In this document: positions 1 to 64,000 of the stretch, piece after piece | Position numbering within the stretch: the first letter of the stretch is position 1 | Layout of the letters: each line of letters starts with the position of its first letter | Made by a program: the position numbers and the translations under genes | Notes under the pieces: generated by a model | What the model was told of the DNA's origin: nothing | The model's database searches: none | Seen by the model: the letters and a program-made list of their open reading frames with translations, nothing else | Assembly (NCBI RefSeq): GCF_900182605.1 | Contig: NZ_FXTB01000001.1 | Span: 310,001-374,000, forward strand | Direction of reading: 5' to 3' | Origin: Saccharicrinis carchari | GTDB taxonomy: Bacteria > Bacteroidota > Bacteroidia > Bacteroidales > Marinilabiliaceae | DNA length: 64,000 nucleotides

Positions 1-360
1 TCCAATAGGTAAGTTATAATTAATTGCAAAAACCTGAGGATACCAACCTCTATTAATTGGGTTATACCCAGGGTGTATATTAATACACTTAACAGATGTA
101 ACTAGTTCTTTGGGGAATATTTGCTTGCAGTGCAGCGAAAATATGATGCTATAATTATCTATCAGAAATTGGTAATCTTCTTTTACATTTACAATTTCAA
201 GATGTTTAATATCCTCTTCATACAGTTTAGCAATCTTGCTTTCGGCACTTTTTTTAAAATCGAAATTACTTAATTCAATAGGAAATTTCTCTTCTAACAT
301 TTTAATAAATGCCTTGTATTGAGGTCCATTGTCGGTAACAACCAAGTATTTACTTTTCAT
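1..360 (-). CDS. NDP-sugar N-formyltransferase, C-terminus cut by window edge
   Basis: The first 120 codons of a gene that reads leftwards out of the window. The N-terminus (MKSKYLVVTDNGPQYKAF) and the segment INIHPGYNPINRGWYPQVFA match the formyltransferases acting on dTDP-4-amino-4,6-dideoxyhexoses (VioF/QdtF/WlaRD type); the His of the NIHPG segment is the conserved catalytic His of the formyl-THF transferase fold. It would move a formyl group from N10-formyl-THF to the 4-amino group of a nucleotide sugar in the cytoplasm. Its start overlaps the end of the aminotransferase gene by 11 bp, so the two are probably translationally coupled, which fits amination followed by formylation. The exact amino-sugar substrate is inferred from the neighbours. 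Confidence 0.8.
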   Translation of the reverse strand, partial: MKSKYLVVTDNGPQYKAFIKMLEEKFPIELSNFDFKKSAESKIAKLYEEDIKHLEIVNVKEDYQFLIDNYSIIFSLHCKQIFPKELVTSVKCINIHPGYNPINRGWYPQVFAINYNLPIG

Positions 361-1441
361 ACGTAATTATTATTTGAACTATACTTTTTATTTCCTCTGT
401 TGCTAAATTCCAATATAAAGGCAGGCACAATATGCGTTTGGCAATATCCTCAGAAATTGGAGTAGGCTGATAAGTTACTACATTATTATAGGTGTTTACG
501 GAGGGGTAAAAATAACGTCTGGGGAATACATTGTTTGTGTTCAGTGCCTTTTCAACCTTTATCAGTTGTGCTTCGGTTTTAAAAATAACCGGGAAATAGG
601 AATAGTTTATTTCTCCGAGGGCTTGTGTTTTTTGGAAACTTAAACCGTCAACCATGCTTAGGCTGTCTTTGTACAATTTGTATTTGGCTTTTCTGTCGGC
701 CAATACGGGGATATAATACTTTAGGTTGGCAATACCCAGTGCGGCATGTACCTCGGTCATCTTACCGTTAAAGCCATCTTCCACAATATCTTTGGCATCG
801 TTGTGCCCAAAAAACCGGATGCACTTTAGTTTTTCGTGCAGTGCATTATCGGTTGTAATACAGCCTCCGCCCTCTGCGGTATTCAGTAGCTTGGTGGCGT
901 GCAGGCTGGTGGCACTAATATCGCCATATTGCAATGCCGGCTTCCCTTTATAGGTAGAGCCTATGGCATGGGCGGCATCGTAAATTACTTTTAGCTTGTG
1001 TTTTTTGGCTATGCTTTCTATGGCATCCATGTCGCAGGGGTTACCAAATACATGCACGGGCATGATGCCCACGGTGTTGTCGGTAATGAGTGCTTCAATT
1101 TTCGCGGGATCAATGTTTAGGGTTTCCGGGTCTATGTCGCAAAACACGGGCGTGCATCCTTCCCATTTTATGGCGCTTACGGTGGCAATCCAGGTAAAAG
1201 GGGTGGTTATTATTTCGCCTTTTAGTTCCAATGCCTTAATCGCCATCTGCAATGCAATGGTCCCGTTTGATACCGCCACAAAATGAGGGATATCTAAAGT
1301 GCTGCAAATATCGTTTTCCAGTTGCTGCACCAATGGCCCGTTGTGGGTGAGAATGCCCCGCTCCCAAACACCTTTGAGTAAAGCGGTGTATTCTTCGAGT
1401 GGAGCAAGAGAGGGTTGTGTAACGTATATGGGTTTGTTCAT
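350..1441 (-). CDS. DegT/DnrJ/EryC1/StrS sugar 4-aminotransferase
   Basis: A 363-residue PLP-dependent sugar aminotransferase, the usual family length. Visible signatures are the N-terminal GILTHNGPLVQQLE, the cofactor Asp in YDAAHAIG (D155) and the Schiff-base Lys in SLHATKLLNTAEGGG (K184). It resembles VioA-type enzymes that aminate C4 of dTDP-4-keto-6-deoxyhexoses with glutamate as donor. The formyltransferase gene starts inside its last codons. In this locus the substrate may be dTDP-4-keto-2,6-dideoxyglucose made by the 2,3-dehydratase and Gfo/Idh/MocA reductase upstream, or ordinary dTDP-4-keto-6-deoxyglucose; sequence alone does not decide. Start ATG at 1441; no other start fits better. 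Confidence 0.9.
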   Translation of the reverse strand: MNKPIYVTQPSLAPLEEYTALLKGVWERGILTHNGPLVQQLENDICSTLDIPHFVAVSNGTIALQMAIKALELKGEIITTPFTWIATVSAIKWEGCTPVFCDIDPETLNIDPAKIEALITDNTVGIMPVHVFGNPCDMDAIESIAKKHKLKVIYDAAHAIGSTYKGKPALQYGDISATSLHATKLLNTAEGGGCITTDNALHEKLKCIRFFGHNDAKDIVEDGFNGKMTEVHAALGIANLKYYIPVLADRKAKYKLYKDSLSMVDGLSFQKTQALGEINYSYFPVIFKTEAQLIKVEKALNTNNVFPRRYFYPSVNTYNNVVTYQPTPISEDIAKRILCLPLYWNLATEEIKSIVQIIITYEK

Positions 1442-2192
1442 TTTTTTAGATAAGAGATTAGGAGATAAGAGATTAAAAGGATTAAAGATTATAATGGATT
1501 AAATGACAATAAATAATTTGTCTCCCGAAACGAGTTCGGTAGGTCGTGGCAGACAGGGGGCAAAGATATTAATTATAAATTGGATTTTCTTTGTTTGGGA
1601 TGGGCTTCTCCCGGTTTACCCCTAGATCCCTACCCCTAAATCCTCCCGTAAAAAAACGGGAGGTTGGGGGTACCGAGCTGTTTACCCTGTGTAATAATAT
1701 TTAATTACATAGGGTAAATCAGCTCCCGTGTTACCCCTAAATCCCCTAAAGGGGACTTTAGTACTCTTCAGGATTGATGTTTTATTTTTACAGAAATAGT
1801 CTTGTACACAACATTACCAAGCTGCAAATCAGCTCCCCTTCAGGGGCTGGGGGTAGCAAGCTGTAAATCAGCTCCCCCTTAGAGCCTGTCCCGTTAGAAC
1901 GGGAGGTTGGGGGTATCAAGCTGTAAATCTGCTCCCGTATTACCCCTAAATCCCCTCAAGGGGACTTTAGTACTCTTCAAGATTGATGCTTTATTCTTAC
2001 AGAAATAGTCTTGTACACAACATTACCAAGCTGCAAATCAGCTCCCCTTTAGAGCCTGTCCCGTAGGATTACGGGAGGCTGGGGGCTGCAAGCTGTAATT
2101 CAAAGCCCCTTCAGGAGCTGGGGGTACCAAGCTGTAAATCAACTCCCCTTTAGGGGCTGGGGGTAGGGCTGGGGGTAGGTTAACTTTGCACA
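1442..2192. repeat. Gene-free stretch with interspersed G/C-rich repeats
   Basis: No credible gene. The stretch is built from reiterated pieces such as AGCTCCCCTTTAGGGGCTGG and ACCCCTAAATCCCC, mostly short palindromes (CCCCTTTAGGGG) joined by AAGCTGTAAATCAGC. A ~120-bp segment is directly repeated with a 209-bp offset: 1722-~1845 and 1931-~2054, both containing AGAAATAGTCTTGTACACAA. Related pieces recur at 2640-2760 and 5550-5640, so this is a dispersed repeat family in this chromosome. Confidence 0.75.
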
Positions 2193-2606
2193 TCAACTTT
2201 CCATTTCCTTGTTAAGTTCTGTTAAGCGGATTTGAGCTATACGCCTAATTTTATCTAGTACATTGTCTAAATCGTTTATAACTTGTCGGTTTGTAAATCG
2301 TATTACCTTTATTCCGAATGCTTCCAATTCGGCCGTTCTTCCCTTATCGTATTCCTGTTGTTCTAAAGTGTTATGCACTCCGCCATCTAATTCTATAACC
2401 AACATTAACTGGTGGCAATAGAAATCGGCTATAAAAATATCCATCGGGTGTTGACTCTTAAACCTCAAACCAGCGAGTTGTTTGTTTCGGAGTTTATCCC
2501 AAAGCAACTTTTCTGCTCCTGTCAATTTACTGCGCAGTATCTTTGCTTTTTCAAAGATAGGAGGTTTAGCACCATAAAACATGCTTCTTTCAATTGAGTC
2601 GGGCAT
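2193..2606 (-). CDS. DUF559 endonuclease-domain protein
   Basis: A 137-residue protein of the DUF559 family, a small Vsr/PD-(D/E)XK-like nuclease fold. Typical family features are AKILRSKLTGAEKLLWDKLRNKQLAGLRFKSQ split over residues ~20-52, then FIADFYCHQLMLVIELDGGVH, where the Asp and Glu-Leu-Asp are the likely metal ligands, and a closing GIKVIRF strand. DUF559 genes are common single accessory genes in Bacteroidota, often beside short repeats, as here on both sides. No partner methylase is present, so a restriction role is not supported; the biological role is unknown. It sits between two sugar genes of a polysaccharide locus and looks like an insertion. Confidence 0.8.
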   Translation of the reverse strand: MPDSIERSMFYGAKPPIFEKAKILRSKLTGAEKLLWDKLRNKQLAGLRFKSQHPMDIFIADFYCHQLMLVIELDGGVHNTLEQQEYDKGRTAELEAFGIKVIRFTNRQVINDLDNVLDKIRRIAQIRLTELNKEMES

Positions 2607-2908
2607 GGTTTATTCATTTAAAGTTTCCGTTTATTTTCTACCCCTACCTGCCTGCCGGTTAGGCAGGAATCTTCCCGTAGGATTACGGGAGGCTGGGGGT
2701 ACCAAGCTGTAAATCAGCTCCCCTTTAGACCTTCCCAAACGAGTTCGGAATAGCTTGACCGGCTTTTGACGGAGGTTTGGGCTTCACCTGCGGCAAGCCT
2801 TGCGTCTCCGCTAAAGCTTCAGCGTACGCGGATGACGACCGAAGGGTGGTTCAGGTAATACGAGTCTGCGGAGATGAATATATATTTTCTTCATTAAATA
2901 CAATGTCA

Positions 2909-4354
2909 TCACTCTGATATTATTTCCCAATGTCCACCTTTGGGCGATCCAATTCTACGCAGTATTTGTCCGGTCTTTAACTTGCTTATGTTTTCCTTGA
3001 TTTTTCGTTGGGATATACCAATCAATTCTGAAAGCTCGGCCGTTGTGATATTGCTTTTTACCTTTATAAGGTTTAATATTTTTCGTTGGTTATCGGTGAC
3101 CCTATCGGTGACCCTATCGGTGACCCTATCGGTGACCCTATCGGTGATATCATTATATGGTTTTCTTACCGTTTCATCCGCACTGGGTAACAGAGGCACT
3201 ATGGTATTAAATATATCCTCTTCTTTAAATATGATGTTATCACTTCCAGAATATTTTTTCGAGAATTTGAAAACATTTTTAATGCCTGTTCCCAGTTCCT
3301 CCGATCGCCCCATTTGCGTAAATATTTGTGCAATATGTGGGTTTTTGGGATGTGGTTCGAAATTACCGGGTTTTAACAAACGATGTACGTGTGGTTTGTT
3401 GGCATTTTTTGTTTCTATCCTGTTGTTGTATATAATAAATGTAGAAGGGAAGGCGTTTGTATATTCGCGATGTATTAAAATGTTAGCAATAATCTCCCTG
3501 AAAATTTTATCGCGTAAGGAAATGCGTTGGTCATTTTGCAGAAAAAATTTATCGGGCAAATGTTTAGCCACAAAAGCCATTAACCTGTCGTAGGCTTCAA
3601 CCAGGTTACAACGTATATTATCCCTGTCGTCGTACCTATCCAAATTTACTTTTCGTACAAGTGCGTCTATTTTGTAATGGGGAATGGCGCTTTGTATCAC
3701 CTCGTCTCTGCCAAAAAGTAACAGGGCTGACATGGTAAAACCTTCTTTCCCCGTTGACAGATCTTTGCGGTATAAACCTGATGTTTTAAAGAACTCCATG
3801 TCGTTAAGTTCATTCCATGGATGATCGGGGCGATTTATACGAATAATTTTCCTAACCCGATCAACAATGCCAGCCGCAAAATCTGTTTGTACCAAAAACG
3901 GATAGATAGTGTTTTCAGAATACTGAGCACTTTTGCGGATGTATGCTTGTTTAATTTGGTCGTCCGAGCTTAAAACAAAGTCGCCATCTGCACTCCTATC
4001 GTAAATTTTTCCCTTAAATTTATGTATTTGTGAAGATATCGGTACATAAATATAAATTAGTTTTTTATTATGGTATTCTACCTCACACGCATGTATTAAG
4101 AAAGATGGAAATAACAATTGCGGATTGTTACTCGTGTTTGCTATTTGTTTACAAAATGATTCCGTGAGATTTTCACTTACACCGATAATATTTCTATCAT
4201 CATCAATCCCCAAAAGAATTTCTCCACCTTCTCGATTCAGGAAAGCCGAAATTGTCTCGAACAAGTTTGAGGGTAGTGTATCGGTAGCTTTTTTAAACTC
4301 TACAGAAATCCCTTCACCTTTTTCAAGAATTGATTTTAGTTTATTTTTAAACAC
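2909..4354 (-). CDS. AlbA_2 (Schlafen-like) ATP-binding regulator with VTDR repeats
   Basis: A 481-residue protein of the COG2865 type. Residues ~15-130 form the AlbA_2/Schlafen domain (EGISVEFKKAT, FLNREGGEILLGIDDDRNIIGV). Residues ~280-375 are the HATPase-like C-terminal half with ANILIHREYTNAFPSTFII and MGRSEELGTGIKNV. Residues ~425-481 are a winged helix (NQRKILNLIKVKSNITTAELSEL) suggesting DNA binding. Between them the linker is four perfect VTDR repeats coded by a 12-bp tandem repeat (3091-3150). The gene has its own TACTTTTG -7 box (4374-4381) and lies between polysaccharide genes, so it behaves as an autonomous accessory gene. Such proteins are thought to be transcriptional regulators or defence-related; the function here is unknown. 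Confidence 0.8.
   Translation of the reverse strand: MFKNKLKSILEKGEGISVEFKKATDTLPSNLFETISAFLNREGGEILLGIDDDRNIIGVSENLTESFCKQIANTSNNPQLLFPSFLIHACEVEYHNKKLIYIYVPISSQIHKFKGKIYDRSADGDFVLSSDDQIKQAYIRKSAQYSENTIYPFLVQTDFAAGIVDRVRKIIRINRPDHPWNELNDMEFFKTSGLYRKDLSTGKEGFTMSALLLFGRDEVIQSAIPHYKIDALVRKVNLDRYDDRDNIRCNLVEAYDRLMAFVAKHLPDKFFLQNDQRISLRDKIFREIIANILIHREYTNAFPSTFIIYNNRIETKNANKPHVHRLLKPGNFEPHPKNPHIAQIFTQMGRSEELGTGIKNVFKFSKKYSGSDNIIFKEEDIFNTIVPLLPSADETVRKPYNDITDRVTDRVTDRVTDRVTDNQRKILNLIKVKSNITTAELSELIGISQRKIKENISKLKTGQILRRIGSPKGGHWEIISE
3091..3150 (-). repeat. 12-bp in-frame tandem repeat (VTDR)n
   Basis: Four exact copies of TATCGGTGACCC plus a partial fifth, read on the minus strand as VTDR. The unit is a multiple of three, so gain or loss of copies changes linker length between the ATP-binding half and the winged helix without a frameshift. 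Confidence 0.95.
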
Positions 4355-4373
4355 TGGACCGCTTTGTTTTTGT

Positions 4374-4381
4374 CAAAAGTA
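4374..4381 (-). promoter_or_regulatory. -7 promoter box of the AlbA_2 gene
   Basis: TACTTTTG on the minus strand, an exact match to the Bacteroidota -7 consensus TAnnTTTG, about 20 bp upstream of the start at 4354. No clear -33 TTTG was found. Confidence 0.5.
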
Positions 4382-4465
4382 TATATGGTGTTTGTTCTTA
4401 TGGCTTTGATAGTTCAAATTTATAAAGAGTTGATTGGCTAATAGTTTTGAGATTTAAGCTGTAAC

Positions 4466-5452
4466 TTAATTCCCCGCTAACCTAACAAATTCCTCAATCA
4501 ACTGCGCCTGATTGATGTTCTGCTGATATTCTCTCTCTGGCAGTTCAGGGTTTAAAATTAGTTTGTGAAAATACAACAGCATGTTGGCAAAATGATTGTC
4601 GGCTTTCACTTTAATGGTTTCCTTGCCCTCGTTTGTTTCCAGTATTATCTCGGCTTCGTATCCGGGAGGGGCGGTAAATATCCTGTTGGTATATATTTTT
4701 CCTTTGCTTCCCCACAGCTCCAGGTTGCATTGGTAAAAGTGGTCGAAGCCAAAAGCTATTTCGGCAAATAAGTCTCCTTTTTTTTGTGCTATAAAACCGC
4801 CGCCCCAAATATCTACTTTTTTATTGTCGTCGAAGGACAGTTTGGCGGCACTCACTTTGAGATTAGTTCCTAATATTTCCTGGGCTATTTTAATGGGGTA
4901 GGCGCCGGCATCCAGTAATGCACCTCCGCCCAATGCTGCTTGGTATCTGATGTTATCCTGCTCTTTAAATGGGGGGAAGCCGAAGGATGAGCGCACACAG
5001 CGCAATTCGCCGATTGTATCATCGGCAAGTAGTTGCTTTATAGCTTGCAGCTGTTTATGAAAACGGAACTGAAAGTTTTCGACCAATGCCAATTTTTGCT
5101 CCTTGGCTAAATCGTTTAATTCCACCACTTCTTTTAGGGTGCAGGCCAAGGACTTTTCCACCAGTACATGAATACCTCTTTGGAGTGCTGTTTTTACCCA
5201 TTGGTAATGCAAGGCGTTGGGCAGCGGAATGTAAATGGCGTCTACCAGGGTAGGGGATAGGAGTTCGTCGTAACTGTAATAAGCTTTGGTGGCAAACTGA
5301 CTGGCAAAGTCGTCTGCTTTTGAGGTGCTTCGGCTGGCCACGCCCGAAAGGGTAAATTCTTGTAAAGTTTTTAGCGAGGGTATAACCGCCTTTTGTGCAA
5401 TGCCTGCGCAACCCAGTACGCCTATTTTAATTTGTTTCTCCATACGTTTCAA
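4466..5452 (-). CDS. Gfo/Idh/MocA oxidoreductase, probable NDP-sugar 3-ketoreductase
   Basis: A 328-residue NAD(P)-dependent oxidoreductase. The Rossmann motif is GVLGCAGIAQKA (residues 11-22), the active-site Glu-Lys is in HVLVEKSLA (E99, K100), and GGALLDAGAYPIKIAQE is the helix that carries the conserved Asp and Tyr. This family includes KijD10 and SpnN, which reduce C3 of dTDP-3,4-diketo-2,6-dideoxyglucose right after a 2,3-dehydratase. A 2,3-dehydratase is the next upstream gene here, so that role is the best guess. Alternatives are other sugar dehydrogenase reactions. ATG at 5452 or at 5443 (MEKQIKIGV); the latter looks more like homologues. A 411-bp repeat-rich gap separates it from the dehydratase. 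Confidence 0.75.
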   Translation of the reverse strand: MKRMEKQIKIGVLGCAGIAQKAVIPSLKTLQEFTLSGVASRSTSKADDFASQFATKAYYSYDELLSPTLVDAIYIPLPNALHYQWVKTALQRGIHVLVEKSLACTLKEVVELNDLAKEQKLALVENFQFRFHKQLQAIKQLLADDTIGELRCVRSSFGFPPFKEQDNIRYQAALGGGALLDAGAYPIKIAQEILGTNLKVSAAKLSFDDNKKVDIWGGGFIAQKKGDLFAEIAFGFDHFYQCNLELWGSKGKIYTNRIFTAPPGYEAEIILETNEGKETIKVKADNHFANMLLYFHKLILNPELPEREYQQNINQAQLIEEFVRLAGN

Positions 5453-5863
5453 AATTAGAGCTTCTAAGAAGATTCTCTATTCTATAAATTCTCTTTCGTG
5501 ATTACCTCTAATCCGGCAGTTGCCGGAGAATTAGCTTTCTTCTGTAAGTTCTAGTTCTCCCTTTAGAGCCTGTCCCGAACTTGTATTCGGGAGAGTTACC
5601 TCCCTGCCGGTTGGCAGGGAGGGATTTTAAAAGAGAATTGTTGCGTTTTCTTATAGCCACTAATTAGCAAAATTCTGATAGCTAATGCAATTTAGAAGCA
5701 CGCTCTTATGTGTTTAAATATTTGCACTTGACACTAGTGTGCGTCTTGGTTGAATTTTTCTTTTCCATGTTTACCCCTCTAACTCCCCTAAAGGGGAGGA
5801 CCAGTCCACATGCCAAATCAATAAGCGACACATTATACTAGTCTTGATCATTACATTTTTAGT
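5453..5863. other. Gene-free gap with short palindromes
   Basis: No gene is seen. It contains GAGCCTGTCCCGAACTTGTA followed by CGGGAGAG, and a CTCCCTGCCGGTTGGCAGGGAG hairpin core near 5598, related to the dispersed repeats at 1.5-2.8 kb. Confidence 0.6.
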
Positions 5864-7291
5864 TTAGACAAACGAAATACCTGCAATAAGGCTGCGGGCC
5901 TGGATATTGAGGTAATTGTTAAATTTTAAAAAGGTATATAGTTGGTTCATGGTCATCCAAATATAGTTATCGGGCAGTATGTCGGGTATCTCGTCGCCAG
6001 CAATAATCAACATATTTCTGTTTTGTTCGTGGTAAAACCGGCCACCTTCTTCCGATTGTAAAGCATCGAACACAATTTGATGGGCTTGGGCATTTAAAAC
6101 ATAATCGAGAAAGGGTAATGTCCCTTTTTTTGTTTCTTTGTAATTACCCGTTAAACATTGCACGGTAGGGGCAAATTCAATAATGTCACGATTGCCGCAT
6201 TCGAGCTTGGCCTGCACGGCAAAATGGAGCACGCCGTTTATTTCCTTACAGATAAATGCGCACAATCCCTCTTGTGCGGGTTGCACCATGGGCTGACTCC
6301 AATTGACCACCTCGCGGCTGCTGATGTTTACGTTTACAGCTATAATTTTAAAAAACTTATTGTCTACATGTGCTATTTCATGGTCAGTAAATATCCAGCT
6401 GTCGAGTTGCTTTAAATCTTTTTTGCTTACCTCTAAGTCATAATTGCTTTTGATATGGGTTAAAAAAGTGATGATTTCGCCAATGGAGTGCAAAGAATTG
6501 TTCTTTATCAAGGCCGATTTTAACAGGGCATTTTTAATTTCATCGTTTTGGTCGCTGTAGCCTATAAAGTTAATGAGTTCGATCACTTCTTCGCGATAAT
6601 CGCCATAGGGTATGCCGGCTATTACGGTGCGTGTATCCATATTGACCAGGTTGTCGCACTGCATCAATAGTTTTACCTGTGCCAGGGTAAGCCAAATAAA
6701 ATTATCGTGAACGGTTATGTCCTCTTCAATCTTTATAATAATGTTACGGTTTCTTTTCCGAAGGAACCTGGCGCCTTGCTCGGATTGCAACTGATCCAAC
6801 AGTATTTGGTCGGGGGCGGCATGTTGAAAATATTCGAGATAGACTGGCTTTTTACCACCATGTACCTGCGAATAATTGCTGCGGGTGGCTTGCAGGGTGG
6901 GCGACAGTTGCACATGATTGATGTTTCCGGGTTCTATTTTGGCTTGCAAAAGAAAATACAACACCCCGTTGAACTCTTTGCATATCATGCCCAAATACCC
7001 AATTTCGGGTTGATTGATAATGGGCTGGTCCCATTGGTTTATAGTTCCCCAATTGGTACGTATGTTGATGCCGTCGATGGAAAAAAATTTACCGGACGCA
7101 TGTCTTATATTCCTCTCAACCTTATCATATCCCCATTTATCCAAGGCATCGAAAGTTGTTTTGGCAACTTTGACTTCTACTTTTTGGTTTTGATCCCGCA
7201 GCCATTGCTTGATCTCCTCCAAATTGTAAAATATCCCCTCTTTGGTAAAAGAGCTCTTGATAAACATTAAGTCAGCCGTAGATAAGTTCAT
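5864..7291 (-). CDS. NDP-hexose 2,3-dehydratase (EvaA/TylX3/SpnO family)
   Basis: A 475-residue protein with the internal duplication that defines the NDP-hexose 2,3-dehydratase family: IGYLGMICKEFNGVLYFLLQ around residues 98-117 and GLCAFICKEINGVLHFAVQ around 343-361, each followed by AK(I/L)E.GN. Each half also ends in an FIWLTLAQ/YIWMTMNQ segment and an AGI(P/S) element. The enzyme removes water across C2-C3 of dTDP-4-keto-6-deoxyglucose, giving dTDP-3,4-diketo-2,6-dideoxyglucose, the entry step to 2-deoxysugars. It lies 22 bp downstream of the exporter ATPase and upstream of a Gfo/Idh/MocA reductase, so it belongs to the polysaccharide operon. The family is best known from actinomycete antibiotic clusters; RmlA/RmlB that would feed it are not in this window. 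Confidence 0.88.
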   Translation of the reverse strand: MNLSTADLMFIKSSFTKEGIFYNLEEIKQWLRDQNQKVEVKVAKTTFDALDKWGYDKVERNIRHASGKFFSIDGINIRTNWGTINQWDQPIINQPEIGYLGMICKEFNGVLYFLLQAKIEPGNINHVQLSPTLQATRSNYSQVHGGKKPVYLEYFQHAAPDQILLDQLQSEQGARFLRKRNRNIIIKIEEDITVHDNFIWLTLAQVKLLMQCDNLVNMDTRTVIAGIPYGDYREEVIELINFIGYSDQNDEIKNALLKSALIKNNSLHSIGEIITFLTHIKSNYDLEVSKKDLKQLDSWIFTDHEIAHVDNKFFKIIAVNVNISSREVVNWSQPMVQPAQEGLCAFICKEINGVLHFAVQAKLECGNRDIIEFAPTVQCLTGNYKETKKGTLPFLDYVLNAQAHQIVFDALQSEEGGRFYHEQNRNMLIIAGDEIPDILPDNYIWMTMNQLYTFLKFNNYLNIQARSLIAGISFV

Positions 7292-7313
7292 GCTCAGGTG
7301 TTGATCGTTCGGT

Positions 7314-8606
7314 TTATAAAAGGTTTTTCTCCCACTGAAACAAAGGGTGCAATGCGCCCGGTTCTTTGCCCGAGAATTGTCCTATTGCAATAGCTTTATT
7401 CGCAATAGTGAATGAAAGCAAATCATTTTCTTTTAATATGGATCTTCGTACATTTTCAACAATATAGACATCGATATAAAATGTGCCCCAATTAAAAAAA
7501 TGTTTGGGTATAGTTCCGGTTACGATATAATTGCCTTTTTCTTTTTCGTTGTCGGGTTGAATTTGAGATTGAAAAGAGCCTGCACTAAATAACTTTTGCC
7601 CTTGTTCATCTTTAAAATGTAAGGTAATGTCTATACGTTTGTTATCTGTAAGTTGTTTGTATTTGGCTATAAACTCGATTTCATCGGTCATAAGCATAGG
7701 ATCTTCAAAACCTTTGTTTTTGGCCTTTATGCCTATCTCGTTTAATTCAAACTCATCATTGGCAATTTCAGGTTTTCCGTCCCAAACTTTATGGTTGAGT
7801 AGGGTGGTGTCACCTCTTAGATAGTTGGTTACGCAGGTGTCAATATCTCCCTCAAAATAATTTTCACCATTTACTAACTGGATACCTTTTGTACAAAGCG
7901 TTTTCACACTTGCCATATTATGGCTCACAAACAGCACGGTCCGGCCATGGTTGGTGCTTACATCTTGCATTTTACCAATGGCTTTTTTTTGAAATTCAGC
8001 ATCGCCCACGGCCAGTACTTCGTCCACCACCAGTATTTCGGGCTCTAGGTGGGCGGCAATGGCAAAGCCCAGTCGCACCGTCATGCCACTGCTGTAGCGT
8101 TTGGTGGGGGTGTCTAAGTATTTGGCCACGCCGGCAAAGTCAACAATGGCTTCCATTTGCTTGTCTATCTCCCACTTGCGCATGCCCATAATGGTGCCGT
8201 TCATGTAGATATTCTCGCGGCCCGTCATCTCGGGATGGAACCCGGTGCCTACCTCCAAGAGGGAAGCCAGCCGTCCCTTTACCTTTATGCTGCCGGTGGT
8301 GGGGGAGGTTACACGGCTCAGGAGTTTTAAAAGGGTGCTTTTGCCCGCCCCGTTTTTACCGATGATGCCCAGCACTTCGCCTTCTTTAACCTCTAGGTTG
8401 ATATTGCTTAAAGCACTGATGTGCTCGCCCTTGTGGGCTGCCTGGGTCCGGTCGTTTACCTGGCCTACTTTGGCGTACGGATCGTCCTGTCCAAGTATAT
8501 TCATTCGTACGAACCTATTCAAATCATGACTTAAGGTCCCAGTTCCAACTTCCCCAAGTCTGTAAATTTTTGATAGGTTCTCTATCTTAATAACTGTCTT
8601 CGACAT
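7314..8606 (-). CDS. wzt: Polysaccharide ABC exporter ATPase with C-terminal Wzt domain
   Basis: A 430-residue ATPase. Walker A is GKNGAGKST (83-91), the ABC signature YSSGM (171-175), Walker B ILVVDEVLAVGD (191-202) and the switch His in FVSHNM. The last ~170 residues (after NYLRGDTTLLNHK) form a Wzt-type beta-sandwich that in O-antigen exporters binds the modified non-reducing end of the glycan before export. The partner permease is at 12125-12970 but is separated from it by 3.5 kb of inserted accessory genes and repeats, whereas wzm and wzt are normally adjacent. Truncated copies of its 5' end lie at 9194-9277 and 10458-10532. The cargo is probably the polysaccharide containing the trideoxy sugar; this is inference from gene order. 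Confidence 0.9.
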   Translation of the reverse strand: MSKTVIKIENLSKIYRLGEVGTGTLSHDLNRFVRMNILGQDDPYAKVGQVNDRTQAAHKGEHISALSNINLEVKEGEVLGIIGKNGAGKSTLLKLLSRVTSPTTGSIKVKGRLASLLEVGTGFHPEMTGRENIYMNGTIMGMRKWEIDKQMEAIVDFAGVAKYLDTPTKRYSSGMTVRLGFAIAAHLEPEILVVDEVLAVGDAEFQKKAIGKMQDVSTNHGRTVLFVSHNMASVKTLCTKGIQLVNGENYFEGDIDTCVTNYLRGDTTLLNHKVWDGKPEIANDEFELNEIGIKAKNKGFEDPMLMTDEIEFIAKYKQLTDNKRIDITLHFKDEQGQKLFSAGSFQSQIQPDNEKEKGNYIVTGTIPKHFFNWGTFYIDVYIVENVRRSILKENDLLSFTIANKAIAIGQFSGKEPGALHPLFQWEKNLL

Positions 8607-8688
8607 GTTTTTTGTCCGCTAATTGCGCGAATTTTCGCTAATTAAATTTTCTTAATTCGTTTAATTAGTGTAATTCGCGGATTATCTT
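8607..8688. repeat. Palindromic repeat between wzt and GxxExxY gene
   Basis: Imperfect inverted repeat: CCGCTAATTGCGCGAATTTT near 8620 pairs roughly with TAATTAGTGTAATTCGCGG near 8661-8679. Related palindromes with a (C)CACGAATT...CGAATT arm occur at 9915-10045 and 10587-10692. Confidence 0.6.
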
Positions 8689-9087
8689 TTATTTTTCTTT
8701 TACTATTCTTTTGTATTTCAATGACTGCTCACCAAAGTTAACAAGTATTCCTAATTTGTGTGTTGTAGCTTTTAAGTAATTTATAACTTGAGATTCGTGC
8801 ACACTTTCCAGGTAATTGATTGCTTTTAATTCAAGTATTATTTTATCATAACAGATAAAGTCTGCTAGGTAACATTTCTTTAAGAGTTTGCCTTTATACT
8901 CAATGGTAATGGGTACTTCTCGTATAAAAGGTATGCCTTGATTACCCAATTCTATTTCTAAAGCCTCAGCATAGACAGCTTCGAGGAAGCCACATCCTAA
9001 TTCTCGATGCACAGTCATACAAGCTCCAATAATCTTGTAGGCTTCATCTTTATAGATAAGTTCTTGTTGTTTGAGTAGATTTGGCAT
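8689..9087 (-). CDS. GxxExxY protein (PD-(D/E)XK_3 family), copy 1
   Basis: A 132-residue member of the GxxExxY family (PF13366). The naming motif is GFLEAVY (33-39), and ADFICYDKIILELKAI (residues 75-90) gives the D...ExK pattern of a PD-(D/E)XK nuclease fold. Family members are frequent lone genes in Bacteroidota, often placed in surface polysaccharide loci or other variable regions; their function is not established. It sits immediately upstream of the exporter ATPase, is flanked by palindromic repeats, and is followed upstream by a truncated wzt head. The second copy (10054-10419) is clearly related but diverged, so this is not a recent simple duplication. Confidence 0.85.
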   Translation of the reverse strand: MPNLLKQQELIYKDEAYKIIGACMTVHRELGCGFLEAVYAEALEIELGNQGIPFIREVPITIEYKGKLLKKCYLADFICYDKIILELKAINYLESVHESQVINYLKATTHKLGILVNFGEQSLKYKRIVKEK

Positions 9088-9193
9088 ATTTATTTATTAT
9101 CCACAGCCTGTCCCTTTTTACGGGAAATTACACAAATTGACGCTAATTTAATTACTCCAAGCCTGCCCCGCGCTAGGGAGGCTTGCTTTATGC

Positions 9194-9277
9194 TTAGCCG
9201 AACTTATGCGGGGTACCTACTTCTCCGAGGCGATAGACCTTGGATAAGTTCTCTATTTTAATAACGGTTTTTCTCAT
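9194..9277 (-). pseudogene. Truncated copy of the 5' end of wzt (remnant 1)
   Basis: Read on the minus strand this is an intact ATG and 27 codons whose first ~21 residues (MRKTVIKIENLSKVYRLGEV) match the start of the exporter ATPase at 8606 (MSKTVIKIENLSKIYRLGEV). After GTP the reading diverges (HKFG) and stops at 9194. It lies just 5' of GxxExxY copy 1. A complete gene does not follow, so it is a left-behind fragment, probably of an older allele or of a duplicated insertion target. Confidence 0.85.
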
Positions 9278-9359
9278 AAAATACTTCCGCAAATAAACGG
9301 ATTATTAGTTAATTGCTTCGCAATTTCTTTTGAACCGCGAAACAACGTTCGGCGTAGCC

Positions 9360-9965
9360 AATTAACGCAGATTGTAACTGCTTGCGGAGTTTTATCTTTC
9401 ATTTGTGATTTGTTCGTATATCAAATAATTAGCGTTAATCAGCGTAATTAGCGGACTATAATTTAAGCGTCATGCAAATAAAGCTACTTCTTCGCAGTTT
9501 TTTTGTCCGCGGATTTCGCGAATTAATCGAATTTTGATTGGCTGCGCCAATTAACGCAGATTGTAACTGCTTGCGGAGTTTTATCTTTCTTTTGTGATTT
9601 GTTCGTATATCAAATAATTAGCGTTAATCAGCGTAATTAGCGGACTATAATTTAAGCGTCATACAAATAAAGCTACTGCTTCGCAGTTTTTTTGTCCGCG
9701 GATTTCGCGAATTAATCGAATTTTGATTGGCTGCGCCAATTAACGCAGATTGTAACTGCTTGCGGAGTTTTATCTTTCTTTGGCGATTTGCTTGTATATC
9801 AAATAATTAGCGTTTACCCCGTGGAATCACTTTTATTTCATAGGGTTAATCAACGTAATTAGCGGACTATAATTTAGGCGTCATGCAAATAAATTTACTG
9901 CTTCGCAGTTTTTTCTTTTGAACCACGAATTTAGCGAATTAGACGAATTGTAACTGCTGTGCAGT
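9360..9965. repeat. 189-bp tandem repeat, three copies
   Basis: Three direct repeats beginning AATTAACGCAGATTGTAACT at 9360, 9549 and 9738 (spacing exactly 189 bp twice). Each contains TCAAATAATTAGCGTTAATC or a variant and ends TCCGCGGATTTCGCGAATTA in copies 1 and 2. The third copy carries an insertion of about 30 bp (TACCCCGTGGAATCACTTTT region, near 9815). No open reading frame of note. The copies fill the space between the first wzt remnant and GxxExxY copy 2. Confidence 0.9.
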
Positions 9966-10045
9966 TTTTAGAAACGTAATATAATTTTAAAGAACTACGT
10001 AGTAGTTCAATTTAATTCGTCACATTCGTTTAATTCGTGGTTCCC
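9913..10045. repeat. Palindromic element next to GxxExxY copy 2
   Basis: Inverted repeat with arms GAACCACGAATTTAGCGAAT near 9919 and ATTCGTTTAATTCGTGGTTC near 10023-10042. The latter is nearly the reverse complement of the former. An additional TTTAAAGAACTACGTAGTAG palindrome lies in its loop. Confidence 0.7.
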
Positions 10046-10053
10046 TATATTTT

Positions 10054-10419
10054 TTATTTAATAATACGTTTGTATTCAAGTGATGTTTCACCGAAGTTTA
10101 TAAGCAACCCTAATCTATAGCCCGTTGCTTTTAAATAATTGAATACTTGTGCTTCATGGATGTTATCCAATTCTTTTACTGCTTTTAGTTCTACTATTAT
10201 CTTGTCATAGCAAGTAAAATCGGCAAAATATTGATTGTTGAGTTTTATACCATCATATATGATTGTTAGGGGAGCCTCGCGATTGAAAGGGATATTTTGT
10301 TTTTTCAATTCTATTTGGAGGGCTTCCTGGTAAACTTGCTCCAAGAATCCGCATCCTAATGTGGAGTGAACTTTCATGGCTGCACCTATAATATCATAGG
10401 CCTCTTGTTTGTATAACAT
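10054..10419 (-). CDS. GxxExxY protein (PD-(D/E)XK_3 family), copy 2
   Basis: A 121-residue paralogue of the protein at 8689-9087. The motif is GFLEQVY (24-30), with the nuclease-like [15 protein letters not shown] at 66-80 and the family ending [14 protein letters not shown]. It begins [20 protein letters not shown] and lacks the short N-terminal extension of copy 1. It lies between the palindrome ending at 10045 and a second truncated wzt head (10458-10532), the same order as for copy 1. Function unknown; placement suggests an accessory cassette rather than a step in polysaccharide synthesis. Confidence 0.85.
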
Positions 10420-10457
10420 ATATTTTAAGATATGTGTATCAGTTTAAAGACTGTAGA

Positions 10458-10532
10458 CTAGGGGCCGGTGCCTACTTCGCCGAGGCGGTATACTCTGGAT
10501 AGGTTCTCTATTTTTATTACTGTCTTAGACAT
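10458..10532 (-). pseudogene. Truncated copy of the 5' end of wzt (remnant 2)
   Basis: An intact ATG and 24 codons reading MSKTVIKIENLSRVYRLGEV then GTGP and a stop. It matches the ATPase N-terminus at 8606 better than remnant 1 does (MSKTVIKIENLS identical). It lies 38 bp 5' of GxxExxY copy 2 (start at 10419). Two such heads with the same break point just after the GTG/GTP codons argue for repeated events at one site. Confidence 0.85.
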
Positions 10533-10586
10533 ATTGTTGTGTCAACGAAAATTTTATATAAATGTTACTGCTTCGCAGTTTTTTTG

Positions 10587-10692
10587 TCCACGAATTACAC
10601 GAATTAAGCGAATTTGGATTGGCTTCGCCTATTATATTTACTTCTTTAATTTGTATAATTCGTATAATTCGCCAAATTCGTGGTTTAACTTT
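10587..10692. repeat. Palindromic element without a gene
   Basis: Inverted repeat with arms CCACGAATTACACGAATTAA (10588) and ATTCGCCAAATTCGTGG (10666-10682), inner part TTGGATTGGCTTCGCC. The same arm sequence class as the elements at 8607-8688 and 9913-10045 but with no gene adjacent. Confidence 0.65.
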
Positions 10693-11106
10693 TTTTGCTA
10701 TCTTTTTTTTTACCCGTTGTAGCATTCTCCAACGGCACGCTGCCGCTGAAGCTTTAGCGTAAGAGTCCATAGCCTTATGCTTACGCCGGAGCTACAGCAT
10801 AGGCGCTACGCTTGCGCCAGAGCTACAGCGTAGGAGCATGGCGAAGGACTTGCTTATCGACGCTGTCGGGTCTAAGGACGCCAACAGGTCTGGGGACACA
10901 CCATGTTTTGTTTCCCTTTTTTCTCTCCGTTTTACGCTCATTTCTCACCGCTTACCGAATACTGAACACCGCTCACCACTCACCACTCTTCACTCACCAC
11001 TCAAAACTGTTAACTGTGGTCTGTTCCATACTCTCCGCTCTCTTGTATTCGCCCTAGCCCTTTGCTCCCCGCCCCACGCTTCTTTTTGTTTTCTCTCCTC
11101 GAAGTC
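10693..11106. other. Gene-free low-complexity stretch
   Basis: No gene is supported. It contains repeated GAAGCTTTAGCGTA / GAGCTACAGCGTA words, simple CACTCACCACTC repeats, and the segment CTTATCGACGCTGTCGGGTC (10853) that recurs at 11961. Open frames here are low-complexity and lack family resemblance. Confidence 0.6.
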
Positions 11107-11412
11107 TTATTTCGTATAAATGGTTTGTCCAAATTGGTCGATATGGTTTTTGAGCTCTTCGCTTTGGCAGTGGGTATAGTCAACCACATCGAACAAATAG
11201 GGCATGGGGCTATCTTCTTGCAGCAAGTCCTTGACATGGGCGATGGTTGTAAAATTAACCTTATCGCCATGCAAAGCCAGGTCGATATCTGATCCCTTTT
11301 TAAAATTGCCAAGTGCCCTGGAGCCAAATATGCTGGCTTTTTCTACTTCGGGGAATTTGGCTAGGGTGTTTATGATATATCTTATATCCCCTGGTTGGAT
11401 GCCGTGTGCCAT
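11107..11412 (-). CDS. mntA: MntA-like nucleotidyltransferase antitoxin
   Basis: A 101-residue minimal nucleotidyltransferase. The catalytic motif is FGSRALGNFKKGSDIDLAL (residues 29-47), GS...G..SDIDL with Asp42 and Asp44 as metal ligands. In the HepT-MntA systems described in Shewanella and others, MntA transfers AMP groups from ATP to a Tyr of the HEPN partner and so silences it. Here it follows the HEPN gene by 14 bp on the same strand, the standard arrangement. The pair sits between the two subunits of the polysaccharide exporter. Gene name assigned from family and partner, not from sequence identity to a characterised protein. Confidence 0.85.
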   Translation of the reverse strand: MAHGIQPGDIRYIINTLAKFPEVEKASIFGSRALGNFKKGSDIDLALHGDKVNFTTIAHVKDLLQEDSPMPYLFDVVDYTHCQSEELKNHIDQFGQTIYTK

Positions 11413-11426
11413 TTGTAGGGTATATC

Positions 11427-11828
11427 TTAAAGTTTTGATTCAAAAAAAACGACCAGTTTGCTTATCTCCGTAAAATAGGAAGAGCGGATCAGTTCTTCGG
11501 CTTCTCTGGCTCTATCTTCATCGTATGTATGCGCCATCAAATTTCGTTTTTGGAGGGCGTCGATCCAGATATGCCCGTCGGCAATAATTTCTATTTCAAA
11601 GGCTTTCTGAATAGTTTCGCGCGGTGTTTTAACATCAATTTGTTCACTTTCCAGATAATCTTTCAATGTTTTCCAGGCCAGCTCCAGGGTCATCTCAAAA
11701 AACTGAATGATACCTGCCCGGTATATATCGTCAGGCGCTTCAATTTTAAGCGCATTTTGCAATTGGTTAAACGCTTTGCGCAGTTGGCTATACCGTTGTT
11801 TCCAGCGTGTATCTTTTAATTTATCCAT
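11427..11828 (-). CDS. hepT: HepT-like HEPN toxin (HI0074 family)
   Basis: A 133-residue HEPN protein of the nucleotidyltransferase-substrate-binding HI0074 family. The key segment RNLMAHTYDE gives R95-N-L-M-A-H100-T-Y102, the RX4HXY motif in which R and H form the ribonuclease site and the Tyr is the residue AMPylated by MntA in characterised HepT-MntA pairs. The helical body (FFEMTLELAWKTLKDYLESE) is typical. HEPN toxins of this group cleave RNA when not modified. It is the first gene of the two-gene unit; all catalytic residues are intact so the system looks functional. Confidence 0.88.
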   Translation of the reverse strand: MDKLKDTRWKQRYSQLRKAFNQLQNALKIEAPDDIYRAGIIQFFEMTLELAWKTLKDYLESEQIDVKTPRETIQKAFEIEIIADGHIWIDALQKRNLMAHTYDEDRAREAEELIRSSYFTEISKLVVFFESKL

Positions 11829-11873
11829 TGCGTTGTTTTTAGCTTAATGTATTGTTTTAAGCTGTTGTTTATT

Positions 11874-11914
11874 CGGTATCGGTTCCTAATTCTATGGGGT
11901 AAAATACTTTACGC
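11874..11914 (-). pseudogene. Possible third wzt 5' remnant, degenerate
   Basis: Minus-strand reading KVFYPIELGTDTE resembles the wzt N-terminal segment K(I/V)YRLGEVGTGT in length and at K, E, G, T and T positions. It lies 5' of the HEPN-MNT pair, where a remnant would be expected by analogy with the two clear ones. The match is short and could be chance. Confidence 0.3.
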
Positions 11915-12124
11915 TTGTCTCTTTCTTCCTCCGCTCTCTGCTCCCTGCTCTCTGCTCTCTCGGCTTATCGACGCTGTCGGGACTGTAGACACCAACAGGT
12001 CCGGGGAGTTACATTTATTAATTTTCCTATATTTCTATCTTATTTCCTTTTACCTCTTCTTTTCGCTATTCGCTTTCCGCTTATTTCTCTCTTCTCCTAA
12101 CTCCTAATCTCTAACCCCTATTTT

Positions 12125-12970
12125 CTACACCGTATCAATAAAGTTGCGTTCGGTTTTATGGAATATCACGATGCCCGAAACCAGCAATATGGCTGCAACG
12201 GCTGCACTGTAACCCAGACTGAACCAGCTAAAATGTCCTGCCCCGAGGAAGGCATATTTAAAGCCTTCGAGGATGGGGGTGAAGGGGTTGTATAGGGCGA
12301 TCAGTTGCAGTTTGGGATTTTCAATGGTGCTGACCGGGTAGATAACCGGACTGGCATACATCAGCAACTGTACGCCAAAGGCCAGCAGAAAGGTGAGGTC
12401 GCGGTATTTGGTGGTGAGGCTGGTAAATATGATACCGGCACCCAGTCCGTAAGCTGCCATCAGTAGGATGTACACAGGCAGCAGGGCGATGTTCCAGTTG
12501 GGATTCACGCTGGTGTCGCCGCTAAAAATATAATACAGGTAAACGGCCATAAACAACATAAACTGTATGCCAAATTTAATGAGTCCGCTGGTTACCTTGG
12601 CAAAGGGCATGATGAGGCGGGGAAAATACACCTTGCCAAAGATGGCGGCATTTTCTGTAAATGTTTTGGCGGTGGTGTTAAAGCTCTCGGCAAAGTAGTT
12701 CCATATGGTGATGCCGGCCAGGTAAAACAGTGCCTGTGGAACGCCGTCGGTAGATATCTTGGCGATGTTACCAAACACCACGATATATATGAGCGTGGTC
12801 ATGATGGGCTGCACGATAAACCAGATGGGTCCCAACACGGTTTGTTTGTATATGGTGATGATATCGCGTTTCACGAACATCTTGAGTAAGTCGCGGTAGG
12901 CCCATATCTCTTTAAAATTGATATCGAAGGCGTGCCGCTTTGGGCGTATGATTAAGTCGTAATTTTCCAA
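12125..12970 (-). CDS. wzm: Polysaccharide ABC exporter permease (ABC-2 type)
   Basis: A 281-residue ABC-2 permease with about six membrane segments. The N-terminal WAYRDLLKMFVKRDIITIYK amphipathic helix followed by QTVLGPIWFIVQPIMTTLIY is characteristic of Wzm/TagG/KpsM-type exporters. Other landmarks are YLAGITIWNYFAES and ASPVIYPVSTIENPKLQ, followed by YNPFTPILEGFKYAFLG. It works with the Wzt-type ATPase at 7314-8606 to move undecaprenyl-linked glycan across the inner membrane. It is the second gene of the locus after upxY; the ATPase should follow directly but is displaced by accessory cassettes. Confidence 0.9.
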   Translation of the reverse strand: MENYDLIIRPKRHAFDINFKEIWAYRDLLKMFVKRDIITIYKQTVLGPIWFIVQPIMTTLIYIVVFGNIAKISTDGVPQALFYLAGITIWNYFAESFNTTAKTFTENAAIFGKVYFPRLIMPFAKVTSGLIKFGIQFMLFMAVYLYYIFSGDTSVNPNWNIALLPVYILLMAAYGLGAGIIFTSLTTKYRDLTFLLAFGVQLLMYASPVIYPVSTIENPKLQLIALYNPFTPILEGFKYAFLGAGHFSWFSLGYSAAVAAILLVSGIVIFHKTERNFIDTV

Positions 12971-13267
12971 TTTGTATGTTGTTATCTGTTAGGTTCTTGT
13001 TTTTAGTTCATAGTTGTTAGCTCTTAGTTTTAAGCTGTTAGGTTTTAGCTGTTAGGTTTTAGTTTTTAGTTCTTAGTGCCTTCCCTCTAACTCCTACCCC
13101 CTTACTCCTACCCCCTAACTCCTACCACCTAACCCTTATCTCCCAACTATTGACTGTACCTCACGGCTTCGCCTTGCTCAGTCCCATTTTTTGGGGTGAG
13201 TAGCTGAAAGAAATGAGGTGATACCTTGTTTTAATTGCCTGTAGGCAAGTGGTTTGGTGTTGTAGCG

Positions 13268-13801
13268 TTATTTTTCTACCGTGGCTTCGTCCAGGTTAAT
13301 CACCAGGGTGTAGCCTATGTTGGTAATGTTCAGGTACAGCTTTTTGGTGCCCTGCACATTCTGCACAATGCCTTTTATACCCTTTAAAGGGCCTGAGGTT
13401 ACAGTAATCTCTTCCCCTTTTCTTATTCTTCCGGCCTCCACGTCAAAGTTAATTTTATTTTCGATGGTGCGTTGCATGGCCAGCATCTGGTATTCGGGTA
13501 TGACAAGTGCCTGTCCTTTATGCGAAACATAGGCCACCACGCCGTTTACCTCAAATACGCTTCGGTACTGATCGGGTGTTATTTTAACAAAAATATAGGA
13601 ACTGATGACGGGCGATTCCACCCATTTTTTGCGGTCGCTCCATTGTTTCAGCACGCGTTTTAAGGGCAGGTAGTTGATAATGCCCAACTTATTGAGTCCT
13701 TCCGCCACTTTCTTTTCGGCCCTGCTTTTGGTATAAAGGGCATACCAGTTATGTGTTGTTGTGTCTCCTTTCAAAATTGAGTAATTTTTTTCAACCGGCA
13801 A
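13268..13801 (-). CDS. UpxY-family transcription antiterminator (NusG paralogue)
   Basis: About 177 residues of a specialised NusG protein. The NGN domain starts at NWYALYTKSRAEKKVAEGLN and contains SSYIFVKITPDQY, and the KOW segment is around GEEITVTSGPLKGIKGIVQN. In Bacteroides, UpxY proteins are coded first in capsule operons and let RNA polymerase read through the long 5' leader. This gene is likewise first in the locus. No ATG lies in frame before NWYALYT: the frame offers TTG at 13801 or TTG at 13774. The 13801 TTG is the end of a perfect -7 box (13799-13806), so the 13774 start, or leaderless translation, should be considered. Confidence 0.85.
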   Translation of the reverse strand: MPVEKNYSILKGDTTTHNWYALYTKSRAEKKVAEGLNKLGIINYLPLKRVLKQWSDRKKWVESPVISSYIFVKITPDQYRSVFEVNGVVAYVSHKGQALVIPEYQMLAMQRTIENKINFDVEAGRIRKGEEITVTSGPLKGIKGIVQNVQGTKKLYLNITNIGYTLVINLDEATVEK

Positions 13802-13806
13802 ATTTA
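13799..13806 (-). promoter_or_regulatory. Candidate -7 box of the polysaccharide operon
   Basis: TAAATTTG on the minus strand, an exact TAnnTTTG match, overlapping the first possible start codon of the upxY-like gene. If used, transcription starts near 13792 and the 14-bp array at 14126-14438 is upstream of the promoter rather than in the leader. Confidence 0.4.
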
Positions 13807-14125
13807 TAAAATTAATAACATAGTAGAAGTATTATCATTTAAAATCCGACCTGTTGGCGCACTTTACGAGCGTAGTGCTTGTTTTTCAGTAGGGTAGGGA
13901 GGGGAACGGTATGATGGTATGTGGTATGACGGTTTTAGATTTATGTGAGCCACATTGTGCTTAAAATGTAAACCACAAAGTGCACAATGGATGCCCACAG
14001 TACACAAAGAATTATGGTGTGCATAATGCCTTCTTTGTGTACATAGTGCTTATGAATTCCATGTAAGTTAAGTGCTGTGTAGGTTTGTGGCTTATAAAGA
14101 TATGCTTACTTCTAAGCTCAAAATG
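13807..14125. other. Gene-free region upstream of upxY
   Basis: No gene. It contains a loose inverted repeat built on ACACAAAGAATTATGG and TTCTTTGTGTACATAG (14000-14045), similar in wording to the segment downstream of the helicase gene near 20110-20190. Confidence 0.5.
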
Positions 14126-14438
14126 TCTAACCTCTAACCCCTAATCTCTAACCCCTAATCTCTAACCCCTAATCTCTAACCCCTAACCTCTAACCCCTAA
14201 CCTCTAACCCCTAACCTCTAACCCCTAACCTCTAACCCCTAATCTCTAACCCCTAATCTCTAACCCCTAATCTCTAACCCCTAATCTCTAACCCCTAATC
14301 TCTAACCCCTAATCTCTAACCCCTAATCTCTAACCCCTAATCTCTAACCCCTAATCTCTAACCCCTAATCTCTAACCCCTAACCCCTAACCCCTAACCCC
14401 TAACCTCTAACCTCTAATTTCTAACCTCTAACCTCTAA
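14126..14438. repeat. 14-bp telomere-like tandem array
   Basis: About 22 near-perfect copies of CTAACCCCTAATCT or CTAACCCCTAACCT, ending in four CTAACCC-type heptamers and degenerate CTAACCT units. Block changes between the AATCT and AACCT variants suggest expansion by slippage or unequal crossing over. The minus strand is G-rich (TTAGGGGTTAGAGA), with GGGG every 14 nt, so quadruplex formation is possible on the strand that is non-template for the polysaccharide operon. Confidence 0.95.
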
Positions 14439-14839
14439 GCTCTTAATTTCTCAATTATTATAAACGCGGTCAGATTTATCGACGTCAACAGGTTTTGGAA
14501 TTTCCATCGATTTATTTCCCTTTATTTCATCTGTCTAAATATATTTTTTAACGGCCAGATGGAACTCGCCACATTAGTCATTCTCCTGTGTGAGCGAGTA
14601 CTCTCTCCGCTTTGGCGGAGCTGGCTATGGCTCGTTTCATATGTCTAACGGTTCTTTGCTTTCCGCTCTCCCGTCTTCGCTCAATAGCCCCGGCAGGTTT
14701 AGGTCGTCGCAATTGTCGCAATCCCCTGGTATTTACTCGGGGTGCGACATTTACATGGCACACATTGTCGCACGCTGAGCTTTTAGTACTCTACGCTAAT
14801 GTATTTGGGTTATAGGCTTTCGCAAAGGAGGAACCCTCA
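14439..14839. other. Gene-free stretch between array and pfk
   Basis: No supported gene. A fragment ATTTATCGACGTCAACAGGT (14478) resembles the CTTATCGACGCTGTCGG... CCAACAGGTC repeats at 10853 and 11961. Short open frames here have no recognisable features. Confidence 0.5.
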
Positions 14840-16048
14840 TTAATCCGCGGTTAAATACATCATCGGATCACCAATAATATTCTGATAGATGGGTCTGTAC
14901 CGTTTGGTATCGTAATACTTTTCTATGTTTACTTTTTTTATGCTTTGGCCTTTTTCATCTTTTTTTACAGCCTCTATCGACACGTAATCAAACTTACCAT
15001 TTTTAACACAAACCATGTATCCTGATTCGCCTTTTTTAATTAAGTCCAGGGCCATGTTTCCGTAGGTGGTAGGAATAATTGAATCCAGCGCATCGGGTTG
15101 ACCTGAGCGCACCAGATAACCCAGTTTTTGGTTGATGATGTTTATTTGGCGTCCATGGTTGAATTTGGAAGAGTGGCGTTTAAGCTCTTTGCCAATCATT
15201 TCGCCTATGCCACCTAATTTTTTATGTCCAAAAGCATCGGTTTCGGAATCGGCATACACGGTGTCCATTCCGTTAAAAGTGGCGCCTTCCGAAATCAGCA
15301 CTACGGAATAATTACTGGGGTTGTTTCTCCGGTCTTCCACCAGCAATTCGGTTAAATGTTCGGTGTTGATAGGAAATTCCGGAATTACGCAACGGTCGGC
15401 TGCACCGCCTATGGTGGGCATAAGTGCTGAGAAACCGGCATTACGGCCAAAAACTTCCAGCACCAAAAAGCGTTCGTGCGAACCGGCACAGGTGCGAAGC
15501 TCGTGGGTTAACTCAATGGTGCGTGTAATGCAAGTACTAAATCCGATGCAGTACTCGGTGCCGGGAACATCCCCATCCATGGTTTTGGGAATGCCTATTA
15601 CCTTGATGCCCTCTTTGTGCAGTCGCACGGCATAGCTCAGGGTGTCGTCGCCACCTATGGGAATGAGGTAATCAATACCTAAATGATTAAGGTTGGCCAC
15701 TGCCTCATCTGTAAGGTCGTTATATTCATCCGTATAGGTGCCCTTTAAATGCTCGGGCAGATCGTTCAGGGCCACCCGGGTGGCTTTGGTGCGGCTCGAG
15801 TGGAGAAAAGTGCCTCCCGTACGGCCAATCCGGTTAACCGTGAGCTCGGTGAGGGGCATGCAATAAGCTTGTTGATCCAGGGGTTTGGAACGGTCGATAC
15901 TGATAACGCCTTTCCATCCGTTTTTAATACCAATAACCTGATAACCTTCGCGTATAGCCCGCAAGGTAACCGCGCGTATTGCGGGGTTAAGACCGGGCAC
16001 ATCGCCTCCTCCGGTGAGGATGCCTATGGTAAGTCCGTTTTTGCTCAT
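14840..16048 (-). CDS. 6-phosphofructokinase, PPi-dependent type
   Basis: A 402-residue phosphofructokinase. The substrate loops are TGGGDVPGLN (12-21), IGGDDT (131-136) and IPKTMDGDVPGTE (153-165). The second Asp of GGDDT and the Lys of PKT are the residues that mark pyrophosphate-using enzymes; ATP-using enzymes have GGDGS and PGT at these places. It should therefore interconvert fructose 6-phosphate and fructose 1,6-bisphosphate with PPi as donor, reversible in vivo. NAGFSALMPTI and the hexose-phosphate site around SHERFLVLEVFGR are conserved. Single-gene unit reading away from the helicase gene. Family-level call is firm; donor specificity is inferred from the two residues. Confidence 0.9.
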   Translation of the reverse strand: MSKNGLTIGILTGGGDVPGLNPAIRAVTLRAIREGYQVIGIKNGWKGVISIDRSKPLDQQAYCMPLTELTVNRIGRTGGTFLHSSRTKATRVALNDLPEHLKGTYTDEYNDLTDEAVANLNHLGIDYLIPIGGDDTLSYAVRLHKEGIKVIGIPKTMDGDVPGTEYCIGFSTCITRTIELTHELRTCAGSHERFLVLEVFGRNAGFSALMPTIGGAADRCVIPEFPINTEHLTELLVEDRRNNPSNYSVVLISEGATFNGMDTVYADSETDAFGHKKLGGIGEMIGKELKRHSSKFNHGRQINIINQKLGYLVRSGQPDALDSIIPTTYGNMALDLIKKGESGYMVCVKNGKFDYVSIEAVKKDEKGQSIKKVNIEKYYDTKRYRPIYQNIIGDPMMYLTAD

Positions 16049-16326
16049 AAAAAATTGTTTTAGTTAATATAGTATTGTGCAGAAGTAAGCTTATACCCAA
16101 ATAATGCGAGAAATATTTCTACCTGCGGTAGCGAATAAACTCCAGTAACAACTCTTTTTAAAAGTTGAACTGTAGTCGGGTAGGGATAAAGCTACACTTT
16201 ATACATATTTCCTACACTTTATGAATAGTTAAGCTTAAAGATATACAATAAATAATAGAATAAAAATAGCTAAGGGGATAATGAAATATTTAATAAAATA
16301 TCTGGCCTAAAGACAATAGCTCTTGT

Positions 16327-16334
16327 TATCTTTG
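16327..16334 (+). promoter_or_regulatory. -7 promoter box of the SNF2 helicase gene
   Basis: TATCTTTG matches TAnnTTTG exactly, 26 bp before the ATG at 16361; -33 element not obvious. Confidence 0.5.
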
Positions 16335-16360
16335 CACTTTTTATTGCAGAAACAGAATAA

Positions 16361-19300
16361 ATGGAGTTGCAGGATTACATTGACAGATACATACGCTTTA
16401 AAGCATCGGACAGGATTGTGGACCGGGGGATTGAATTATATAACCAGGGAGCGGTGTCCTTAAAATATGCCAATAAAGCTTCCGACACCTGGCATTTCAA
16501 AGTGCAGGGAGGGCAAAAATATTCGGTTATCATAAGGGATGTATCTAAGGGCGATTTAAAAAGCACTTGTACCTGTCCGTTCGATTGGGGTACTATTTGC
16601 AAGCATACCGTGGCAGCGCTCATGTTTATCAAAGACGGGGGGGAGCACAGGCCTGCAACAAATGCGATGGGCGAAGCGGTGCAGCAAGCCTCTTCGCTGC
16701 GCACCGCCCGTGGTTACCTTATCGAGAATTACCGTTTTATCTCAAAAAGCGATATTGAAGAGCATACTTCGGTGAGTGTAATCAACGATATTTTACACGG
16801 CTATAACAATTTAATGTTTAGTCAGGTTGTTATTGATAAGGATAAAATAACATTCGAGTACAGTACTTTTCATACTAAACAGTGGGCTGCCATTAGTTAC
16901 CATAATGGTAAGGTATACATCAGCAGCGATAGCAAAAAGCCGATACCTAAATTAAACAAAGTAGAGGCCTATACGCTGTTGATGATAGCGGAATCGGAAA
17001 CACCCGATCTTCTGGATATTATTTTTGGCGAGAAACTCAACCAGAAAAAGAAAATTGCACTTCAGGTATATGGTTTAAGCGAAGAGGCCGATTTTGACCG
17101 TTATTTTTACTACAGCTTTAATCCCAAAAAGGGACTTACCATTTTGTTTCGTGCGCAACAGGAGGGCATGCTGCCTGTTGATCCCGGTCATAAATCAAAC
17201 TTCCGGCATTTTATTGACGACATAAATAACGAAGAGTTACAACTGGAATCTGTTCCCCAAAAAAATGAAGAAAGGGCGGTGGGTTTTGTAGTGCAGTTTA
17301 ACGAGGACGACTACTACGACTATAATGCACGAGCCGATTTTAGGGTGATAGCTGTGGTGGGTAAGCCCAACAAGGATCGCACAAAACTATCGAGCCATAT
17401 TGAGCGCTACGATGAATATTTAGATGCCGATACCATAAAGCTTTCGGCCAATGCCGAAGAGCTGTTGCGTTATATCAATAAGTTGAACCAAAGTGATAAT
17501 GAAAAAGCGGCTTTTTCAATTAAACGGCGGATAGTTCAGCTTCTGAGTAAAGAAAAAATACTGTTCCTGCGCAGCGAAACGGGTTCTAAAATAAAAAAAT
17601 CGGAACTTCGAAAAACCAAGGTCCTTCCATCGCTTGTTACGGCCAAATATGTGGCTTTTGAGGACGATACTTTTGTAGGACTGCGGTTGATGCTGAGTAT
17701 AGATGGACAGCAGTATGATGTGGACGAGATAGATATAATATACAGAGATTGCCATGTGTACCTGTTTAAAAAATCAATAGCCATGCCCGCCACCTATACC
17801 ATTGCCCGCCACATGGAGATGTGGCGCAATGATTTAAAAATGGTTAAAACGCACAAGCAACATTTCTTTGATGAGATAGTGATGCCGCTTTCCCGTAACT
17901 TTGAGATAGATTTTGGCCAGGGGGTGTTTAATATTGAGTCGGTGGAGCTTGATTTTAGAAAAAAACAGGTTTTTTTGTCGGAGCTGCACGATTTTTTAAT
18001 CATCACCCCGCAGGTAGAATACCACAATGGAGTGTCGGTAATGCTCAATCAGTCGGGGCATGTGTTGGTGGATGAAAATGGTGAGCTAACAGAATACAAA
18101 CGCAACATTGAGCTGGAGGATGATTTTGTGAACGCTATTGCCGAGCTGCATCCCTACTTTGAAGAGCAGGTGGACGACAAGCGTTTTTATCTGCATTACG
18201 ATACCTTTGCCCGCGACATGTGGTTTTATAGGTTTTTTGAACGAATGCAGCACATGGAGGTGGAGGTGTTTGGATTGAAGGAACTAAAAAACTTCAAGTT
18301 TTCGCCCTATGCCGGTAAGGTATCCACTTCCATCAGCAGCGGACAGGATTGGTTTGAGGTAGATGTGAAAGTAAGTTTTGGCGATAGCAAAGTAAAGCTC
18401 AAAGACATTAAAAATGCCGTGCTTAATAAGCAAAAGTACATTCAGCTTAAAGATGGTAGTGTAGGCATGTTACCCACGGAGTGGATGCACAAGTTGGAGA
18501 AGTTTTTTAGACATGGCGAAATAAAAGACGATAAGCTGGCCGTTTCTAAAATGCGCTTTTCAATTATCGACGAGTTGTTTGAGGATATGGACAACGCGGA
18601 GATAATGGACGAGATAGCCCAAAAAAGGCAGCGACTGGCCGGTTTTAAAGAGATATCGAATACAGCGGTGCCGGCGGGTATCACCGCCGAATTAAGACCC
18701 TACCAAAAGGAAGGATTAAACTGGCTTAACTTCCTCCACGAGATGGGATGGGGCGGCATATTGGCCGATGATATGGGATTGGGTAAAACGGTGCAGGTGC
18801 TTGCTTTTTTACAGCATGTGTTGGCCATGGATGCTACCCCCAATATTATTATTGTACCCACCACCTTGCTTTTTAACTGGGAAAACGAGATTGCTAAATT
18901 TGCTCCCGGTCTGAAAGCCTATTATCATTACGGCCTCAACCGCACGCGCGATAGCCATGTTTTTTCGGAATACGATCTGGTTTTTACTACCTATGGTGTT
19001 TTGTTACGCGATATTGAAATGTTGATGAATTTTAAATTCAACTACGCCGTTTTAGACGAATCGCAGGCCATAAAAAATCCGGCATCGCGAAGATTTAAGG
19101 CGGCTAATCTGATTGATGCCAACAATCGGATAGCCCTTTCGGGTACGCCCATCGAAAACAGTACCTTTGACCTGTATGCACAAATGAGCTTTGTAAACAA
19201 AGGCTTCTTTGGTGGGGCCACCGGGTTCCGTGCACAGTTTAGTAACGCCATTGATAAGGAGGGCGATGATAACATAGCCGCCGAACTGCAACGACTGATC

Positions 19301-20077
19301 AACCCTTTTATATTGCGACGCACCAAGGAGAAAGTGGCATCGGAGTTGCCGCCCAAAACCGAGGACGTTATTTATTGCGAGATGGAAAGCGAGCAGCGTA
19401 AAATATACGATGCTTACCGTAACGAATATAAAAATAAACTGCTGGAGCAGGTCGAGAATAAGGGTATTGAAAATTCTAAGCTGATGGTGCTGGAAGCGCT
19501 TACACGCATGCGTCAGATCTGCGACTCGCCGGCCTTGCTCAACGACGATAGCCTGGCTAGTACCGAGTCGGTGAAAATAAAGGAGATAGTGCAGGTGATC
19601 ACCGATAAAACAGGTAAGCATAAAATATTGATTTTTTCGCAGTTTGTAAAGATGCTGGGTCTGATTAAAACCGAGCTGAACAGACGAAACATTGATTACG
19701 AATACCTGGATGGTAAAAGCACAGCGGTGCAGCGCGAAAAGTCGGTCAACAATTTTCAGGAAAATGAAGATCTGCGGGTGTTCCTTATCAGTTTAAAGGC
19801 GGGTGGTACCGGACTTAATCTGACGGCCGCCGATTATGTTTATATTGTTGATCCCTGGTGGAATCCGGCTGTTGAAAACCAGGCCATCGACCGCTGTTAC
19901 CGTATCGGGCAGGATAAAAAGGTGTTTGCCTATCGGATGATATGCAAGGATACGGTGGAGGAGAAGATTTTGCTGCTGCAAAATAAAAAGAAAAAGATAG
20001 CCGGCGACATTGTACAAAGCGACGAGAATATTCTGAAAACTCTTCAGCCCGAAGATATTCGGAATCTATTTTCGTAA
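16361..20077 (+). CDS. SWIM zinc-finger SNF2-family helicase
   Basis: A 1238-residue protein. Residues 70-82 form a SWIM zinc finger, CTCPFDWGTICKH (CxCx7CxH). The middle region (~200-750) has no recognised motif and corresponds to the bacterial SNF2-associated region. From ~775 is the SNF2 ATPase: LRPYQKEGLNWLNFL, motif I ILADDMGLGKT (~799-809), motif II LDESQAIKNP (~895), motif III ALSGTPIEN. Residues ~1075-1200 are the C-terminal helicase half with KILIFSQFVKML, SLKAGGTGLNLTAAD and the arginine-finger motif AIDRCYRIGQ. Such proteins are ATP-driven DNA translocases, probably acting on transcription or repair complexes; the precise role in Bacteroidota is not established. Full length, well-preserved motifs, single-gene unit. 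Confidence 0.93.
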   Translation: MELQDYIDRYIRFKASDRIVDRGIELYNQGAVSLKYANKASDTWHFKVQGGQKYSVIIRDVSKGDLKSTCTCPFDWGTICKHTVAALMFIKDGGEHRPATNAMGEAVQQASSLRTARGYLIENYRFISKSDIEEHTSVSVINDILHGYNNLMFSQVVIDKDKITFEYSTFHTKQWAAISYHNGKVYISSDSKKPIPKLNKVEAYTLLMIAESETPDLLDIIFGEKLNQKKKIALQVYGLSEEADFDRYFYYSFNPKKGLTILFRAQQEGMLPVDPGHKSNFRHFIDDINNEELQLESVPQKNEERAVGFVVQFNEDDYYDYNARADFRVIAVVGKPNKDRTKLSSHIERYDEYLDADTIKLSANAEELLRYINKLNQSDNEKAAFSIKRRIVQLLSKEKILFLRSETGSKIKKSELRKTKVLPSLVTAKYVAFEDDTFVGLRLMLSIDGQQYDVDEIDIIYRDCHVYLFKKSIAMPATYTIARHMEMWRNDLKMVKTHKQHFFDEIVMPLSRNFEIDFGQGVFNIESVELDFRKKQVFLSELHDFLIITPQVEYHNGVSVMLNQSGHVLVDENGELTEYKRNIELEDDFVNAIAELHPYFEEQVDDKRFYLHYDTFARDMWFYRFFERMQHMEVEVFGLKELKNFKFSPYAGKVSTSISSGQDWFEVDVKVSFGDSKVKLKDIKNAVLNKQKYIQLKDGSVGMLPTEWMHKLEKFFRHGEIKDDKLAVSKMRFSIIDELFEDMDNAEIMDEIAQKRQRLAGFKEISNTAVPAGITAELRPYQKEGLNWLNFLHEMGWGGILADDMGLGKTVQVLAFLQHVLAMDATPNIIIVPTTLLFNWENEIAKFAPGLKAYYHYGLNRTRDSHVFSEYDLVFTTYGVLLRDIEMLMNFKFNYAVLDESQAIKNPASRRFKAANLIDANNRIALSGTPIENSTFDLYAQMSFVNKGFFGGATGFRAQFSNAIDKEGDDNIAAELQRLINPFILRRTKEKVASELPPKTEDVIYCEMESEQRKIYDAYRNEYKNKLLEQVENKGIENSKLMVLEALTRMRQICDSPALLNDDSLASTESVKIKEIVQVITDKTGKHKILIFSQFVKMLGLIKTELNRRNIDYEYLDGKSTAVQREKSVNNFQENEDLRVFLISLKAGGTGLNLTAADYVYIVDPWWNPAVENQAIDRCYRIGQDKKVFAYRMICKDTVEEKILLLQNKKKKIAGDIVQSDENILKTLQPEDIRNLFS

Positions 20078-20271
20078 ACCGCGTACCGCTGAACCGCCTA
20101 CCTTGATTGCCATCCAGAACCACGATGTTCACTGCGAAGGCACGATGCACACTAGGCTTCTCTGTGTTCTTTGTGCCTTTGTGATTATTTTTGTACCACG
20201 ATGGTCAAAGAACTTGGCACTACTTATCCGTATAACTATACACAGGTGATGCCGGATGGGTCTTGCCTTTT

Positions 20272-21675
20272 TTAATGCTGCCGGCTGGCCAGCTGGTGAT
20301 AGGTAAAAAAGGTGGTCTTCCCTTTTTGTATTTCAAAAGTAAAATCGGTACTTTCCTGTTGACCGCCTTGCATTTGCAGACTTAGTTGATGATTACCTTC
20401 ACTTAAAGGGATACGAGCATAATGAATGGCGTAGGGGAGCGATTGCCAGTTGCGGGTGTCGGCTTTTTCTGTCATGGCGTTGATGATACTTAATACGGTG
20501 CCTATGTTCTGGTTTTCCTGGTTGGCCAGTGCTTCCAATGCTTTTTTAGTAGCTAAACGCGCTATACTGTTGGCCAGTTCGCGCGCCATCCTGTCTTTTA
20601 ACGATTGAAAAGCAATGGCATTGATATCCTGCGAAAGCTCCAGGGGATATTTTTGCTTGTCGCTTTGCAGGTAGGCATGGGAAAATACAGGTTTCCGTTC
20701 TACATATTTAGGGAAGGTAACCCTTAAAAACGATAGGTTTTTAAAAGCATTCTGTTCCTGTGCTTTTCTGTTGCCCACATAAATGGGAAAGCTTAGGCCA
20801 TAGTCGTCGTTGGTAAGGTTAATCCATCCGTTGTTAAAACCGGTGTTGGTAAAATTAATGCTCCATTCTGATTTTACCGGGCCAAATCCGTTCATCCATA
20901 AAAATATCAACGAACCGGATGCAGTGCTGTCCGGAATATATTCCATTCCAAATTTATCCTGGTAGCTACGATACTCTTCCATAAACCCGACTTGGTAAGC
21001 GGTTCGCAAAAGATCTTTTTTTAACTGTTGGGGCGGTGCTATCCCAAAAAGTTCTCTATACTCTTGATCGTAGGCGTTAAAGGCATTTCGATAGGCTATA
21101 AAAGCATTGTTTTTATCACCCGATGCATCGTAAATCATACCCATCAGGTTATGGGCAAAGGCATCGTTGGCATATTTGTTTTTGTGCTTTTTGTATTTGT
21201 CGTTGAGCTGTTGCAATTGTATGTTTATCCTTCTGCATTCTACAAGTGCATTTTCGTATTGCCCTATCATCAAATAATTTAACGATTTATAATAGTGTAC
21301 CATTACCGCCTCAAAGTCCTCCGGTTTGTAGGGTTTAACCATGGGGTTGGATATCAGTGCAAGTGCTTCGGAACCCAGACTTTTACGGTAGTCTTCGTTG
21401 TACAGGTCGGCTTTTTCAAAGTAGCGGTTACTTTCCTGGTGCCGGCCTAACATAAAATTAACCATGCCTTTGTTCATATAATATAGTACACGGTTAATTC
21501 CGTCTTCGCCTTTTTTGTTTTGATTCAGAAGCTTATCGGCAGCTGAAAAGTTACCCTGGGTAATATAGTTTTGCAGCTGATAGTTTTTTTGGTAGTAGGT
21601 GGCGCATCCCAAAATTGTTAGGCAAAAAAATACGATGACAATTAAAAGATGATATTTGCTGTTTTTAATTGGCAT
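20272..21675 (-). CDS. TPR-containing lipoprotein, COG3014 type
   Basis: A 467-residue lipoprotein: signal segment LLIVIVFFCLTILGCATYYQ with a lipobox ending at Cys. The N-terminal half carries TPR-like helices (LYYMNKGMVNFMLGRHQESN, SLNYLMIGQYENALVECRRI, AFAHNLMGMIYDASGDKNNA). The C-terminal part is beta-rich. It matches the COG3014 group, which is usually coded beside a LpoB-like protein, as it is here (21909-22496, same strand, 233 bp upstream). The pair is thought to serve envelope or peptidoglycan functions; no enzyme activity is suggested by the sequence. Confidence 0.75.
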   Translation of the reverse strand: MPIKNSKYHLLIVIVFFCLTILGCATYYQKNYQLQNYITQGNFSAADKLLNQNKKGEDGINRVLYYMNKGMVNFMLGRHQESNRYFEKADLYNEDYRKSLGSEALALISNPMVKPYKPEDFEAVMVHYYKSLNYLMIGQYENALVECRRINIQLQQLNDKYKKHKNKYANDAFAHNLMGMIYDASGDKNNAFIAYRNAFNAYDQEYRELFGIAPPQQLKKDLLRTAYQVGFMEEYRSYQDKFGMEYIPDSTASGSLIFLWMNGFGPVKSEWSINFTNTGFNNGWINLTNDDYGLSFPIYVGNRKAQEQNAFKNLSFLRVTFPKYVERKPVFSHAYLQSDKQKYPLELSQDINAIAFQSLKDRMARELANSIARLATKKALEALANQENQNIGTVLSIINAMTEKADTRNWQSLPYAIHYARIPLSEGNHQLSLQMQGGQQESTDFTFEIQKGKTTFFTYHQLASRQH

Positions 21676-21908
21676 AGGATGCGATAGATTAAGTTAGAAT
21701 AAGCTGGTTATCTTATCTGCAATAATTTGGGCTTAGCACCTGCTAGCCTCGGTTATGGTAGCAATCAGTATGGTTTTATCAGTTGTACAATACACCCTGC
21801 GCTCCATACTGTGCTTGCCACTCTGCACTTTATTAGGCTAAGCCGGTAAAATAATCCATGCAACCCACATAAACGCGCCTGCATGGATATACCCGGTAAT
21901 GTGCTGAA

Positions 21909-22496
21909 TTATTTATTGATGTATTTTTTTATTTTTTTATCTCCTATCCAAACTATTTCGTTTGTTTCCAGGTTGGATAGTTCCAGGTTAGTCTGATAAT
22001 AGTTAACCCGTTCTTTTTTGTAGGTGTCCACAATGGAGTTGATGTCGCCGTTGAGCATAAAGTCGGCGCCTAATTCTTTTCCCCATTGTTTGGTGGTCTC
22101 CATCGAAGCAAATTCTTGCTGGGCCGCACGTTCTTGTCGCAGCTCTTCTCTTTTATCGGCCGCTTGCACCAGTCGCACCCTTCCGCTGTTGATAAAGGCA
22201 CGTTCCACATCTTTAATAAAAGTGCCGGCACTGATGTGTTCGTGCGATTTATTGTAAATCAGGCCAACGATAACAACTGGTTTACGGCCATCGTTTGATC
22301 GGGCATAATTGTCAATCCAACGGCCCGAAAGAACTTGTTCTACCATAGCTTCAGCTACCATTCTGGAGTCTGTATCATTCCATCTTCCACTTAAATCAAT
22401 GGCCTCATCGGGCGAAACACGCTCTACTTTATGGGTTGCACAGGAAGCAAACAGTAAAGCAACAAAAAGTAATGGGGATAGTAATTTAGTTTTCAT
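21909..22496 (-). CDS. LpoB-like penicillin-binding protein activator lipoprotein
   Basis: A 195-residue lipoprotein with lipobox LLFASCAT. The body fits the COG3417 / LpoB family: LSGRWNDTDSRMVAEAMVEQ, VVIVGLIYNKSHEHISAGTF, GADFMLNGDINSIVDTYKKE and a final NEIVWIGDKKIKKY. In E. coli LpoB spans from the outer membrane to stimulate PBP1B. Its Bacteroidota relatives lie next to COG3014 lipoproteins, as here. Whether it activates a PBP in this organism is inference. Located upstream of the COG3014 gene on the same strand, likely co-transcribed. Confidence 0.82.
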   Translation of the reverse strand: MKTKLLSPLLFVALLFASCATHKVERVSPDEAIDLSGRWNDTDSRMVAEAMVEQVLSGRWIDNYARSNDGRKPVVIVGLIYNKSHEHISAGTFIKDVERAFINSGRVRLVQAADKREELRQERAAQQEFASMETTKQWGKELGADFMLNGDINSIVDTYKKERVNYYQTNLELSNLETNEIVWIGDKKIKKYINK

Positions 22497-22665
22497 GTTG
22501 TATGTGTTTAAATGAAGTAGGACGCTGTTTCTATTGAAACGTACTACAGGTAATTATTTTTAAGATGCAAATAAATCATAATTAAAAAATGCTTTGCAAA
22601 AAAGCTGGTTTATAAAAGTTAATTTAGCGAAATTGATTGGCAGAAAGCAATTATCATGCCTTTGT

Positions 22666-23208
22666 TCAGCTTATAATGCTAAGATAGTATTTTAGATGCT
22701 TGCAAAGATAGGCCGAGTCGCCTTTGTTGTTGTTCACATCTATCATTAAATCGTGCATGCTTGGATCCAGGTGAGCACAACCCACTTTAAATTTGGCCTC
22801 GGACATTTTAGTGATGTATTCTACCGGAAATTCAGCATCCTGATACAAATTGATTAATATATCAAAATTGCGCTGTATAAAACTATCAACCGCATTGTTT
22901 TTGGGATGGTAAAAAAAATTAAAATCCTGAGGATGTATGTAGTGGTGTTGGTTGTCGCCAATTAAATTACCGGTGTTATGTTTAAATTTGGAGTAACCCA
23001 ATACTTCTATCCGAACCTCCGACTGCTTGAAAAATGATTCAAGCGCTTTGGCTGTTTTCCGGTCACTTTCGTTGTCGGAGTTAAATAATAGTCCAATGCT
23101 TTTGGCGGCACTAAGATTGCAGGTTACAGGTGTGCGTTTTCTTTTTTTTAGTTTTAGCTTTAGCAAAAAACCAGCAAGGAGTATTCTTAATTTTTTTAAG
23201 TAGCTCAC
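22666..23208 (-). CDS. DUF6913-type protein downstream of ligA
   Basis: A 180-residue protein with a very basic N-terminus (LLKLKLKKRKRTP) and an acidic, aromatic body (HYIHPQDFNFFYHPKNNAVD, FDILINLYQDAEFPVEYITK, KVGCAHLDPSMHDLMIDV). This matches a Bacteroidota-specific uncharacterised family (DUF6913) seen near ligA. It starts 4 bp after the ligA stop and is surely co-transcribed with it. No catalytic motif is visible; function unknown. Confidence 0.75.
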   Translation of the reverse strand: MSYLKKLRILLAGFLLKLKLKKRKRTPVTCNLSAAKSIGLLFNSDNESDRKTAKALESFFKQSEVRIEVLGYSKFKHNTGNLIGDNQHHYIHPQDFNFFYHPKNNAVDSFIQRNFDILINLYQDAEFPVEYITKMSEAKFKVGCAHLDPSMHDLMIDVNNNKGDSAYLCKHLKYYLSIIS

Positions 23209-23212
23209 AGAA

Positions 23213-25258
<2,046 letters not shown>

Positions 25259-25354
25259 TTACAAATTTGGGTTTGTGCAAAATACAATTGCGTCTACGCT
25301 AAAGGGTGTTTTTTATTTTAAGTGGATCGTATTGTATTTTGTTGTTAAAATGGA

Positions 25355-25388
25355 CAAAAGCCGTTATTACTTCTAATAACGGCTTTTG
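25355..25388. terminator. Hairpin upstream of ligA
   Basis: Perfect 15-bp stem CAAAAGCCGTTATTA / TAATAACGGCTTTTG with a CTTC loop, bounded by A- and T-runs, so it could act in either direction. It lies upstream of ligA and before the B12 riboswitch transcript. Confidence 0.75.
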
Positions 25389-25529
25389 TGGAGCGCTTGC
25401 GACGCATCGCATCCGCCCTACAAATATACAACGCAAATAATTAAAATGCAATCAAGGTTTGCTCGGATTTAAAAGGCGGGATTTTCCATTTTTATAATCG
25501 CCACTGTTTTTTTAGCCGAATAAAAAGCA

Positions 25530-25537
25530 TACTTTTG
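25530..25537 (+). promoter_or_regulatory. btuB: -7 promoter box of the B12 riboswitch transcript
   Basis: TACTTTTG, exact TAnnTTTG match, placing the transcription start at about 25543, just where the riboswitch P1 stem begins. Confidence 0.65.
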
Positions 25538-25541
25538 TAGC

Positions 25542-25734
25542 CGAATTGGTTCAAAGAAGTTTTATTCAAAGCTTATGCGACCAAAGAGGGAATGCCGTTA
25601 AAATCGGCAACAGTTTCCGCTGCTGTAAGTTCCGATCCGAACAATTCGGATAGTATGCTTTTTGTCAATCAGGCCACTATTAAAAATGGGAAGGCGACAA
25701 AAGGTCGGGATAAGTCAGAAGACCTGCCAATTCG
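25542..25734 (+). promoter_or_regulatory. Cobalamin (B12) riboswitch
   Basis: P1 closes between CGAATTGG (25542-25549) and CCAATTCG (25727-25734). Conserved cores are visible in order: GGGAATGCCGTTAAAATCGG with the following CAACAG, CCGCTGCTGTAAGTTCCG, the GGCCACTATT segment, GGGAAGGCGAC, and the B12 box AAGTCAGAAGACCTGCC (25712-25728). Ligand binding should lower expression of the btuB gene that starts 107 bp downstream. Below the aptamer an AT-rich hairpin AATACTT/AAGTATT followed by T4 (25814-25835) ends just before the gene's start and is the likely switching element. Confidence 0.95.
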
Positions 25735-25813
25735 TTATTCATTGTTCAAGGTATTCGGTATAAATACATGGCAAGATTTTCACTTCCCTGGTTGATTTCC
25801 GTTATTCAAGAGC

Positions 25814-25835
25814 AATACTTTTTGAAGTATTTTTT
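25814..25835 (+). terminator. Putative riboswitch expression-platform hairpin
   Basis: AATACTT-TTTG-AAGTATT followed by TTTT, 5 bp before the btuB start codon. It could terminate transcription weakly or occlude the ribosome site. Assigned by position; strength is uncertain because the stem is AT-rich. Confidence 0.45.
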
Positions 25836-25840
25836 GCAGG

Positions 25841-27808
25841 ATGAATAAAGTTATGTTACGTGTAATTTCGTTGTTTTTGTCTTTTTTATTTTATCAGGTG
25901 TCGGGTCAGCGAATAGATCTGGATACGATAAGAATAGATGAGGTGAGCATTGTAAAGTCGCGTATCAGCTATTATGCCGAAGCTGATAAAACGGTGCGTT
26001 TGGATTCTCTGACCATCAATCGTTATCAGGCTCAGGACCTGGGTGCCTTACTCACAAAAACCTCTCTGATAAAGGTTTCATCAAATGGGGGGGCAGGTAA
26101 TGTGGCCACGGCAAGCATTCGAGGGGCAGCCTCAACCCATACTACCGTAAATTGGAACGGTATACCCATTAATTCTTTAACCACCGGGGTAACGGATCTT
26201 TCGTTGATAAATGTGGGGGGCTTCGATAAAATAGATCTTGTGTATGGAGCTAGTGGAGCGGTTTATGGAAGTGGCACGATGGGAGGAGCGATAAATATTT
26301 CCAACACCCCTGGCTGGGAAAAAAACTTGTCAATTGGTATTGCTTCCGAAGTGGGCGGATACGCCAATTATAGCGATCAGTTTTTATCTGGTAAAAACAA
26401 GCGCTTAATCAAAGCGCTCTCGTCCTTTAAAGAACAGCTGCTTGTAAAAGCTTCTAACCATAGTGTTTCGTATAGTGGACAATTGTTTGTACAAAAAAGT
26501 AAAAACAATTTCAAATACATCGATATCCATGATTTTGGACAACCTCAGGAACAGCTCAACCATAATGAGAGTCGTGTTATGGGCACCATTCAGGATATTC
26601 ATATAAAACTAAATCGAAATTACTTTGGTGCTGGTGTTTGGTATCAGGTGAACGAAAAACAAATTCCCGGGAAAATGGGTATAGGGCCCCCGGTAAGTTT
26701 TCAAGATCAAAAAGATTCCTTGCTTCGTAGTTATTTATCGTGGAAAACGCTTTTAGGTTCGTTTAGGTTGGAGCTAAAGGCTGCTTACCTTTATGATTTT
26801 ATGCGCTTTACAGATAAAGAGTCAGACAATAACGGGGGCTATAAAATATTTTCTGAAATATCTTCTAAGAGGTGGTTGAGCGACTTTAACGCGCGATACT
26901 ACCTGGGGGCTAAATTGAGTGCCGACATGTCGGTGAAATACATGTACCTCAATGGTAGGACAAATTATTACAACAAAGACGAACAAGAGTATCGGTTGTC
27001 GGTGGCCACCAGATACAAAACAGGTAATTTTGTGCACTCGGGCTCTATAGGCAAAGAGTGGAATACGCTAAAAGATGCGCCGCTGACCTTTTCGTTTAGC
27101 TCGCTTTACAATTTAGATCATTGGTTTACAGCTCGCGTAAAATTAGGGAATCACTATAGAAGACCCACTTTTAACGAACGGTATTGGGAGCCTGGGGGCA
27201 ATATAAATATAGATGCCGAAAAAGGCGAGAGCTACGAACTAGGCCTTTCTTTTCAAGGGCAAACGGCTTTGCACAGCAGTGTGACGGCCGACTTAGCCTT
27301 TTATGTAATCAATAATATTCAATCGATAGCCTGGCGACCAAAGGCGGGCGAATTGTTTTGGCAGCCCATCAACATAGGTCGTACCCTATCCAAGGGGGCA
27401 GAGTTAGAACTCAAGCACACTTTTGCACCATCAGCTTACCAATTTGATAATCGTCTGTCGTATGGTTATAATCACTCGTACAACAATGATAAAAACAGTG
27501 CTGAATATAAAAAAACAATTGCCTATAAACCCCGGCATCTCATAAAAGCATCGAGCAATTATATGCGTAATAATTGGAACATAGGTATATCCTATGCTTT
27601 TCAATCATCAGCTATCACATGGGAGAATGCAAGCATGTCTTCTTTTGGCATTGTAGATGCTAACGTGGGTCGTGTATGGCAATTGGATTTTTTGAATTTG
27701 GATACCAAAGTAAGAATCGAAAATATATTAAATAAGTCGTATCAAATAATATATGCTTACCCGATGCCCGGGAGAGCATTTTACTTAACAGCAATAATTA
27801 ATTTTTAA
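25841..27808 (+). CDS. btuB: BtuB-type TonB-dependent cobalamin receptor
   Basis: A 655-residue outer-membrane receptor. A signal peptide (VISLFLSFLFYQVSGQ) precedes the region before the plug (IDLDTIRIDEVSIVKSRISY). The plug shows LGALLTKTSLIKVSSNGGAG, ATASIRGAASTHTTVNWNGI and GSGTMGGAINI. The barrel ends in the aromatic FYLTAIINF typical of outer-membrane proteins. There is no N-terminal carboxypeptidase-like domain, which distinguishes it from SusC. Its B12 riboswitch leader and the BtuG-like partner coded 5 bp downstream support cobalamin as the substrate; uptake across the outer membrane is TonB driven. Confidence 0.9.
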   Translation: MNKVMLRVISLFLSFLFYQVSGQRIDLDTIRIDEVSIVKSRISYYAEADKTVRLDSLTINRYQAQDLGALLTKTSLIKVSSNGGAGNVATASIRGAASTHTTVNWNGIPINSLTTGVTDLSLINVGGFDKIDLVYGASGAVYGSGTMGGAINISNTPGWEKNLSIGIASEVGGYANYSDQFLSGKNKRLIKALSSFKEQLLVKASNHSVSYSGQLFVQKSKNNFKYIDIHDFGQPQEQLNHNESRVMGTIQDIHIKLNRNYFGAGVWYQVNEKQIPGKMGIGPPVSFQDQKDSLLRSYLSWKTLLGSFRLELKAAYLYDFMRFTDKESDNNGGYKIFSEISSKRWLSDFNARYYLGAKLSADMSVKYMYLNGRTNYYNKDEQEYRLSVATRYKTGNFVHSGSIGKEWNTLKDAPLTFSFSSLYNLDHWFTARVKLGNHYRRPTFNERYWEPGGNINIDAEKGESYELGLSFQGQTALHSSVTADLAFYVINNIQSIAWRPKAGELFWQPINIGRTLSKGAELELKHTFAPSAYQFDNRLSYGYNHSYNNDKNSAEYKKTIAYKPRHLIKASSNYMRNNWNIGISYAFQSSAITWENASMSSFGIVDANVGRVWQLDFLNLDTKVRIENILNKSYQIIYAYPMPGRAFYLTAIINF

Positions 27809-27813
27809 AAACC

Positions 27814-28893
27814 ATGAAAAATTTTTTTAGTCTTTCTATTGCCGTCGTAATAGCGATGTTGTCCATCACCTCTTGTAGCAACGATGATGAAGTTACGCCG
27901 GTAAATAAAACAGTGAGCCATGTACTTGTGCTTAACGAAGGTAATAGTACAGGTGGCATAAGCTATATTGATGCCGATGGCAATGTAAATAATGATTATT
28001 TTAAAAGTGTAAATAAAATTGATTTGGGCAAATTTCCTCAATCAATAGCAGCCAATGAGCAAGATGTTTTTATTGTTGTAACCACTGATAATGGTGCAGG
28101 TTATGTATTGGTAGCCGATAAGTCCACTTTAAAGGTTAAAAAAACAATTACAGGATTTTCTTATCCCAGAGAAATTGTTTTACTCGAAGATAAAGCCTAC
28201 ATATCCAACGGAAATGGAGTGAGTGGTGTTTGGCCTAATCAAACTACCCAAAATAACGAAGTTCATGTTTTGGATTTAAATACATTTACCATTACCGGAA
28301 CAATCCCTGTGGGTGCTGGCCCCGAAAAAATGGTGGCTTCGAATGGTATGGTTTATGTTGCCAACAGTGGGGGATGGTCCAACGACGACAACACAGTTAG
28401 CGTGATAAACACCCAAACGGATAAAGTGGTTGAAACACTAACGGTAAAGTATTGTCCCAAGGATATGGAAGTGGATGCTAACGGCGACGTGTGGGTGTAT
28501 TGTGGTGGCATTCCGAACTGGACAACCGGTACTGAAACGGATGCAGGTATATCAAAAATTACCGTACCTACTCACGAGGTTAAATCCTGGGATGTTGAAG
28601 ACGTTGCAGGCGGCACTAAAAATATGGCCATCAGTACGGATAAAAAAACACTATTTTTTATAACAGATGCAGTTTATGCCATGAATATCGCATCCACCAC
28701 ATTGCCTAAGGACAAGTTAATAGATCTTACCTTTAATGGTATTGATGTACATCCCATTGGCAATACGTTATGGCTATGCCATTCGGAAAGTGCAACAGAG
28801 GCGGGAAGTGTATTGGTATATGATGCCAATGGCATGCAGATAAAAGAATATACCGTTGGGAATGTGCCTAACTCCTGTATATTTGTTTTTTAA
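27814..28893 (+). CDS. btuG: BtuG-like surface cobalamin-binding lipoprotein, copy 1
   Basis: A 359-residue lipoprotein whose signal peptide ends IAMLSITSCSNDDEV. The acidic residues just after the Cys fit a Bacteroidota surface-export signal. The rest is a YncE/DUF5074-like seven-bladed beta-propeller: repeated blades such as ISYIDADGNVNNDYFKS, NNEVHVLDLNTFTITGTIPV and NTVSVINTQTDKVVETLTVK, with PVGAGPEKMV and YCPKDMEVDANGDVWVYCGG. In Bacteroides thetaiotaomicron BtuG caps BtuB and hands over B12 with very high affinity. It starts 5 bp after the btuB stop, in the same riboswitch-controlled transcript, which ends at the terminator at 28916. Confidence 0.85.
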   Translation: MKNFFSLSIAVVIAMLSITSCSNDDEVTPVNKTVSHVLVLNEGNSTGGISYIDADGNVNNDYFKSVNKIDLGKFPQSIAANEQDVFIVVTTDNGAGYVLVADKSTLKVKKTITGFSYPREIVLLEDKAYISNGNGVSGVWPNQTTQNNEVHVLDLNTFTITGTIPVGAGPEKMVASNGMVYVANSGGWSNDDNTVSVINTQTDKVVETLTVKYCPKDMEVDANGDVWVYCGGIPNWTTGTETDAGISKITVPTHEVKSWDVEDVAGGTKNMAISTDKKTLFFITDAVYAMNIASTTLPKDKLIDLTFNGIDVHPIGNTLWLCHSESATEAGSVLVYDANGMQIKEYTVGNVPNSCIFVF

Positions 28894-28915
28894 AACTTAA
28901 AATGTTGTACAAAAG

Positions 28916-28944
28916 AAAAAAGCCGGCTTGTCCGGCTTTTTTTT
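28916..28944 (+). terminator. Terminator of the btuB-btuG operon
   Basis: AAAAAAGCCGG-CTTGT-CCGGCTTTTTTTT hairpin 22 bp after the btuG stop; strong intrinsic terminator. Confidence 0.85.
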
Positions 28945-29111
28945 ATCTGATTATATAATCGTAAAAATGTACGCTTGGGGTGCTCTATTGATTAAATTTA
29001 TCAATAGGGTGGGGATGAAGATAAAGGCCTGTTTAAAAAAAGAATAGGCCATTTTTAGAACATCTACAATTATGTTTTGAATAAGTTAGCGGTTTTATTA
29101 GGTCGAAATCT

Positions 29112-29119
29112 TATATTTG
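29112..29119 (+). promoter_or_regulatory. -7 promoter box of the second BtuG-like gene
   Basis: TATATTTG, an exact TAnnTTTG match, about 30 bp before the ATG at 29150. It lies after the btuG terminator, so the second gene appears to be transcribed separately and is not under the riboswitch. Confidence 0.5.
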
Positions 29120-29149
29120 CATTTAATTTTTTTAGAAAAGGATAAGTAA

Positions 29150-30250
29150 ATGAAGAGAATATTTCAAATAACATTGGTTCTTGTTATTGCATCGGTACTG
29201 GTTTCGTGTAACAAAGAGTATGAAGACATTATAACAGATACAGGTTTAAGGGGTACTTTTGTGCGCAACGAAGCAGGGAGTATAAGCTATTATAATGATG
29301 TGGACGAAACGGTGACGGCAGATTTTTATAAATCGGTAAACGGGGCTGATTTGGGTGCTCCTTTTTCTGCATTGTCCATTTTTGGCAATAAAGGGTATGC
29401 ACTAAAGGGCGCGCTTAATGACCAAAAAGTAGAGACCCTGGATGCCACCACGTTTAAAAAAATAGGTGAACAAGGTAATTTTAGCCACCTTACCGATTTA
29501 ACAACGGTATCTGATACTTTTGTAGTGGTGGCCCAAGGCGTTTCGGATAGCGAAAATCCGGGTTCGGTAACCATACTGGATAGCGATGATTTGAGTAAAA
29601 GCATAGCTACTTTTAAAGTAGGGCAAAATCCCACGCGGCTTGCCTACAGTAGGGGTAAAAAAGTATATGTAGCCAACACCGGGGGAGGAGCCTATCCCGA
29701 TTCTACGGTGATGGTGATAGATATCGATTTAAAACAAGTGAGTGATACCATTGTGTTAGAACAACAGGATGGTGTATCCAGCCCAAAAAAACTCACCAGA
29801 CCTGTTGATATGGTGATTGATGCTTATCAGAACGTATGGGTGCTCTGTGCAGGCCAAAACAACCAGAGTGCAGGATTGGCGCGTATAAGTTACGGAACCC
29901 ATGAAGTAAAAGTGTTTAAATTCGGGAGTGAAGTGGGATATGTGGGTAAAGGGAAAGGCGGATTAGCGGTATCACCGGGAGGAATAAGGGTTTATTATGT
30001 GAATGACGGCATGTATGCGATGGGCATTAACGACGTTCAGTTACCTGAAGATAAGTTTTTAGCTGAAGATTATAAAGATTTGGTTTTTAATGCCATAGGT
30101 GTTAGTCCGTCTACCGGCAAATTCTTTTGTGCGATGGATGCCAGCACCGGAGCCAAGGGGGAGGTATATATTTTTGACAGGTATGGTATCGAATTAGAAA
30201 AAACGATTGAGGTTGGCGAAAAGCCGCGCCAGATTGTTTTTGTGCGATAA
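29150..30250 (+). CDS. BtuG/YncE-like beta-propeller lipoprotein, copy 2
   Basis: A 366-residue lipoprotein with lipobox SVLVSCNKEYED and a beta-propeller body related to the preceding protein: ISYYNDVDETVTADFYKSVN, GSVTILDSDDLSKSIATFKV, DSTVMVIDIDLKQVSDTIVL, RPVDMVIDAYQNVWVLCAGQ and VGEKPRQIVFVR. The shared blade pattern and the DFYKSVN/DYFKSVN motif indicate a paralogue of BtuG. It is preceded by its own promoter and by a terminator, so its regulation differs. It may bind a different corrinoid or serve another surface-capture role; this is inference. Confidence 0.75.
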   Translation: MKRIFQITLVLVIASVLVSCNKEYEDIITDTGLRGTFVRNEAGSISYYNDVDETVTADFYKSVNGADLGAPFSALSIFGNKGYALKGALNDQKVETLDATTFKKIGEQGNFSHLTDLTTVSDTFVVVAQGVSDSENPGSVTILDSDDLSKSIATFKVGQNPTRLAYSRGKKVYVANTGGGAYPDSTVMVIDIDLKQVSDTIVLEQQDGVSSPKKLTRPVDMVIDAYQNVWVLCAGQNNQSAGLARISYGTHEVKVFKFGSEVGYVGKGKGGLAVSPGGIRVYYVNDGMYAMGINDVQLPEDKFLAEDYKDLVFNAIGVSPSTGKFFCAMDASTGAKGEVYIFDRYGIELEKTIEVGEKPRQIVFVR

Positions 30251-30764
30251 GTCCTCACATCTTCCGCCGCGGCCCCGCAAGGGGAGGAGCAAAAAAACCA
30301 CGGCGTGCCCATAGTGTTGGCGGAATGTGTAGTATTAGAAAAAAGGGTAGCCTTGCGTTGTATAGCAAAACCTGAATGCCTGGTATGAGCCCTTGGCCAA
30401 ACGCATGCGCTGAGTCCGTGTTGCCCACTTGGCTTGGGATTGGCGAAAACATGAAGGAACTGAGGTAAAAACGTTTTTTTCGATGTTATACAGTTATGGA
30501 TGAAGTAGCATATTCACAATAAATGGAGCACAATATCAGCCGCTACCGATGCTATTTCTGATTATAGGCCTATTTAACATTTCTACAGATTGTCTTACGC
30601 AAGCGGGTCGGGGAGTTGCCTATTGTAAAATCTGATATTATTCGAAAGAAACAAACCCTAATTTACAAGGAAGGAGTTTGGCTAAGTCCTTTGTTTTAGG
30701 CTATGGCCGCCGCATAAAGCTATAGCGTAATACTATAATTTTATTTTGCTTGGTCTAATTATCA
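30251..30764. other. Gene-free gap
   Basis: No gene is seen. It holds a GGCCCCGCAAGGGGAGG palindrome near 30271 and otherwise AT-rich unique sequence. Confidence 0.6.
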
Positions 30765-31055
30765 TCAATCCTTCGATCGATCTGACATCGGGTCGGAGGC
30801 TTTTTTTCTTTTCTTTCCACTTTTTTTCTTTCCAAAGAAGAATCTTTTTATGGAAGATTTTAAAATACCAAGCAAGGGTTTGGATAATTCATTTAAAAGC
30901 ACGGTTACAAGCCGTATAGGATTCAGAAACTCCTGCAGTTCCATTTTTTTGATCTCCAGTTTTTTTTCTGACAACCGGATTTGGTATAAAAGACGCATCT
31001 TTTCTTCTCTGAAATCGTTGAAAGAATTGATATTTGAATAATTATTATTGCTCAT
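30765..31055 (-). CDS. Small basic coiled protein, third gene of YtxH/holin cluster
   Basis: A 96-residue protein with a coiled N-terminal half (REEKMRLLYQIRLSEKKLEI), a hydrophobic-amphipathic centre (NPIRLVTVLLNELSKPLLGI) and a strongly basic tail (FFFGKKKSGKKRKK). No family recognised with certainty. It overlaps the end of the holin-like gene by 11 bp on the same strand, so the two are translationally coupled. Small proteins of this make-up commonly follow YtxH and holin-like genes in Bacteroidota; a role in envelope stress is a guess. Confidence 0.65.
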   Translation of the reverse strand: MSNNNYSNINSFNDFREEKMRLLYQIRLSEKKLEIKKMELQEFLNPIRLVTVLLNELSKPLLGILKSSIKRFFFGKKKSGKKRKKASDPMSDRSKD

Positions 31056-31416
31056 ATTTGGTGTAGTTAGGGAAAAATAAATGAATAAATGATTTTATGA
31101 TAGGTCTGTTAATCAATATGCCTCTCAGTAAGTAAAATAAAATACCCACCAGCAAATAAAAACCGGCCACAACAATAAAACCTGTAACCATGTTATTGGT
31201 ATAGCTACCAATAGCATAGGCAGCGGCCATGGATAAAAATAACAGCACAAAAAATGCGATGTAAAATAGCAATAGTCGCACGGCAAGACCGGCGGTTAAT
31301 TTGCTTAAATCTTCGGCTACGTGCAGTTTGGTGAGATCTATCTTATTTTGCACATACGACTCTATTTCTTGTTTGATATCCGCAATCTCATCTGAAATTT
31401 TCTCTTTTCTACTCAT
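31045..31416 (-). CDS. Holin-superfamily-like membrane protein (Phage_holin_3_6 type)
   Basis: A 123-residue protein: N-terminal soluble helix (EIADIKQEIESYVQNKIDLT KLH) followed by two membrane segments, LAVRLLLFYIAFFVLLFLSMAAAYAIG and FIVVAGFYLLVGILFYLL, and a short tail. This is the layout of the PF07332-type holin-like proteins that are chromosomal genes in Bacteroidota and not part of prophages. It lies between a YtxH gene and a small basic gene on the same strand. Function unknown. Confidence 0.7.
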   Translation of the reverse strand: MSRKEKISDEIADIKQEIESYVQNKIDLTKLHVAEDLSKLTAGLAVRLLLFYIAFFVLLFLSMAAAYAIGSYTNNMVTGFIVVAGFYLLVGILFYLLRGILINRPIIKSFIHLFFPNYTKYEQ

Positions 31417-31580
31417 AATATTTACTATAAAAATACCCGAATCAATTTCTATTGAATGTAAGAAAATTGATTCGGGCTTCCAAAAAAAGTGTCAATAACT
31501 AAATAACTAAAAACGTTTGTTCGTTGCCTGTGCAAAATACTATCCGCCATAATTTCCGGAAATGGAACCATCAATAAAAA

Positions 31581-31868
31581 CTATTTTGCTGCTTTTGTTG
31601 GCTCAAGCGAGCGCTTGTACTCTTCGAGCAATTTTTCAATTTTACCTTCAATTGTACTTATCTTGGCTTTAAGTTCGTCCTTAAGTTCGCCACCCTTTGC
31701 TTTCATTTTTTCCTGGGTTTCTTTCATTTCTTTTTCAAGCTCATTTAGTTTTTCTTTGAGCTGCTTGCGGGTCTCCTGACCTGATTGGGGAGCAAATAAT
31801 AATGCGCTGGCCGCACCCAACATTGCACCTACTATCATACCTCCTAATAATAAACCACTATCTTTCAT
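31581..31868 (-). CDS. YtxH domain protein
   Basis: A 95-residue protein: a glycine/alanine-rich membrane helix at the N-terminus (LLLGGMIVGAMLGAASALLFAPQSG, residues ~5-29) with the signature LFAPQSGQETR, then a long charged helix with Lys/Glu repeats. This is the typical YtxH (COG4980) form, a general-stress protein family in Gram-positives and widespread in Bacteroidota. It opens a three-gene cluster with the holin-like and small basic genes and is divergent from the RSH gene. Confidence 0.85.
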   Translation of the reverse strand: MKDSGLLLGGMIVGAMLGAASALLFAPQSGQETRKQLKEKLNELEKEMKETQEKMKAKGGELKDELKAKISTIEGKIEKLLEEYKRSLEPTKAAK

Positions 31869-31967
31869 AATTTATAATTTTAAATTGGTTAATAATTAAT
31901 GTTCACGATGAAAGTAGCATTAATTACGATAAAAGTCAAATTATAGATAAAGCTTTTGATATATTGT

Positions 31968-31998
31968 TTTGTTTAAATGCATGGGTAAACTAATTTTG
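31968..31998 (+). promoter_or_regulatory. Promoter of the RSH gene
   Basis: TTTG at 31968-31971, a 19-bp spacer and TAATTTTG at 31991-31998: a full match to the Bacteroidota TTTG-N19-TAnnTTTG consensus. The start codon at 32072 lies about 70 bp downstream. Confidence 0.7.
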
Positions 31999-32071
31999 GG
32001 GTTCGATTAAAGTTTGCGGTGTATCGTTGTGCGATTGGCATAATGCAAAACAAATGAGGAAAGGAATATTT

Positions 32072-34297
32072 ATGGAGAACCAGGTTGTACTTGATAGTTC
32101 TGAGCGTAACGAAATAATAGTTAACTACCGAAACTTACTGAGAGCCAGTAAAAATGTGTTGAGTGACGAGGATGTGGCGCATGTGCGCACAGCGGTTGAA
32201 ATGGCACTGAGCAGAAAAAAAGAGATCAGAAGGCCATCGGGAAAAATATCGGCCATTCATGCATTGCAGGTGGCGAATATAGTGGCATCCGAAATCGGTT
32301 TGGGACGTACCTCAATTATCTGTGCCTTGTTGTATGATGTGGTGCAGCATCAGGATGTGGAAAAGAATGAGATGGCACAGCTTTTTGGTACCAGCGTAGA
32401 GGGTATTGTAACAGGCCTGATGAAAGTAAAGGAGCTGTACAGCAAAGATACTTCTATCGAAACCGAAAATTTTAGGAAGCTGTTGCTCACCTTTGCCCAG
32501 GATGTAAGGGTGATTCTGATTATTCTGGCCGACCGCTTGCAGACACTGCGTAGTTTAAATCTTTACCAACCGGGCGATCAACAAAAAATAGCTGCCGAGG
32601 TGGGGTATCTTTATGCCCCTTTGGCGCACCGCTTGGGTTTATATGCCATAAAAAGCGAGATGGAAGATGGTGTGATGAAGTACACCAACCGAACGATGTA
32701 TAATTCCATTGCCAAAAAGCTTAATGAAACCAAAAAAGCCCGCGATAAATTTATAAATGACTTTATAGCGCCTATAAAAAAAGAATTGGAGGCAGCCGAA
32801 CTAAAATTTGATATTAAAGGTCGTACCAAAACCATTCATTCAATCTATAACAAGATGATTAATCAAAATACACCTTTTGAAAAGGTGTACGATTTGTTTG
32901 CCATCCGTGTTATATTAGACAGTAAACCCAAAGATGAAAAAGCGGATTGCTGGAAGGTGTATTCTATTGTTACGGATAAATACCAGCCCAATCCATCGCG
33001 TCTGCGCGATTGGCTGTCCATACCCAAATCAAATGGATATGAATCCCTACACACCACGGTGTTGGGTCCCGAAAAAAAGTGGGTAGAAGTACAAATACGC
33101 ACCCAAAGAATGAATGAGGTGGCCGAAAAAGGACTGGCAGCACACTGGAAATATAAAGGTGGAGAAGGGGAGAAGGGAATGGACGACTGGCTGGCTAACA
33201 TACGCGAGGTACTCGAAAATCCCGAACGGAATGCAGTTGATTTTATCGACGACTTTAAACTGAATTTGTATGACCAGGAGGTGTTTGTGTTTACCCCGAT
33301 AGGCGATTTACGTCGGTTGCCTAAAGGTGCTACGGTACTGGATTTTGCTTTTGATATACATTCAGGTGTAGGTAAACGATGTGTTGGTGCCAAGGTGAAC
33401 GGCAAGCATGCTTCCATAAAGCAAGTGCTTAAAAATGGCGATCAGATTGAGGTGGTAACCTCAAAAACTCAGGAGCCCAGAATAGAGTGGTTAAACGTGG
33501 TGGCTACCTCACGAGCCAGATCTAAGGTGAAACAAGCGCTTAAAGAGATTCATTACAAAGAAGCAGAGTTTGGCAGGGAAACCTTGTCGCGAAGACTGAA
33601 GAACTGGAAAATTGAGCTCAACGATCAGCTGATCCATCAATTGGTAAAACATTATAAGTCGAAAACCATTAACGATTTTTTTCGGGAAATTGCTCTGGGT
33701 AATATTGCTGTTACCAGTGTAAAAGACTTTGTGAACAGCCAAAAAGATGAGGAGAACGAAAAGGAAAAACAGGATCAGGCCACGCATCAGAAAAGTGCGA
33801 CCAATTTTGTGGCTAATGTAGATGACCAATCCGATTCGGACGATGTTTTAATGATCGACCACAACTTAAAAAATGTGGACTATGTATTGTCGAAATGCTG
33901 TAATCCTATTTTTGGCGATGAAATATTTGGCTTTGTGAGTGTTTCGGGCGGTATAAAAATTCACAGACAGAATTGTCCCAATGCCCCGGAAATGAAATCG
34001 AAATTTGGCTATCGCATTGTAAATGCGAAGTGGACATCGGGTGCCACCGCCAGCTTCCAGGCCACCTTAAAGATAACGGGTGCAGATGATATTGGCATCG
34101 TAAGTAATATTAGCCAGTTGATAACCAAAGAGCTGAAGATAAAGATGCGCTCCATATCCATTGATTCCGATGAGGGCAGCTTTGAGGGTAGGGTTACCGT
34201 GTTTGTAAACGATACAGACATGCTGGGGCGTTTAATTAAAAAGGTAAAAAATGTAAAAGGGGTGTATAGTGTGTCGCGTATCGATTCAACAGAATAA
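32072..34297 (+). CDS. RelA-type (p)ppGpp synthetase with degenerate hydrolase domain
   Basis: About 741 residues from MENQVVLDS, chosen because AGGAAAGGA lies just upstream and earlier starts add an atypical tail. Order: HD domain (~50-200), synthetase (~235-360, with IKGRTKTIHSIYNKM and SIPKSNGYESLHTTV), TGS (~400-460, VFVFTPIGDLRRLPKGATVL) and C-terminal zinc-finger and ACT regions (CCNPIFGDEIFGFV, GADDIGIVSNISQLITKELK). The metal-binding HDxxED of active hydrolases reads YDVVQH here (Y88-D89, Q92-H93), and the distal LADRLHN reads LADRLQT. Synthetase motifs are intact. The protein should therefore make but not degrade (p)ppGpp; a second RSH with hydrolase would be needed elsewhere in the genome. 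Confidence 0.93.
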   Translation: MENQVVLDSSERNEIIVNYRNLLRASKNVLSDEDVAHVRTAVEMALSRKKEIRRPSGKISAIHALQVANIVASEIGLGRTSIICALLYDVVQHQDVEKNEMAQLFGTSVEGIVTGLMKVKELYSKDTSIETENFRKLLLTFAQDVRVILIILADRLQTLRSLNLYQPGDQQKIAAEVGYLYAPLAHRLGLYAIKSEMEDGVMKYTNRTMYNSIAKKLNETKKARDKFINDFIAPIKKELEAAELKFDIKGRTKTIHSIYNKMINQNTPFEKVYDLFAIRVILDSKPKDEKADCWKVYSIVTDKYQPNPSRLRDWLSIPKSNGYESLHTTVLGPEKKWVEVQIRTQRMNEVAEKGLAAHWKYKGGEGEKGMDDWLANIREVLENPERNAVDFIDDFKLNLYDQEVFVFTPIGDLRRLPKGATVLDFAFDIHSGVGKRCVGAKVNGKHASIKQVLKNGDQIEVVTSKTQEPRIEWLNVVATSRARSKVKQALKEIHYKEAEFGRETLSRRLKNWKIELNDQLIHQLVKHYKSKTINDFFREIALGNIAVTSVKDFVNSQKDEENEKEKQDQATHQKSATNFVANVDDQSDSDDVLMIDHNLKNVDYVLSKCCNPIFGDEIFGFVSVSGGIKIHRQNCPNAPEMKSKFGYRIVNAKWTSGATASFQATLKITGADDIGIVSNISQLITKELKIKMRSISIDSDEGSFEGRVTVFVNDTDMLGRLIKKVKNVKGVYSVSRIDSTE

Positions 34298-34316
34298 TTC
34301 GCCTGGTTTTGTACAT

Positions 34317-34345
34317 AAAAAAAGCCCCATAAGTTTGGGGCAGTT
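34317..34345. terminator. Terminator between the convergent RSH and GH16-like genes
   Basis: AAAAAAAGCCCCATAAGTTT followed by GGGGCAGTTT: a GCCCC/GGGGC stem with A- and T-tracts, suited to convergent genes. Confidence 0.65.
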
Positions 34346-34368
34346 TGTATGCAGAGCTCATGTAAAAA

Positions 34369-35610
34369 TCAATTCAGCTGATAACAGCGTACCCAATCTA
34401 TATCCATAAACAGGGGGAGCTTCTGCTTATTGGGTGGGTTGGTAAAATGGGTGCTCAACGATATATACATGGGCTGTTGCGGCACGTTTTGGGTTATCGT
34501 ATGAACGGTTACCCCATTAATTTTCCATTCCATTTTATCTTTACTCCATTCCAGTCCATAGATAAAAAAATCTTTCGATGAGCCGGGTATCTTAAGTGTT
34601 TGCGTACTTTTTGAAGGTTGTCCGTTACCCATCCAAAAGTTTCCGGCTTCAATTTTATTTTTACCTTTTTCGGGACTGCTAAAGATATTTACCTGTGGTG
34701 TTAAATGTTCCGATAACAACCAAAAAGCGTGCTGTGCGGGTGTGGCATGACTGAATTTAATTTTGGCCTCGAATCTGCCAAATTGTTGGCGGAAACTTTG
34801 GCCTGTGTTCATTATACCGGAGGTGTACTCGAACTCTTGCGGCACAAAGCCAAGTCCCTTATCCCATATTTTACCGGTACATTTTTCCGATTTGGATATA
34901 ATTGTAGCACAGCTGTTTCGGAGTTCGATATTTTGCGCTTTAAAAAATTGCTTTTCATTGGCTTGCACATAATTGTCGTTCATTAAAGCTTTGCCCCAAT
35001 AATATCCGGTTATCCACTTGCTCTCGTCCAGCCTGGTGCCGTCAAAATCATCTTCAAATGTTAAACGCCATTTGTCTATTTGGGTAAAGGGGTTTTCTTT
35101 CTTCGTTTTAATAAACCAATTTACATCGTCACTTTTACTGAGTGCTTTAAATTCTTCGAGCAGCAAATATTCCTGTGATTTTTTAAATCGCTGCTTGTCA
35201 TTCATTTCTCTTTTTACCGCAGAAAAATCAGGCGATTCTATATAGTTTTTAAGCCCCAGGTAAGTCTGTATTTCACTGGTATTTCGTAATTTTTCGGCTT
35301 CTTCGTTTTTACCTTTACGTAAATATTTGTTATAACGCTTTACGTTGCTGGAACGTTTGTACTCCTTAAACTTTTTATATTGGTGGAATGCTTCGGTATG
35401 CCTGAAACGTTCCTTTTTAAGTTTTGTCACATTTTGTTTGAACTCACCCGAATGTACCAGCGTATCCAGCTCGAAGTATCGTAATACGGAATCGGACTTT
35501 TCAAGTTTTTTAAACCTTTCGAGATCACTTCTTAATTGTTTATTTTCGTTTTCGTATTTATCGGTACTGGGAAACTTATTCCCAAACAACCCACTAAAAA
35601 AATTGGCCAT
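34369..35610 (-). CDS. GH16-fold protein lacking the catalytic acids, with helical N-terminus
   Basis: The frame opens at 35679, but MANFFSGLFGNKF (ATG at 35610) is the likelier start; ATG at 35643 is also possible. The first ~170 residues are charged helices (NKQLRSDLERFKKLEKSD, KKFKEYKRSSNVKRYNKYLR). From WRLTFEDDFDGTRLDESKW onward the protein is a GH16/laminarinase-type jelly roll: GRFEAKIKFSHATPAQHAFW, FFIYGLEWSKDKMEWKINGV, FMDIDWVRCYQ. The catalytic ExDxxE expected after HAFWLLSEH reads QVNIFSS, so the nucleophile, helper Asp and acid/base are all replaced. It is probably a glycan-binding or structural protein rather than a hydrolase. No signal peptide is evident. Confidence 0.75.
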   Translation of the reverse strand: MANFFSGLFGNKFPSTDKYENENKQLRSDLERFKKLEKSDSVLRYFELDTLVHSGEFKQNVTKLKKERFRHTEAFHQYKKFKEYKRSSNVKRYNKYLRKGKNEEAEKLRNTSEIQTYLGLKNYIESPDFSAVKREMNDKQRFKKSQEYLLLEEFKALSKSDDVNWFIKTKKENPFTQIDKWRLTFEDDFDGTRLDESKWITGYYWGKALMNDNYVQANEKQFFKAQNIELRNSCATIISKSEKCTGKIWDKGLGFVPQEFEYTSGIMNTGQSFRQQFGRFEAKIKFSHATPAQHAFWLLSEHLTPQVNIFSSPEKGKNKIEAGNFWMGNGQPSKSTQTLKIPGSSKDFFIYGLEWSKDKMEWKINGVTVHTITQNVPQQPMYISLSTHFTNPPNKQKLPLFMDIDWVRCYQLN

Positions 35611-35846
35611 GCGTAAGTATAGTTTGTAATGATATCGGTACATTCTACGCTGATATGGTAAAATAGTTATCCTAAACAACTATTTTTTATGTTATTAATT
35701 TAATACACAAACTAGGAGCTGGTAATAATTTTGTTTTGAGCATTGATTAATAATGTGTTGTGTAGATACGTATAGATGCTTTATTTTAATTGTGTTTTTT
35801 TTGTGTTTTTATTGTCATTATTTGATTCGATAACGATATTTTTTTC

Positions 35847-35854
35847 TACTTTTG
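35847..35854 (+). promoter_or_regulatory. -7 promoter box of the tRNA transcript
   Basis: TACTTTTG, exact TAnnTTTG match, with TTTG at 35821-35824 (spacer 22, slightly long) as -33 candidate. Directly precedes tRNA-Gly. Confidence 0.65.
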
Positions 35855-35865
35855 TCAGCGCAAAT

Positions 35866-35922
<57 letters not shown>

Positions 35923-35938
<16 letters not shown>

Positions 35939-36250
35939 CGTAGAGTAAAAAGGGGGCGAGAAGTTTATGCCGTGATAAAATTTGTTACGAAGGATGAGTT
36001 ATAAATTTATCCACGGTAAGTCCCGTTTTTCGCTCGTAGAGTAAAAAGGGGGCGAGAAGTTTATGCCGTGATTAAAATTTGTTACGAAGGATGAGTTATA
36101 AATTTATCCACGGTAAGTCCCGTTTTTCGCTCGTAGAGTAAAAAGGGGGCGAGAAGTTTATGCCGTGATAAAATTTGTTACGAAGGATGAGTTATAAATT
36201 TATCCACGGTAAGTCCCGTTTTTCGCTCGTAGAGTAAAAAGGGGCGAGAA
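35923..36250 (+). repeat. Tandem array of ~96-bp units containing the tRNA-Gly 3' end
   Basis: The tRNA 3' end AGTCCCGTTTTTCGCT recurs at 36019, 36116 and 36212 (spacing 96, 97, 96). Between the copies each unit carries CGTAGAGTAAAAAGGGGGCG, then AGTTTATGCCGTGATAAAAT and TATAAATTTATCCACGGTA, the last two forming an imperfect hairpin (TGCCGTGATAAAATTT against the complement of AAATTTATCCACGGTA). The array is co-directional with the tRNAs and lies between tRNA-Gly and tRNA-Leu, so it would be in the same precursor RNA. Confidence 0.95.
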
Positions 36251-36313
36251 GTTTATTTTTGTTCTTTAAAAAAAAATTTAAAGGGTGGTGCAACATATCG
36301 CTCTTTTTTTTAT

Positions 36314-36397
36314 GCCCAGGTGCTGAAATTGGTAGACAGGCATGGTTGAGGGCCATGTGTCCGTTAGGGCGTGCGGGTTCAAGTCCCGCTCTGGGCA
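36314..36397 (+). tRNA. tRNA-Leu (anticodon GAG)
   Basis: An 84-nt class II tRNA: acceptor GCCCAGG/TCTGGGC, discriminator A, anticodon arm CATGGTTGAGGGCCATG with GAG, long variable arm TGTCCGTTAGGGCG, T-arm GCGGGTTCAAGTCCCGC. CCA not encoded in full. Confidence 0.95.
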
Positions 36398-36400
36398 CAA

Positions 36401-36438
36401 AAAAACTCCCGATTGATTTAGTTCAGTCGGGAGTTTTT
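36401..36438 (+). terminator. Terminator of the tRNA operon
   Basis: 12-bp stem AAAAACTCCCGA / TCGGGAGTTTTT with a 14-nt loop, starting 3 bp after tRNA-Leu. Confidence 0.85.
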
Positions 36439-36675
36439 AGTTTACTACTTTGTAATTGTTTTAATGCTTTTACCAGCCCATTCTATATTAAAAGGAATCA
36501 AAGAATCATCGTTTTTCTGAATCGGGAGTTTTGGTAATTCAAGAATAGCAGGAACCTGTTACATTGATGCTATATTCGTATTGTGCTGGTGTAAAGAAGT
36601 AAAACCGATATCCCAATGAAGTGTTGCTGTATACACTATATCAAGTGCAATATTTCACTTTAAGCAAAAGTACTG

Positions 36676-37821
36676 TTACTCAAAGCCTAATTTTGCAATA
36701 AAAAAATTAGGTGTAAATGTTAAACTCAAGCCAAGGGAGTATTCCAGTTGTTCGTGTTCCATATCGTAATAGGTAGCGGCTTGCGCCATAAGCTTTACCT
36801 GTTTTAAAATGGTTTTATTAAAAGTAAACTTAGTGGTTACCAAGCTTCTGTTTTTATTGTAAAATTCTTTTTTGTGATCGGATATGGACCAAAAGAGAGG
36901 GCTTCCCTTGGGTGCAAAATAGTTTTCCGATCTCCAGTACCCTAACATTATTTCGCCGTGCTTGTAGCTTAACAAACCCGTTGGATATATAGCCCGACCT
37001 TTTGTAAAAGGAAGTCCCAGGGATTCGGTAAGCTCGCTAAAGCTTAAAAAATAGGTTTGCAAAGCAATCTTTTTTAAAAAGCCACTGCCCAGGTTTCGCG
37101 AAACTTTAAGACCTGCAACAGCATTGAATAAGGAATAGGATTCTGTTTTGTAATCACTAATTTGACCACCCAGATGAAACGCCGTTAGCTGCAACGGTAT
37201 ACTCAAATCCAGTGCAGCATTTTTATTTGTAAGCTTGTAATCCAGGCTAAGCCCTGATGTAAACATTTCGGGGATGCTATCGCCTTTAAATATAAATTGT
37301 TCCCAATCTACCCAGGCATCCAACCATACTTTTGGCGAGCTGTGATAAAATTGCACCCCGGATTCGTCTGGTTTTAGGTAGAGCAATTCCGGATTATACA
37401 TGGGCTCAATCAGCCGGTGTTGTACATTACCGCGTATATTACCCAGTATCATATCCCAACTATCGGCCAGTTTAATGTGGGCTGAAACTACCGGGAATAG
37501 TTCAGAAAAATCCTTGTTGCCATTGTATTTTAAAAAATGAGCGCCAATCTTTATACGAACATTTTTACCGGCATAATACATTAAAGATGGCTGAACAGCA
37601 TAGCCGGGCAGCGTACGTCCCTCTGTATATTCGCCAAAGTACTCGTTGTTTTTAACAAAGTTGTTAATCTCTAACCTGAAATAAAGCTTGCCGGTAGCAT
37701 TGGTATCAAAATCGGCATAGGCATATTTGTACGACTCGTTGATTTGTGCCCAAGCACTTATGTAAATAAACATAAGTGATGCAGTCAGTATTAAACTCTT
37801 GTAAAAAATACGTGCACTCAT
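36676..37821 (-). CDS. Outer-membrane beta-barrel protein of unknown function
   Basis: About 381 residues starting at MSARIFYKSLILT (ATG 37821; an upstream ATG at 37848 adds nine residues that weaken the signal). A signal peptide ends near ISAWAQ. The rest alternates amphipathic strands with frequent Tyr/Trp and Gly-rich turns (GLKVSRNLGSGFLKKIALQT, HGEIMLGYWRSENYFAPKGS, YSLGLSLTFTPNFFIAKLGFE), and ends in Phe-Glu after a terminal strand, so an outer-membrane barrel is likely. No plug or TonB box is present. Single gene, not placed in a known family. Confidence 0.65.
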   Translation of the reverse strand: MSARIFYKSLILTASLMFIYISAWAQINESYKYAYADFDTNATGKLYFRLEINNFVKNNEYFGEYTEGRTLPGYAVQPSLMYYAGKNVRIKIGAHFLKYNGNKDFSELFPVVSAHIKLADSWDMILGNIRGNVQHRLIEPMYNPELLYLKPDESGVQFYHSSPKVWLDAWVDWEQFIFKGDSIPEMFTSGLSLDYKLTNKNAALDLSIPLQLTAFHLGGQISDYKTESYSLFNAVAGLKVSRNLGSGFLKKIALQTYFLSFSELTESLGLPFTKGRAIYPTGLLSYKHGEIMLGYWRSENYFAPKGSPLFWSISDHKKEFYNKNRSLVTTKFTFNKTILKQVKLMAQAATYYDMEHEQLEYSLGLSLTFTPNFFIAKLGFE

Positions 37822-37848
37822 CGTAATGATTTTTAGCCCTTGCACCAA

Positions 37849-38185
37849 AAAAGAATTGTTTGGTGCTACAAGTTGAAAAGGTAAAATGAATAGATAATTA
37901 ACGGCAGGATAGCGATAATTGTTTATCTATGTCATTTGCAATTCATACTTGTTAGAGCACAAAAGGTTACAGATTTTATGCAAAATTTAGAATACATTGT
38001 TATCTTTTGTCAGAGACAATATTTACCAGCCAACCTATCCTAAAAGTATCCACGTCTGCTACACCTTTGCAGGATAGCAAAGTATAAGTATCTATGCCCG
38101 TGCCCTTACTAAAGAGCAGACGTTTTTTCACAGGGAATCTAATTAAAAAGGTATTGATAGCCTATCGACCAATAAACCTAGCAAT
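37849..38185. other. Gene-free gap
   Basis: No gene is seen between the barrel protein and pheT; open frames here are shadows or short. Confidence 0.55.
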
Positions 38186-40639
38186 CTATCTCAACTGCGC
38201 ATCCAATTGTTTTTGGAAATTACGGATGAGGTTGTTCATTATTTTGTCGATTTGTTTATCCGTTAGGGTTTTGTTTTCGTCTTGCAAAATAAAGTTAACG
38301 GCGTATGATTTTTTATCTGCACCTAATTTTTCGCCCTGGTAAATATCGAATAAAGACACCTTTCGTAAAAGTTTCCTTTCTGTTTTTTCGGCAATTTCTC
38401 TAATCTGGCCAAAGGTTATTTTTTTATCTACCAATAAGGCCAGGTCGCGGCTTACTTCGGGGTATTTGGAAATTTCTTTATAAATTAATTTTTGCTTGCC
38501 GGCCAGTATTAAAAGCTTATCCCAATTTAGTTCGGCGAAATAAACCGTTTCTTTAAGACCGAAGTTTTTACCTATTGAAGGGTTGACAATACCAAAATCA
38601 ACAAGTTGGATTTTATTTCGGGAGGCTATGGACAATCCTTCCAGAAAAATATTGTTGTCAACCGGGCTTTCAACAAGCATGCCCTGTGGTATGTTAAGGC
38701 GGGTGAGCACCTGCTCCACAACCGCTCTTAGGTCGGCAAAGGAAACCTCACGTTCCGGTGTGTTCCAGTTGGCCGCAATCATATGACCTGTCAGGAATAT
38801 CCCTAAGCGTTGTTCTTCCGTATATTTATTCAAATCTCCTTTTTGGCCGTTGGGGTTCAGTGCATAGCAATTGCCAAACTCAAAAATTTTCAGGTCGCTG
38901 TTTTTGCGATTGATATTATGCACGATGGATTCCAATCCGCCCATGACCAAAGACTGGCGCATACCACCCAAATCGGTACTCAGGGGATTGAATAGTTTAA
39001 CAACCTTGTCTGTGGGAAACTTCTCCAGGTTATCGTAATACGATGGTTTGGTCAGTGAGTTGCACATTATTTCGTTAAAGCCCTGAGCCACCAGCATGTC
39101 GGCAATAATGTTTTTCACCTTGTGGTTGTCCGGTTTGTCAGAATATACCAAGGTGGAGTGCACCTGTGAAGGGATTTCAATATTGTTGTATCCATAAATC
39201 CGCAGTATGTCTTCTATCACATCCACCTCGCGCTGTACATCCACCCTGTAAGGAGGCACGGAAAGTAACATCCCGTTTTCGTCCTCTCTTATTATCTTCA
39301 TTTCCAGGGCAAGTAAAATATCTTTGATGCTTTGCTGCTCCAGTTGCTTGCCAATTAAGCGATGAATATTTTTCCATGTAACGTTAAGCTCAAAGTTTTT
39401 AATGGGGGAGGGGTAGATATCCACCACATCGGATGAAATGCTTCCTCCGGCCACTTCCTGAATTAATAGAGCAGCACGTTTCAGCGCAAATACAGTGATG
39501 TTGGGATCAACGCCGCGTTCAAAACGGAAGGAAGCATCGGTACTTAAAGTATGTCGTTTGGCTGTTTTGCGTACAAACACAGGATTAAAATAAGCACTCT
39601 CCAAAAATATTTTTTTGGTAGATGCTTTTACGCCACTATTAATTCCGCCAAAAACACCGGCAATACACATACCTTCTTCGGCATTGCAAATCATTAAATC
39701 CTGGTCGGATAGTTCTCTTTCCACTTCATCCAGGGTGGTGAACTTACTTTTGTTGGGCAGTGTTTTTACAATAACACTGTTTCCTGTAATATCATCACCG
39801 TCAAAAGCATGGAGTGGTTGTCCTAATTCGTGCAGCACATAATTGGTGGCATCGACTATATTGTTGATGGGTGACAAGCCTATTGCGCTAAGTTTATTTC
39901 TGAGCCAATCGGGAGATTCCTTCACTTCTACACCAGAAATACAAACACCCGCATACCTGGGGCAAGCCTCGGTATTCTCCACTTTTACGTCAACCACAAA
40001 ATCCCTGTTGTCTACGGCAAAGTTATCTACAGAGGGCGCTGTCAACTTGACCTCTTCGCCATTTGCTTTAAGGTAGGCGGCCAAATCGCGTGCTACGCCA
40101 TAATGCGAAGCGGCATCGGCACGGTTAGGGGTTAAATCTATTTCAAAAACAATGTCTGTTTCAACTTTAAAATAATCTTTGGCAGGCATTCCAACTTCAG
40201 CCTCGGCAGGTAACACCATTATACCCTCGTGGCTGCTTCCCAGGCCAATTTCATCTTCGGCGCATATCATTCCCCACGATTCTTCGCCTCTTATCTTTCC
40301 TTTTTTAATGGTAAAGCTTTCGTTGCCATCGTACAAAACAGTACCAACGGTGGCTACAACTACCTTTTGACCCGCAGCTACGTTAGGCGCACCACAAACA
40401 ATAGATAAAGCATTGGGCTCGCCTATATTAACGGTAGTAAGGCTCAGTTTGTCGGCATTGGGATGCTTTTTGCAGCTCAGCACCTCACCGATTACCAGGC
40501 CTTTTAAGCCTCCCTTTACGGATTCAACCTCTTCTATTCCACCTACTTCGAGTCCAATGGCGGTGAGTATCTCCGAAACTTTTTGGGTTTCGATATGTAG
40601 ATTTAAATATTTTTTTAGCCAGTTATATGAAATTTGCAT
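38186..40639 (-). CDS. pheT: Phenylalanyl-tRNA synthetase beta subunit
   Basis: 817 residues, the normal Bacteroidota length. The N-terminus MQISYNWLKKYLNL leads to a tRNA-binding OB fold (KHPNADKLSLTTVN, SIVCGAPNVAAGQKV), then B3/B4 editing (PRYAGVCISGVEVKESPDWL), B5 (LIGKQLEQQSIKDILLALEM), a catalytic-like core (IRIYGYNNIEIPSQ-type segment at ILRIYGYNNIEIP), and the FDX-ACB anticodon-binding end (YPEVSRDLALLVDKKITFGQ). With PheS it forms the alpha2-beta2 synthetase; pheS is not nearby. A -7 box TACTTTTG is upstream at 40725-40732. Confidence 0.97.
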   Translation of the reverse strand: MQISYNWLKKYLNLHIETQKVSEILTAIGLEVGGIEEVESVKGGLKGLVIGEVLSCKKHPNADKLSLTTVNIGEPNALSIVCGAPNVAAGQKVVVATVGTVLYDGNESFTIKKGKIRGEESWGMICAEDEIGLGSSHEGIMVLPAEAEVGMPAKDYFKVETDIVFEIDLTPNRADAASHYGVARDLAAYLKANGEEVKLTAPSVDNFAVDNRDFVVDVKVENTEACPRYAGVCISGVEVKESPDWLRNKLSAIGLSPINNIVDATNYVLHELGQPLHAFDGDDITGNSVIVKTLPNKSKFTTLDEVERELSDQDLMICNAEEGMCIAGVFGGINSGVKASTKKIFLESAYFNPVFVRKTAKRHTLSTDASFRFERGVDPNITVFALKRAALLIQEVAGGSISSDVVDIYPSPIKNFELNVTWKNIHRLIGKQLEQQSIKDILLALEMKIIREDENGMLLSVPPYRVDVQREVDVIEDILRIYGYNNIEIPSQVHSTLVYSDKPDNHKVKNIIADMLVAQGFNEIMCNSLTKPSYYDNLEKFPTDKVVKLFNPLSTDLGGMRQSLVMGGLESIVHNINRKNSDLKIFEFGNCYALNPNGQKGDLNKYTEEQRLGIFLTGHMIAANWNTPEREVSFADLRAVVEQVLTRLNIPQGMLVESPVDNNIFLEGLSIASRNKIQLVDFGIVNPSIGKNFGLKETVYFAELNWDKLLILAGKQKLIYKEISKYPEVSRDLALLVDKKITFGQIREIAEKTERKLLRKVSLFDIYQGEKLGADKKSYAVNFILQDENKTLTDKQIDKIMNNLIRNFQKQLDAQLR

Positions 40640-40724
40640 TTGAAAAGGTTTTTATAAAATGTTTAGGAACGACGTACGTTGTGGCTTTTAGGTACAACTC
40701 GGTCTAAAATATTTTTTAAGGCAA

Positions 40725-40732
40725 CAAAAGTA
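40725..40732 (-). promoter_or_regulatory. -7 promoter box of pheT
   Basis: TACTTTTG on the minus strand (exact consensus), with TTG 21 bp further upstream; leader about 80 bp. Confidence 0.55.
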
Positions 40733-40839
40733 ATTATTTTGTGCTCAACTTGCCAATATTGGCATTTAAAACTAGGTACAATTTGCAAGTTTCAATTTTC
40801 ATTGTAATGAATAATATTTCAATATATGCGTATGTATTG

Positions 40840-40847
40840 TATCTTTG
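40840..40847 (+). promoter_or_regulatory. -7 promoter box of surE
   Basis: TATCTTTG, exact TAnnTTTG match, 37 bp before the GTG start of surE at 40885. Confidence 0.55.
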
Positions 40848-40884
40848 ACAGCTGTATTTTTTTATCGTAAAACAATTTTGCACC

Positions 40885-41649
40885 GTGATAAACAAACCTT
40901 TGATATTAATAACCAACGATGATGGCATCCATGCTAAGGGGATAGCCTGTTTGGTAGAGGCCATGAAGGAATATGGCGACTTGGTGGTGGTGTCGGCCGA
41001 TGAATCACATTCGGGAATGTCGCATGCCATAACCGTAAAAAAACCGCTTTACCTGAAAGATATGGGCGAAAAAGATGGCGTACGGTATTATATGACCAAC
41101 GGAACACCGGTAGATTGTGTTAAACTGGCTTTACATACCGTGCTGCACCGTTATCCGGATTATATCGTATCAGGTATCAATCATGGTTCTAACAGTTCCA
41201 CCAGCGTACATTATTCGGGCACCCTGGGAGCGGCCCGCGAAGGTGCCTTGAACGGCATACCCGCTATTGGTTTTTCCTTGCTTAGCTATGAATCAGATGC
41301 CGATTTTACGGAATGCCATAAAATAATTAAGGTAGTGTTTGAAGATGTGTTAAAAAATGGATTGGCGCCCGATGTGTATTTAAATGTTAATATTCCGTAT
41401 ACCGATAAAGTGAAAGGCATTAAATATTGTCGTCAGGGAAAAGGCAAATGGGTGGAAGACTTTATAGAACGCACAGATCCACGGGGGAGGCAGTATTTTT
41501 GGTTAACCGGACACTTTGAGAATCTGGAACCGGAGGCCACGGATACCGATGAGTATTATTTGGATAATGATTATGCAAGTGTGGTACCATGCTCCATAGA
41601 CGCAACAGATAGCGTATCGCTAAAAGAAAATAAAAATTATGAATTGTAA
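40885..41649 (+). CDS. surE: 5'/3'-nucleotidase SurE
   Basis: 254 residues with a GTG start; no in-frame ATG precedes the conserved N-terminus and the promoter position supports it. Metal-site motifs are LILITNDDGIHAKG (Asp12, Asp13), SADESHSGMSHA (Ser) and IVSGINHGSNSSTSVHYSGT (Asn). SurE removes phosphate from nucleoside monophosphates and is widespread as a survival protein. The last 11 bp overlap the next gene, a small membrane protein. Confidence 0.95.
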   Translation: MINKPLILITNDDGIHAKGIACLVEAMKEYGDLVVVSADESHSGMSHAITVKKPLYLKDMGEKDGVRYYMTNGTPVDCVKLALHTVLHRYPDYIVSGINHGSNSSTSVHYSGTLGAAREGALNGIPAIGFSLLSYESDADFTECHKIIKVVFEDVLKNGLAPDVYLNVNIPYTDKVKGIKYCRQGKGKWVEDFIERTDPRGRQYFWLTGHFENLEPEATDTDEYYLDNDYASVVPCSIDATDSVSLKENKNYEL

Positions 41650-41935
41650 ATGTAATAAGCTGTATATTGGTTTATTAATAGGGCTTTTATTGCCCATTAT
41701 TACCTCGTACACCATATTTTACTTTCGGTTTGGAGATACCTTATCGATAAAGGAATTTGTAAACGGACTGTTACGGCTGCAGGGCTTTACCAAGTTGCTC
41801 AGCTTAAGTGTAATACCCAATCTTTTGTTTTTTTTAATGGCCATTAAGCTCGAACGGTTGCTGGCAGCCAGGGGCATTGTTACTGCTACTTTATTGTATG
41901 CCATTGTAGTGGTTGTTTTTAAGTTTATCTTGTAA
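41639..41935 (+). CDS. Small membrane protein coupled to surE
   Basis: A 98-residue protein with three membrane segments (LYIGLLIGLLLPIITSYTIF, LLSLSVIPNLLFFLMAIKL and TATLLYAIVVVVFKFIL). Start ATG overlaps the end of surE by 11 bp, so it is translationally coupled. Unrecognised family; the sequence gives no functional hint. Confidence 0.7.
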   Translation: MNCKCNKLYIGLLIGLLLPIITSYTIFYFRFGDTLSIKEFVNGLLRLQGFTKLLSLSVIPNLLFFLMAIKLERLLAARGIVTATLLYAIVVVVFKFIL

Positions 41936-42476
41936 TAAGTTAATGTAAGGTATTCACTACTTAGCCATCAGCAACGTAATATTAATTTTAACATAAAACC
42001 GACATACTCTGCTCCGACCGAGAGCCGGAGTAAATAGTTAGGTTGCGCAGGAAGTTATTATTAATAGTAGTGATTATCACAGCTTTGTTGAGTTTTAATC
42101 AGATTAAACGTGCATATGAATTCCATTTGTTTCGGTTACGCAAAGGCGCATAATTAGTTTTTTTGGGCTTTACATATGGCGGATGGAAGAAAACTTTATC
42201 AAATGAAACAAGCCCCCGAATGGTCGGGGCAGGCTCCCGATGAGAGATTGGGACAGGTTATGAGAGTAGCCTCTCACATTACTTGTTCCGCTGTAGCGGA
42301 AACCTGTCCCGCACAAGCCGGAGGGAAAACATTATCGGCGAGTTCTCCCGATGCATCGGGACCACATAAATCAATAATTATAATGAGATCGAAACGAGCC
42401 ATGAGAGTTTTCTCTCACAAAGGGGAATGATTGTAATGGTGAGTTCCATATGGCAAATGAAATCAATTATAAACAT
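41936..42476. repeat. Gap with hairpins and repeated CATATG leader segments
   Basis: No credible gene; an 84-codon frame at 42176-42430 is repetitive and lacks family features. Segment A (CATATGGCGGATGGAAGAAA, 42173) and segment B (CATATGGCAAATGAAATCAA, 42447) resemble each other and segment C before gldG (CATATGACCGATGAAAGAAA, 44508). B and C are each preceded by AGGGGAATGAT (42421 and 44477). Hairpins TGAGAGTAGCCTCTCA and TGAGAGTTTTCTCTCA also occur. Confidence 0.6.
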
Positions 42477-43616
42477 ATGAAATACTATATCATAGCGGGT
42501 GAGCCATCGGGCGATTTGCACGCATCTAATTTAATGAAACAGCTTAAGGTTGAGGATCCTGACTATGAATTCAGGTTTTGGGGAGGTGATTTAATGGAAG
42601 AGGTGGGGGGGCATCTGGTACGCCACTACTCCCATACGGCATTTATGGGGCTCAAAGCAGTTTTATTAAACCTGGGTAAGATAAAAGCCAATTTTAAGCT
42701 GTGTAAAAGCGATTTGCTGTATTACAAGCCCGACGTTCTTATATTGGTGGATTATCCGGGTTTTAATTTGCGAATGGCCCAATTTGCCAAAAAAAAAGGA
42801 ATCAAGGTATTTTATTATATCTCGCCAAAAATATGGGCATGGAATACCGGAAGGGTAAAGAAAATTAAAGCCTACGTGGATAAGATGTTTACCATACTTC
42901 CCTTCGAAACAAAATTTTATGAGCAATATGGAATTCCGGTTGATTATGTGGGCAATCCGGTACTGGATGCCATAGCAGATAGAAACAATAAAAATAAAGA
43001 CGTAAATACCTTTAAGGCCGAAAACGGATTGGATACCCGTCCTATTGTGGCACTTTTGGCGGGTTCCAGAAGACAAGAGTTAAATTATGTGCTGCCCGAT
43101 ATGCTGAAGATGACTGATCAGTTTCCCGCTTTCCAGTTTGTTTTGGCAGGTGCTCCTTCGTTTACGCCTGCCGATTATGCGCCTTTTGTGCAAGGAAAAG
43201 ATGTTAAGGTAGTTTTTAAGCATACCTATGCGCTATTGGAACATGCACAAGGGGCACTGGTCACCTCCGGAACAGCCACGCTGGAAGCTGCGCTGTTAGA
43301 TTGCCCACAGATTGTTTGTTATAAAATGGGAGGGGGGAAATATTTTTATAAGATTATAAAAAAATTTGTGCTTAAGGTGGAGCATATATCACTTGTAAAT
43401 TTAATATTAAATAAGGCCGGTGTTAAAGAGTTGATTCAGGACGAGTTTAATTTTACCAACTTAAAGCTGGAGCTGAATAAGTTGCTCAAGAATCAGGATT
43501 ATAGGATAAACGTGTTTAACAATTACAACAAGCTGCACAAAATAATGGGGCAGCCCGGTACCAGTTCACGTGCGGCAAAATTAATGGTGAAAGCATTAAC
43601 TAATCCCAGGCATTAG
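42477..43616 (+). CDS. lpxB: Lipid-A-disaccharide synthase
   Basis: About 379 residues from MKYYIIAGEPSGDLHASNLM; the longer frame from 42450 adds nine residues that belong to a repeated leader, so ATG 42477 is preferred. Family motifs: GEPSGDLHASNL, FWGGDLMEEVGG, VLILVDYPGFNLRMAQ, YYISPKIWAWNTGRVKKI, VGNPVLDAI, LLAGSRRQELNYVLP and SGTATLEAALLDCPQIVCYK. It joins UDP-2,3-diacylglucosamine and lipid X to form the lipid A disaccharide, a membrane-peripheral step of LPS synthesis. gldF follows 27 bp downstream. Confidence 0.96.
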   Translation: MKYYIIAGEPSGDLHASNLMKQLKVEDPDYEFRFWGGDLMEEVGGHLVRHYSHTAFMGLKAVLLNLGKIKANFKLCKSDLLYYKPDVLILVDYPGFNLRMAQFAKKKGIKVFYYISPKIWAWNTGRVKKIKAYVDKMFTILPFETKFYEQYGIPVDYVGNPVLDAIADRNNKNKDVNTFKAENGLDTRPIVALLAGSRRQELNYVLPDMLKMTDQFPAFQFVLAGAPSFTPADYAPFVQGKDVKVVFKHTYALLEHAQGALVTSGTATLEAALLDCPQIVCYKMGGGKYFYKIIKKFVLKVEHISLVNLILNKAGVKELIQDEFNFTNLKLELNKLLKNQDYRINVFNNYNKLHKIMGQPGTSSRAAKLMVKALTNPRH

Positions 43617-43643
43617 CATGGGGCAATATTAAACCATACATTC

Positions 43644-44372
43644 ATGTGGAGTTTATATCGTAAAGAAATAGCATCCTTTTTTAGTTCGGTTACCGGTTAC
43701 CTGGTGGCAGGTGTATTTTTGGTGCTTACAGGTTTATTTTTATGGGTAATACCGGGTCAAATGAATATCTTGTTTGGCGGTTATGCCAGTTTGGATTCCT
43801 TATTTTATCTGGCACCCTGGCTTTACCTTTTTTTGGTGCCGGCTGTTACCATGCGTTTGTTTGCCGATGAAAAACGTACCGGCACCATGGAATTGTTATA
43901 CACCCGTCCCTTGAGCGAGTGGCATATCGTAGTGGCCAAGTATGTGGCAGGCGTAACTTTGGTTGTTATCAGCTTGTTGCCCACTTTAATCTATTTTTAC
44001 ACTGTTGTTCAGCTGGGTAACCCTGTGGGTAATATCGACTTTGGCGGAACCTGGGGTTCTTTTATCGGATTGCTTTTTTTGTCGGGGATTTATGTTGCTA
44101 TCGGGGTTTTTTGTTCCTCGCTCACCGATAACCAAATTGTATCTTTTATCATGGCGGTATTGCTCAGTTTTGTGTTTTATTATGGCTTTGAAGCCCTCTC
44201 GCAAATGGTATCGGGCAGCAGCCAATCCTTCATTGTTTTTATGGGAATCGATGAGCATTATCAGTCGATGAGCCGGGGCGTATTGGATTCAAGAGATGTG
44301 CTTTATTTTTTAAGTATGATATGGCTGTTTATGTACCTTACGCGCACAGTTTTAAGAAGTAAAAAATGGTGA
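43644..44372 (+). CDS. gldF: Gliding motility ABC transporter permease GldF
   Basis: 242 residues, six membrane segments of the ABC-2 type. N-terminus MWSLYRKEIASFFSSVTGYL and LVPAVTMRLFADEKRTGTME followed by LLYTRPLSEWHIVVAKYVAG are the family hallmarks. In Flavobacterium johnsoniae GldF and GldG form the membrane part of an ABC complex with the ATPase GldA that was first linked to gliding. gldG is the next gene; gldA is not in this window, as in other genomes where it is unlinked. Presence does not prove motility. Confidence 0.92.
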   Translation: MWSLYRKEIASFFSSVTGYLVAGVFLVLTGLFLWVIPGQMNILFGGYASLDSLFYLAPWLYLFLVPAVTMRLFADEKRTGTMELLYTRPLSEWHIVVAKYVAGVTLVVISLLPTLIYFYTVVQLGNPVGNIDFGGTWGSFIGLLFLSGIYVAIGVFCSSLTDNQIVSFIMAVLLSFVFYYGFEALSQMVSGSSQSFIVFMGIDEHYQSMSRGVLDSRDVLYFLSMIWLFMYLTRTVLRSKKW

Positions 44373-44507
44373 TGATTATAAGTTTTGATATCCTGTTAAG
44401 GCAATACAGGTGGTATCTTAATACTTATTTTAACGTATGAAACGTGCATTACAGTTCAATCATTTAATTTACATATAGGGGAATGATGTGATTTTTCGTG
44501 GGTGTAA

Positions 44508-44547
44508 CATATGACCGATGAAAGAAAATATAATCGTATGAAAAAAG
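44508..44547 (+). repeat. Repeated leader segment before gldG (copy C)
   Basis: CATATGACCGATGAAAGAAA then ATATAATCGTATGAAAAAA, alike segments at 42173 and 42447. It contains the first ATG of the gldG frame and its real start. Confidence 0.45.
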
Positions 44548-46235
44548 TCAATAAAATAAAAGATATACGAAACCTGGTTGTTTTGGTTCTTGCCATGGTG
44601 CTCCTTAACCTATTGGGGGGCGCGTGGTTCTTCCGTTTGGACTTAACCACTGAGAAGCGCTATTCGCTGTCGGACAATACAAAGGAGCTGTTGGCGGGTT
44701 TAGATAATCCTATTGATATAAAGGTTTATTTAAAAGGTGATTTAAATGTTGATTTTTCGAAGTTTGCCCGATCGATTGGCGAATTGATGAACGAATTTAG
44801 CATTTATGGCGGACGAAATATCCAATACCAATTTATAAACCCTAACGACGGTACCCAAAAAGAAAAGAAAAAAATGCGCGAAGAGCTGTCGGAGATGGGC
44901 TTAAGCCCGCAACCCGTATTTGAGCAGTCGGAAGATGGACGCAATACCACTACCCATGTATATCCTTTTGCCGTGTTAACGCTCGATGATATACGCTTAC
45001 CCATTAATTTGTTGGATAATATAAAAGGCTTTTCGGGTGCCGAAAACCTAAACAAGTCGATAGAAGGACTGGAGTTTAAGTTTACTGATGCCATACGCAG
45101 GATAACACTCGATGATAAGCCCAGGATTGCCTTTTTGGAGGGCCACGGCGAATTGGACGAGCTGGACGTAATGGACATTACGGATCACCTGTCGCAGTAT
45201 TATCAGGTGGAAAGAGGAGCTATTGCCAACGATCCCACTATCCTGGATCCGTACAAAGCCATTATCATTGCCAAACCCCAAAGCCAATTTTCTGAAAGCG
45301 ATAAGTTTGCCATCGATCAATATATGATGAATGGAGGCCGCGTGCTGTGGTTGGTAGATGCCGTTAACATCACCCTGGATAGTCTGCGTAGCGCCTCTGA
45401 AACAATTGGCATGATGGCCGATTTGAATATAGAGGATCAACTGTTTAAATATGGTGTACGTATCAACCCTGTACTTATTCAGGATATCCAGGCCGCCATG
45501 ATACCCATAACGGTTAGTGGTGCGGGCGGCGAACCCAAAATTGTACCCGCTCCCTGGCTTTACAGTCCTCTGCTAATTCCTCAGCCCGATCATCCTATTT
45601 CGCGTAATATGAATGTGGTGCGGGGCGAGTTTGTGAGTTCCATCGATACAGTAAATAGTCAATTGGATATTACGCGTACTGTATTACTGCGTACCTCGCG
45701 CTATACTAAAGTTGATCAGGTTCCTGTTTTTGTAAGTCTGGGCTTTGTGAATGAAAAACCCGACCGCAGGGCTTTCACCCAATCTTTTATGCCCGTTTCT
45801 ATTATTCAGGAGGGTATTTTTCCATCGGTGTTCGAAAACAGGATGGTGCCTCAAAATATGTCGGCCAATGCCGGGCCGGTTAAAAATAGGAGTGTGCCCA
45901 CAAAAATGATGGTGGTAGCAGATGGCGACCTGATTAAAAATGAAGTGCGCTTTAAAAATTCAAATCCTAAAATTATGCCTTTGGGTTTCGACCAGCTCAG
46001 TGGACAAACCTTTGGCAACAAAGATTTTATTTTAAATGCTGTAAATTACTTGTGCGACGACTCCGGATGGATGGATTTAAGAGCCCGGAGTTACACCTTG
46101 CGCCTTTTGGATAAAAATAAAGTAGCCAACGAATCTCTTTATTGGAAGGTAGTTAATATGGTACTGCCTCTTTTGTCCATTCTGATACTGGCGCTTGTGT
46201 TTACCTTTTACAGGAGGTATAGGTACAGAAGGTAG
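44538..46235 (+). CDS. gldG: Gliding motility ABC transporter substrate-binding protein GldG
   Basis: About 565 residues from MKKVNKIKDIRNLVVLVLAM; the earlier ATG at 44511 adds nine residues from a repeated leader. It has an N-terminal anchor (LVVLVLAMVLLNLLGGAWFF), then RLDLTTEKRYSLSDNTKELL, ABC-type uncharacterised domains (DKPRIAFLEGHGELDELDVM, GGRVLWLVDAVNITLDSL), and a C-terminal membrane helix (VVNMVLPLLSILILALVFTF) ending in basic YRRYRYRR. It pairs with GldF. About 165 bp separate gldF and gldG, unusual for so tight a pair. Confidence 0.93.
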   Translation: MKKVNKIKDIRNLVVLVLAMVLLNLLGGAWFFRLDLTTEKRYSLSDNTKELLAGLDNPIDIKVYLKGDLNVDFSKFARSIGELMNEFSIYGGRNIQYQFINPNDGTQKEKKKMREELSEMGLSPQPVFEQSEDGRNTTTHVYPFAVLTLDDIRLPINLLDNIKGFSGAENLNKSIEGLEFKFTDAIRRITLDDKPRIAFLEGHGELDELDVMDITDHLSQYYQVERGAIANDPTILDPYKAIIIAKPQSQFSESDKFAIDQYMMNGGRVLWLVDAVNITLDSLRSASETIGMMADLNIEDQLFKYGVRINPVLIQDIQAAMIPITVSGAGGEPKIVPAPWLYSPLLIPQPDHPISRNMNVVRGEFVSSIDTVNSQLDITRTVLLRTSRYTKVDQVPVFVSLGFVNEKPDRRAFTQSFMPVSIIQEGIFPSVFENRMVPQNMSANAGPVKNRSVPTKMMVVADGDLIKNEVRFKNSNPKIMPLGFDQLSGQTFGNKDFILNAVNYLCDDSGWMDLRARSYTLRLLDKNKVANESLYWKVVNMVLPLLSILILALVFTFYRRYRYRR

Positions 46236-46568
46236 TCCCTGCGGCTTAAATAATGAACTGGCATTGATGGATGACGAAGTGGGCCTGATGCGCTTTGCCA
46301 AGTGTAGGGGGATGGAACGCGGATTATTAAAAATATCTATCATCAGCGTGCTATAAAAAGAAATCCAATAGCGGGGTAAAACCCAACGGTATATAGCTTG
46401 CAACCTGCATGGTGTAATGATTACCGACGATTTTTGGGATGGCAGGCTTTTGTTCCTTTTTCTGCGTTAGCTATCCTATAACAGCGAAGTAACGGCTAAA
46501 AAGGAATTAGCCAGAGATTATCCGGAAGTGGATGATTATTGTTGTATTAAACAAATCTGCATCGCTTC
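46236..46568. other. Gene-free gap with possible decayed coding fragment
   Basis: No intact gene. A plus-strand frame around 46482-46550 reads SEVTAKKELARDYPEVDDY after stops, and another at 46256-46340 reads MDDEVGLMRFAKCRG; they look like decayed coding sequence but no family could be assigned. Confidence 0.4.
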
Positions 46569-48008
46569 TTACACATAGCCTACCTTCAGCATATTTGTAC
46601 TGCCATGTTGTATCAGCGGAGTGGTACCAACATAAACCACACAATCCCCTTTGGAGAGTAGTTTTTTATCCTTCAAAATATGCACCGATTCAAAAATTGC
46701 CCGATCAATATCAATGTAGGTATCTGAAAAAAATGGTTTTATGCCCCAGGCCAGTGAAATTTTACACAAAATATTTTTATTGTTGGTGAAAGCAAAAATT
46801 TGTGACTTGGGTCGGTGGCTGGATATTCGGATGGCGGTATATCCTGAATGGGTAAAGACTACTATTGCCTTGGCATCCACCTGCTTAGCCAGTTTAGTTG
46901 CATTAAAACAGATGGCATCGGCCAAAAAAGTAGCATTTTCTTTTGATGGCTCGTGAAGTTTGTCAAACGGGTTTCCGTGTGCTTCGGTATAAGTAATAAT
47001 CTGCTGCATGTTTTGGATGGTTTCAACCGGATATTGGCCTATGGAGGTTTCGCCGCTTAACATTAAGGTGTCCGCGCCATCCAAGACTGCGTTGGCCACA
47101 TCGTTTGCTTCGGCGCGGGTAGGTCTGAAGTTGGTAATCATGCTTTCCATCATCTGGGTGGCAATAATTACAGGTTTCGACTGTAGTATACATTCTTCAA
47201 CAATACGCTTTTGAAACAAAGGAACCTGGTCAAAGGGAACTTCTACCCCCAGATCGCCACGAGCAACCATAATACCATCACTTACATCAATAATTTGATT
47301 AATTTCGAGCAGGGCTTCCGGCTTTTCAATTTTGGCTATAACTCCGGCATAGCCTTTACAACTGCTGATTAACTCTTTTAATTCGATAAGGTCCGCAGCC
47401 TTGCGGACAAACGACAGCGCAATCCAATCAACACCATGTTGCAACGCAAAAACGGCGTTCGAAATATCTTCGGCGGTCATACAGGGTAAGGAAACATTGG
47501 TGTTGGGCAGGTTTACTCCTTTGTTTGAGGAAAGTACACCTCCATAAATAACTCTTGCCCTAACGGTATCTTTATTATTGGTTTCAGTTACTTTCAGCTT
47601 TATTGTACCATCGTCAATTAAAATCGCTTCTCCCACATTAACATCCATCGGAAATTCCTGATAGCTCATGTAAATATGGTCTTTTTGCCCAATACATTTT
47701 TTTGTAACAAAGGTTACTATTTCGCCTTCAATCAGATCCATCCGATTGTTTTCAATTTCGCCTACTCTAAGCTTAGGCCCTTGCAAATCAGCTAAAATAG
47801 CTGCATGCGTTCCGAACTCCTTATTCAATTCTTTAATCAAAGTGATTGCACTTAAATAATCTTCTTTTGAGGAGTGTGAAAAGTTGAGCCGGAATACATT
47901 AACGCCTGACCTGATTAGTTGTGCAATGATATTTTTAGAGGAAGATACCGGACCTAATGTTGCAATTATTTTGGTTTGTGAATTAATGGGTATCATAGTT
48001 ATCATCAT
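46569..48008 (-). CDS. pyk: Pyruvate kinase
   Basis: 479 residues. Motifs: KIIATLGPVSSSKNIIAQLI, GVNVFRLNFSHSSKEDY, AILADLQGPKLRVGEI, the active-site VIAKIEKPEALLEINQIIDV, DGIMVARGDLGVEVPFDQVP and QMMESMITNFRPTRAEANDV with NAVLDGADTLMLSGETSIGQ. It converts PEP and ADP to pyruvate and ATP. C-terminal domain is complete. ATG at 47996 (MIPINSQTK) is an alternative start that matches homologues better. Taken with a PPi-type phosphofructokinase in the same window it indicates a glycolytic metabolism. Confidence 0.96.
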   Translation of the reverse strand: MMITMIPINSQTKIIATLGPVSSSKNIIAQLIRSGVNVFRLNFSHSSKEDYLSAITLIKELNKEFGTHAAILADLQGPKLRVGEIENNRMDLIEGEIVTFVTKKCIGQKDHIYMSYQEFPMDVNVGEAILIDDGTIKLKVTETNNKDTVRARVIYGGVLSSNKGVNLPNTNVSLPCMTAEDISNAVFALQHGVDWIALSFVRKAADLIELKELISSCKGYAGVIAKIEKPEALLEINQIIDVSDGIMVARGDLGVEVPFDQVPLFQKRIVEECILQSKPVIIATQMMESMITNFRPTRAEANDVANAVLDGADTLMLSGETSIGQYPVETIQNMQQIITYTEAHGNPFDKLHEPSKENATFLADAICFNATKLAKQVDAKAIVVFTHSGYTAIRISSHRPKSQIFAFTNNKNILCKISLAWGIKPFFSDTYIDIDRAIFESVHILKDKKLLSKGDCVVYVGTTPLIQHGSTNMLKVGYV

Positions 48009-48182
48009 ATTTTTTTAGCGCGAAGGTACTTACTTGAAAAATGCAAGCCTTTTTCACTTTCCGCTATCATAGCCGGAAAGCCGCTTAAGTTGAAGTAAAT
48101 TTTATTGAGGGTCAGTCCACTATTTTGCCAATGCAAAATAAGCCTTTGGTGCCCTTTTCACCAAATTCATGAAAAGCTTAGG

Positions 48183-49187
48183 TTAAACTTTTTTATAGTA
48201 TTCTATTTTCCCGCCTGCTTTTTCATGCACACGGGTCATTAAATTCATCCTGTCCGACTGCGTAAACTTCACGAATCGATTGGCCAGCTCAATTTTCTCC
48301 TGCAGCATCAACTTATTTTCGGCACCTGTAATAAGAACGCTTACGGGCAAGGACCATACAAAAAACAATGCTTCTTCCACCGAAATGTGATTAGGTATCA
48401 ACGGATCGTCGGATGACCATATTAATTTTTCGTTTATTTTTTTCTCGGCAAAAAATCGCCCGTCGGCAAGTGTCTTCATAGCCAATACGCCTAAATTACG
48501 TTCCAGGGACAGGGGTAGCACATGTTCGATAAAACTATGAAAATAAGCATCGAGTACATTGATGGGCATTTGCACTGTTTCAAAAATATCTTTGCTTGCC
48601 GTTTTTTCCAACATTCGTTGGTGCGCAAATGGATTTTGGTGACCGGTAAACCCTATGTGTTTTGCTTTACCCTGTGATTTGGCCTTTTCAAACACCTCTA
48701 GTATTTCGTTGTTAACTCGTTCATCCACATCCTCCGGCGTTGATAAAGAATGCACTTGCCATAAATCAACATAGTCGCAGCCCATTCGTTGTAGGGAACC
48801 TTCAAGATGTTCCAGAGCCAGTTGGCCGTTTTTAGCGGTTGACTTGCTCATGATAAACACCTCATCCCGATACTTAGGTACCAGGTATTTTCCATAGCGC
48901 CTTTCACTTCCTCCTTTGTCGTACGATTCTGCGGTGTCAAAAAAACGTATTCCTCCGGCCATAGCGGTTTCTATCACCTCCCGGGCATCTTTCTCGCTTG
49001 TCCATCCAATGTGATACCCACCCAAACCAAGCATGGTCACCTTCTGATCTGTTTTGCCTAACTTTCGTAATGGAAGTATCTCTCCCCACTTATCGGTTCT
49101 AGTTGCTCCAATGCCTGGTGCAGGTACCATAATTGCCCCTGTTGCCAATGCCAGGTGTTTTAAAAATGTACGTCGCGAATTACCCAT
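48183..49187 (-). CDS. Tat-exported aldo/keto reductase
   Basis: 334 residues. The N-terminus MGNSRRTFLKHLALATGAIM is a twin-arginine signal (SRRTFLK). The body is an AKR barrel: FFDTAESYDKGGSERRYGKY (catalytic Asp and Tyr), EVFIMSKSTAKNG (Lys) and VDLWQVHSL (His), with QGKAKHIGFTGHQNPF. It is likely a periplasmic NAD(P)H-dependent reductase, with the substrate unknown. Similar Tat-signalled AKRs are common in Bacteroidota. Single gene. Confidence 0.88.
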   Translation of the reverse strand: MGNSRRTFLKHLALATGAIMVPAPGIGATRTDKWGEILPLRKLGKTDQKVTMLGLGGYHIGWTSEKDAREVIETAMAGGIRFFDTAESYDKGGSERRYGKYLVPKYRDEVFIMSKSTAKNGQLALEHLEGSLQRMGCDYVDLWQVHSLSTPEDVDERVNNEILEVFEKAKSQGKAKHIGFTGHQNPFAHQRMLEKTASKDIFETVQMPINVLDAYFHSFIEHVLPLSLERNLGVLAMKTLADGRFFAEKKINEKLIWSSDDPLIPNHISVEEALFFVWSLPVSVLITGAENKLMLQEKIELANRFVKFTQSDRMNLMTRVHEKAGGKIEYYKKV

Positions 49188-49334
49188 GATGCTTTTGTTT
49201 TAGTAATGAATACCTTAAAGTTAATACTTTTGCCAGCAACCCCAATAAGCTGGTTTGCTATTTAGGGTGAGAAATATTTTATAAACAAGCTACTGGAATG
49301 GCAAAGCATACAAGGCTGTAGCTCGGATTTTTAT

Positions 49335-49342
49335 TAACTTTG
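49335..49342 (+). promoter_or_regulatory. -7 promoter box of the dicarboxylate symporter gene
   Basis: TAACTTTG, exact TAnnTTTG match, 23 bp before the ATG at 49365. Confidence 0.5.
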
Positions 49343-49364
49343 GCCAAATTCAAAAATCCTGTTT

Positions 49365-50777
49365 ATGAAAAACATTCCCCTATACATAAAAATAATCATA
49401 GGAATATTATTGGGTGCGGCGTGGGCTGTAGTGTCGGGTTGGTTGGGCTGGCAAGAGTTTACCCGAGACTGGATTGACCCTTTTGGCAAGATATTTATCA
49501 ACTTGCTAAAACTTATTGCTATTCCGCTAATTATTTTTTCCGTTATAAGTGGGATTGTGAGCTTGGGGAGTCCCAAGGATTTAGGCAAGATGGGGGCCCG
49601 AACGTTGTTGATGTATCTGGTGACTACGGTGTTGTCTGTTTCGGTGGGGCTGATTTTAGTTAACACCATCGAACCCGGGAAAAAACTTTCTGACGAGATA
49701 AGGCTCGTTAACCGTATTTCTTACGAGTTATGGGCCATACAGGAGCAGATAGAAATAAAAGACGGCTTGCGCTACGCTCAAAAACCCGAGAATCAGCATA
49801 TTGTCAGGGAAAAGCGCGCCCAAAAAATGCTGACGGACGAAGCAGAAATTATACAATCACTGAAACCCAAGGTTAAACAAGGCCCATTGCAGGCTTTGGT
49901 AGATATGGTACCGGCCAATATATTTCATGCCCTGGCAGGCAATGGCTCCATGCTGCAAATAATTTTTTTCGCCATCTTTTTTGGAATTGCTCTCTTGTAT
50001 GTGCCCGGCGAAAAAACTAAGGTAATTGTTCTGTTTATGCAGGGTAGCTCTGATATTTTTATTAAGATGGTAGACATTATTATGCGGGCAGCTCCATTTT
50101 TTGTATTTGCACTAATGGCCGGCGTGGTGAATGATATCGCCGGTAACGACCCGGGCAAAATAATCGAGATATTTAAAGGTCTTACCTGGTACTCGGTCAC
50201 GGTGCTGGCAGGGCTTGTGCTTATGGCCTTTGCATTTTATCCCGGTCTGCTCAAATTACTGGTGCCTGCACAAAAGGTACTCGGTTTTTTAAGAGGGATT
50301 AGTCCGGCACAGGCTTTGGCTTTTTCTACCAGCAGCAGCGCAGCCACCTTACCTGTTACTTTTGAATGTGTTGAGGAAAACCTGGGTGTAGATAAAAAAA
50401 CAGCCGGTTTTGTGTTGCCTATTGGCGCCACCATCAATATGGACGGCACCAGCTTATACCAGGCTGTGGCCGTATTGTTCCTGGCGCAAATGCACATGAT
50501 AGAGCTAAGCTTATGGCAACAGCTTACCGTGGTGCTCACCGCCACTTTAGCCAGCATAGGATCCGCTGCTATACCCAGTGCAGGTATTGTAATGCTGATG
50601 GTAGTGCTGAACTCCGTGGGTCTGAACCCCGCCTGGATAGCCATCATTTTGCCGGTGGATCGAGTATTGGACATGGTGAGAACTACTGTAAATGTTACCG
50701 GCGATGCGGCAGTATGTCTGGTTATGGATAGATATGTGGAAGGAGGAGAAGATATAGAGAAAGAATTAGATAATTAA
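49365..50777 (+). CDS. Dicarboxylate/amino acid:cation symporter (DAACS family)
   Basis: 470 residues, family of GltP/DctA/GLT. Landmarks: KIFINLLKLIAIPLIIFSVI, GTRTLLMYL-type helix (GARTLLMYLVTTVLSVSVGL), the serine-rich hairpin FSTSSSAATLPVTFECVEEN, and ATINMDGTSLYQAVAVLFLA (the NMDGT motif binding cation and substrate), then VDRVLDMVRTTVNVTGDAAV. It imports glutamate/aspartate or C4-dicarboxylates with Na+ or H+. The central loop between residues ~115 and 185 is longer than usual (QKPENQHIVREKRAQKM). Specificity is not predictable. Confidence 0.93.
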   Translation: MKNIPLYIKIIIGILLGAAWAVVSGWLGWQEFTRDWIDPFGKIFINLLKLIAIPLIIFSVISGIVSLGSPKDLGKMGARTLLMYLVTTVLSVSVGLILVNTIEPGKKLSDEIRLVNRISYELWAIQEQIEIKDGLRYAQKPENQHIVREKRAQKMLTDEAEIIQSLKPKVKQGPLQALVDMVPANIFHALAGNGSMLQIIFFAIFFGIALLYVPGEKTKVIVLFMQGSSDIFIKMVDIIMRAAPFFVFALMAGVVNDIAGNDPGKIIEIFKGLTWYSVTVLAGLVLMAFAFYPGLLKLLVPAQKVLGFLRGISPAQALAFSTSSSAATLPVTFECVEENLGVDKKTAGFVLPIGATINMDGTSLYQAVAVLFLAQMHMIELSLWQQLTVVLTATLASIGSAAIPSAGIVMLMVVLNSVGLNPAWIAIILPVDRVLDMVRTTVNVTGDAAVCLVMDRYVEGGEDIEKELDN

Positions 50778-50818
50778 GCTTCAATTTTAATGTTTAATGC
50801 ACTTACTTTCTTAATAAA

Positions 50819-50857
50819 AAAAGCCAGCTTGTACATCCTGTACGTGCTGGCTTTTTG
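50819..50857. terminator. Terminator between symporter and tpx genes
   Basis: AAAAAGCCAGC...GCTGGCTTTTT hairpin with an inner GTAC-containing loop, serving the convergent genes on both sides. Confidence 0.8.
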
Positions 50858-50892
50858 TTATTCTATAAGTTATATCTGAATTACTGGCCGGT

Positions 50893-51405
50893 CTATGCCA
50901 ACCCTTTGGCCACCTCTAGTGCCTTGTCGTAATTGGGTTCATCCGTAATTTCAGGTACGTACTCTACGTACTTTACTGTTCCCTTTTTGTCAATAATAAC
51001 GGTGCCTCGCGTTAGTAGTCTTAACTCTTCAATCACAAAGCCGTATTTGGCACCAAAGTCAAGGTCTTTGTGATCGGAAAGGGTAAGGATATTATCCAGT
51101 CCCTCCGCTCCACAAAAGCGTTTTTGGGCAAAGGGCAGGTCGCAGGAGATGGAGAGTACAACGGTATCTTTTAGATTGCTGGCTTCCTGGTTAAAGAGGC
51201 GGTTTTGCTTTGCACACACCCCGGTGTCAATAGATGGATAAACCACTATTATCTTCACTTTGCCCTCAAATTCGGAGAGCTTTACGGGCTTTAAATCGCT
51301 GTTTAATGCCGTGAATTCAGGAGCTTTATCACCCTCTTTTATTTTGTTGCCTACTATGGTAACCGGGCCACCCGCAAATGTTACTTTTAAATCTGTCTTT
51401 TCCAT
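50893..51405 (-). CDS. tpx: Thiol peroxidase
   Basis: 170 residues, atypical 2-Cys peroxiredoxin. Peroxidatic Cys64 is in YPSIDTGVCAKQ and resolving Cys98 in FAQKRFCGAEGLDN, the 34-residue spacing of the E. coli enzyme (Cys61-Cys95); Cys88 corresponds to the third Cys. It reduces H2O2 and alkyl peroxides with thioredoxin in the cytoplasm or periplasm. No signal peptide is seen. Lone gene between a terminator and the histidine kinase. Confidence 0.95.
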   Translation of the reverse strand: MEKTDLKVTFAGGPVTIVGNKIKEGDKAPEFTALNSDLKPVKLSEFEGKVKIIVVYPSIDTGVCAKQNRLFNQEASNLKDTVVLSISCDLPFAQKRFCGAEGLDNILTLSDHKDLDFGAKYGFVIEELRLLTRGTVIIDKKGTVKYVEYVPEITDEPNYDKALEVAKGLA

Positions 51406-51524
51406 TTTGTTTAGTTTTATGTGTTGTGGTTAAAACAAAACGATCATCAAAAGGTTTAAAAGCGAACGGTATATTTTGCTGTTTGCGGCGAGTCGCTAAT
51501 AAAAAGCTTACCGCTTATCAATTT

Positions 51525-52979
51525 CTAATTAATATCTGCATATACGGCGTTTCGAACGCATGAGTTGCCTTTATGCAGTAGCTTGGCACTTGTACCCATA
51601 TTTTTGCCGGACTCTTTACCGTTGCTTTTGTGCGAAAATAGTATCACATAAAAAGCACTCCCTGTTTTTCCGTCAGACTCTAATTCAATGGTTCCGTTTA
51701 TTTTTTGCGCTAATTCGTTACTGATGGATAAACCCAGGCCTACACCCCCCTCTTTATCTTTAATATTAAAGTGGCCTTGATTAAAGCGCTGGAAAATGGC
51801 TGCCTGGCTTTTTTGGGAAATCCCTTTTCCCGAGTCGATTACGTAAAACCGAAGCCATTCGGGATGGGTGGTGGCGGAGGCTTCCATACCAAATTTTACG
51901 TAACCTTTATCTGTAAATTTGATGGCATTCGTTATCAGGTTGGATAGTATTTGATGCAGCAATAAGGCATCGGTAAAAAAAGTTATATTTTCTAACTGTC
52001 TCGGTACCTGACAGATCAACTCCACTTGTTTGTCAGATGGAATTTGTGGGAGGTGGGAGTTGTACAACCTTTCGAGCATAGGTTTTATAGCGGTGTTGCT
52101 GTTATTAACCTCAATAAGTCCTGATTCGAGCTTTGAGGCATCCATTATATTGTTTATTATTTGCAACAGTACATTTCCGTTGTCTTTGATAATATTAACG
52201 TATTGTTTTTTGGTGTCTTCGTCCAGTTCAGGTTCGCCCAAAAGTTCCGAAAAACCTATGATGGCATTCATGGGTGTTCTAATTTCATGACTCATATTGG
52301 CCAGGAATGCACTTTTTACTTTTTCTGAGTTGATTGCCTGCAAACTTTGAGCAATAAACTGTTTTTGTATAAAATAGAGCAGTGGTATTTCTACAATAAA
52401 AAATAAAAATGTAATTACCAGCGTATCAAACAATCGTACGCCCGGATTCGGGTAGGCTCTTATTAGCTGAGGAAAAAAATATTCAAGCGCAAATAAGACA
52501 TGAACGTTTACAAAAAGCAAAAAAACAATCAGCAGCTTTCTTTTTAATTCGGTAAAAAAAATAAACATCGGAATAAATGCCTGAAAAATAAGCAAAGTGG
52601 GACCATAGCTGCCGCCGTTAGTTAACCAAAGCACATTCAGAATGAGAAACTGCGAAGCCACAAAAATTTTTACCGAAGTGGGATAATAACCTTTATAATG
52701 GGAAAAGAAGTATAAGAGGGAGAAAAAAAGAGTTATGAACAAAGTAGCCATAATCAACGCGTTTCCCAGATTCAGTATAATATTACCCACCGTTGCTGAC
52801 GCTGCCAGAAATATACAGAGTTTTAATATCTGCTCAAATATTTCCTGCGAATTGAGTTTGCCAATTTTAGAGTCGATCCATCGTTCAATAGAAAATCCGA
52901 ATATGGCCCTGGTCTTTTTACCTTGCATAGCTAATATATTGAGTATTTGCAGTACTAAAGTAAAATTTTTAATTAACAT
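51525..52979 (-). CDS. Membrane sensor histidine kinase
   Basis: About 484 residues from MLIKNFTLVLQILN (ATG 52979); the open frame extends to 53135 but the extra residues are unlike family members, and ATG 52928 is another option. A membrane region has about six segments (ILKLCIFLAASATVGNIILN to TFLFFIVEIPLLYFI). HisKA contains the phosphoacceptor His in FLANMSHEIRTPMNAIIG. The ATPase has N box HQILSNLITNAIKF, G1 FYVIDSGKGIS, and G2 EGGVGLGLSISNELAQ. There is no receiver domain or adjacent response regulator, so the partner is unknown. Confidence 0.9.
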   Translation of the reverse strand: MLIKNFTLVLQILNILAMQGKKTRAIFGFSIERWIDSKIGKLNSQEIFEQILKLCIFLAASATVGNIILNLGNALIMATLFITLFFSLLYFFSHYKGYYPTSVKIFVASQFLILNVLWLTNGGSYGPTLLIFQAFIPMFIFFTELKRKLLIVFLLFVNVHVLFALEYFFPQLIRAYPNPGVRLFDTLVITFLFFIVEIPLLYFIQKQFIAQSLQAINSEKVKSAFLANMSHEIRTPMNAIIGFSELLGEPELDEDTKKQYVNIIKDNGNVLLQIINNIMDASKLESGLIEVNNSNTAIKPMLERLYNSHLPQIPSDKQVELICQVPRQLENITFFTDALLLHQILSNLITNAIKFTDKGYVKFGMEASATTHPEWLRFYVIDSGKGISQKSQAAIFQRFNQGHFNIKDKEGGVGLGLSISNELAQKINGTIELESDGKTGSAFYVILFSHKSNGKESGKNMGTSAKLLHKGNSCVRNAVYADIN

Positions 52980-53231
52980 TTTGCATAAATCAAAATAACA
53001 AATGCTCCTTAAACACAATAAGCCCGATGTACGGATTGAAATTACGTATGATTTATGTGGCACCTTTTTTTTCTGCGCCAGGCATATGCTTGAGACCCGT
53101 GCGCATGCTACCCATATTTTACTCCTGAAATACAAGTCCAGATCAAAAAAGAGGCATCAGTTTTTTCAATAGGAAATAACTGCTGTACTTTTGTTTTATA
53201 AGAGATGCAATGCAAACTTATTCGGGTAAGG

Positions 53232-55364
53232 TTAACCCGGCTGTGGGGTTCTTATTCCTTTCGATTCCCGTAACAGCTTGTTACTCACAGCTGCAATATT
53301 GTAAATCAAGCGCATATGCTGCCTTTTTTGGTTCGGGGGGCTTCGGTCGATCCTGTTTTTAAGTTCTATTAAAACAGGTTTCAAAGTATTTTTAGAAAGT
53401 GCGTTGGGGTTTTCACGCAGGTTTAGGGCAGTTTCGTTCAAAGTGTTTTCAATATTATTGTTGATGGTGTGGGTAAGCTTAAAGTAGCTCTGGTCGCGGT
53501 GGAGGGCACCAAGGGCGGAGAGGTGCGATAAAAGGGCATGGTTAAGATAGGTGACCGTAAAGGCCTGCTGCATCTGCGGTTTATTTTTTTTAGGTTCTAC
53601 CTGCATGCTTTGCCAGGCCAGCGTAAGGGCATTGTCCGATTTGTGGGCCATCCGGCGAGCCAAACGGTATTCGTAATCATCGTCCGTATCGCTATTGGCG
53701 CCACGCACTATCTGACTAAAATAAGCGGCATTGCTTTGCAAAGCAGCGGCAAGCAGTTGTGGTATCCGTTTATGTTGCCAGTTGGGCCATAAAAAACGGA
53801 TGGCCAAAAAGGAAAGCAGAGCTCCCACAAGGGTGTCCAGGATGCGTGGTAAAAAAACATTACCATAGGGTATGGATATCAGCTGGTTTCCGGCCAGTAC
53901 GAATATACTGATAAAAACAACGGCATAGGAATAGTTGGAAACACGCCAATAAAAGAAACTGTAGCCACTTATCAGCAGCAGCGCCAATTGTCCGGCTTGC
54001 GTGGGAAGAAGATGTAGCGCTAAAATACCCAGGCTAACTCCGGCAAGGGTTCCTGCGATACGCTGCAGCAATTTCACTCTGGTTTCCCTGTAAGTGGGCT
54101 GACTCACAAATAAGGAGGTGAGGAGTATCCATTCGCCATTTTCTAAGTTAAAATATTGTATCAGGAGGTAGCCCACCAAAAAACAAGCACTCAGCCGTAT
54201 GGCATATCTTAACCTGGGATGACTCCAGTTTAATTGATCCTTAAGGCGTTGCCAGGTACTGCGTTCGTCCTGCTGCAGCCGTGGTATCGAAGTGCTGTTT
54301 TCGGGCGCATTAAGATGGTTAAGTGACTGGTGCGAACGTGTAAGGTTGTGCAATAACAGTTCTATTAATTGACGATCGTGATCCGGTATTTTTTCTAATT
54401 CAAACTCCAAGGCATTTATTATCCAACCTATGGCAACCGGATGTTGATAAGGTTCGCCGCTGAGCATGTTATCGGCCAGTAATTTAGTGGCGTGCGACAA
54501 TTGATGAAATAACTCAGCAAAACCGTTTAAAAGTGCCTCGTATTCCTTTTTTTCTCCCAGAGTATCGTACTGTTCGTGCCCGGAGGCTGCCCTTTCGTGT
54601 AAACTCTGCAACAACATAAAACGTTGAAGATAGGGGATAAGTTCTTCCTGGGCTTTTACTTCCTGGCCATAAACATTAATCACCTCCTTACATTTTTCTA
54701 ATGCCGTTACCACTTGTATATTTAATATGCTTTGCTTATTGGATTGCTTTGGACTGCATTGCGAAAAGTCCTTGCCTTTTTCTTCCAGGTATTCCGACAA
54801 GGCCATAAAACCCGATGCCAACTGCTCTTCTAACAAACGCCAGGGTTTTCGATACAATAAAAACAGGGATAGAAGGCCATAAAAGAGTGCGCCGGAGCAT
54901 AAAAAAAGAACCTGGTTATACCAGGCGTAATCTACGCGATAGGTTAACATAGCATAAATACCAATCAATATGGCACCAAAAGTGATACCCCGATAGCGTT
55001 CGCTGATTCCACCCAGCAGAACAAAAACTATAGTGGAAGCGATAAAGCCAATACCGAAAATAAGGGGGTAGGGCTTTAGTACAAAAACCGAAGCTGTGGT
55101 AATAGAAAAGCTGATTATGGTAATAATTAAAGACTTCATTCGTCCACGAGGGTGGTCATCTGTTTCTGCCAGGGCAGCAGCTACGGTTCCTAATGATAAG
55201 GTAACAACCAAATAAGGGTTACCTAAAATGATAAAAGGCAAAGCCTGCAGAGCCATGGCAATAGCTACTTTGGTGGCTGTTAGTCTGTTGGGGTTTTGCC
55301 AGAACTTACTAATTAAATAGCGGTACCAAGCTTTGTGTTTTATGTTTATGATGCTTTTTGACAT
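53232..55364 (-). CDS. FUSC family membrane protein (YccS-like)
   Basis: About 710 residues from MSKSIINIKHKAWYRYLISK (ATG 55364; the frame starts at 55385). Two hydrophobic blocks, one at ~40-175 (ATKVAIAMALQALPFIILGN) and one at ~395-540 (YAIRLSACFLVGYLLIQYFN, EWILLTSLFVSQPTYRETRV), separated by a cytosolic helical region, and a further helical C-terminus. The PTYRETRVKLLQRIAGTLAG segment is a family hallmark. Members resemble AaeB/YccS exporters; the substrate is unknown. Single gene divergent from the methyltransferase remnant. Confidence 0.9.
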   Translation of the reverse strand: MSKSIINIKHKAWYRYLISKFWQNPNRLTATKVAIAMALQALPFIILGNPYLVVTLSLGTVAAALAETDDHPRGRMKSLIITIISFSITTASVFVLKPYPLIFGIGFIASTIVFVLLGGISERYRGITFGAILIGIYAMLTYRVDYAWYNQVLFLCSGALFYGLLSLFLLYRKPWRLLEEQLASGFMALSEYLEEKGKDFSQCSPKQSNKQSILNIQVVTALEKCKEVINVYGQEVKAQEELIPYLQRFMLLQSLHERAASGHEQYDTLGEKKEYEALLNGFAELFHQLSHATKLLADNMLSGEPYQHPVAIGWIINALEFELEKIPDHDRQLIELLLHNLTRSHQSLNHLNAPENSTSIPRLQQDERSTWQRLKDQLNWSHPRLRYAIRLSACFLVGYLLIQYFNLENGEWILLTSLFVSQPTYRETRVKLLQRIAGTLAGVSLGILALHLLPTQAGQLALLLISGYSFFYWRVSNYSYAVVFISIFVLAGNQLISIPYGNVFLPRILDTLVGALLSFLAIRFLWPNWQHKRIPQLLAAALQSNAAYFSQIVRGANSDTDDDYEYRLARRMAHKSDNALTLAWQSMQVEPKKNKPQMQQAFTVTYLNHALLSHLSALGALHRDQSYFKLTHTINNNIENTLNETALNLRENPNALSKNTLKPVLIELKNRIDRSPPNQKRQHMRLIYNIAAVSNKLLRESKGIRTPQPG

Positions 55365-55481
55365 TGCGTTATAACGTTTGTGCAAAGTAATTGTTTATTA
55401 TCATCATCGCCTTGCGTTTTATATTAAAATAAAACAACTTTGGAAGGATAGAGCTTGCCGCTCACTAATTTTTGTTATTAA

Positions 55482-55781
55482 ATGGGCTATATTAAAATTA
55501 ACCAAAGCCAATGGGATAAAAAAACAGCTAATCGTTATAAATCTGTGTTTTATGATGTAGTGATGTTTATAAAAGAAAATTCCATATCCTGGAATTATGG
55601 ACTTTGGGAAGTTCTGCATGCTTTGATAAAGAGTGGTTTAACGCTAACCGACGTGCAGGAATACGATTATTCTCCCTGCAATTATTTTTAAAACGTGGTT
55701 GAGGTGGAGTACGGGAAATTTCAGATCAGAGGAGTAGAAGATAAGTTACTCCTGTTGTATTCCATCGTAACTAAAAAATGA
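55482..55781 (+). pseudogene. C-terminal remnant of a class I SAM methyltransferase
   Basis: A 100-codon frame reading MGYIKINQSQWD..., WNYGLWEVLHALIKSGLTLT, VQEYDYSPCNYF, then an in-frame TAA (55689-55691) and NVVEVEYGKFQIRGVEDKLL to LYSIVTKK and TGA at 55781. The EWN..LGEVI.ALI..GL and EYDYSPYN..F segments are typical of the C-terminal third of Bacteroidota class I methyltransferases; the N-terminal SAM-binding part is absent from the window upstream. A single stop replaces one residue, so decay is recent. No function expected. Confidence 0.65.
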
Positions 55782-55793
55782 AAGCTCTTTGCA

Positions 55794-57077
55794 TCAATCC
55801 GTTTTTATTGGATATCTCCTTTCCGAGTATATCATCAGTGCTATAGCAAGTGCCAACAGCCCCATACTAACTCCGTAGGTGATGCCAAAGCCAAACATCT
55901 CGTACAGCTTTATACCTATTATGGGAGCAAACAAAGCCCTGACACCCGTTAAAAATAAATGTACAGACTGGTAGTCGGCCGCCTCGTTCGGTTCGCAGAA
56001 ATAGCTACTGCCAATGCCCCACAAAATAGGCATGCTGCCCATAAAAATACCATTAAACAGTACGCCTATCATCAGCATGTAATACAGCTTTAGCCCCCAA
56101 ACTTCATGATAATTACCGTAGTGTTCGCTTAATCCGGTAAATGCTATAAACAGCATTAGGGCACCAAAAGTGATGATACCAAACCGGCGCGGGTCGTTGT
56201 TGCTTATTAACTTACCAAACAACGGCAGCAGAGCAATAGCCACCAAATTGTAGGCATTGTTGTAAAGCGATACCGATGAGTAGTTGAGGTCTAATACCTC
56301 TTTGTAAAAAATGGTAATAACGGCATAAGTGCTCATCCAGGCAAAACCATACAGCATAAAACCCAGTTCCAAATGACGAAAGGGTGTGTTGTTTCTTAAG
56401 ATAAGGAAAACACGTTTGAACGAATGTCCCAATGCCTGGCTTAGGGGTTGATTACCTGGATCCATGTCCTGCTTAAAATCTATTTTGGTAAGCTGAAATA
56501 TAGATATTATGCCTAATATTCCCACCATGGGATAGAATATACGATACGAGTTTGGATCGTAATCCAGCAGCAGCCCAACTACCAAAGTCGAAACCATAAT
56601 AAGCACTTTATTAATGGTGGTTGCGTAACTGAATAAGGTTCCAAAATTTTTATGGCGGTAATTGCCTTTCAAATACTGGTTTATGGAGGGAATTACCGCA
56701 ATACGTGAAGTGTAAAACAGTAGGAACACCCCTAAAAACATATAATGAAAACGGGGCGGCAAGCCCGAATACGTTACAACCGGAAATGCGGCGAACGCAA
56801 CCAATGGGAGCTGGGTAATAATGCCAACCGTACGTAGTAAAACTTTTCGGTTGGGATAGCGGCGCATTATTTCGTTGGTGAGCATAGCAAACAAAAAGAC
56901 CACCATGCTAAACTGAAATAAAAATGCCAATTGTACATTGGAACCTTTGAGCGATTTGATAAAGATAAATTGGTTTAAAATGAGTGCACCCCGGGCTATG
57001 CCATCGATACTACTGTAAAAAAGGTGCAGTTTAAAAGCTCTTTTTTCGGTACTGTTTAGTTGTTTTAGTATTAGCAT
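55794..57077 (-). CDS. MFS transporter
   Basis: 427 residues with about 12 membrane segments. Visible features: FYSSIDGIARGALILNQFIF at the start, AMLTNEIMRRYPNRKVLLRT as the loop 2-3 motif, and a GGXXXDR-like pattern at loop 8-9 (LFGKLISNNDPRRFG). Typical MFS size. It has a -7 box TACTTTTG upstream (57095-57102). Substrate not predictable. Confidence 0.85.
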   Translation of the reverse strand: MLILKQLNSTEKRAFKLHLFYSSIDGIARGALILNQFIFIKSLKGSNVQLAFLFQFSMVVFLFAMLTNEIMRRYPNRKVLLRTVGIITQLPLVAFAAFPVVTYSGLPPRFHYMFLGVFLLFYTSRIAVIPSINQYLKGNYRHKNFGTLFSYATTINKVLIMVSTLVVGLLLDYDPNSYRIFYPMVGILGIISIFQLTKIDFKQDMDPGNQPLSQALGHSFKRVFLILRNNTPFRHLELGFMLYGFAWMSTYAVITIFYKEVLDLNYSSVSLYNNAYNLVAIALLPLFGKLISNNDPRRFGIITFGALMLFIAFTGLSEHYGNYHEVWGLKLYYMLMIGVLFNGIFMGSMPILWGIGSSYFCEPNEAADYQSVHLFLTGVRALFAPIIGIKLYEMFGFGITYGVSMGLLALAIALMIYSERRYPIKTD

Positions 57078-57094
57078 AAATATGAAGTGGAAGG

Positions 57095-57102
57095 CAAAAG
57101 TA
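57095..57102 (-). promoter_or_regulatory. -7 promoter box of the MFS gene
   Basis: TACTTTTG on the minus strand, exact consensus, 18 bp upstream of the start at 57077. Confidence 0.5.
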
Positions 57103-57165
57103 AAGATAAAATGAACACTACATGAAGTGCCCGCTTTATTTTATATTTATTTTAGAGGATAATGT

Positions 57166-57173
57166 TATTTTTG
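57166..57173 (+). promoter_or_regulatory. -7 promoter box of the rhomboid gene
   Basis: TATTTTTG, exact TAnnTTTG match, 57 bp before the TTG start at 57231. Confidence 0.45.
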
Positions 57174-57230
57174 GGGAAATGAAATCTCGATAATCAAATA
57201 CATTAAACCTAAAATACAAAACTATTAAAT

Positions 57231-57908
57231 TTGAAAGGCTTAGGCTCACATATCCCCATTGAGAGAAGACGTTTTTTGCACAGTCTTATCTTCCCATCTT
57301 TTTTTTTGGTGCTTATTTTTACCGTTAAGCTAATTGAAACATTAGAGGGCGTTTCGTTTGCCGGGTATGGTGTAAGGCCATTAACTAAAGAAGGCTTGTG
57401 GGGAATATTGTTTTCGCCATTGATACATGGCGACTGGCAGCACTTATATTCTAACTCCATATCAATGTTTGTATTAGGGGTTACCTTATTTTATTTTTAT
57501 AACAAAATAGCCTACAAGGTGTTTTTTTTAATATACTTGTTAAGTGGGATAGGACTTTGGCTGGCTGCCCGCGATTCGTGGCATATAGGTGCTAGCGGGC
57601 TAATTTATGGCCTCACCGGCTTTTTGGCCGTCAGTGGTATTATACGCAGACACATTCGGCTGATAGCGATATCCTTTCTGATTATATTTTTTTATGGAAG
57701 CCTGGTGTGGGGTGCCTTCCCCTTGAAAATTAATATGGAATACTCCTGGGAGGGTCACTTTTGGGGAGGACTGTCAGGTATATTATTGGCCGTACTCTTT
57801 AAAAATGAAGGTCCACAGCGACCAAAATCACCATTGGAAGATGAAGAGGAGGAAGATGAGGATACGGAAGAAGATCCTTATTGGATGAAAACGACCGTTG
57901 AATCTTAA
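57231..57908 (+). CDS. Rhomboid intramembrane serine protease
   Basis: About 225 residues. Catalytic Ser is in HIGASGLIYG (GxSG), the His in WEGHFWGGLSGILLA, and the conserved loop HGDWQHLYSNS precedes helix 2. Six membrane segments. The C-terminus is a highly acidic tail (EDEEEEDEDTEEDP). No ATG lies before the conserved region, so TTG at 57231 is used as start; a nearby alternative start could also serve. Rhomboids cleave membrane proteins within the bilayer; substrates here are unknown. Confidence 0.88.
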   Translation: MKGLGSHIPIERRRFLHSLIFPSFFLVLIFTVKLIETLEGVSFAGYGVRPLTKEGLWGILFSPLIHGDWQHLYSNSISMFVLGVTLFYFYNKIAYKVFFLIYLLSGIGLWLAARDSWHIGASGLIYGLTGFLAVSGIIRRHIRLIAISFLIIFFYGSLVWGAFPLKINMEYSWEGHFWGGLSGILLAVLFKNEGPQRPKSPLEDEEEEDEDTEEDPYWMKTTVES

Positions 57909-58218
57909 AATTATATTTATAGCATTTTACCAAACGCTTCAAATTACTGATGAACCCACGCTGTGTGATTAAATTTTGTTTTATAAATTACTACTATTTG
58001 CAATATTGAATATTCATATTTGTGGCTTACAGGATTCAAACATCATTATATTTTTTATTTTTGTCAGATGGGATTTCAAAAGCACTCCTCAGTTAAAGCT
58101 TGTCGGACATGCAAGTGAAGAGTAGTGGTCGGGCGTTCATCTAATTTCCCGGATGGAGCAAGGTGACATTCCATCATCTTAAAAATAATTGGACGATAAC
58201 TCAAAAACAATAAAGAGG
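57909..58218. other. Gap with M48 promoter
   Basis: No gene. A TATTTTTG -7 box (58056-58063) lies in it, giving a ~150-nt leader for the peptidase gene. Confidence 0.45.
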
Positions 58219-59022
58219 ATGAAAAATTATTGGAAACATTTATGCGCGATGGTAATATTGGCTGCTGTAGCCGTAGCATGCTCAACGGTGCCCATTACCG
58301 GGCGTTCGCAATTAAACCTGTTCCCCGAATCGCAAATGGCCGAGATGGGACTGACCAATTACAGCCAATTTTTAAAGGAAGCTAAGCTCTCTACCAGTCA
58401 GGAACAATCGGCCATGGTTAAAAGAGTGGGGCATAAAATAGCCGCTGCGGTAGAGGATTACATGAACAACAATGGACTGAGCAGTCATGTGGCCAATTTT
58501 AACTGGGAGTTTAACCTGGTGGAAGACGACACCCCAAATGCCTGGTGCATGCCCGGGGGAAAGGTGGTTTTTTATACCGGAATATTACCCTTTACCAAAG
58601 ACGAAAACGGCCTGGCAGTAGTAATGGGACACGAAATAGCCCATGCAGTAGCACGTCACGGTAATGAGCGAATGAGCCAGCAAATGGGTATGCAGGCGGT
58701 GGCAACCGGACTGCAAGTAGCCTTACAGGAAAAGCCGGAAGAAACGCAACAAATATACATGGCGGCCTTTGGTTTGGGTGCCCAATTTGGTGTAGCGCTA
58801 CCCTATTCCAGAAAACATGAAACCGAAGCCGACAAGATGGGTCTGGTATTTATGGCTATGGCAGGCTACGACCCCGCACATGCCGTATCCTTTTGGTCGC
58901 GCATGGCCGAGAGCGGTGGACAAAAACCACCAGAGTTTATGAGCACCCACCCGGCCGACGATACGCGTATAAAAGATATCAAAGCCTATTTACCGCAAGC
59001 TTATAAATATATGAAAAAGTAG
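58219..59022 (+). CDS. M48-family metallopeptidase lipoprotein
   Basis: About 267 residues from MKNYWKHLCAMVILAAVAVA (ATG 58219, preceded by AAGAGG; the frame opens at 58189). Lipobox LAAVAVACST. The catalytic zinc motif is VVMGHEIAHAVARHG (HExxH), followed by HETEADKMGLVFMAMAGYDP (third ligand Glu). The STVPITGRSQLNLFPESQMA segment after the Cys is typical of LoiP/BepA-type lipoproteins. It should be a periplasmic zinc protease for outer-membrane protein quality control. Confidence 0.93.
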   Translation: MKNYWKHLCAMVILAAVAVACSTVPITGRSQLNLFPESQMAEMGLTNYSQFLKEAKLSTSQEQSAMVKRVGHKIAAAVEDYMNNNGLSSHVANFNWEFNLVEDDTPNAWCMPGGKVVFYTGILPFTKDENGLAVVMGHEIAHAVARHGNERMSQQMGMQAVATGLQVALQEKPEETQQIYMAAFGLGAQFGVALPYSRKHETEADKMGLVFMAMAGYDPAHAVSFWSRMAESGGQKPPEFMSTHPADDTRIKDIKAYLPQAYKYMKK

Positions 59023-59352
59023 CAATTGGCGGACAGCCCGCTACGTATGGTAATTGGCAGGTAGCATTATGGCTTTTAACAGATAAATAGGGTGGTGAGC
59101 AATCGAGTCCCTTAGGAGCTGTTTTTATATAAACAAAGTTGGCTGAATAGGTAGAAAATAGTGGAATTGCTATGTTATTATATCGAGCGATTTGTGTTTC
59201 TGTTTGCCAGCTTGCCAATAGTGGAATGGAAAACGGTACAGTTGCATAGCGATCTCCTGTAGTATCTTCCTCATATCATTCAGCGCTGCTTCCATTGCAT
59301 GCTGAAGCTTCAATTTCAGCGCCGGCTGCTCCGCTCCGGAGAATCCACTATG
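59023..59352. other. Gene-free gap
   Basis: No gene is seen; a GCTGAAGCTTCAATTTCAGC inverted repeat lies near 59311. Confidence 0.5.
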
Positions 59353-59848
59353 TTAATTGTTCTCCTTCTTATGATAGATAGTACCATTAAAAGGATCTTC
59401 GATACGGTACGTCCCAATACTTAATTCACTATTTTCATTTTGTGCAAATGTATGATGGCTTTTAATAAGTTTCGTGATCGTTTCAGGCGTTTACCGCTCC
59501 ATCACAAACATTTTTAGCTCATCATCGCCTTCTTTATAAACACCCATAGACCCTTCCCAATAGTTCGCGCCCCATAAATGTATTAGAAATATATTGCTGT
59601 GTGTGGGGCACCATTCCTGCTTTTTTTGCAAAGAAAAACAGACATAAAACCTTTTCGTTAAATGCAGAGAAGATTGATAAGCAGACAAAGCGCTCACAGT
59701 TAGGTAACGAAGTAGGGGAATGCGCGAGAATTGCCACCGGTACGGTATTTTCGGACTCATCAATCATGATTTTATTTGGGAATACACTCACTTGACATTT
59801 CATACACATCTCCATAACTTTAAGGTATGCTTTAATAGTCATTAACAT
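59353..59848 (-). pseudogene. Decayed gene of unknown family
   Basis: Minus strand. The last part reads WGANYWEGSMGVYKEGDDEL, KMFVMER, an in-frame TAA (59491-59493), then TPETITKLIKSHHTFAQNEN and GTYRIEDPFNGTIYHKKENN before TAA at 59353. Upstream, KAYLKVMEMC and DESENTVPVAILAHSPTSLP lie in another frame, so at least one frameshift is also present. The peptide composition looks like real coding sequence broken by one stop and one shift. No family is recognised. Confidence 0.45.
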
Positions 59849-59857
59849 TTAATTGCT

Positions 59858-61273
59858 ATGAAAAAAAAGATAAGATTTACGGCTGGAACATTATTAATGA
59901 TTGCCATAATAATGTGTGCGTTCTCATCTTGCGAAAAGCAGGAGGAACCCGGAAATGATCTGGGACAACTGGAATTTAATTTTACGGCCGACGACCTTCA
60001 GGATAATCTTAAATCGACGTTCAATGATGATGACAGTATTGTCTCCATGCCATACCAACTGCTTATTTCGGTGGAAGACAAAGATGGTACACTGGTTTTG
60101 GACAAGGAACCTGTTCCGATTTACAAGTTTTCGAACGGCTTTATCAGTAACAAAGTTGAATTAAGGAAGGGTACTTATTCTTTGACTGAATTATTAGTGG
60201 TTAATAGGAAGGGCGAAGTATCATATGCTACCCCGATGGAAGGCTCCCCCTTGGCCTATCTGGTGGAAAAGCCCTTGCCGGTTCAATTTAATATATCGGC
60301 CAATGCCGTAACAGGACTTCGGATCCAAGTAATACCGGTGGGCGAACATCCGCCCGAAGATTTCGGGTATGTAAGTTTTGGTATCAGTATCGTTAAGCCC
60401 TTAACATTTTACACTGCCGCCTATATCAACAATCCGCGCATAATGGCTCCGAGCAGGTTTGTAAAAGCTAAATTGAAGATATATGATCCCGCAGGAAAAG
60501 ACTACGAATTTATGTTAGCGGCTAAAGTAAATGAGCTGGTTGTACGGGCACTCAGGGGTAAATATATTTTTGTTGTAAAAACGGATGCTTACGAAAAGAA
60601 ATTCATGTTTGGTCCGGAAGACTTGAAGATGACATCTCCAGAAAACCCCTTGTTGTTGCCTTTAGGCGACCATCACGGCATTTACGAAATGGAAATAAGG
60701 GCTACGCCTGACAAAACAGCCGATGTGCTGATCACGAATTTGGATACGAATGAAAATTTTGGTGAGCATCCCATGTTTGCTGCCTCGTTTAAAACAGAAC
60801 CGGTACTTACCGTCATGCGCTTAACCCGCAGTTTAATGCACGTGGATATAAACAGTCATCTGCCCAAATCGGCTACCATTGTAAAAGTTGAACTTACCTT
60901 AACGGTAACCGGTAATATTTACACGATGCAGGCCAGCTCTGTAAGCGATAGCACCAGGCCAAAGTACATGGGAGTTTTGAGGCAGGTAACTGGGGAATGG
61001 AAAGAAGAAGGGGTGACCTGGAACAAGCAACCCGAGACCACCGAAGCCAATCAGGTTTTTATCCATTACAATCCCTGGATCGATTTTAACAAAAGAACCT
61101 ACGATGTAACCCGTTTATTTGTGCCCATTGATAAAGTCAACCTGCCTAACCATGGTTTTATGTTAATGCACCATCCTGAAGATATGTCTGGCGGTGTTGA
61201 ATTTGGATCGAGCGATACAAAAATGAAAGACGAGAGGCCTTTGTTTAGGGTGTACTATACACTGCCGCACTGA
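59858..61273 (+). CDS. Surface lipoprotein with C-terminal DNRLRE-type domain
   Basis: 471 residues. Lipobox IIMCAFSSCEKQEEPG with acidic residues close behind the Cys. The N-terminal ~270 residues are beta-rich, unrecognised (ELRKGTYSLTELLVVNRKGE resembles a DUF4493-like surface domain). Residues ~290-471 fit a DNRLRE (CBM96-like) beta-sandwich: ADVLITNLDTNENFGEHPMF, LPKSATIVKVELTLTVTGNI, TGEWKEEGVTWNKQPETTEA, NHGFMLMHHPEDMSGGVEF. Such domains often bind carbohydrate or serve as adhesive modules. No neighbours suggest the target. Confidence 0.7.
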   Translation: MKKKIRFTAGTLLMIAIIMCAFSSCEKQEEPGNDLGQLEFNFTADDLQDNLKSTFNDDDSIVSMPYQLLISVEDKDGTLVLDKEPVPIYKFSNGFISNKVELRKGTYSLTELLVVNRKGEVSYATPMEGSPLAYLVEKPLPVQFNISANAVTGLRIQVIPVGEHPPEDFGYVSFGISIVKPLTFYTAAYINNPRIMAPSRFVKAKLKIYDPAGKDYEFMLAAKVNELVVRALRGKYIFVVKTDAYEKKFMFGPEDLKMTSPENPLLLPLGDHHGIYEMEIRATPDKTADVLITNLDTNENFGEHPMFAASFKTEPVLTVMRLTRSLMHVDINSHLPKSATIVKVELTLTVTGNIYTMQASSVSDSTRPKYMGVLRQVTGEWKEEGVTWNKQPETTEANQVFIHYNPWIDFNKRTYDVTRLFVPIDKVNLPNHGFMLMHHPEDMSGGVEFGSSDTKMKDERPLFRVYYTLPH

Positions 61274-61351
61274 GCTAATCCAGACCATCATTTATAAACC
61301 AGGGCAAATGGGAATTAAGCCATTTGCCCTGTGTAATGATGTATGCTATAG

Positions 61352-61630
61352 TTGGTTAGTGATATGCGCCCTGTTTATTTTAAAGTGATATTTATTAGCG
61401 GCCACCCGGAGTACCTGCTGTATGCCATCCCGGTGATTGGTAGGCAAATTATTCACTTTATATATTATTCACCCGATAAACATGGTATTCGTAAATTAAT
61501 TGACCCCGGTGGTTTAGCGCGCTTGAAAAAGAACATTATAAAAAGTTTTGACAACTATTCTGCGATATTTAAGGATTATATCATCAATTTGATATTGCCA
61601 GGCTTTTTAATTAATAAGGGTATTTTATAA
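61352..61630 (+). CDS. Hypothetical small protein
   Basis: A 92-codon frame (ATG 61352 or 61364, MRPVYFKVIFISGHPEYLLY). Composition is mildly hydrophobic with basic residues (LARLKKNIIKSFDN). No family recognised, no ribosome site evident; it may be spurious. Between a lipoprotein gene and the LemA operon in convergent orientation. Confidence 0.3.
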   Translation: MVSDMRPVYFKVIFISGHPEYLLYAIPVIGRQIIHFIYYSPDKHGIRKLIDPGGLARLKKNIIKSFDNYSAIFKDYIINLILPGFLINKGIL

Positions 61631-61645
61631 AAAAAAATGCGAGTT

Positions 61646-62479
61646 TTACCAACTGCCCCCGGCGCCGCCACCGCCAAAGCTGCCACCACCAAAGCCACCA
61701 AAACTACCGCCTCCACCGAAGCTTCCTCCACCTGAGTTAAAGTTACCCCATTGGCCAGAATGACGTCGAGAACCGGAACCGAGCATTGATAACAGCATCC
61801 AAAAGGGAAGATCCCGACCTATCGATGCGTTATTTGTTTTTTTTGCGCTTCGCCCGATGGTAAACAGGATAATAATGAAAATAAAAACTACAATAAATAA
61901 AGAAAGCCGTGCATTTCCCGATGTTTTTTGCACATAATCATCGGCCGTATATTCTCCACGCGTTAATTCCATGATTACATGAACAGCGGCATTCACTCCA
62001 CCGTAATAATTATTGGCTTTAAAATGTGGTATCATCTCATTTTCTACAATACGACGTGCTATGGCATCGGGTACTGCTCCTTCTAAACCGTATCCGGTAG
62101 CAATAAATGCCTGCCCACGAGAATCTTGTGTTTTAGGCTTTATCAGGATGAGAATTCCGTTGTTTTTTCCCTTTTGCCCTACGCCCCACTTTTCTGCCAG
62201 TCGAAAACTGTAATCTCCTGCATCGTAACCTTTCAGGTCGGGCAAGGTAACTACGGCCACCTGCGTACTGGTTTCGTTGCTGAACTGAACCAAAGTACGC
62301 TCCATCACCTCTGCCTGCCGCGGACCGAATACGCCGGCCATATCATTTACCATGCGCGGTGGTGTGGGGCGATTTAGGATGTTATCGGCATTAGATGAAA
62401 AGCTGATCAATAATATGGCGACAGCTAGTCCAATCTTAACGCGATGTGATTTTATTTTTCGTAAATTCATTAACTTCAT
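61646..62479 (-). CDS. TPM domain protein with glycine-rich C-terminus
   Basis: 277 residues. Signal peptide IGLAVAILLISFSSNA. TPM domain (~40-185): DMAGVFGPRQAEVMERTLVQ, STQVAVVTLPDLKGYDAGDY, WGVGQKGKNNGILILIKPKT and GYGLEGAVPDAIARRIVEN. A membrane helix follows (LFIVVFIFIIILFTIGR), then a Gly/Ser-rich tail (SFGGGGSFGGFGGGSFGGGG) ending GGSW. This is the standard partner of LemA and another TPM gene. Role is uncertain; the family is linked to membrane protein quality control and to Psb27-like folding. Confidence 0.9.
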   Translation of the reverse strand: MKLMNLRKIKSHRVKIGLAVAILLISFSSNADNILNRPTPPRMVNDMAGVFGPRQAEVMERTLVQFSNETSTQVAVVTLPDLKGYDAGDYSFRLAEKWGVGQKGKNNGILILIKPKTQDSRGQAFIATGYGLEGAVPDAIARRIVENEMIPHFKANNYYGGVNAAVHVIMELTRGEYTADDYVQKTSGNARLSLFIVVFIFIIILFTIGRSAKKTNNASIGRDLPFWMLLSMLGSGSRRHSGQWGNFNSGGGSFGGGGSFGGFGGGSFGGGGAGGSW

Positions 62480-62484
62480 TTTTT

Positions 62485-62916
62485 TTACTTTCCAAAAGAA
62501 ATTTCATCCGACAATTCATTCACATCATCCGATTGATAGGGAAAATGTGATTGTAACTGCTCACCTGCCATCAGTACACCTGTTTCAATGGCGCCAATGG
62601 GATCGTCATTTTTAAACAGCGTAGTCATCTCCGCCTTTATATTGTCCCAAAAACCCTCAGGAACTTTACTGTTGATTCCGGCATCGCCCAAAACAGCAAA
62701 TACCCTATCCTTCATAGCCAAATAGAAGAGTACACCATTCCGTAGTTCGGTTTTATGCATTTTAAGTTTTTCAAACAAAAAAGCTGCCCTGTCCATCAAC
62801 TCTTCAGGACAGGTATTTTCAATATGTATACGGATTTCTCCCGAAGTGTTCTTTTCGGCTTTCTGGATGGCCGCTACCAAACGCTGGCGATCGCTTTTAT
62901 CAATGATATCTGACAT
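62485..62916 (-). CDS. TPM domain protein, cytosolic type
   Basis: 143 residues: AIQKAEKNTSGEIRIHIENT, LKMHKTELRNGVLFYLAMKD, RVFAVLGDAGINSKVPEGFW and AIETGVLMAGEQLQSHFPYQ. No signal peptide. Middle gene of the LemA-TPM-TPM operon (12 bp after lemA, 5 bp before the next TPM gene). Function unknown. Confidence 0.9.
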   Translation of the reverse strand: MSDIIDKSDRQRLVAAIQKAEKNTSGEIRIHIENTCPEELMDRAAFLFEKLKMHKTELRNGVLFYLAMKDRVFAVLGDAGINSKVPEGFWDNIKAEMTTLFKNDDPIGAIETGVLMAGEQLQSHFPYQSDDVNELSDEISFGK

Positions 62917-62928
62917 AGTTTTCTACTT

Positions 62929-63507
62929 TTAGAATTCGACTTTGGGTACTTCAGCTGCTCCCGCAGCCGCTTCAAAGTATGGTTTCTTATCAAATGAGAA
63001 CATCTTGGCAATAAGGTTTTTCGGAAACTTGGCAATATAGGTATTGTAACCACGGGTTGTTTCGTTAAACTTCATCCGTTCCACTGTAATACGGTTTTCT
63101 GTTCCCTCCAATTGCGATTGAAGCTCCAGAAAATTTTGGTTGGCCTTTAAATCGGGGTAGCGCTCTACTACCACCATAAGTCGCGATAGGGCAGAGGAGA
63201 GGCCTTGTTGGGCTTGTTGAAATTGCTTCATGGAAGCCTCGGTCATATTATCGGCATTTATATTTACACCGGTGGCTTTGCTGCGCGCTTCGATAACGCC
63301 TTCCAACGTCTCTTGTTCGTGAGAGGCGTATCCCTTAACTGTATTCACCAGGTTGGGGATAAGATCGGCACGACGCTGATAAACGTTTTCTACCTGTGCC
63401 CATTGCGCATCTACAGCCTCCCGCTTCTCAACCATGGTATTGTAGCCGCAACTGCTAAAAAAAGGAATAGCCAAAAGAGCTATTAAAATAAATCTTATTG
63501 TCTTCAT
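62929..63507 (-). CDS. LemA family lipoprotein
   Basis: About 192 residues from MKTIRFILIALLAIPFFSSC (ATG 63507; the frame opens at 63537, inside the promoter -7 box). LemA signatures: YNTMVEKREAVDAQWAQVEN, VYQRRADLIPNLVNTVKGYA, HEQETLEGVIEARSKATGVN and RFNETTRGYNT-like KFNETTRGYNTYIAKFPKNL. The Cys after FFSS suggests a lipoprotein. First gene of the operon. Function unknown though conserved; linked to envelope processes. Confidence 0.93.
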   Translation of the reverse strand: MKTIRFILIALLAIPFFSSCGYNTMVEKREAVDAQWAQVENVYQRRADLIPNLVNTVKGYASHEQETLEGVIEARSKATGVNINADNMTEASMKQFQQAQQGLSSALSRLMVVVERYPDLKANQNFLELQSQLEGTENRITVERMKFNETTRGYNTYIAKFPKNLIAKMFSFDKKPYFEAAAGAAEVPKVEF

Positions 63508-63534
63508 AGTAAAATCGTTGTTAAATAATTGGTG

Positions 63535-63542
63535 CAAAAGTA
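63535..63542 (-). promoter_or_regulatory. -7 promoter box of the lemA operon
   Basis: TACTTTTG on the minus strand, exact consensus, 28 bp upstream of the ATG at 63507. It overlaps the upstream start at 63537, so the internal start is preferred. Confidence 0.6.
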
Positions 63543-63628
63543 CAAATTTTAGAGGACAGCCGATATTTAATCAGGTATTAAAGTTTAATAAGAAGAGTGA
63601 AATGGATTTTTGATATGATTAAACGATT

Positions 63629-63656
63629 ACGGGCTGCTTCATAAGAGGCAGCCCGT
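63629..63656. terminator. Hairpin between lemA operon and right-edge gene
   Basis: ACGGGCTGC-TTCATAAGAG-GCAGCCCGT stem-loop downstream of the right-edge gene (minus) and upstream of lemA; terminator of the former. Confidence 0.7.
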
Positions 63657-63685
63657 ATCATATTGATGATAAATGCCGATAGTTT

Positions 63686-64000
63686 TTATGGTTCAAAAGA
63701 AACCGTTTCGCTCAGCTTCGATTGCCCACCGTCGTTCGTGTGTGTTCTTATGGCGTAGGTAACGGATTCCTCATTACCAATGCGGTCGGAAAAGCTTAGT
63801 TCATTTGTTCGTTTATAACCACGCAATCTCCCTTTTTCACCCGCCTTAAACACCACAAAAAAAGTATCGTCGTCAAGATTTGCGTAATCCCAAGTTAATG
63901 TAATGTTTCCGTCTTCCTCACTCAGCGTCAGGTTCGTTACCGTATCCCGAACGCCATCGTCATAAGCCTTGCCAAAAACGGGGTGGGCATAATCAGAATA
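63686..64000 (-). CDS. C-terminal part of a secreted protein with Fn3-like domain
   Basis: The last 104 codons and the TAA of a gene entering from the right. The tail reads YSDYAHPVFGKAYDDGVRDT, then TLSEEDGNITLTWDYANLDD, FFVVFKAGEKGRLRGYK and VTYAIRTHTNDGGQSKLSET. Alternating beta strands and the ITLTWD / YAIRT pattern suit an Fn3-type domain. In Bacteroidota these often close glycosidases, such as mannanases, but the catalytic part is outside the window, so no function is claimed. Confidence 0.65.
   Translation of the reverse strand, partial: YSDYAHPVFGKAYDDGVRDTVTNLTLSEEDGNITLTWDYANLDDDTFFVVFKAGEKGRLRGYKRTNELSFSDRIGNEESVTYAIRTHTNDGGQSKLSETVSFEP

Follow-up and report, generated by a model that had tools for sequence, protein, structure and literature searches.

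Integrons can hold arrays of small cassettes in the same direction, many of toxin-antitoxin type, each of them followed by a repeated sequence. Integrative elements such as SXT, which acts at prfC with an integrase and a fixed site, enter the 5' end of a gene and supply it with a new start.

Two further systems come nearer to the locus described here. Homology-facilitated illegitimate recombination has been described experimentally, in single laboratory events, as joining foreign DNA through homology at one junction and irregularly at the other; a deletion of about the same size and a microhomology of 3-10 bp usually go with it (PMC3240628). The orphan immunity arrays of the Vibrio T6SS are built by sequential displacement, in which incoming toxin-immunity modules are proposed to anchor by homology on one side and to join irregularly on the other, no integrase having been seen (Kirchberger et al. 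2017, PMC5361080).

The Vibrio arrays are the closest precedent for the arrays of truncated wzt starts, or stubs, that we report at a polysaccharide exporter (PMC5361080). In both, protective old genes stay as an array, and one anchored and one irregular side are proposed; in Vibrio, however, entire immunity genes are left over, and on the 3' side, whereas the wzt locus holds 5' stubs of the anchor gene, and its cargo consists of intracellular toxin-antitoxin-type and GxxExxY genes beside the exporter. With illegitimate recombination the wzt locus shares foreign DNA gained beside a kept gene, through the homologous and irregular junctions that we propose below, but the events in that source are single ones from the laboratory (PMC3240628). 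The titles and abstract openings that we searched, in open-licence literature, yielded neither wzt stubs nor GxxExxY arrays.

Truncated wzt starts in the window

The window, that is, the whole stretch of 64,000 nucleotides that was analysed, has the following features at its wzm-wzt locus.

12125..12970, minus strand: wzm, ABC-2 type permease of the polysaccharide exporter (PF01061, 71.8 bits, cut-off 26.9)
11427..11828, minus strand: HepT-type partner of a toxin-antitoxin pair (TIGR01987, 104 bits, cut-off 55.8; PF08780)
11107..11412, minus strand: MntA-like nucleotidyltransferase, the other partner (Polbeta, 55 bits, cut-off 26.9)
10464..10532, minus strand: stub h2, 23 codons from the start of a wzt allele, followed by a stop (score 108 of 112)
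10054..10419, minus strand: GxxExxY gene 2, PD-(D/E)XK superfamily (TIGR04256, 158.7 bits)
9212..9277, minus strand: stub h1, the first 22 codons of a wzt allele (score 98 of 112)
9166..9213, minus strand: hairpin at the h1 break (covariance model, 61.5 bits; fold)
8689..9087, minus strand: GxxExxY gene 1 (TIGR04256, 149.9 bits)
8607..8688, minus strand: leader between GxxExxY gene 1 and wzt (sequence reading and repeat search)
7314..8606, minus strand: intact wzt, exporter ATPase, an apparent mosaic (PF00005, 81 bits)

The original prediction placed two GxxExxY genes and a HepT-MntA pair between wzm and wzt. HMM searches confirm both GxxExxY genes (TIGR04256, PF13366), wzm and wzt, and the HepT-type gene, above cut-off for TIGR01987, adjoins a clear nucleotidyltransferase domain (Polbeta/NTP_transf_2 above cut-off). 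The two make a candidate type VII HepT/MntA pair; the MntA model NF047752 matches below threshold, at 33 bits against a cut-off of 60. Wzt_C (PF14524) stayed below its cut-off in an HMM search of the intact wzt. The ends of the leader resemble inverted repeats.

The two predicted truncated starts upstream of the full gene, both with an ATG and in the same direction as wzt, were recovered: their scores refer to residues 1-23 of wzt, and apart from these two and the full gene nothing in the window scores 38 or more. First, h2 (10532-10464) reads MSKTVIKIENLSRVYRLGEVGTG, then P-stop, and breaks between GGCACCGGC and CCCTAG, at codon 23/24. Second, h1 (9277-9212) reads MRKTVIKIENLSKVYRLGEVGT, then PHKFG-stop, and runs into the hairpin between GGTAC and CCCGC, at codon 22. 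The common breakpoint once claimed for the two heads thus does not hold, the breaks in relatives lying anywhere from codon 8 to codon 138. A weaker third head, suggested at 11874-11914, is best put down to chance, as its best ungapped score of 23 compares with a letter-shuffle mean of 21, and 83 of 300 shuffles did at least as well.

The hairpin folds at -18.4 kcal/mol (z -2.3), and its covariance score comes from a model that includes the window's own sequence. It recurs in six stubs of four relatives' genomes, and sits at codons 15, 22 and 36 of the stubs; an exact 15-mer from it occurs once each in three of eight genomes, always at a stub. When the model, built from seven copies, was run over 71 genomes, with 82 candidates scored per genome, it returned those seven as strong matches and three weak ones elsewhere (E 0.05-0.25), so that a dispersed repeat was rejected. 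A known RNA was rejected as well, Rfam giving no match up to E 1 in 7000-13500.

Stub arrays in relatives

Counting by hand, we found 32 stubs in the window and its relatives, distributed over 10 of 71 family genomes and five loci elsewhere. In these, remnants of earlier residents stand in order beside one intact wzt, which closes the array wherever its end is seen. All 32 retain the 5' end of wzt, although some have lost the start codon, and 21 of them end within the first 30 of about 430 codons. The genes between stubs are mostly of toxin-antitoxin type and GxxExxY. Of 95 ORFs in or beside arrays, 83 were scanned; the other 12, which were stub frames, overlaps and two neighbours, had been set aside by visual inspection. 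As for named loci, a script placed wzt in 70 of the 80 kept from a longer list (the other 10 were dropped); among the matches listed, three of the 70 have stubs (L132, which is G019 again, L149 and L166), and in 29 of the 70 the wzm-wzt gap is below 60 bp. L173 was rejected as a stub, because it matches wzt over 718 bp and is a second copy.

The most direct comparison is that of G079 with G011, which belong to the same genus and have in common a block of leader, stub and zeta-like cassette (93% over 1832 bp). In G079 the full wzt follows within about 240 bp after this block; G011 has an extra GxxExxY gene, leader and 15-codon stub before its full wzt, either through gain in G011 or loss in G079. 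This n versus n+1 comparison, together with the wzt start after each cassette, supports the earlier claim in so far as cassettes lie repeatedly just 5' of wzt; a single point of entry is not supported, given that the breaks vary.

Foreign heads and an apparently mosaic wzt

By sequence comparison, most of the stubs are foreign sequence and do not derive from the wzt that now ends the array. For 11 of 14 tested stubs another genome's wzt is closer than their own, which is the nearest of 25 for the other three. The nearest full gene to h2 is that of G004 (0.86, own wzt 0.77), and to h1 that of G002 (0.86, own wzt 0.71, rank 18 of 25); from its own wzt, h1 differs at 13 synonymous and two nonsynonymous codons, and h2 at 12 and three. 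Hence the heads are diverged alleles rather than simple duplicates of the resident start, as had been entertained. The leader of h2 matches that of same-genus G002 (score 63; 0 of 200 shuffles as good), while the leaders of h1 (32) and of the full gene (30) resemble it weakly and to a similar degree, which slightly lowers the odds of the reading that we prefer.

The stretch running from GxxExxY gene 1 through the leader to the wzt start matches G070, G062 and G016, of other genera, as one block (867, 786 and 724 bits), as it does same-genus G005 (478 bits); same-genus G004 and G007 match in pieces only. GxxExxY gene 1 is 86% identical to that of G070 and about 64% or less to those of G004, G005 and G007, and GxxExxY gene 2 is 86-87% identical to copies in G018 and G065. 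These matches support a foreign origin of the block. The body of the window's wzt is nearest to same-genus G002 (85% over 596 bp), and its best mosaic break falls at codon 66, about position 8409 (0 of 2000 permutations as good), which supports a mosaic gene and would fit a homologous junction inside the anchor. Yet in a control with 231 genome pairs the pair G000-G002 ranks second, with a left-right difference of 0.181 against a mean of 0.069 (sd 0.048), and at codons 101-140 and 181-220 G002 is no closer than other genomes.

Origin of the arrays

Most likely, the locus records, as fossils do, one gene import after another, and is not the product of an enzyme that inserts precisely. We propose, with a probability of about 0.57, that the stubs are the 5' remains of formerly resident wzt genes, produced by additive recombination in which cassettes came in through homologous and irregular joints. 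A donor fragment would enter with a GxxExxY or toxin-antitoxin cassette, a leader and its own wzt 5' part; homologous recombination with the resident wzt, in its conserved ATPase half, would give a complete hybrid gene, and on the other side an irregular joint would fall within the first codons of the resident. The older cassette and its 5' stub would then remain upstream, and repeated rounds, presumably dependent on RecA, would yield (stub-cassette)n-wzt. Once present, the leader and stub repeats would permit unequal crossing-over, by which units may be duplicated and shuffled. A possible filter is that loss of a resident toxin-antitoxin pair is selected against, such that additive events survive; a strict addiction filter is opposed by the arrays of G079 and L149, which open with a stub not preceded by any toxin-antitoxin gene.

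Additive recombination is favoured by the short, 5'-only stubs, the foreign heads, the mosaic wzt, the toxin-antitoxin-type cargo and the comparison of G079, G011 and G029. It is weakened by the rank of G000-G002 in the control, by the three stubs nearest their own wzt and by signs of erosion; nor did the genomes examined show a donor locus with a matching joint.

Tandem duplication of cassette-wzt units, local or from other strains, with subsequent erosion of the redundant upstream wzt, seems rather unlikely as the main process. Erosion does occur too, as follows from remnants of 36-138 codons: that of G029 has 138 codons, those of G011 and G079 about 100 with the P-loop region deleted, and G073 carries a frameshifted, near-complete wzt. 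Duplication fits a 342-bp direct repeat of GxxExxY tail and leader in G081 (95.6%), the stop codon and flanks common to the stubs of G009, and the end point common to two stubs of L149; a fragment covering residues 82-136 of wzt, where the G104 contig is cut off, could be a body-only remnant. Under random loss, however, tails and middles should survive no less frequently than heads, and residues 161-262 and the C-terminal part of wzt had no match in the eight testable arrays, although variable foreign C-terminal parts could escape. The general scan of 83 sources gave 17 rows in which a gene start was copied outside long ORFs, namely, 14 of wzt (overlapping loci counted repeatedly), two of GxxExxY (L043, L044) and one other (L059), as against eight tail and 15 middle rows, none of them wzt, with the same caveat for variable C-terminal parts. 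Nor does duplication with erosion predict a mosaic wzt. Leftovers of full genes cut at random points, the outcome that would have spoken against the original prediction, are likewise at odds with remnants that are 5'-only and clustered in the first 30 codons.

An improbable variant is that leader plus stub and wzt act as two homology arms derived from one target gene, so that toxin-antitoxin cassettes would home to the exporter in the manner of integrons but without an integrase. A cassette between these arms could insert into the wzt of any relative, including one still empty, by ordinary homologous recombination, which would add the cassette and rebuild the gene. The hairpin junction at codon 22, common to the window, G066, G020 and G011 (stub e), could be a trace of such homing; in three of these four, the head before it has its closest counterpart within the same genome or genus.

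We consider it quite improbable that leader-stub units are kept for a function, for instance as leader peptides or as promoter and translation start for the cassette that follows. It is always leader and start that have been retained, the following gene begins 44 bp after h2 and 124 bp after h1, with like distances in G011, and coding sense is conserved; the latter is explained by an earlier life as wzt, and the start codon is lost or an early stop present in G011 a, the second stub of G081, all four of G009 and G020.

A dedicated site-specific element or transposon, inserting at the wzt 5' end and carrying or duplicating the start to rebuild the gene, would account for one gene being used repeatedly in several lineages, for a hairpin at several stub breaks with only three weak matches elsewhere in 71 genomes and for the repeat-like ends around GxxExxY, but is highly improbable given breaks over codons 8-138, a hairpin itself at three different codons, heads that do not duplicate the resident start, arrays of 11 genomes that hold no tyrosine or serine recombinase, and 36 GxxExxY loci away from wzt with no stub of another gene. 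These 36 belong to 40 GxxExxY loci, the other four (L080, L081, L085, L100) being at wzm or in stub arrays, and GxxExxY was accordingly rejected as the cause of stubs. Two of the arrays searched for recombinases lie on contigs of 8 and 14 kb; the nearest PF00589 match on the same contig is about 36-45 kb from the array in G066, G065 and G019, and about 119 kb in the window's genome. The precise insertion mechanism envisaged at first is thus not supported, in view of both the variable breaks and the 11 arrays.

The same results separate the wzt arrays from the enzyme-driven systems. Like integrons, they consist of small cassettes that all point one way, often of toxin-antitoxin type, with a repeat after each; unlike integrons, they lack a tyrosine recombinase (PF00589, 11 genomes), and what is repeated comes from the host gene itself and ends at codons 8 to 138, with no fixed core. 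As with SXT-like elements, the host gene works with a new 5' end and the old one stays on the far side, but integrase (0 of 11) and fixed site are missing.

For annotation, short wzt-like frames beside GxxExxY or toxin-antitoxin genes should be taken as leftovers, not genes. If our reading is true, resident toxin-antitoxin genes would steer recombination towards adding over replacing, and wzt, which takes part in choosing the surface polysaccharide exported, would be an accumulation site, with a readable record of small, possibly addictive genes piling up without a recombinase of their own.

Layout of the wzm-wzt interval

In the window, wzm and wzt, the permease and ATPase genes of a surface polysaccharide exporter, enclose small-gene cassettes together with two stubs, that is, leftover 5' ends of wzt alleles (h1 and h2).

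Parts of the window locus in minus-strand order
12970-12125 (-), wzm
11828-11427 (-), HepT-type gene
11412-11107 (-), MntA-like gene
10532-10464 (-), stub h2, score 108/112 (wzt residues 1-23)
10419-10054 (-), GxxExxY2
9357-9914, 189-bp tandem-repeat stretch between GxxExxY2 and h1, two copies at 98% plus part of a third
9277-9212 (-), stub h1, score 98/112 (wzt residues 1-23)
9213-9166 (-), hairpin directly at the h1 break
9087-8689 (-), GxxExxY1
between GxxExxY1 and wzt, leader
8606-7314 (-), wzt, intact

Both wzt heads of the original prediction are present, but the common breakpoint assigned to them is not: h1 breaks at codon 22, running into the hairpin, whereas h2 ends after codon 23, followed by CCC TAG. 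A third head, proposed between wzm and the toxin pair, was rejected as a chance match, its score being equalled by 83 of 300 letter shuffles; besides h1 and h2, the sole window match to the wzt head scoring at least 38 was the full wzt.

Imperfect inverted repeats (GTC-C/A-GCGAATTACGCGAATTAA) flank GxxExxY genes between wzm and wzt, in the window (8607-8688 and 10580-10690) and in the fetched loci L039, L042 and L043, as if the GxxExxY unit were or had been an element. In L043 (minus-strand reading, 9367 and 9470), a truncated start of GxxExxY, about 22 codons long, stands ahead of the GxxExxY gene and is separated from it by a repeat-like leader, a wzt-like stub pattern on another gene. Elsewhere in the window (14127-14444), a 14-nt unit (CCCCTAATCTCTAA) is repeated head to tail about 20 times downstream of the promoter side of a NusG-like gene.

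Occurrence, ends and one-sidedness of the stubs

Using a 34-residue wzt head as query against 71 family genomes, with finer scans on fetched loci, we found stubs in at least 10 genomes (G000, that of the window, G009, G011, G019, G020, G029, G065, G066, G079 and G081), a lower bound, as the finest scan covered the fetched loci only. Stubs also occur in a Draconibacterium orientale MAG (L149, three), a Bacteroidales MAG (L166, one) and other families of the same order (G197, one; G106, two; G104, one). The hand count came to 32, 24 in the family and eight outside, including a second G081 stub recognised only by eye; the G019 stub, 10 codons long and detected by prefix scan, gains support from a leader duplication of 140 bp at 84%. 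GxxExxY lies between wzm and wzt in 19 of the 31 loci that showed both exporter genes, once split and once adjoining broken genes, and wzm and wzt almost abut or overlap in L048, L053 and L058.

The stubs are short. By codon 30, 21 of 32 have ended (8, 8, 10, 10, 10, 15, 17, 17, 20, 21, 22, 22, 22, 23, 23, 24-26 in four G009 stubs, 26 and 29), where uniform truncation over 430 codons would give about two, although some ends are common by descent, so that 32 stubs are not 32 events. The other 11 end at codons 36-41, 40, 50, 50, 65, 75 (interrupted by the hairpin), 80, 80, about 100 (two) and 138. A common wzt remnant of about 100 codons, with an identical end base and without the P-loop region, is found in two genomes of one genus (L037 7401-7740 and L061 9901-10220).

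The hairpin, of about 50 nt (CCCCGAATAAGTTCGGCTAAGC...AAATCGGGG), lies within or ends seven wzt stubs of five genomes, at codons 15, 22 and 36, with no strong match outside wzt stubs among 71 genomes.

Copies of the hairpin
window 9166-9213 (-)
L037 3071-3123, 7508-7560 and 9899-9950 (+)
L057 2989-3038 (-)
L055 2981-3033 (-)
L113 11421-11472 (-)

At L037 7508, wzt sequence resumes beyond the hairpin. An 85-nt palindrome (CCTTCGCTGGCGCG...CGCGCCAGCGAAGG) has many copies in L110 (G009:C34), for example 12398-12484 and 15708-15792, and terminates three of the four wzt stubs there.

Nine arrays (series of stubs and cassettes before an intact wzt) were searched with four pieces of their own wzt, over 9-16 kb upstream and 0-8 kb downstream as sequence allowed. 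First, residues 1-60 were detected in eight of nine, the exception being G019. Second, residues from 61 on were seen only joined to a stub (G011, G029, G079). Third, residues 161-262 and the C-terminal part had no match in the eight arrays testable, G197 being left out as its wzt is cut by a contig end, although a foreign tail could escape this search, C-terminal parts being highly variable. All stubs retain the 5' end, with the start codon gone in stub a of G011 and in the second stub of G081, and CTG in its place in one G029 stub. Two remnants fit this pattern poorly: in G073 a near-complete wzt with a frameshift, and in G104 a fragment covering residues 82-136 at a cut contig edge. Duplication followed by erosion of redundant wzt copies accounts for the longer remnants but leaves the missing tails unexplained; the stubs may have a function, although several are broken.

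Allelic origin of the stubs and apparently mosaic wzt

Within the window, h1 differs from wzt by 13 synonymous and two nonsynonymous changes in 22 codons, and h2 by 12 and three in 24. When 15 of the 24 family stubs were compared with 25 wzt starts, the own wzt was nearest for three of the 14 stubs whose genome has a full wzt (G011 e, G079, G066); it ranked 18th for h1 (0.71, against 0.86 for G002) and 13th for h2 (0.77, against 0.86 for G004). The stubs are thus mostly alleles other than the present wzt, to which a fresh duplicate would be identical.

The intact wzt itself is apparently mosaic. The same-genus G002 is clearly the nearest genome at codons 61-100 and 141-180 (0.89 and 0.93), other genomes equal it at 101-140 and 181-220, and codons 1-60 are not close to it (0.76, 0.69). 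The best break, codon 66, was reached by none of 2000 codon permutations, and G000-G002 ranks second among 231 genome pairs for left-right difference (0.181; mean 0.069, sd 0.048). The GxxExxY1-leader-wzt block matches other genera in one piece (G070, 867 bits; G062, 786; G016, 724), while in the same genus it matches G005 in one piece at 70% (478 bits) and G004 and G007 in pieces only; the wzt part alone is nearest G002 (85% over 596 bp). GxxExxY1 shares 86% identity with the G070 gene and no more than about 64% with the genes of G004, G005 and G007; GxxExxY2 is 86-87% identical to genes of G018 and G065. These comparisons lend good support to a cassette and attached wzt start of foreign origin lying before a native wzt body, whose native start, from its coding part only, may be h1. 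The G002 leader clearly matches that of h2 (score 63, 0/200 shuffles) and weakly, about equally, those of h1 (32, 0/200) and full wzt (30, 1/200); as only the h2 leader clearly matches a same-genus leader, the odds of the displacement explanation proposed below are slightly lowered.

Proposed displacement and later reshuffling

On the wzt side, incoming and resident wzt would undergo homologous exchange; on the cassette side, an irregular joint would leave older cassettes intact. This joint would have to fall between the older cassette, on its upstream side, and the exchange point, on its downstream side, and, thus confined, would stay near the wzt start. Such a combination fits the 5'-only remnants, the short varying ends, the foreign starts, behind which the wzt body is probably native, and the intact older cassettes. 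An addiction filter might favour retention of the latter; the arrays of G079 and L149 open with a stub preceded by no toxin-antitoxin-type gene. A dedicated inserter, the precise mechanism originally predicted to restore wzt each time, is disfavoured by the varying ends, by the lack of any tyrosine or serine recombinase match (PF00589, PF00239) in the arrays of 11 genomes and by 36 other GxxExxY loci without stubs.

The originally suggested comparison of n with n+1 inserts could be made for G079 and G011, which have in common a leader-stub-zeta-like cassette block (93% over 1832 bp). This leads directly to wzt in G079 and first to GxxExxY, leader and a 15-codon stub in G011, a piece resembling the ordinary GxxExxY-leader-wzt of G029 (83% over 843 bp). 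One extra cassette plus stub is thus seen, but gain in G011 and loss in G079 look alike in sequence. G197 has two PIN-like pairs (by eye), both of them ending right at a wzt start: a 21-codon stub follows the first pair and, after the second, comes the gene itself, whose frame is open as far as the contig end. Duplicated units, namely, a 342-bp, 95.6% direct repeat (GxxExxY tail and leader) flanking stub, AlbA-like gene and GxxExxY in G081, G009 stubs with a common internal stop and, in three, near-identical flanks, and two L149 stubs with the same end point followed by related genes, indicate that leader and stub repeats also serve unequal exchange.

Among the 83 ORFs within or next to the arrays (12 genomes or loci), the 25 of 44 families listed include PDDEXK_3 (GxxExxY, 12), nucleotidyltransferase (10), PIN (8), HEPN (5), HepT-type (4), zeta (4), AbiEii (3), UPF0175 (3) and others. 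Other genes, too, occupy stub-free wzm-wzt gaps elsewhere in Bacteroidota; some are larger and glycosyltransferase-like by eye. AlbA-like genes near the window locus (2909-4354, -) and within the L112 stub array (4304-5725, -) each have a run of short in-frame repeats in the corresponding position (TDRV x4 and EGLN x4), ahead of a C-terminal winged-helix part (by eye).

Our search of the open-licence literature found no description of such wzt stub arrays. One homologous exchange plus one irregular joint is homology-facilitated illegitimate recombination, as PMC3240628 sets out, and PMC5361080 proposes the same process for T6SS immunity arrays. The wzt stub arrays would be a variant, in mirror image, of this known kind of displacement, with the gene's own 5' ends as the fossils.
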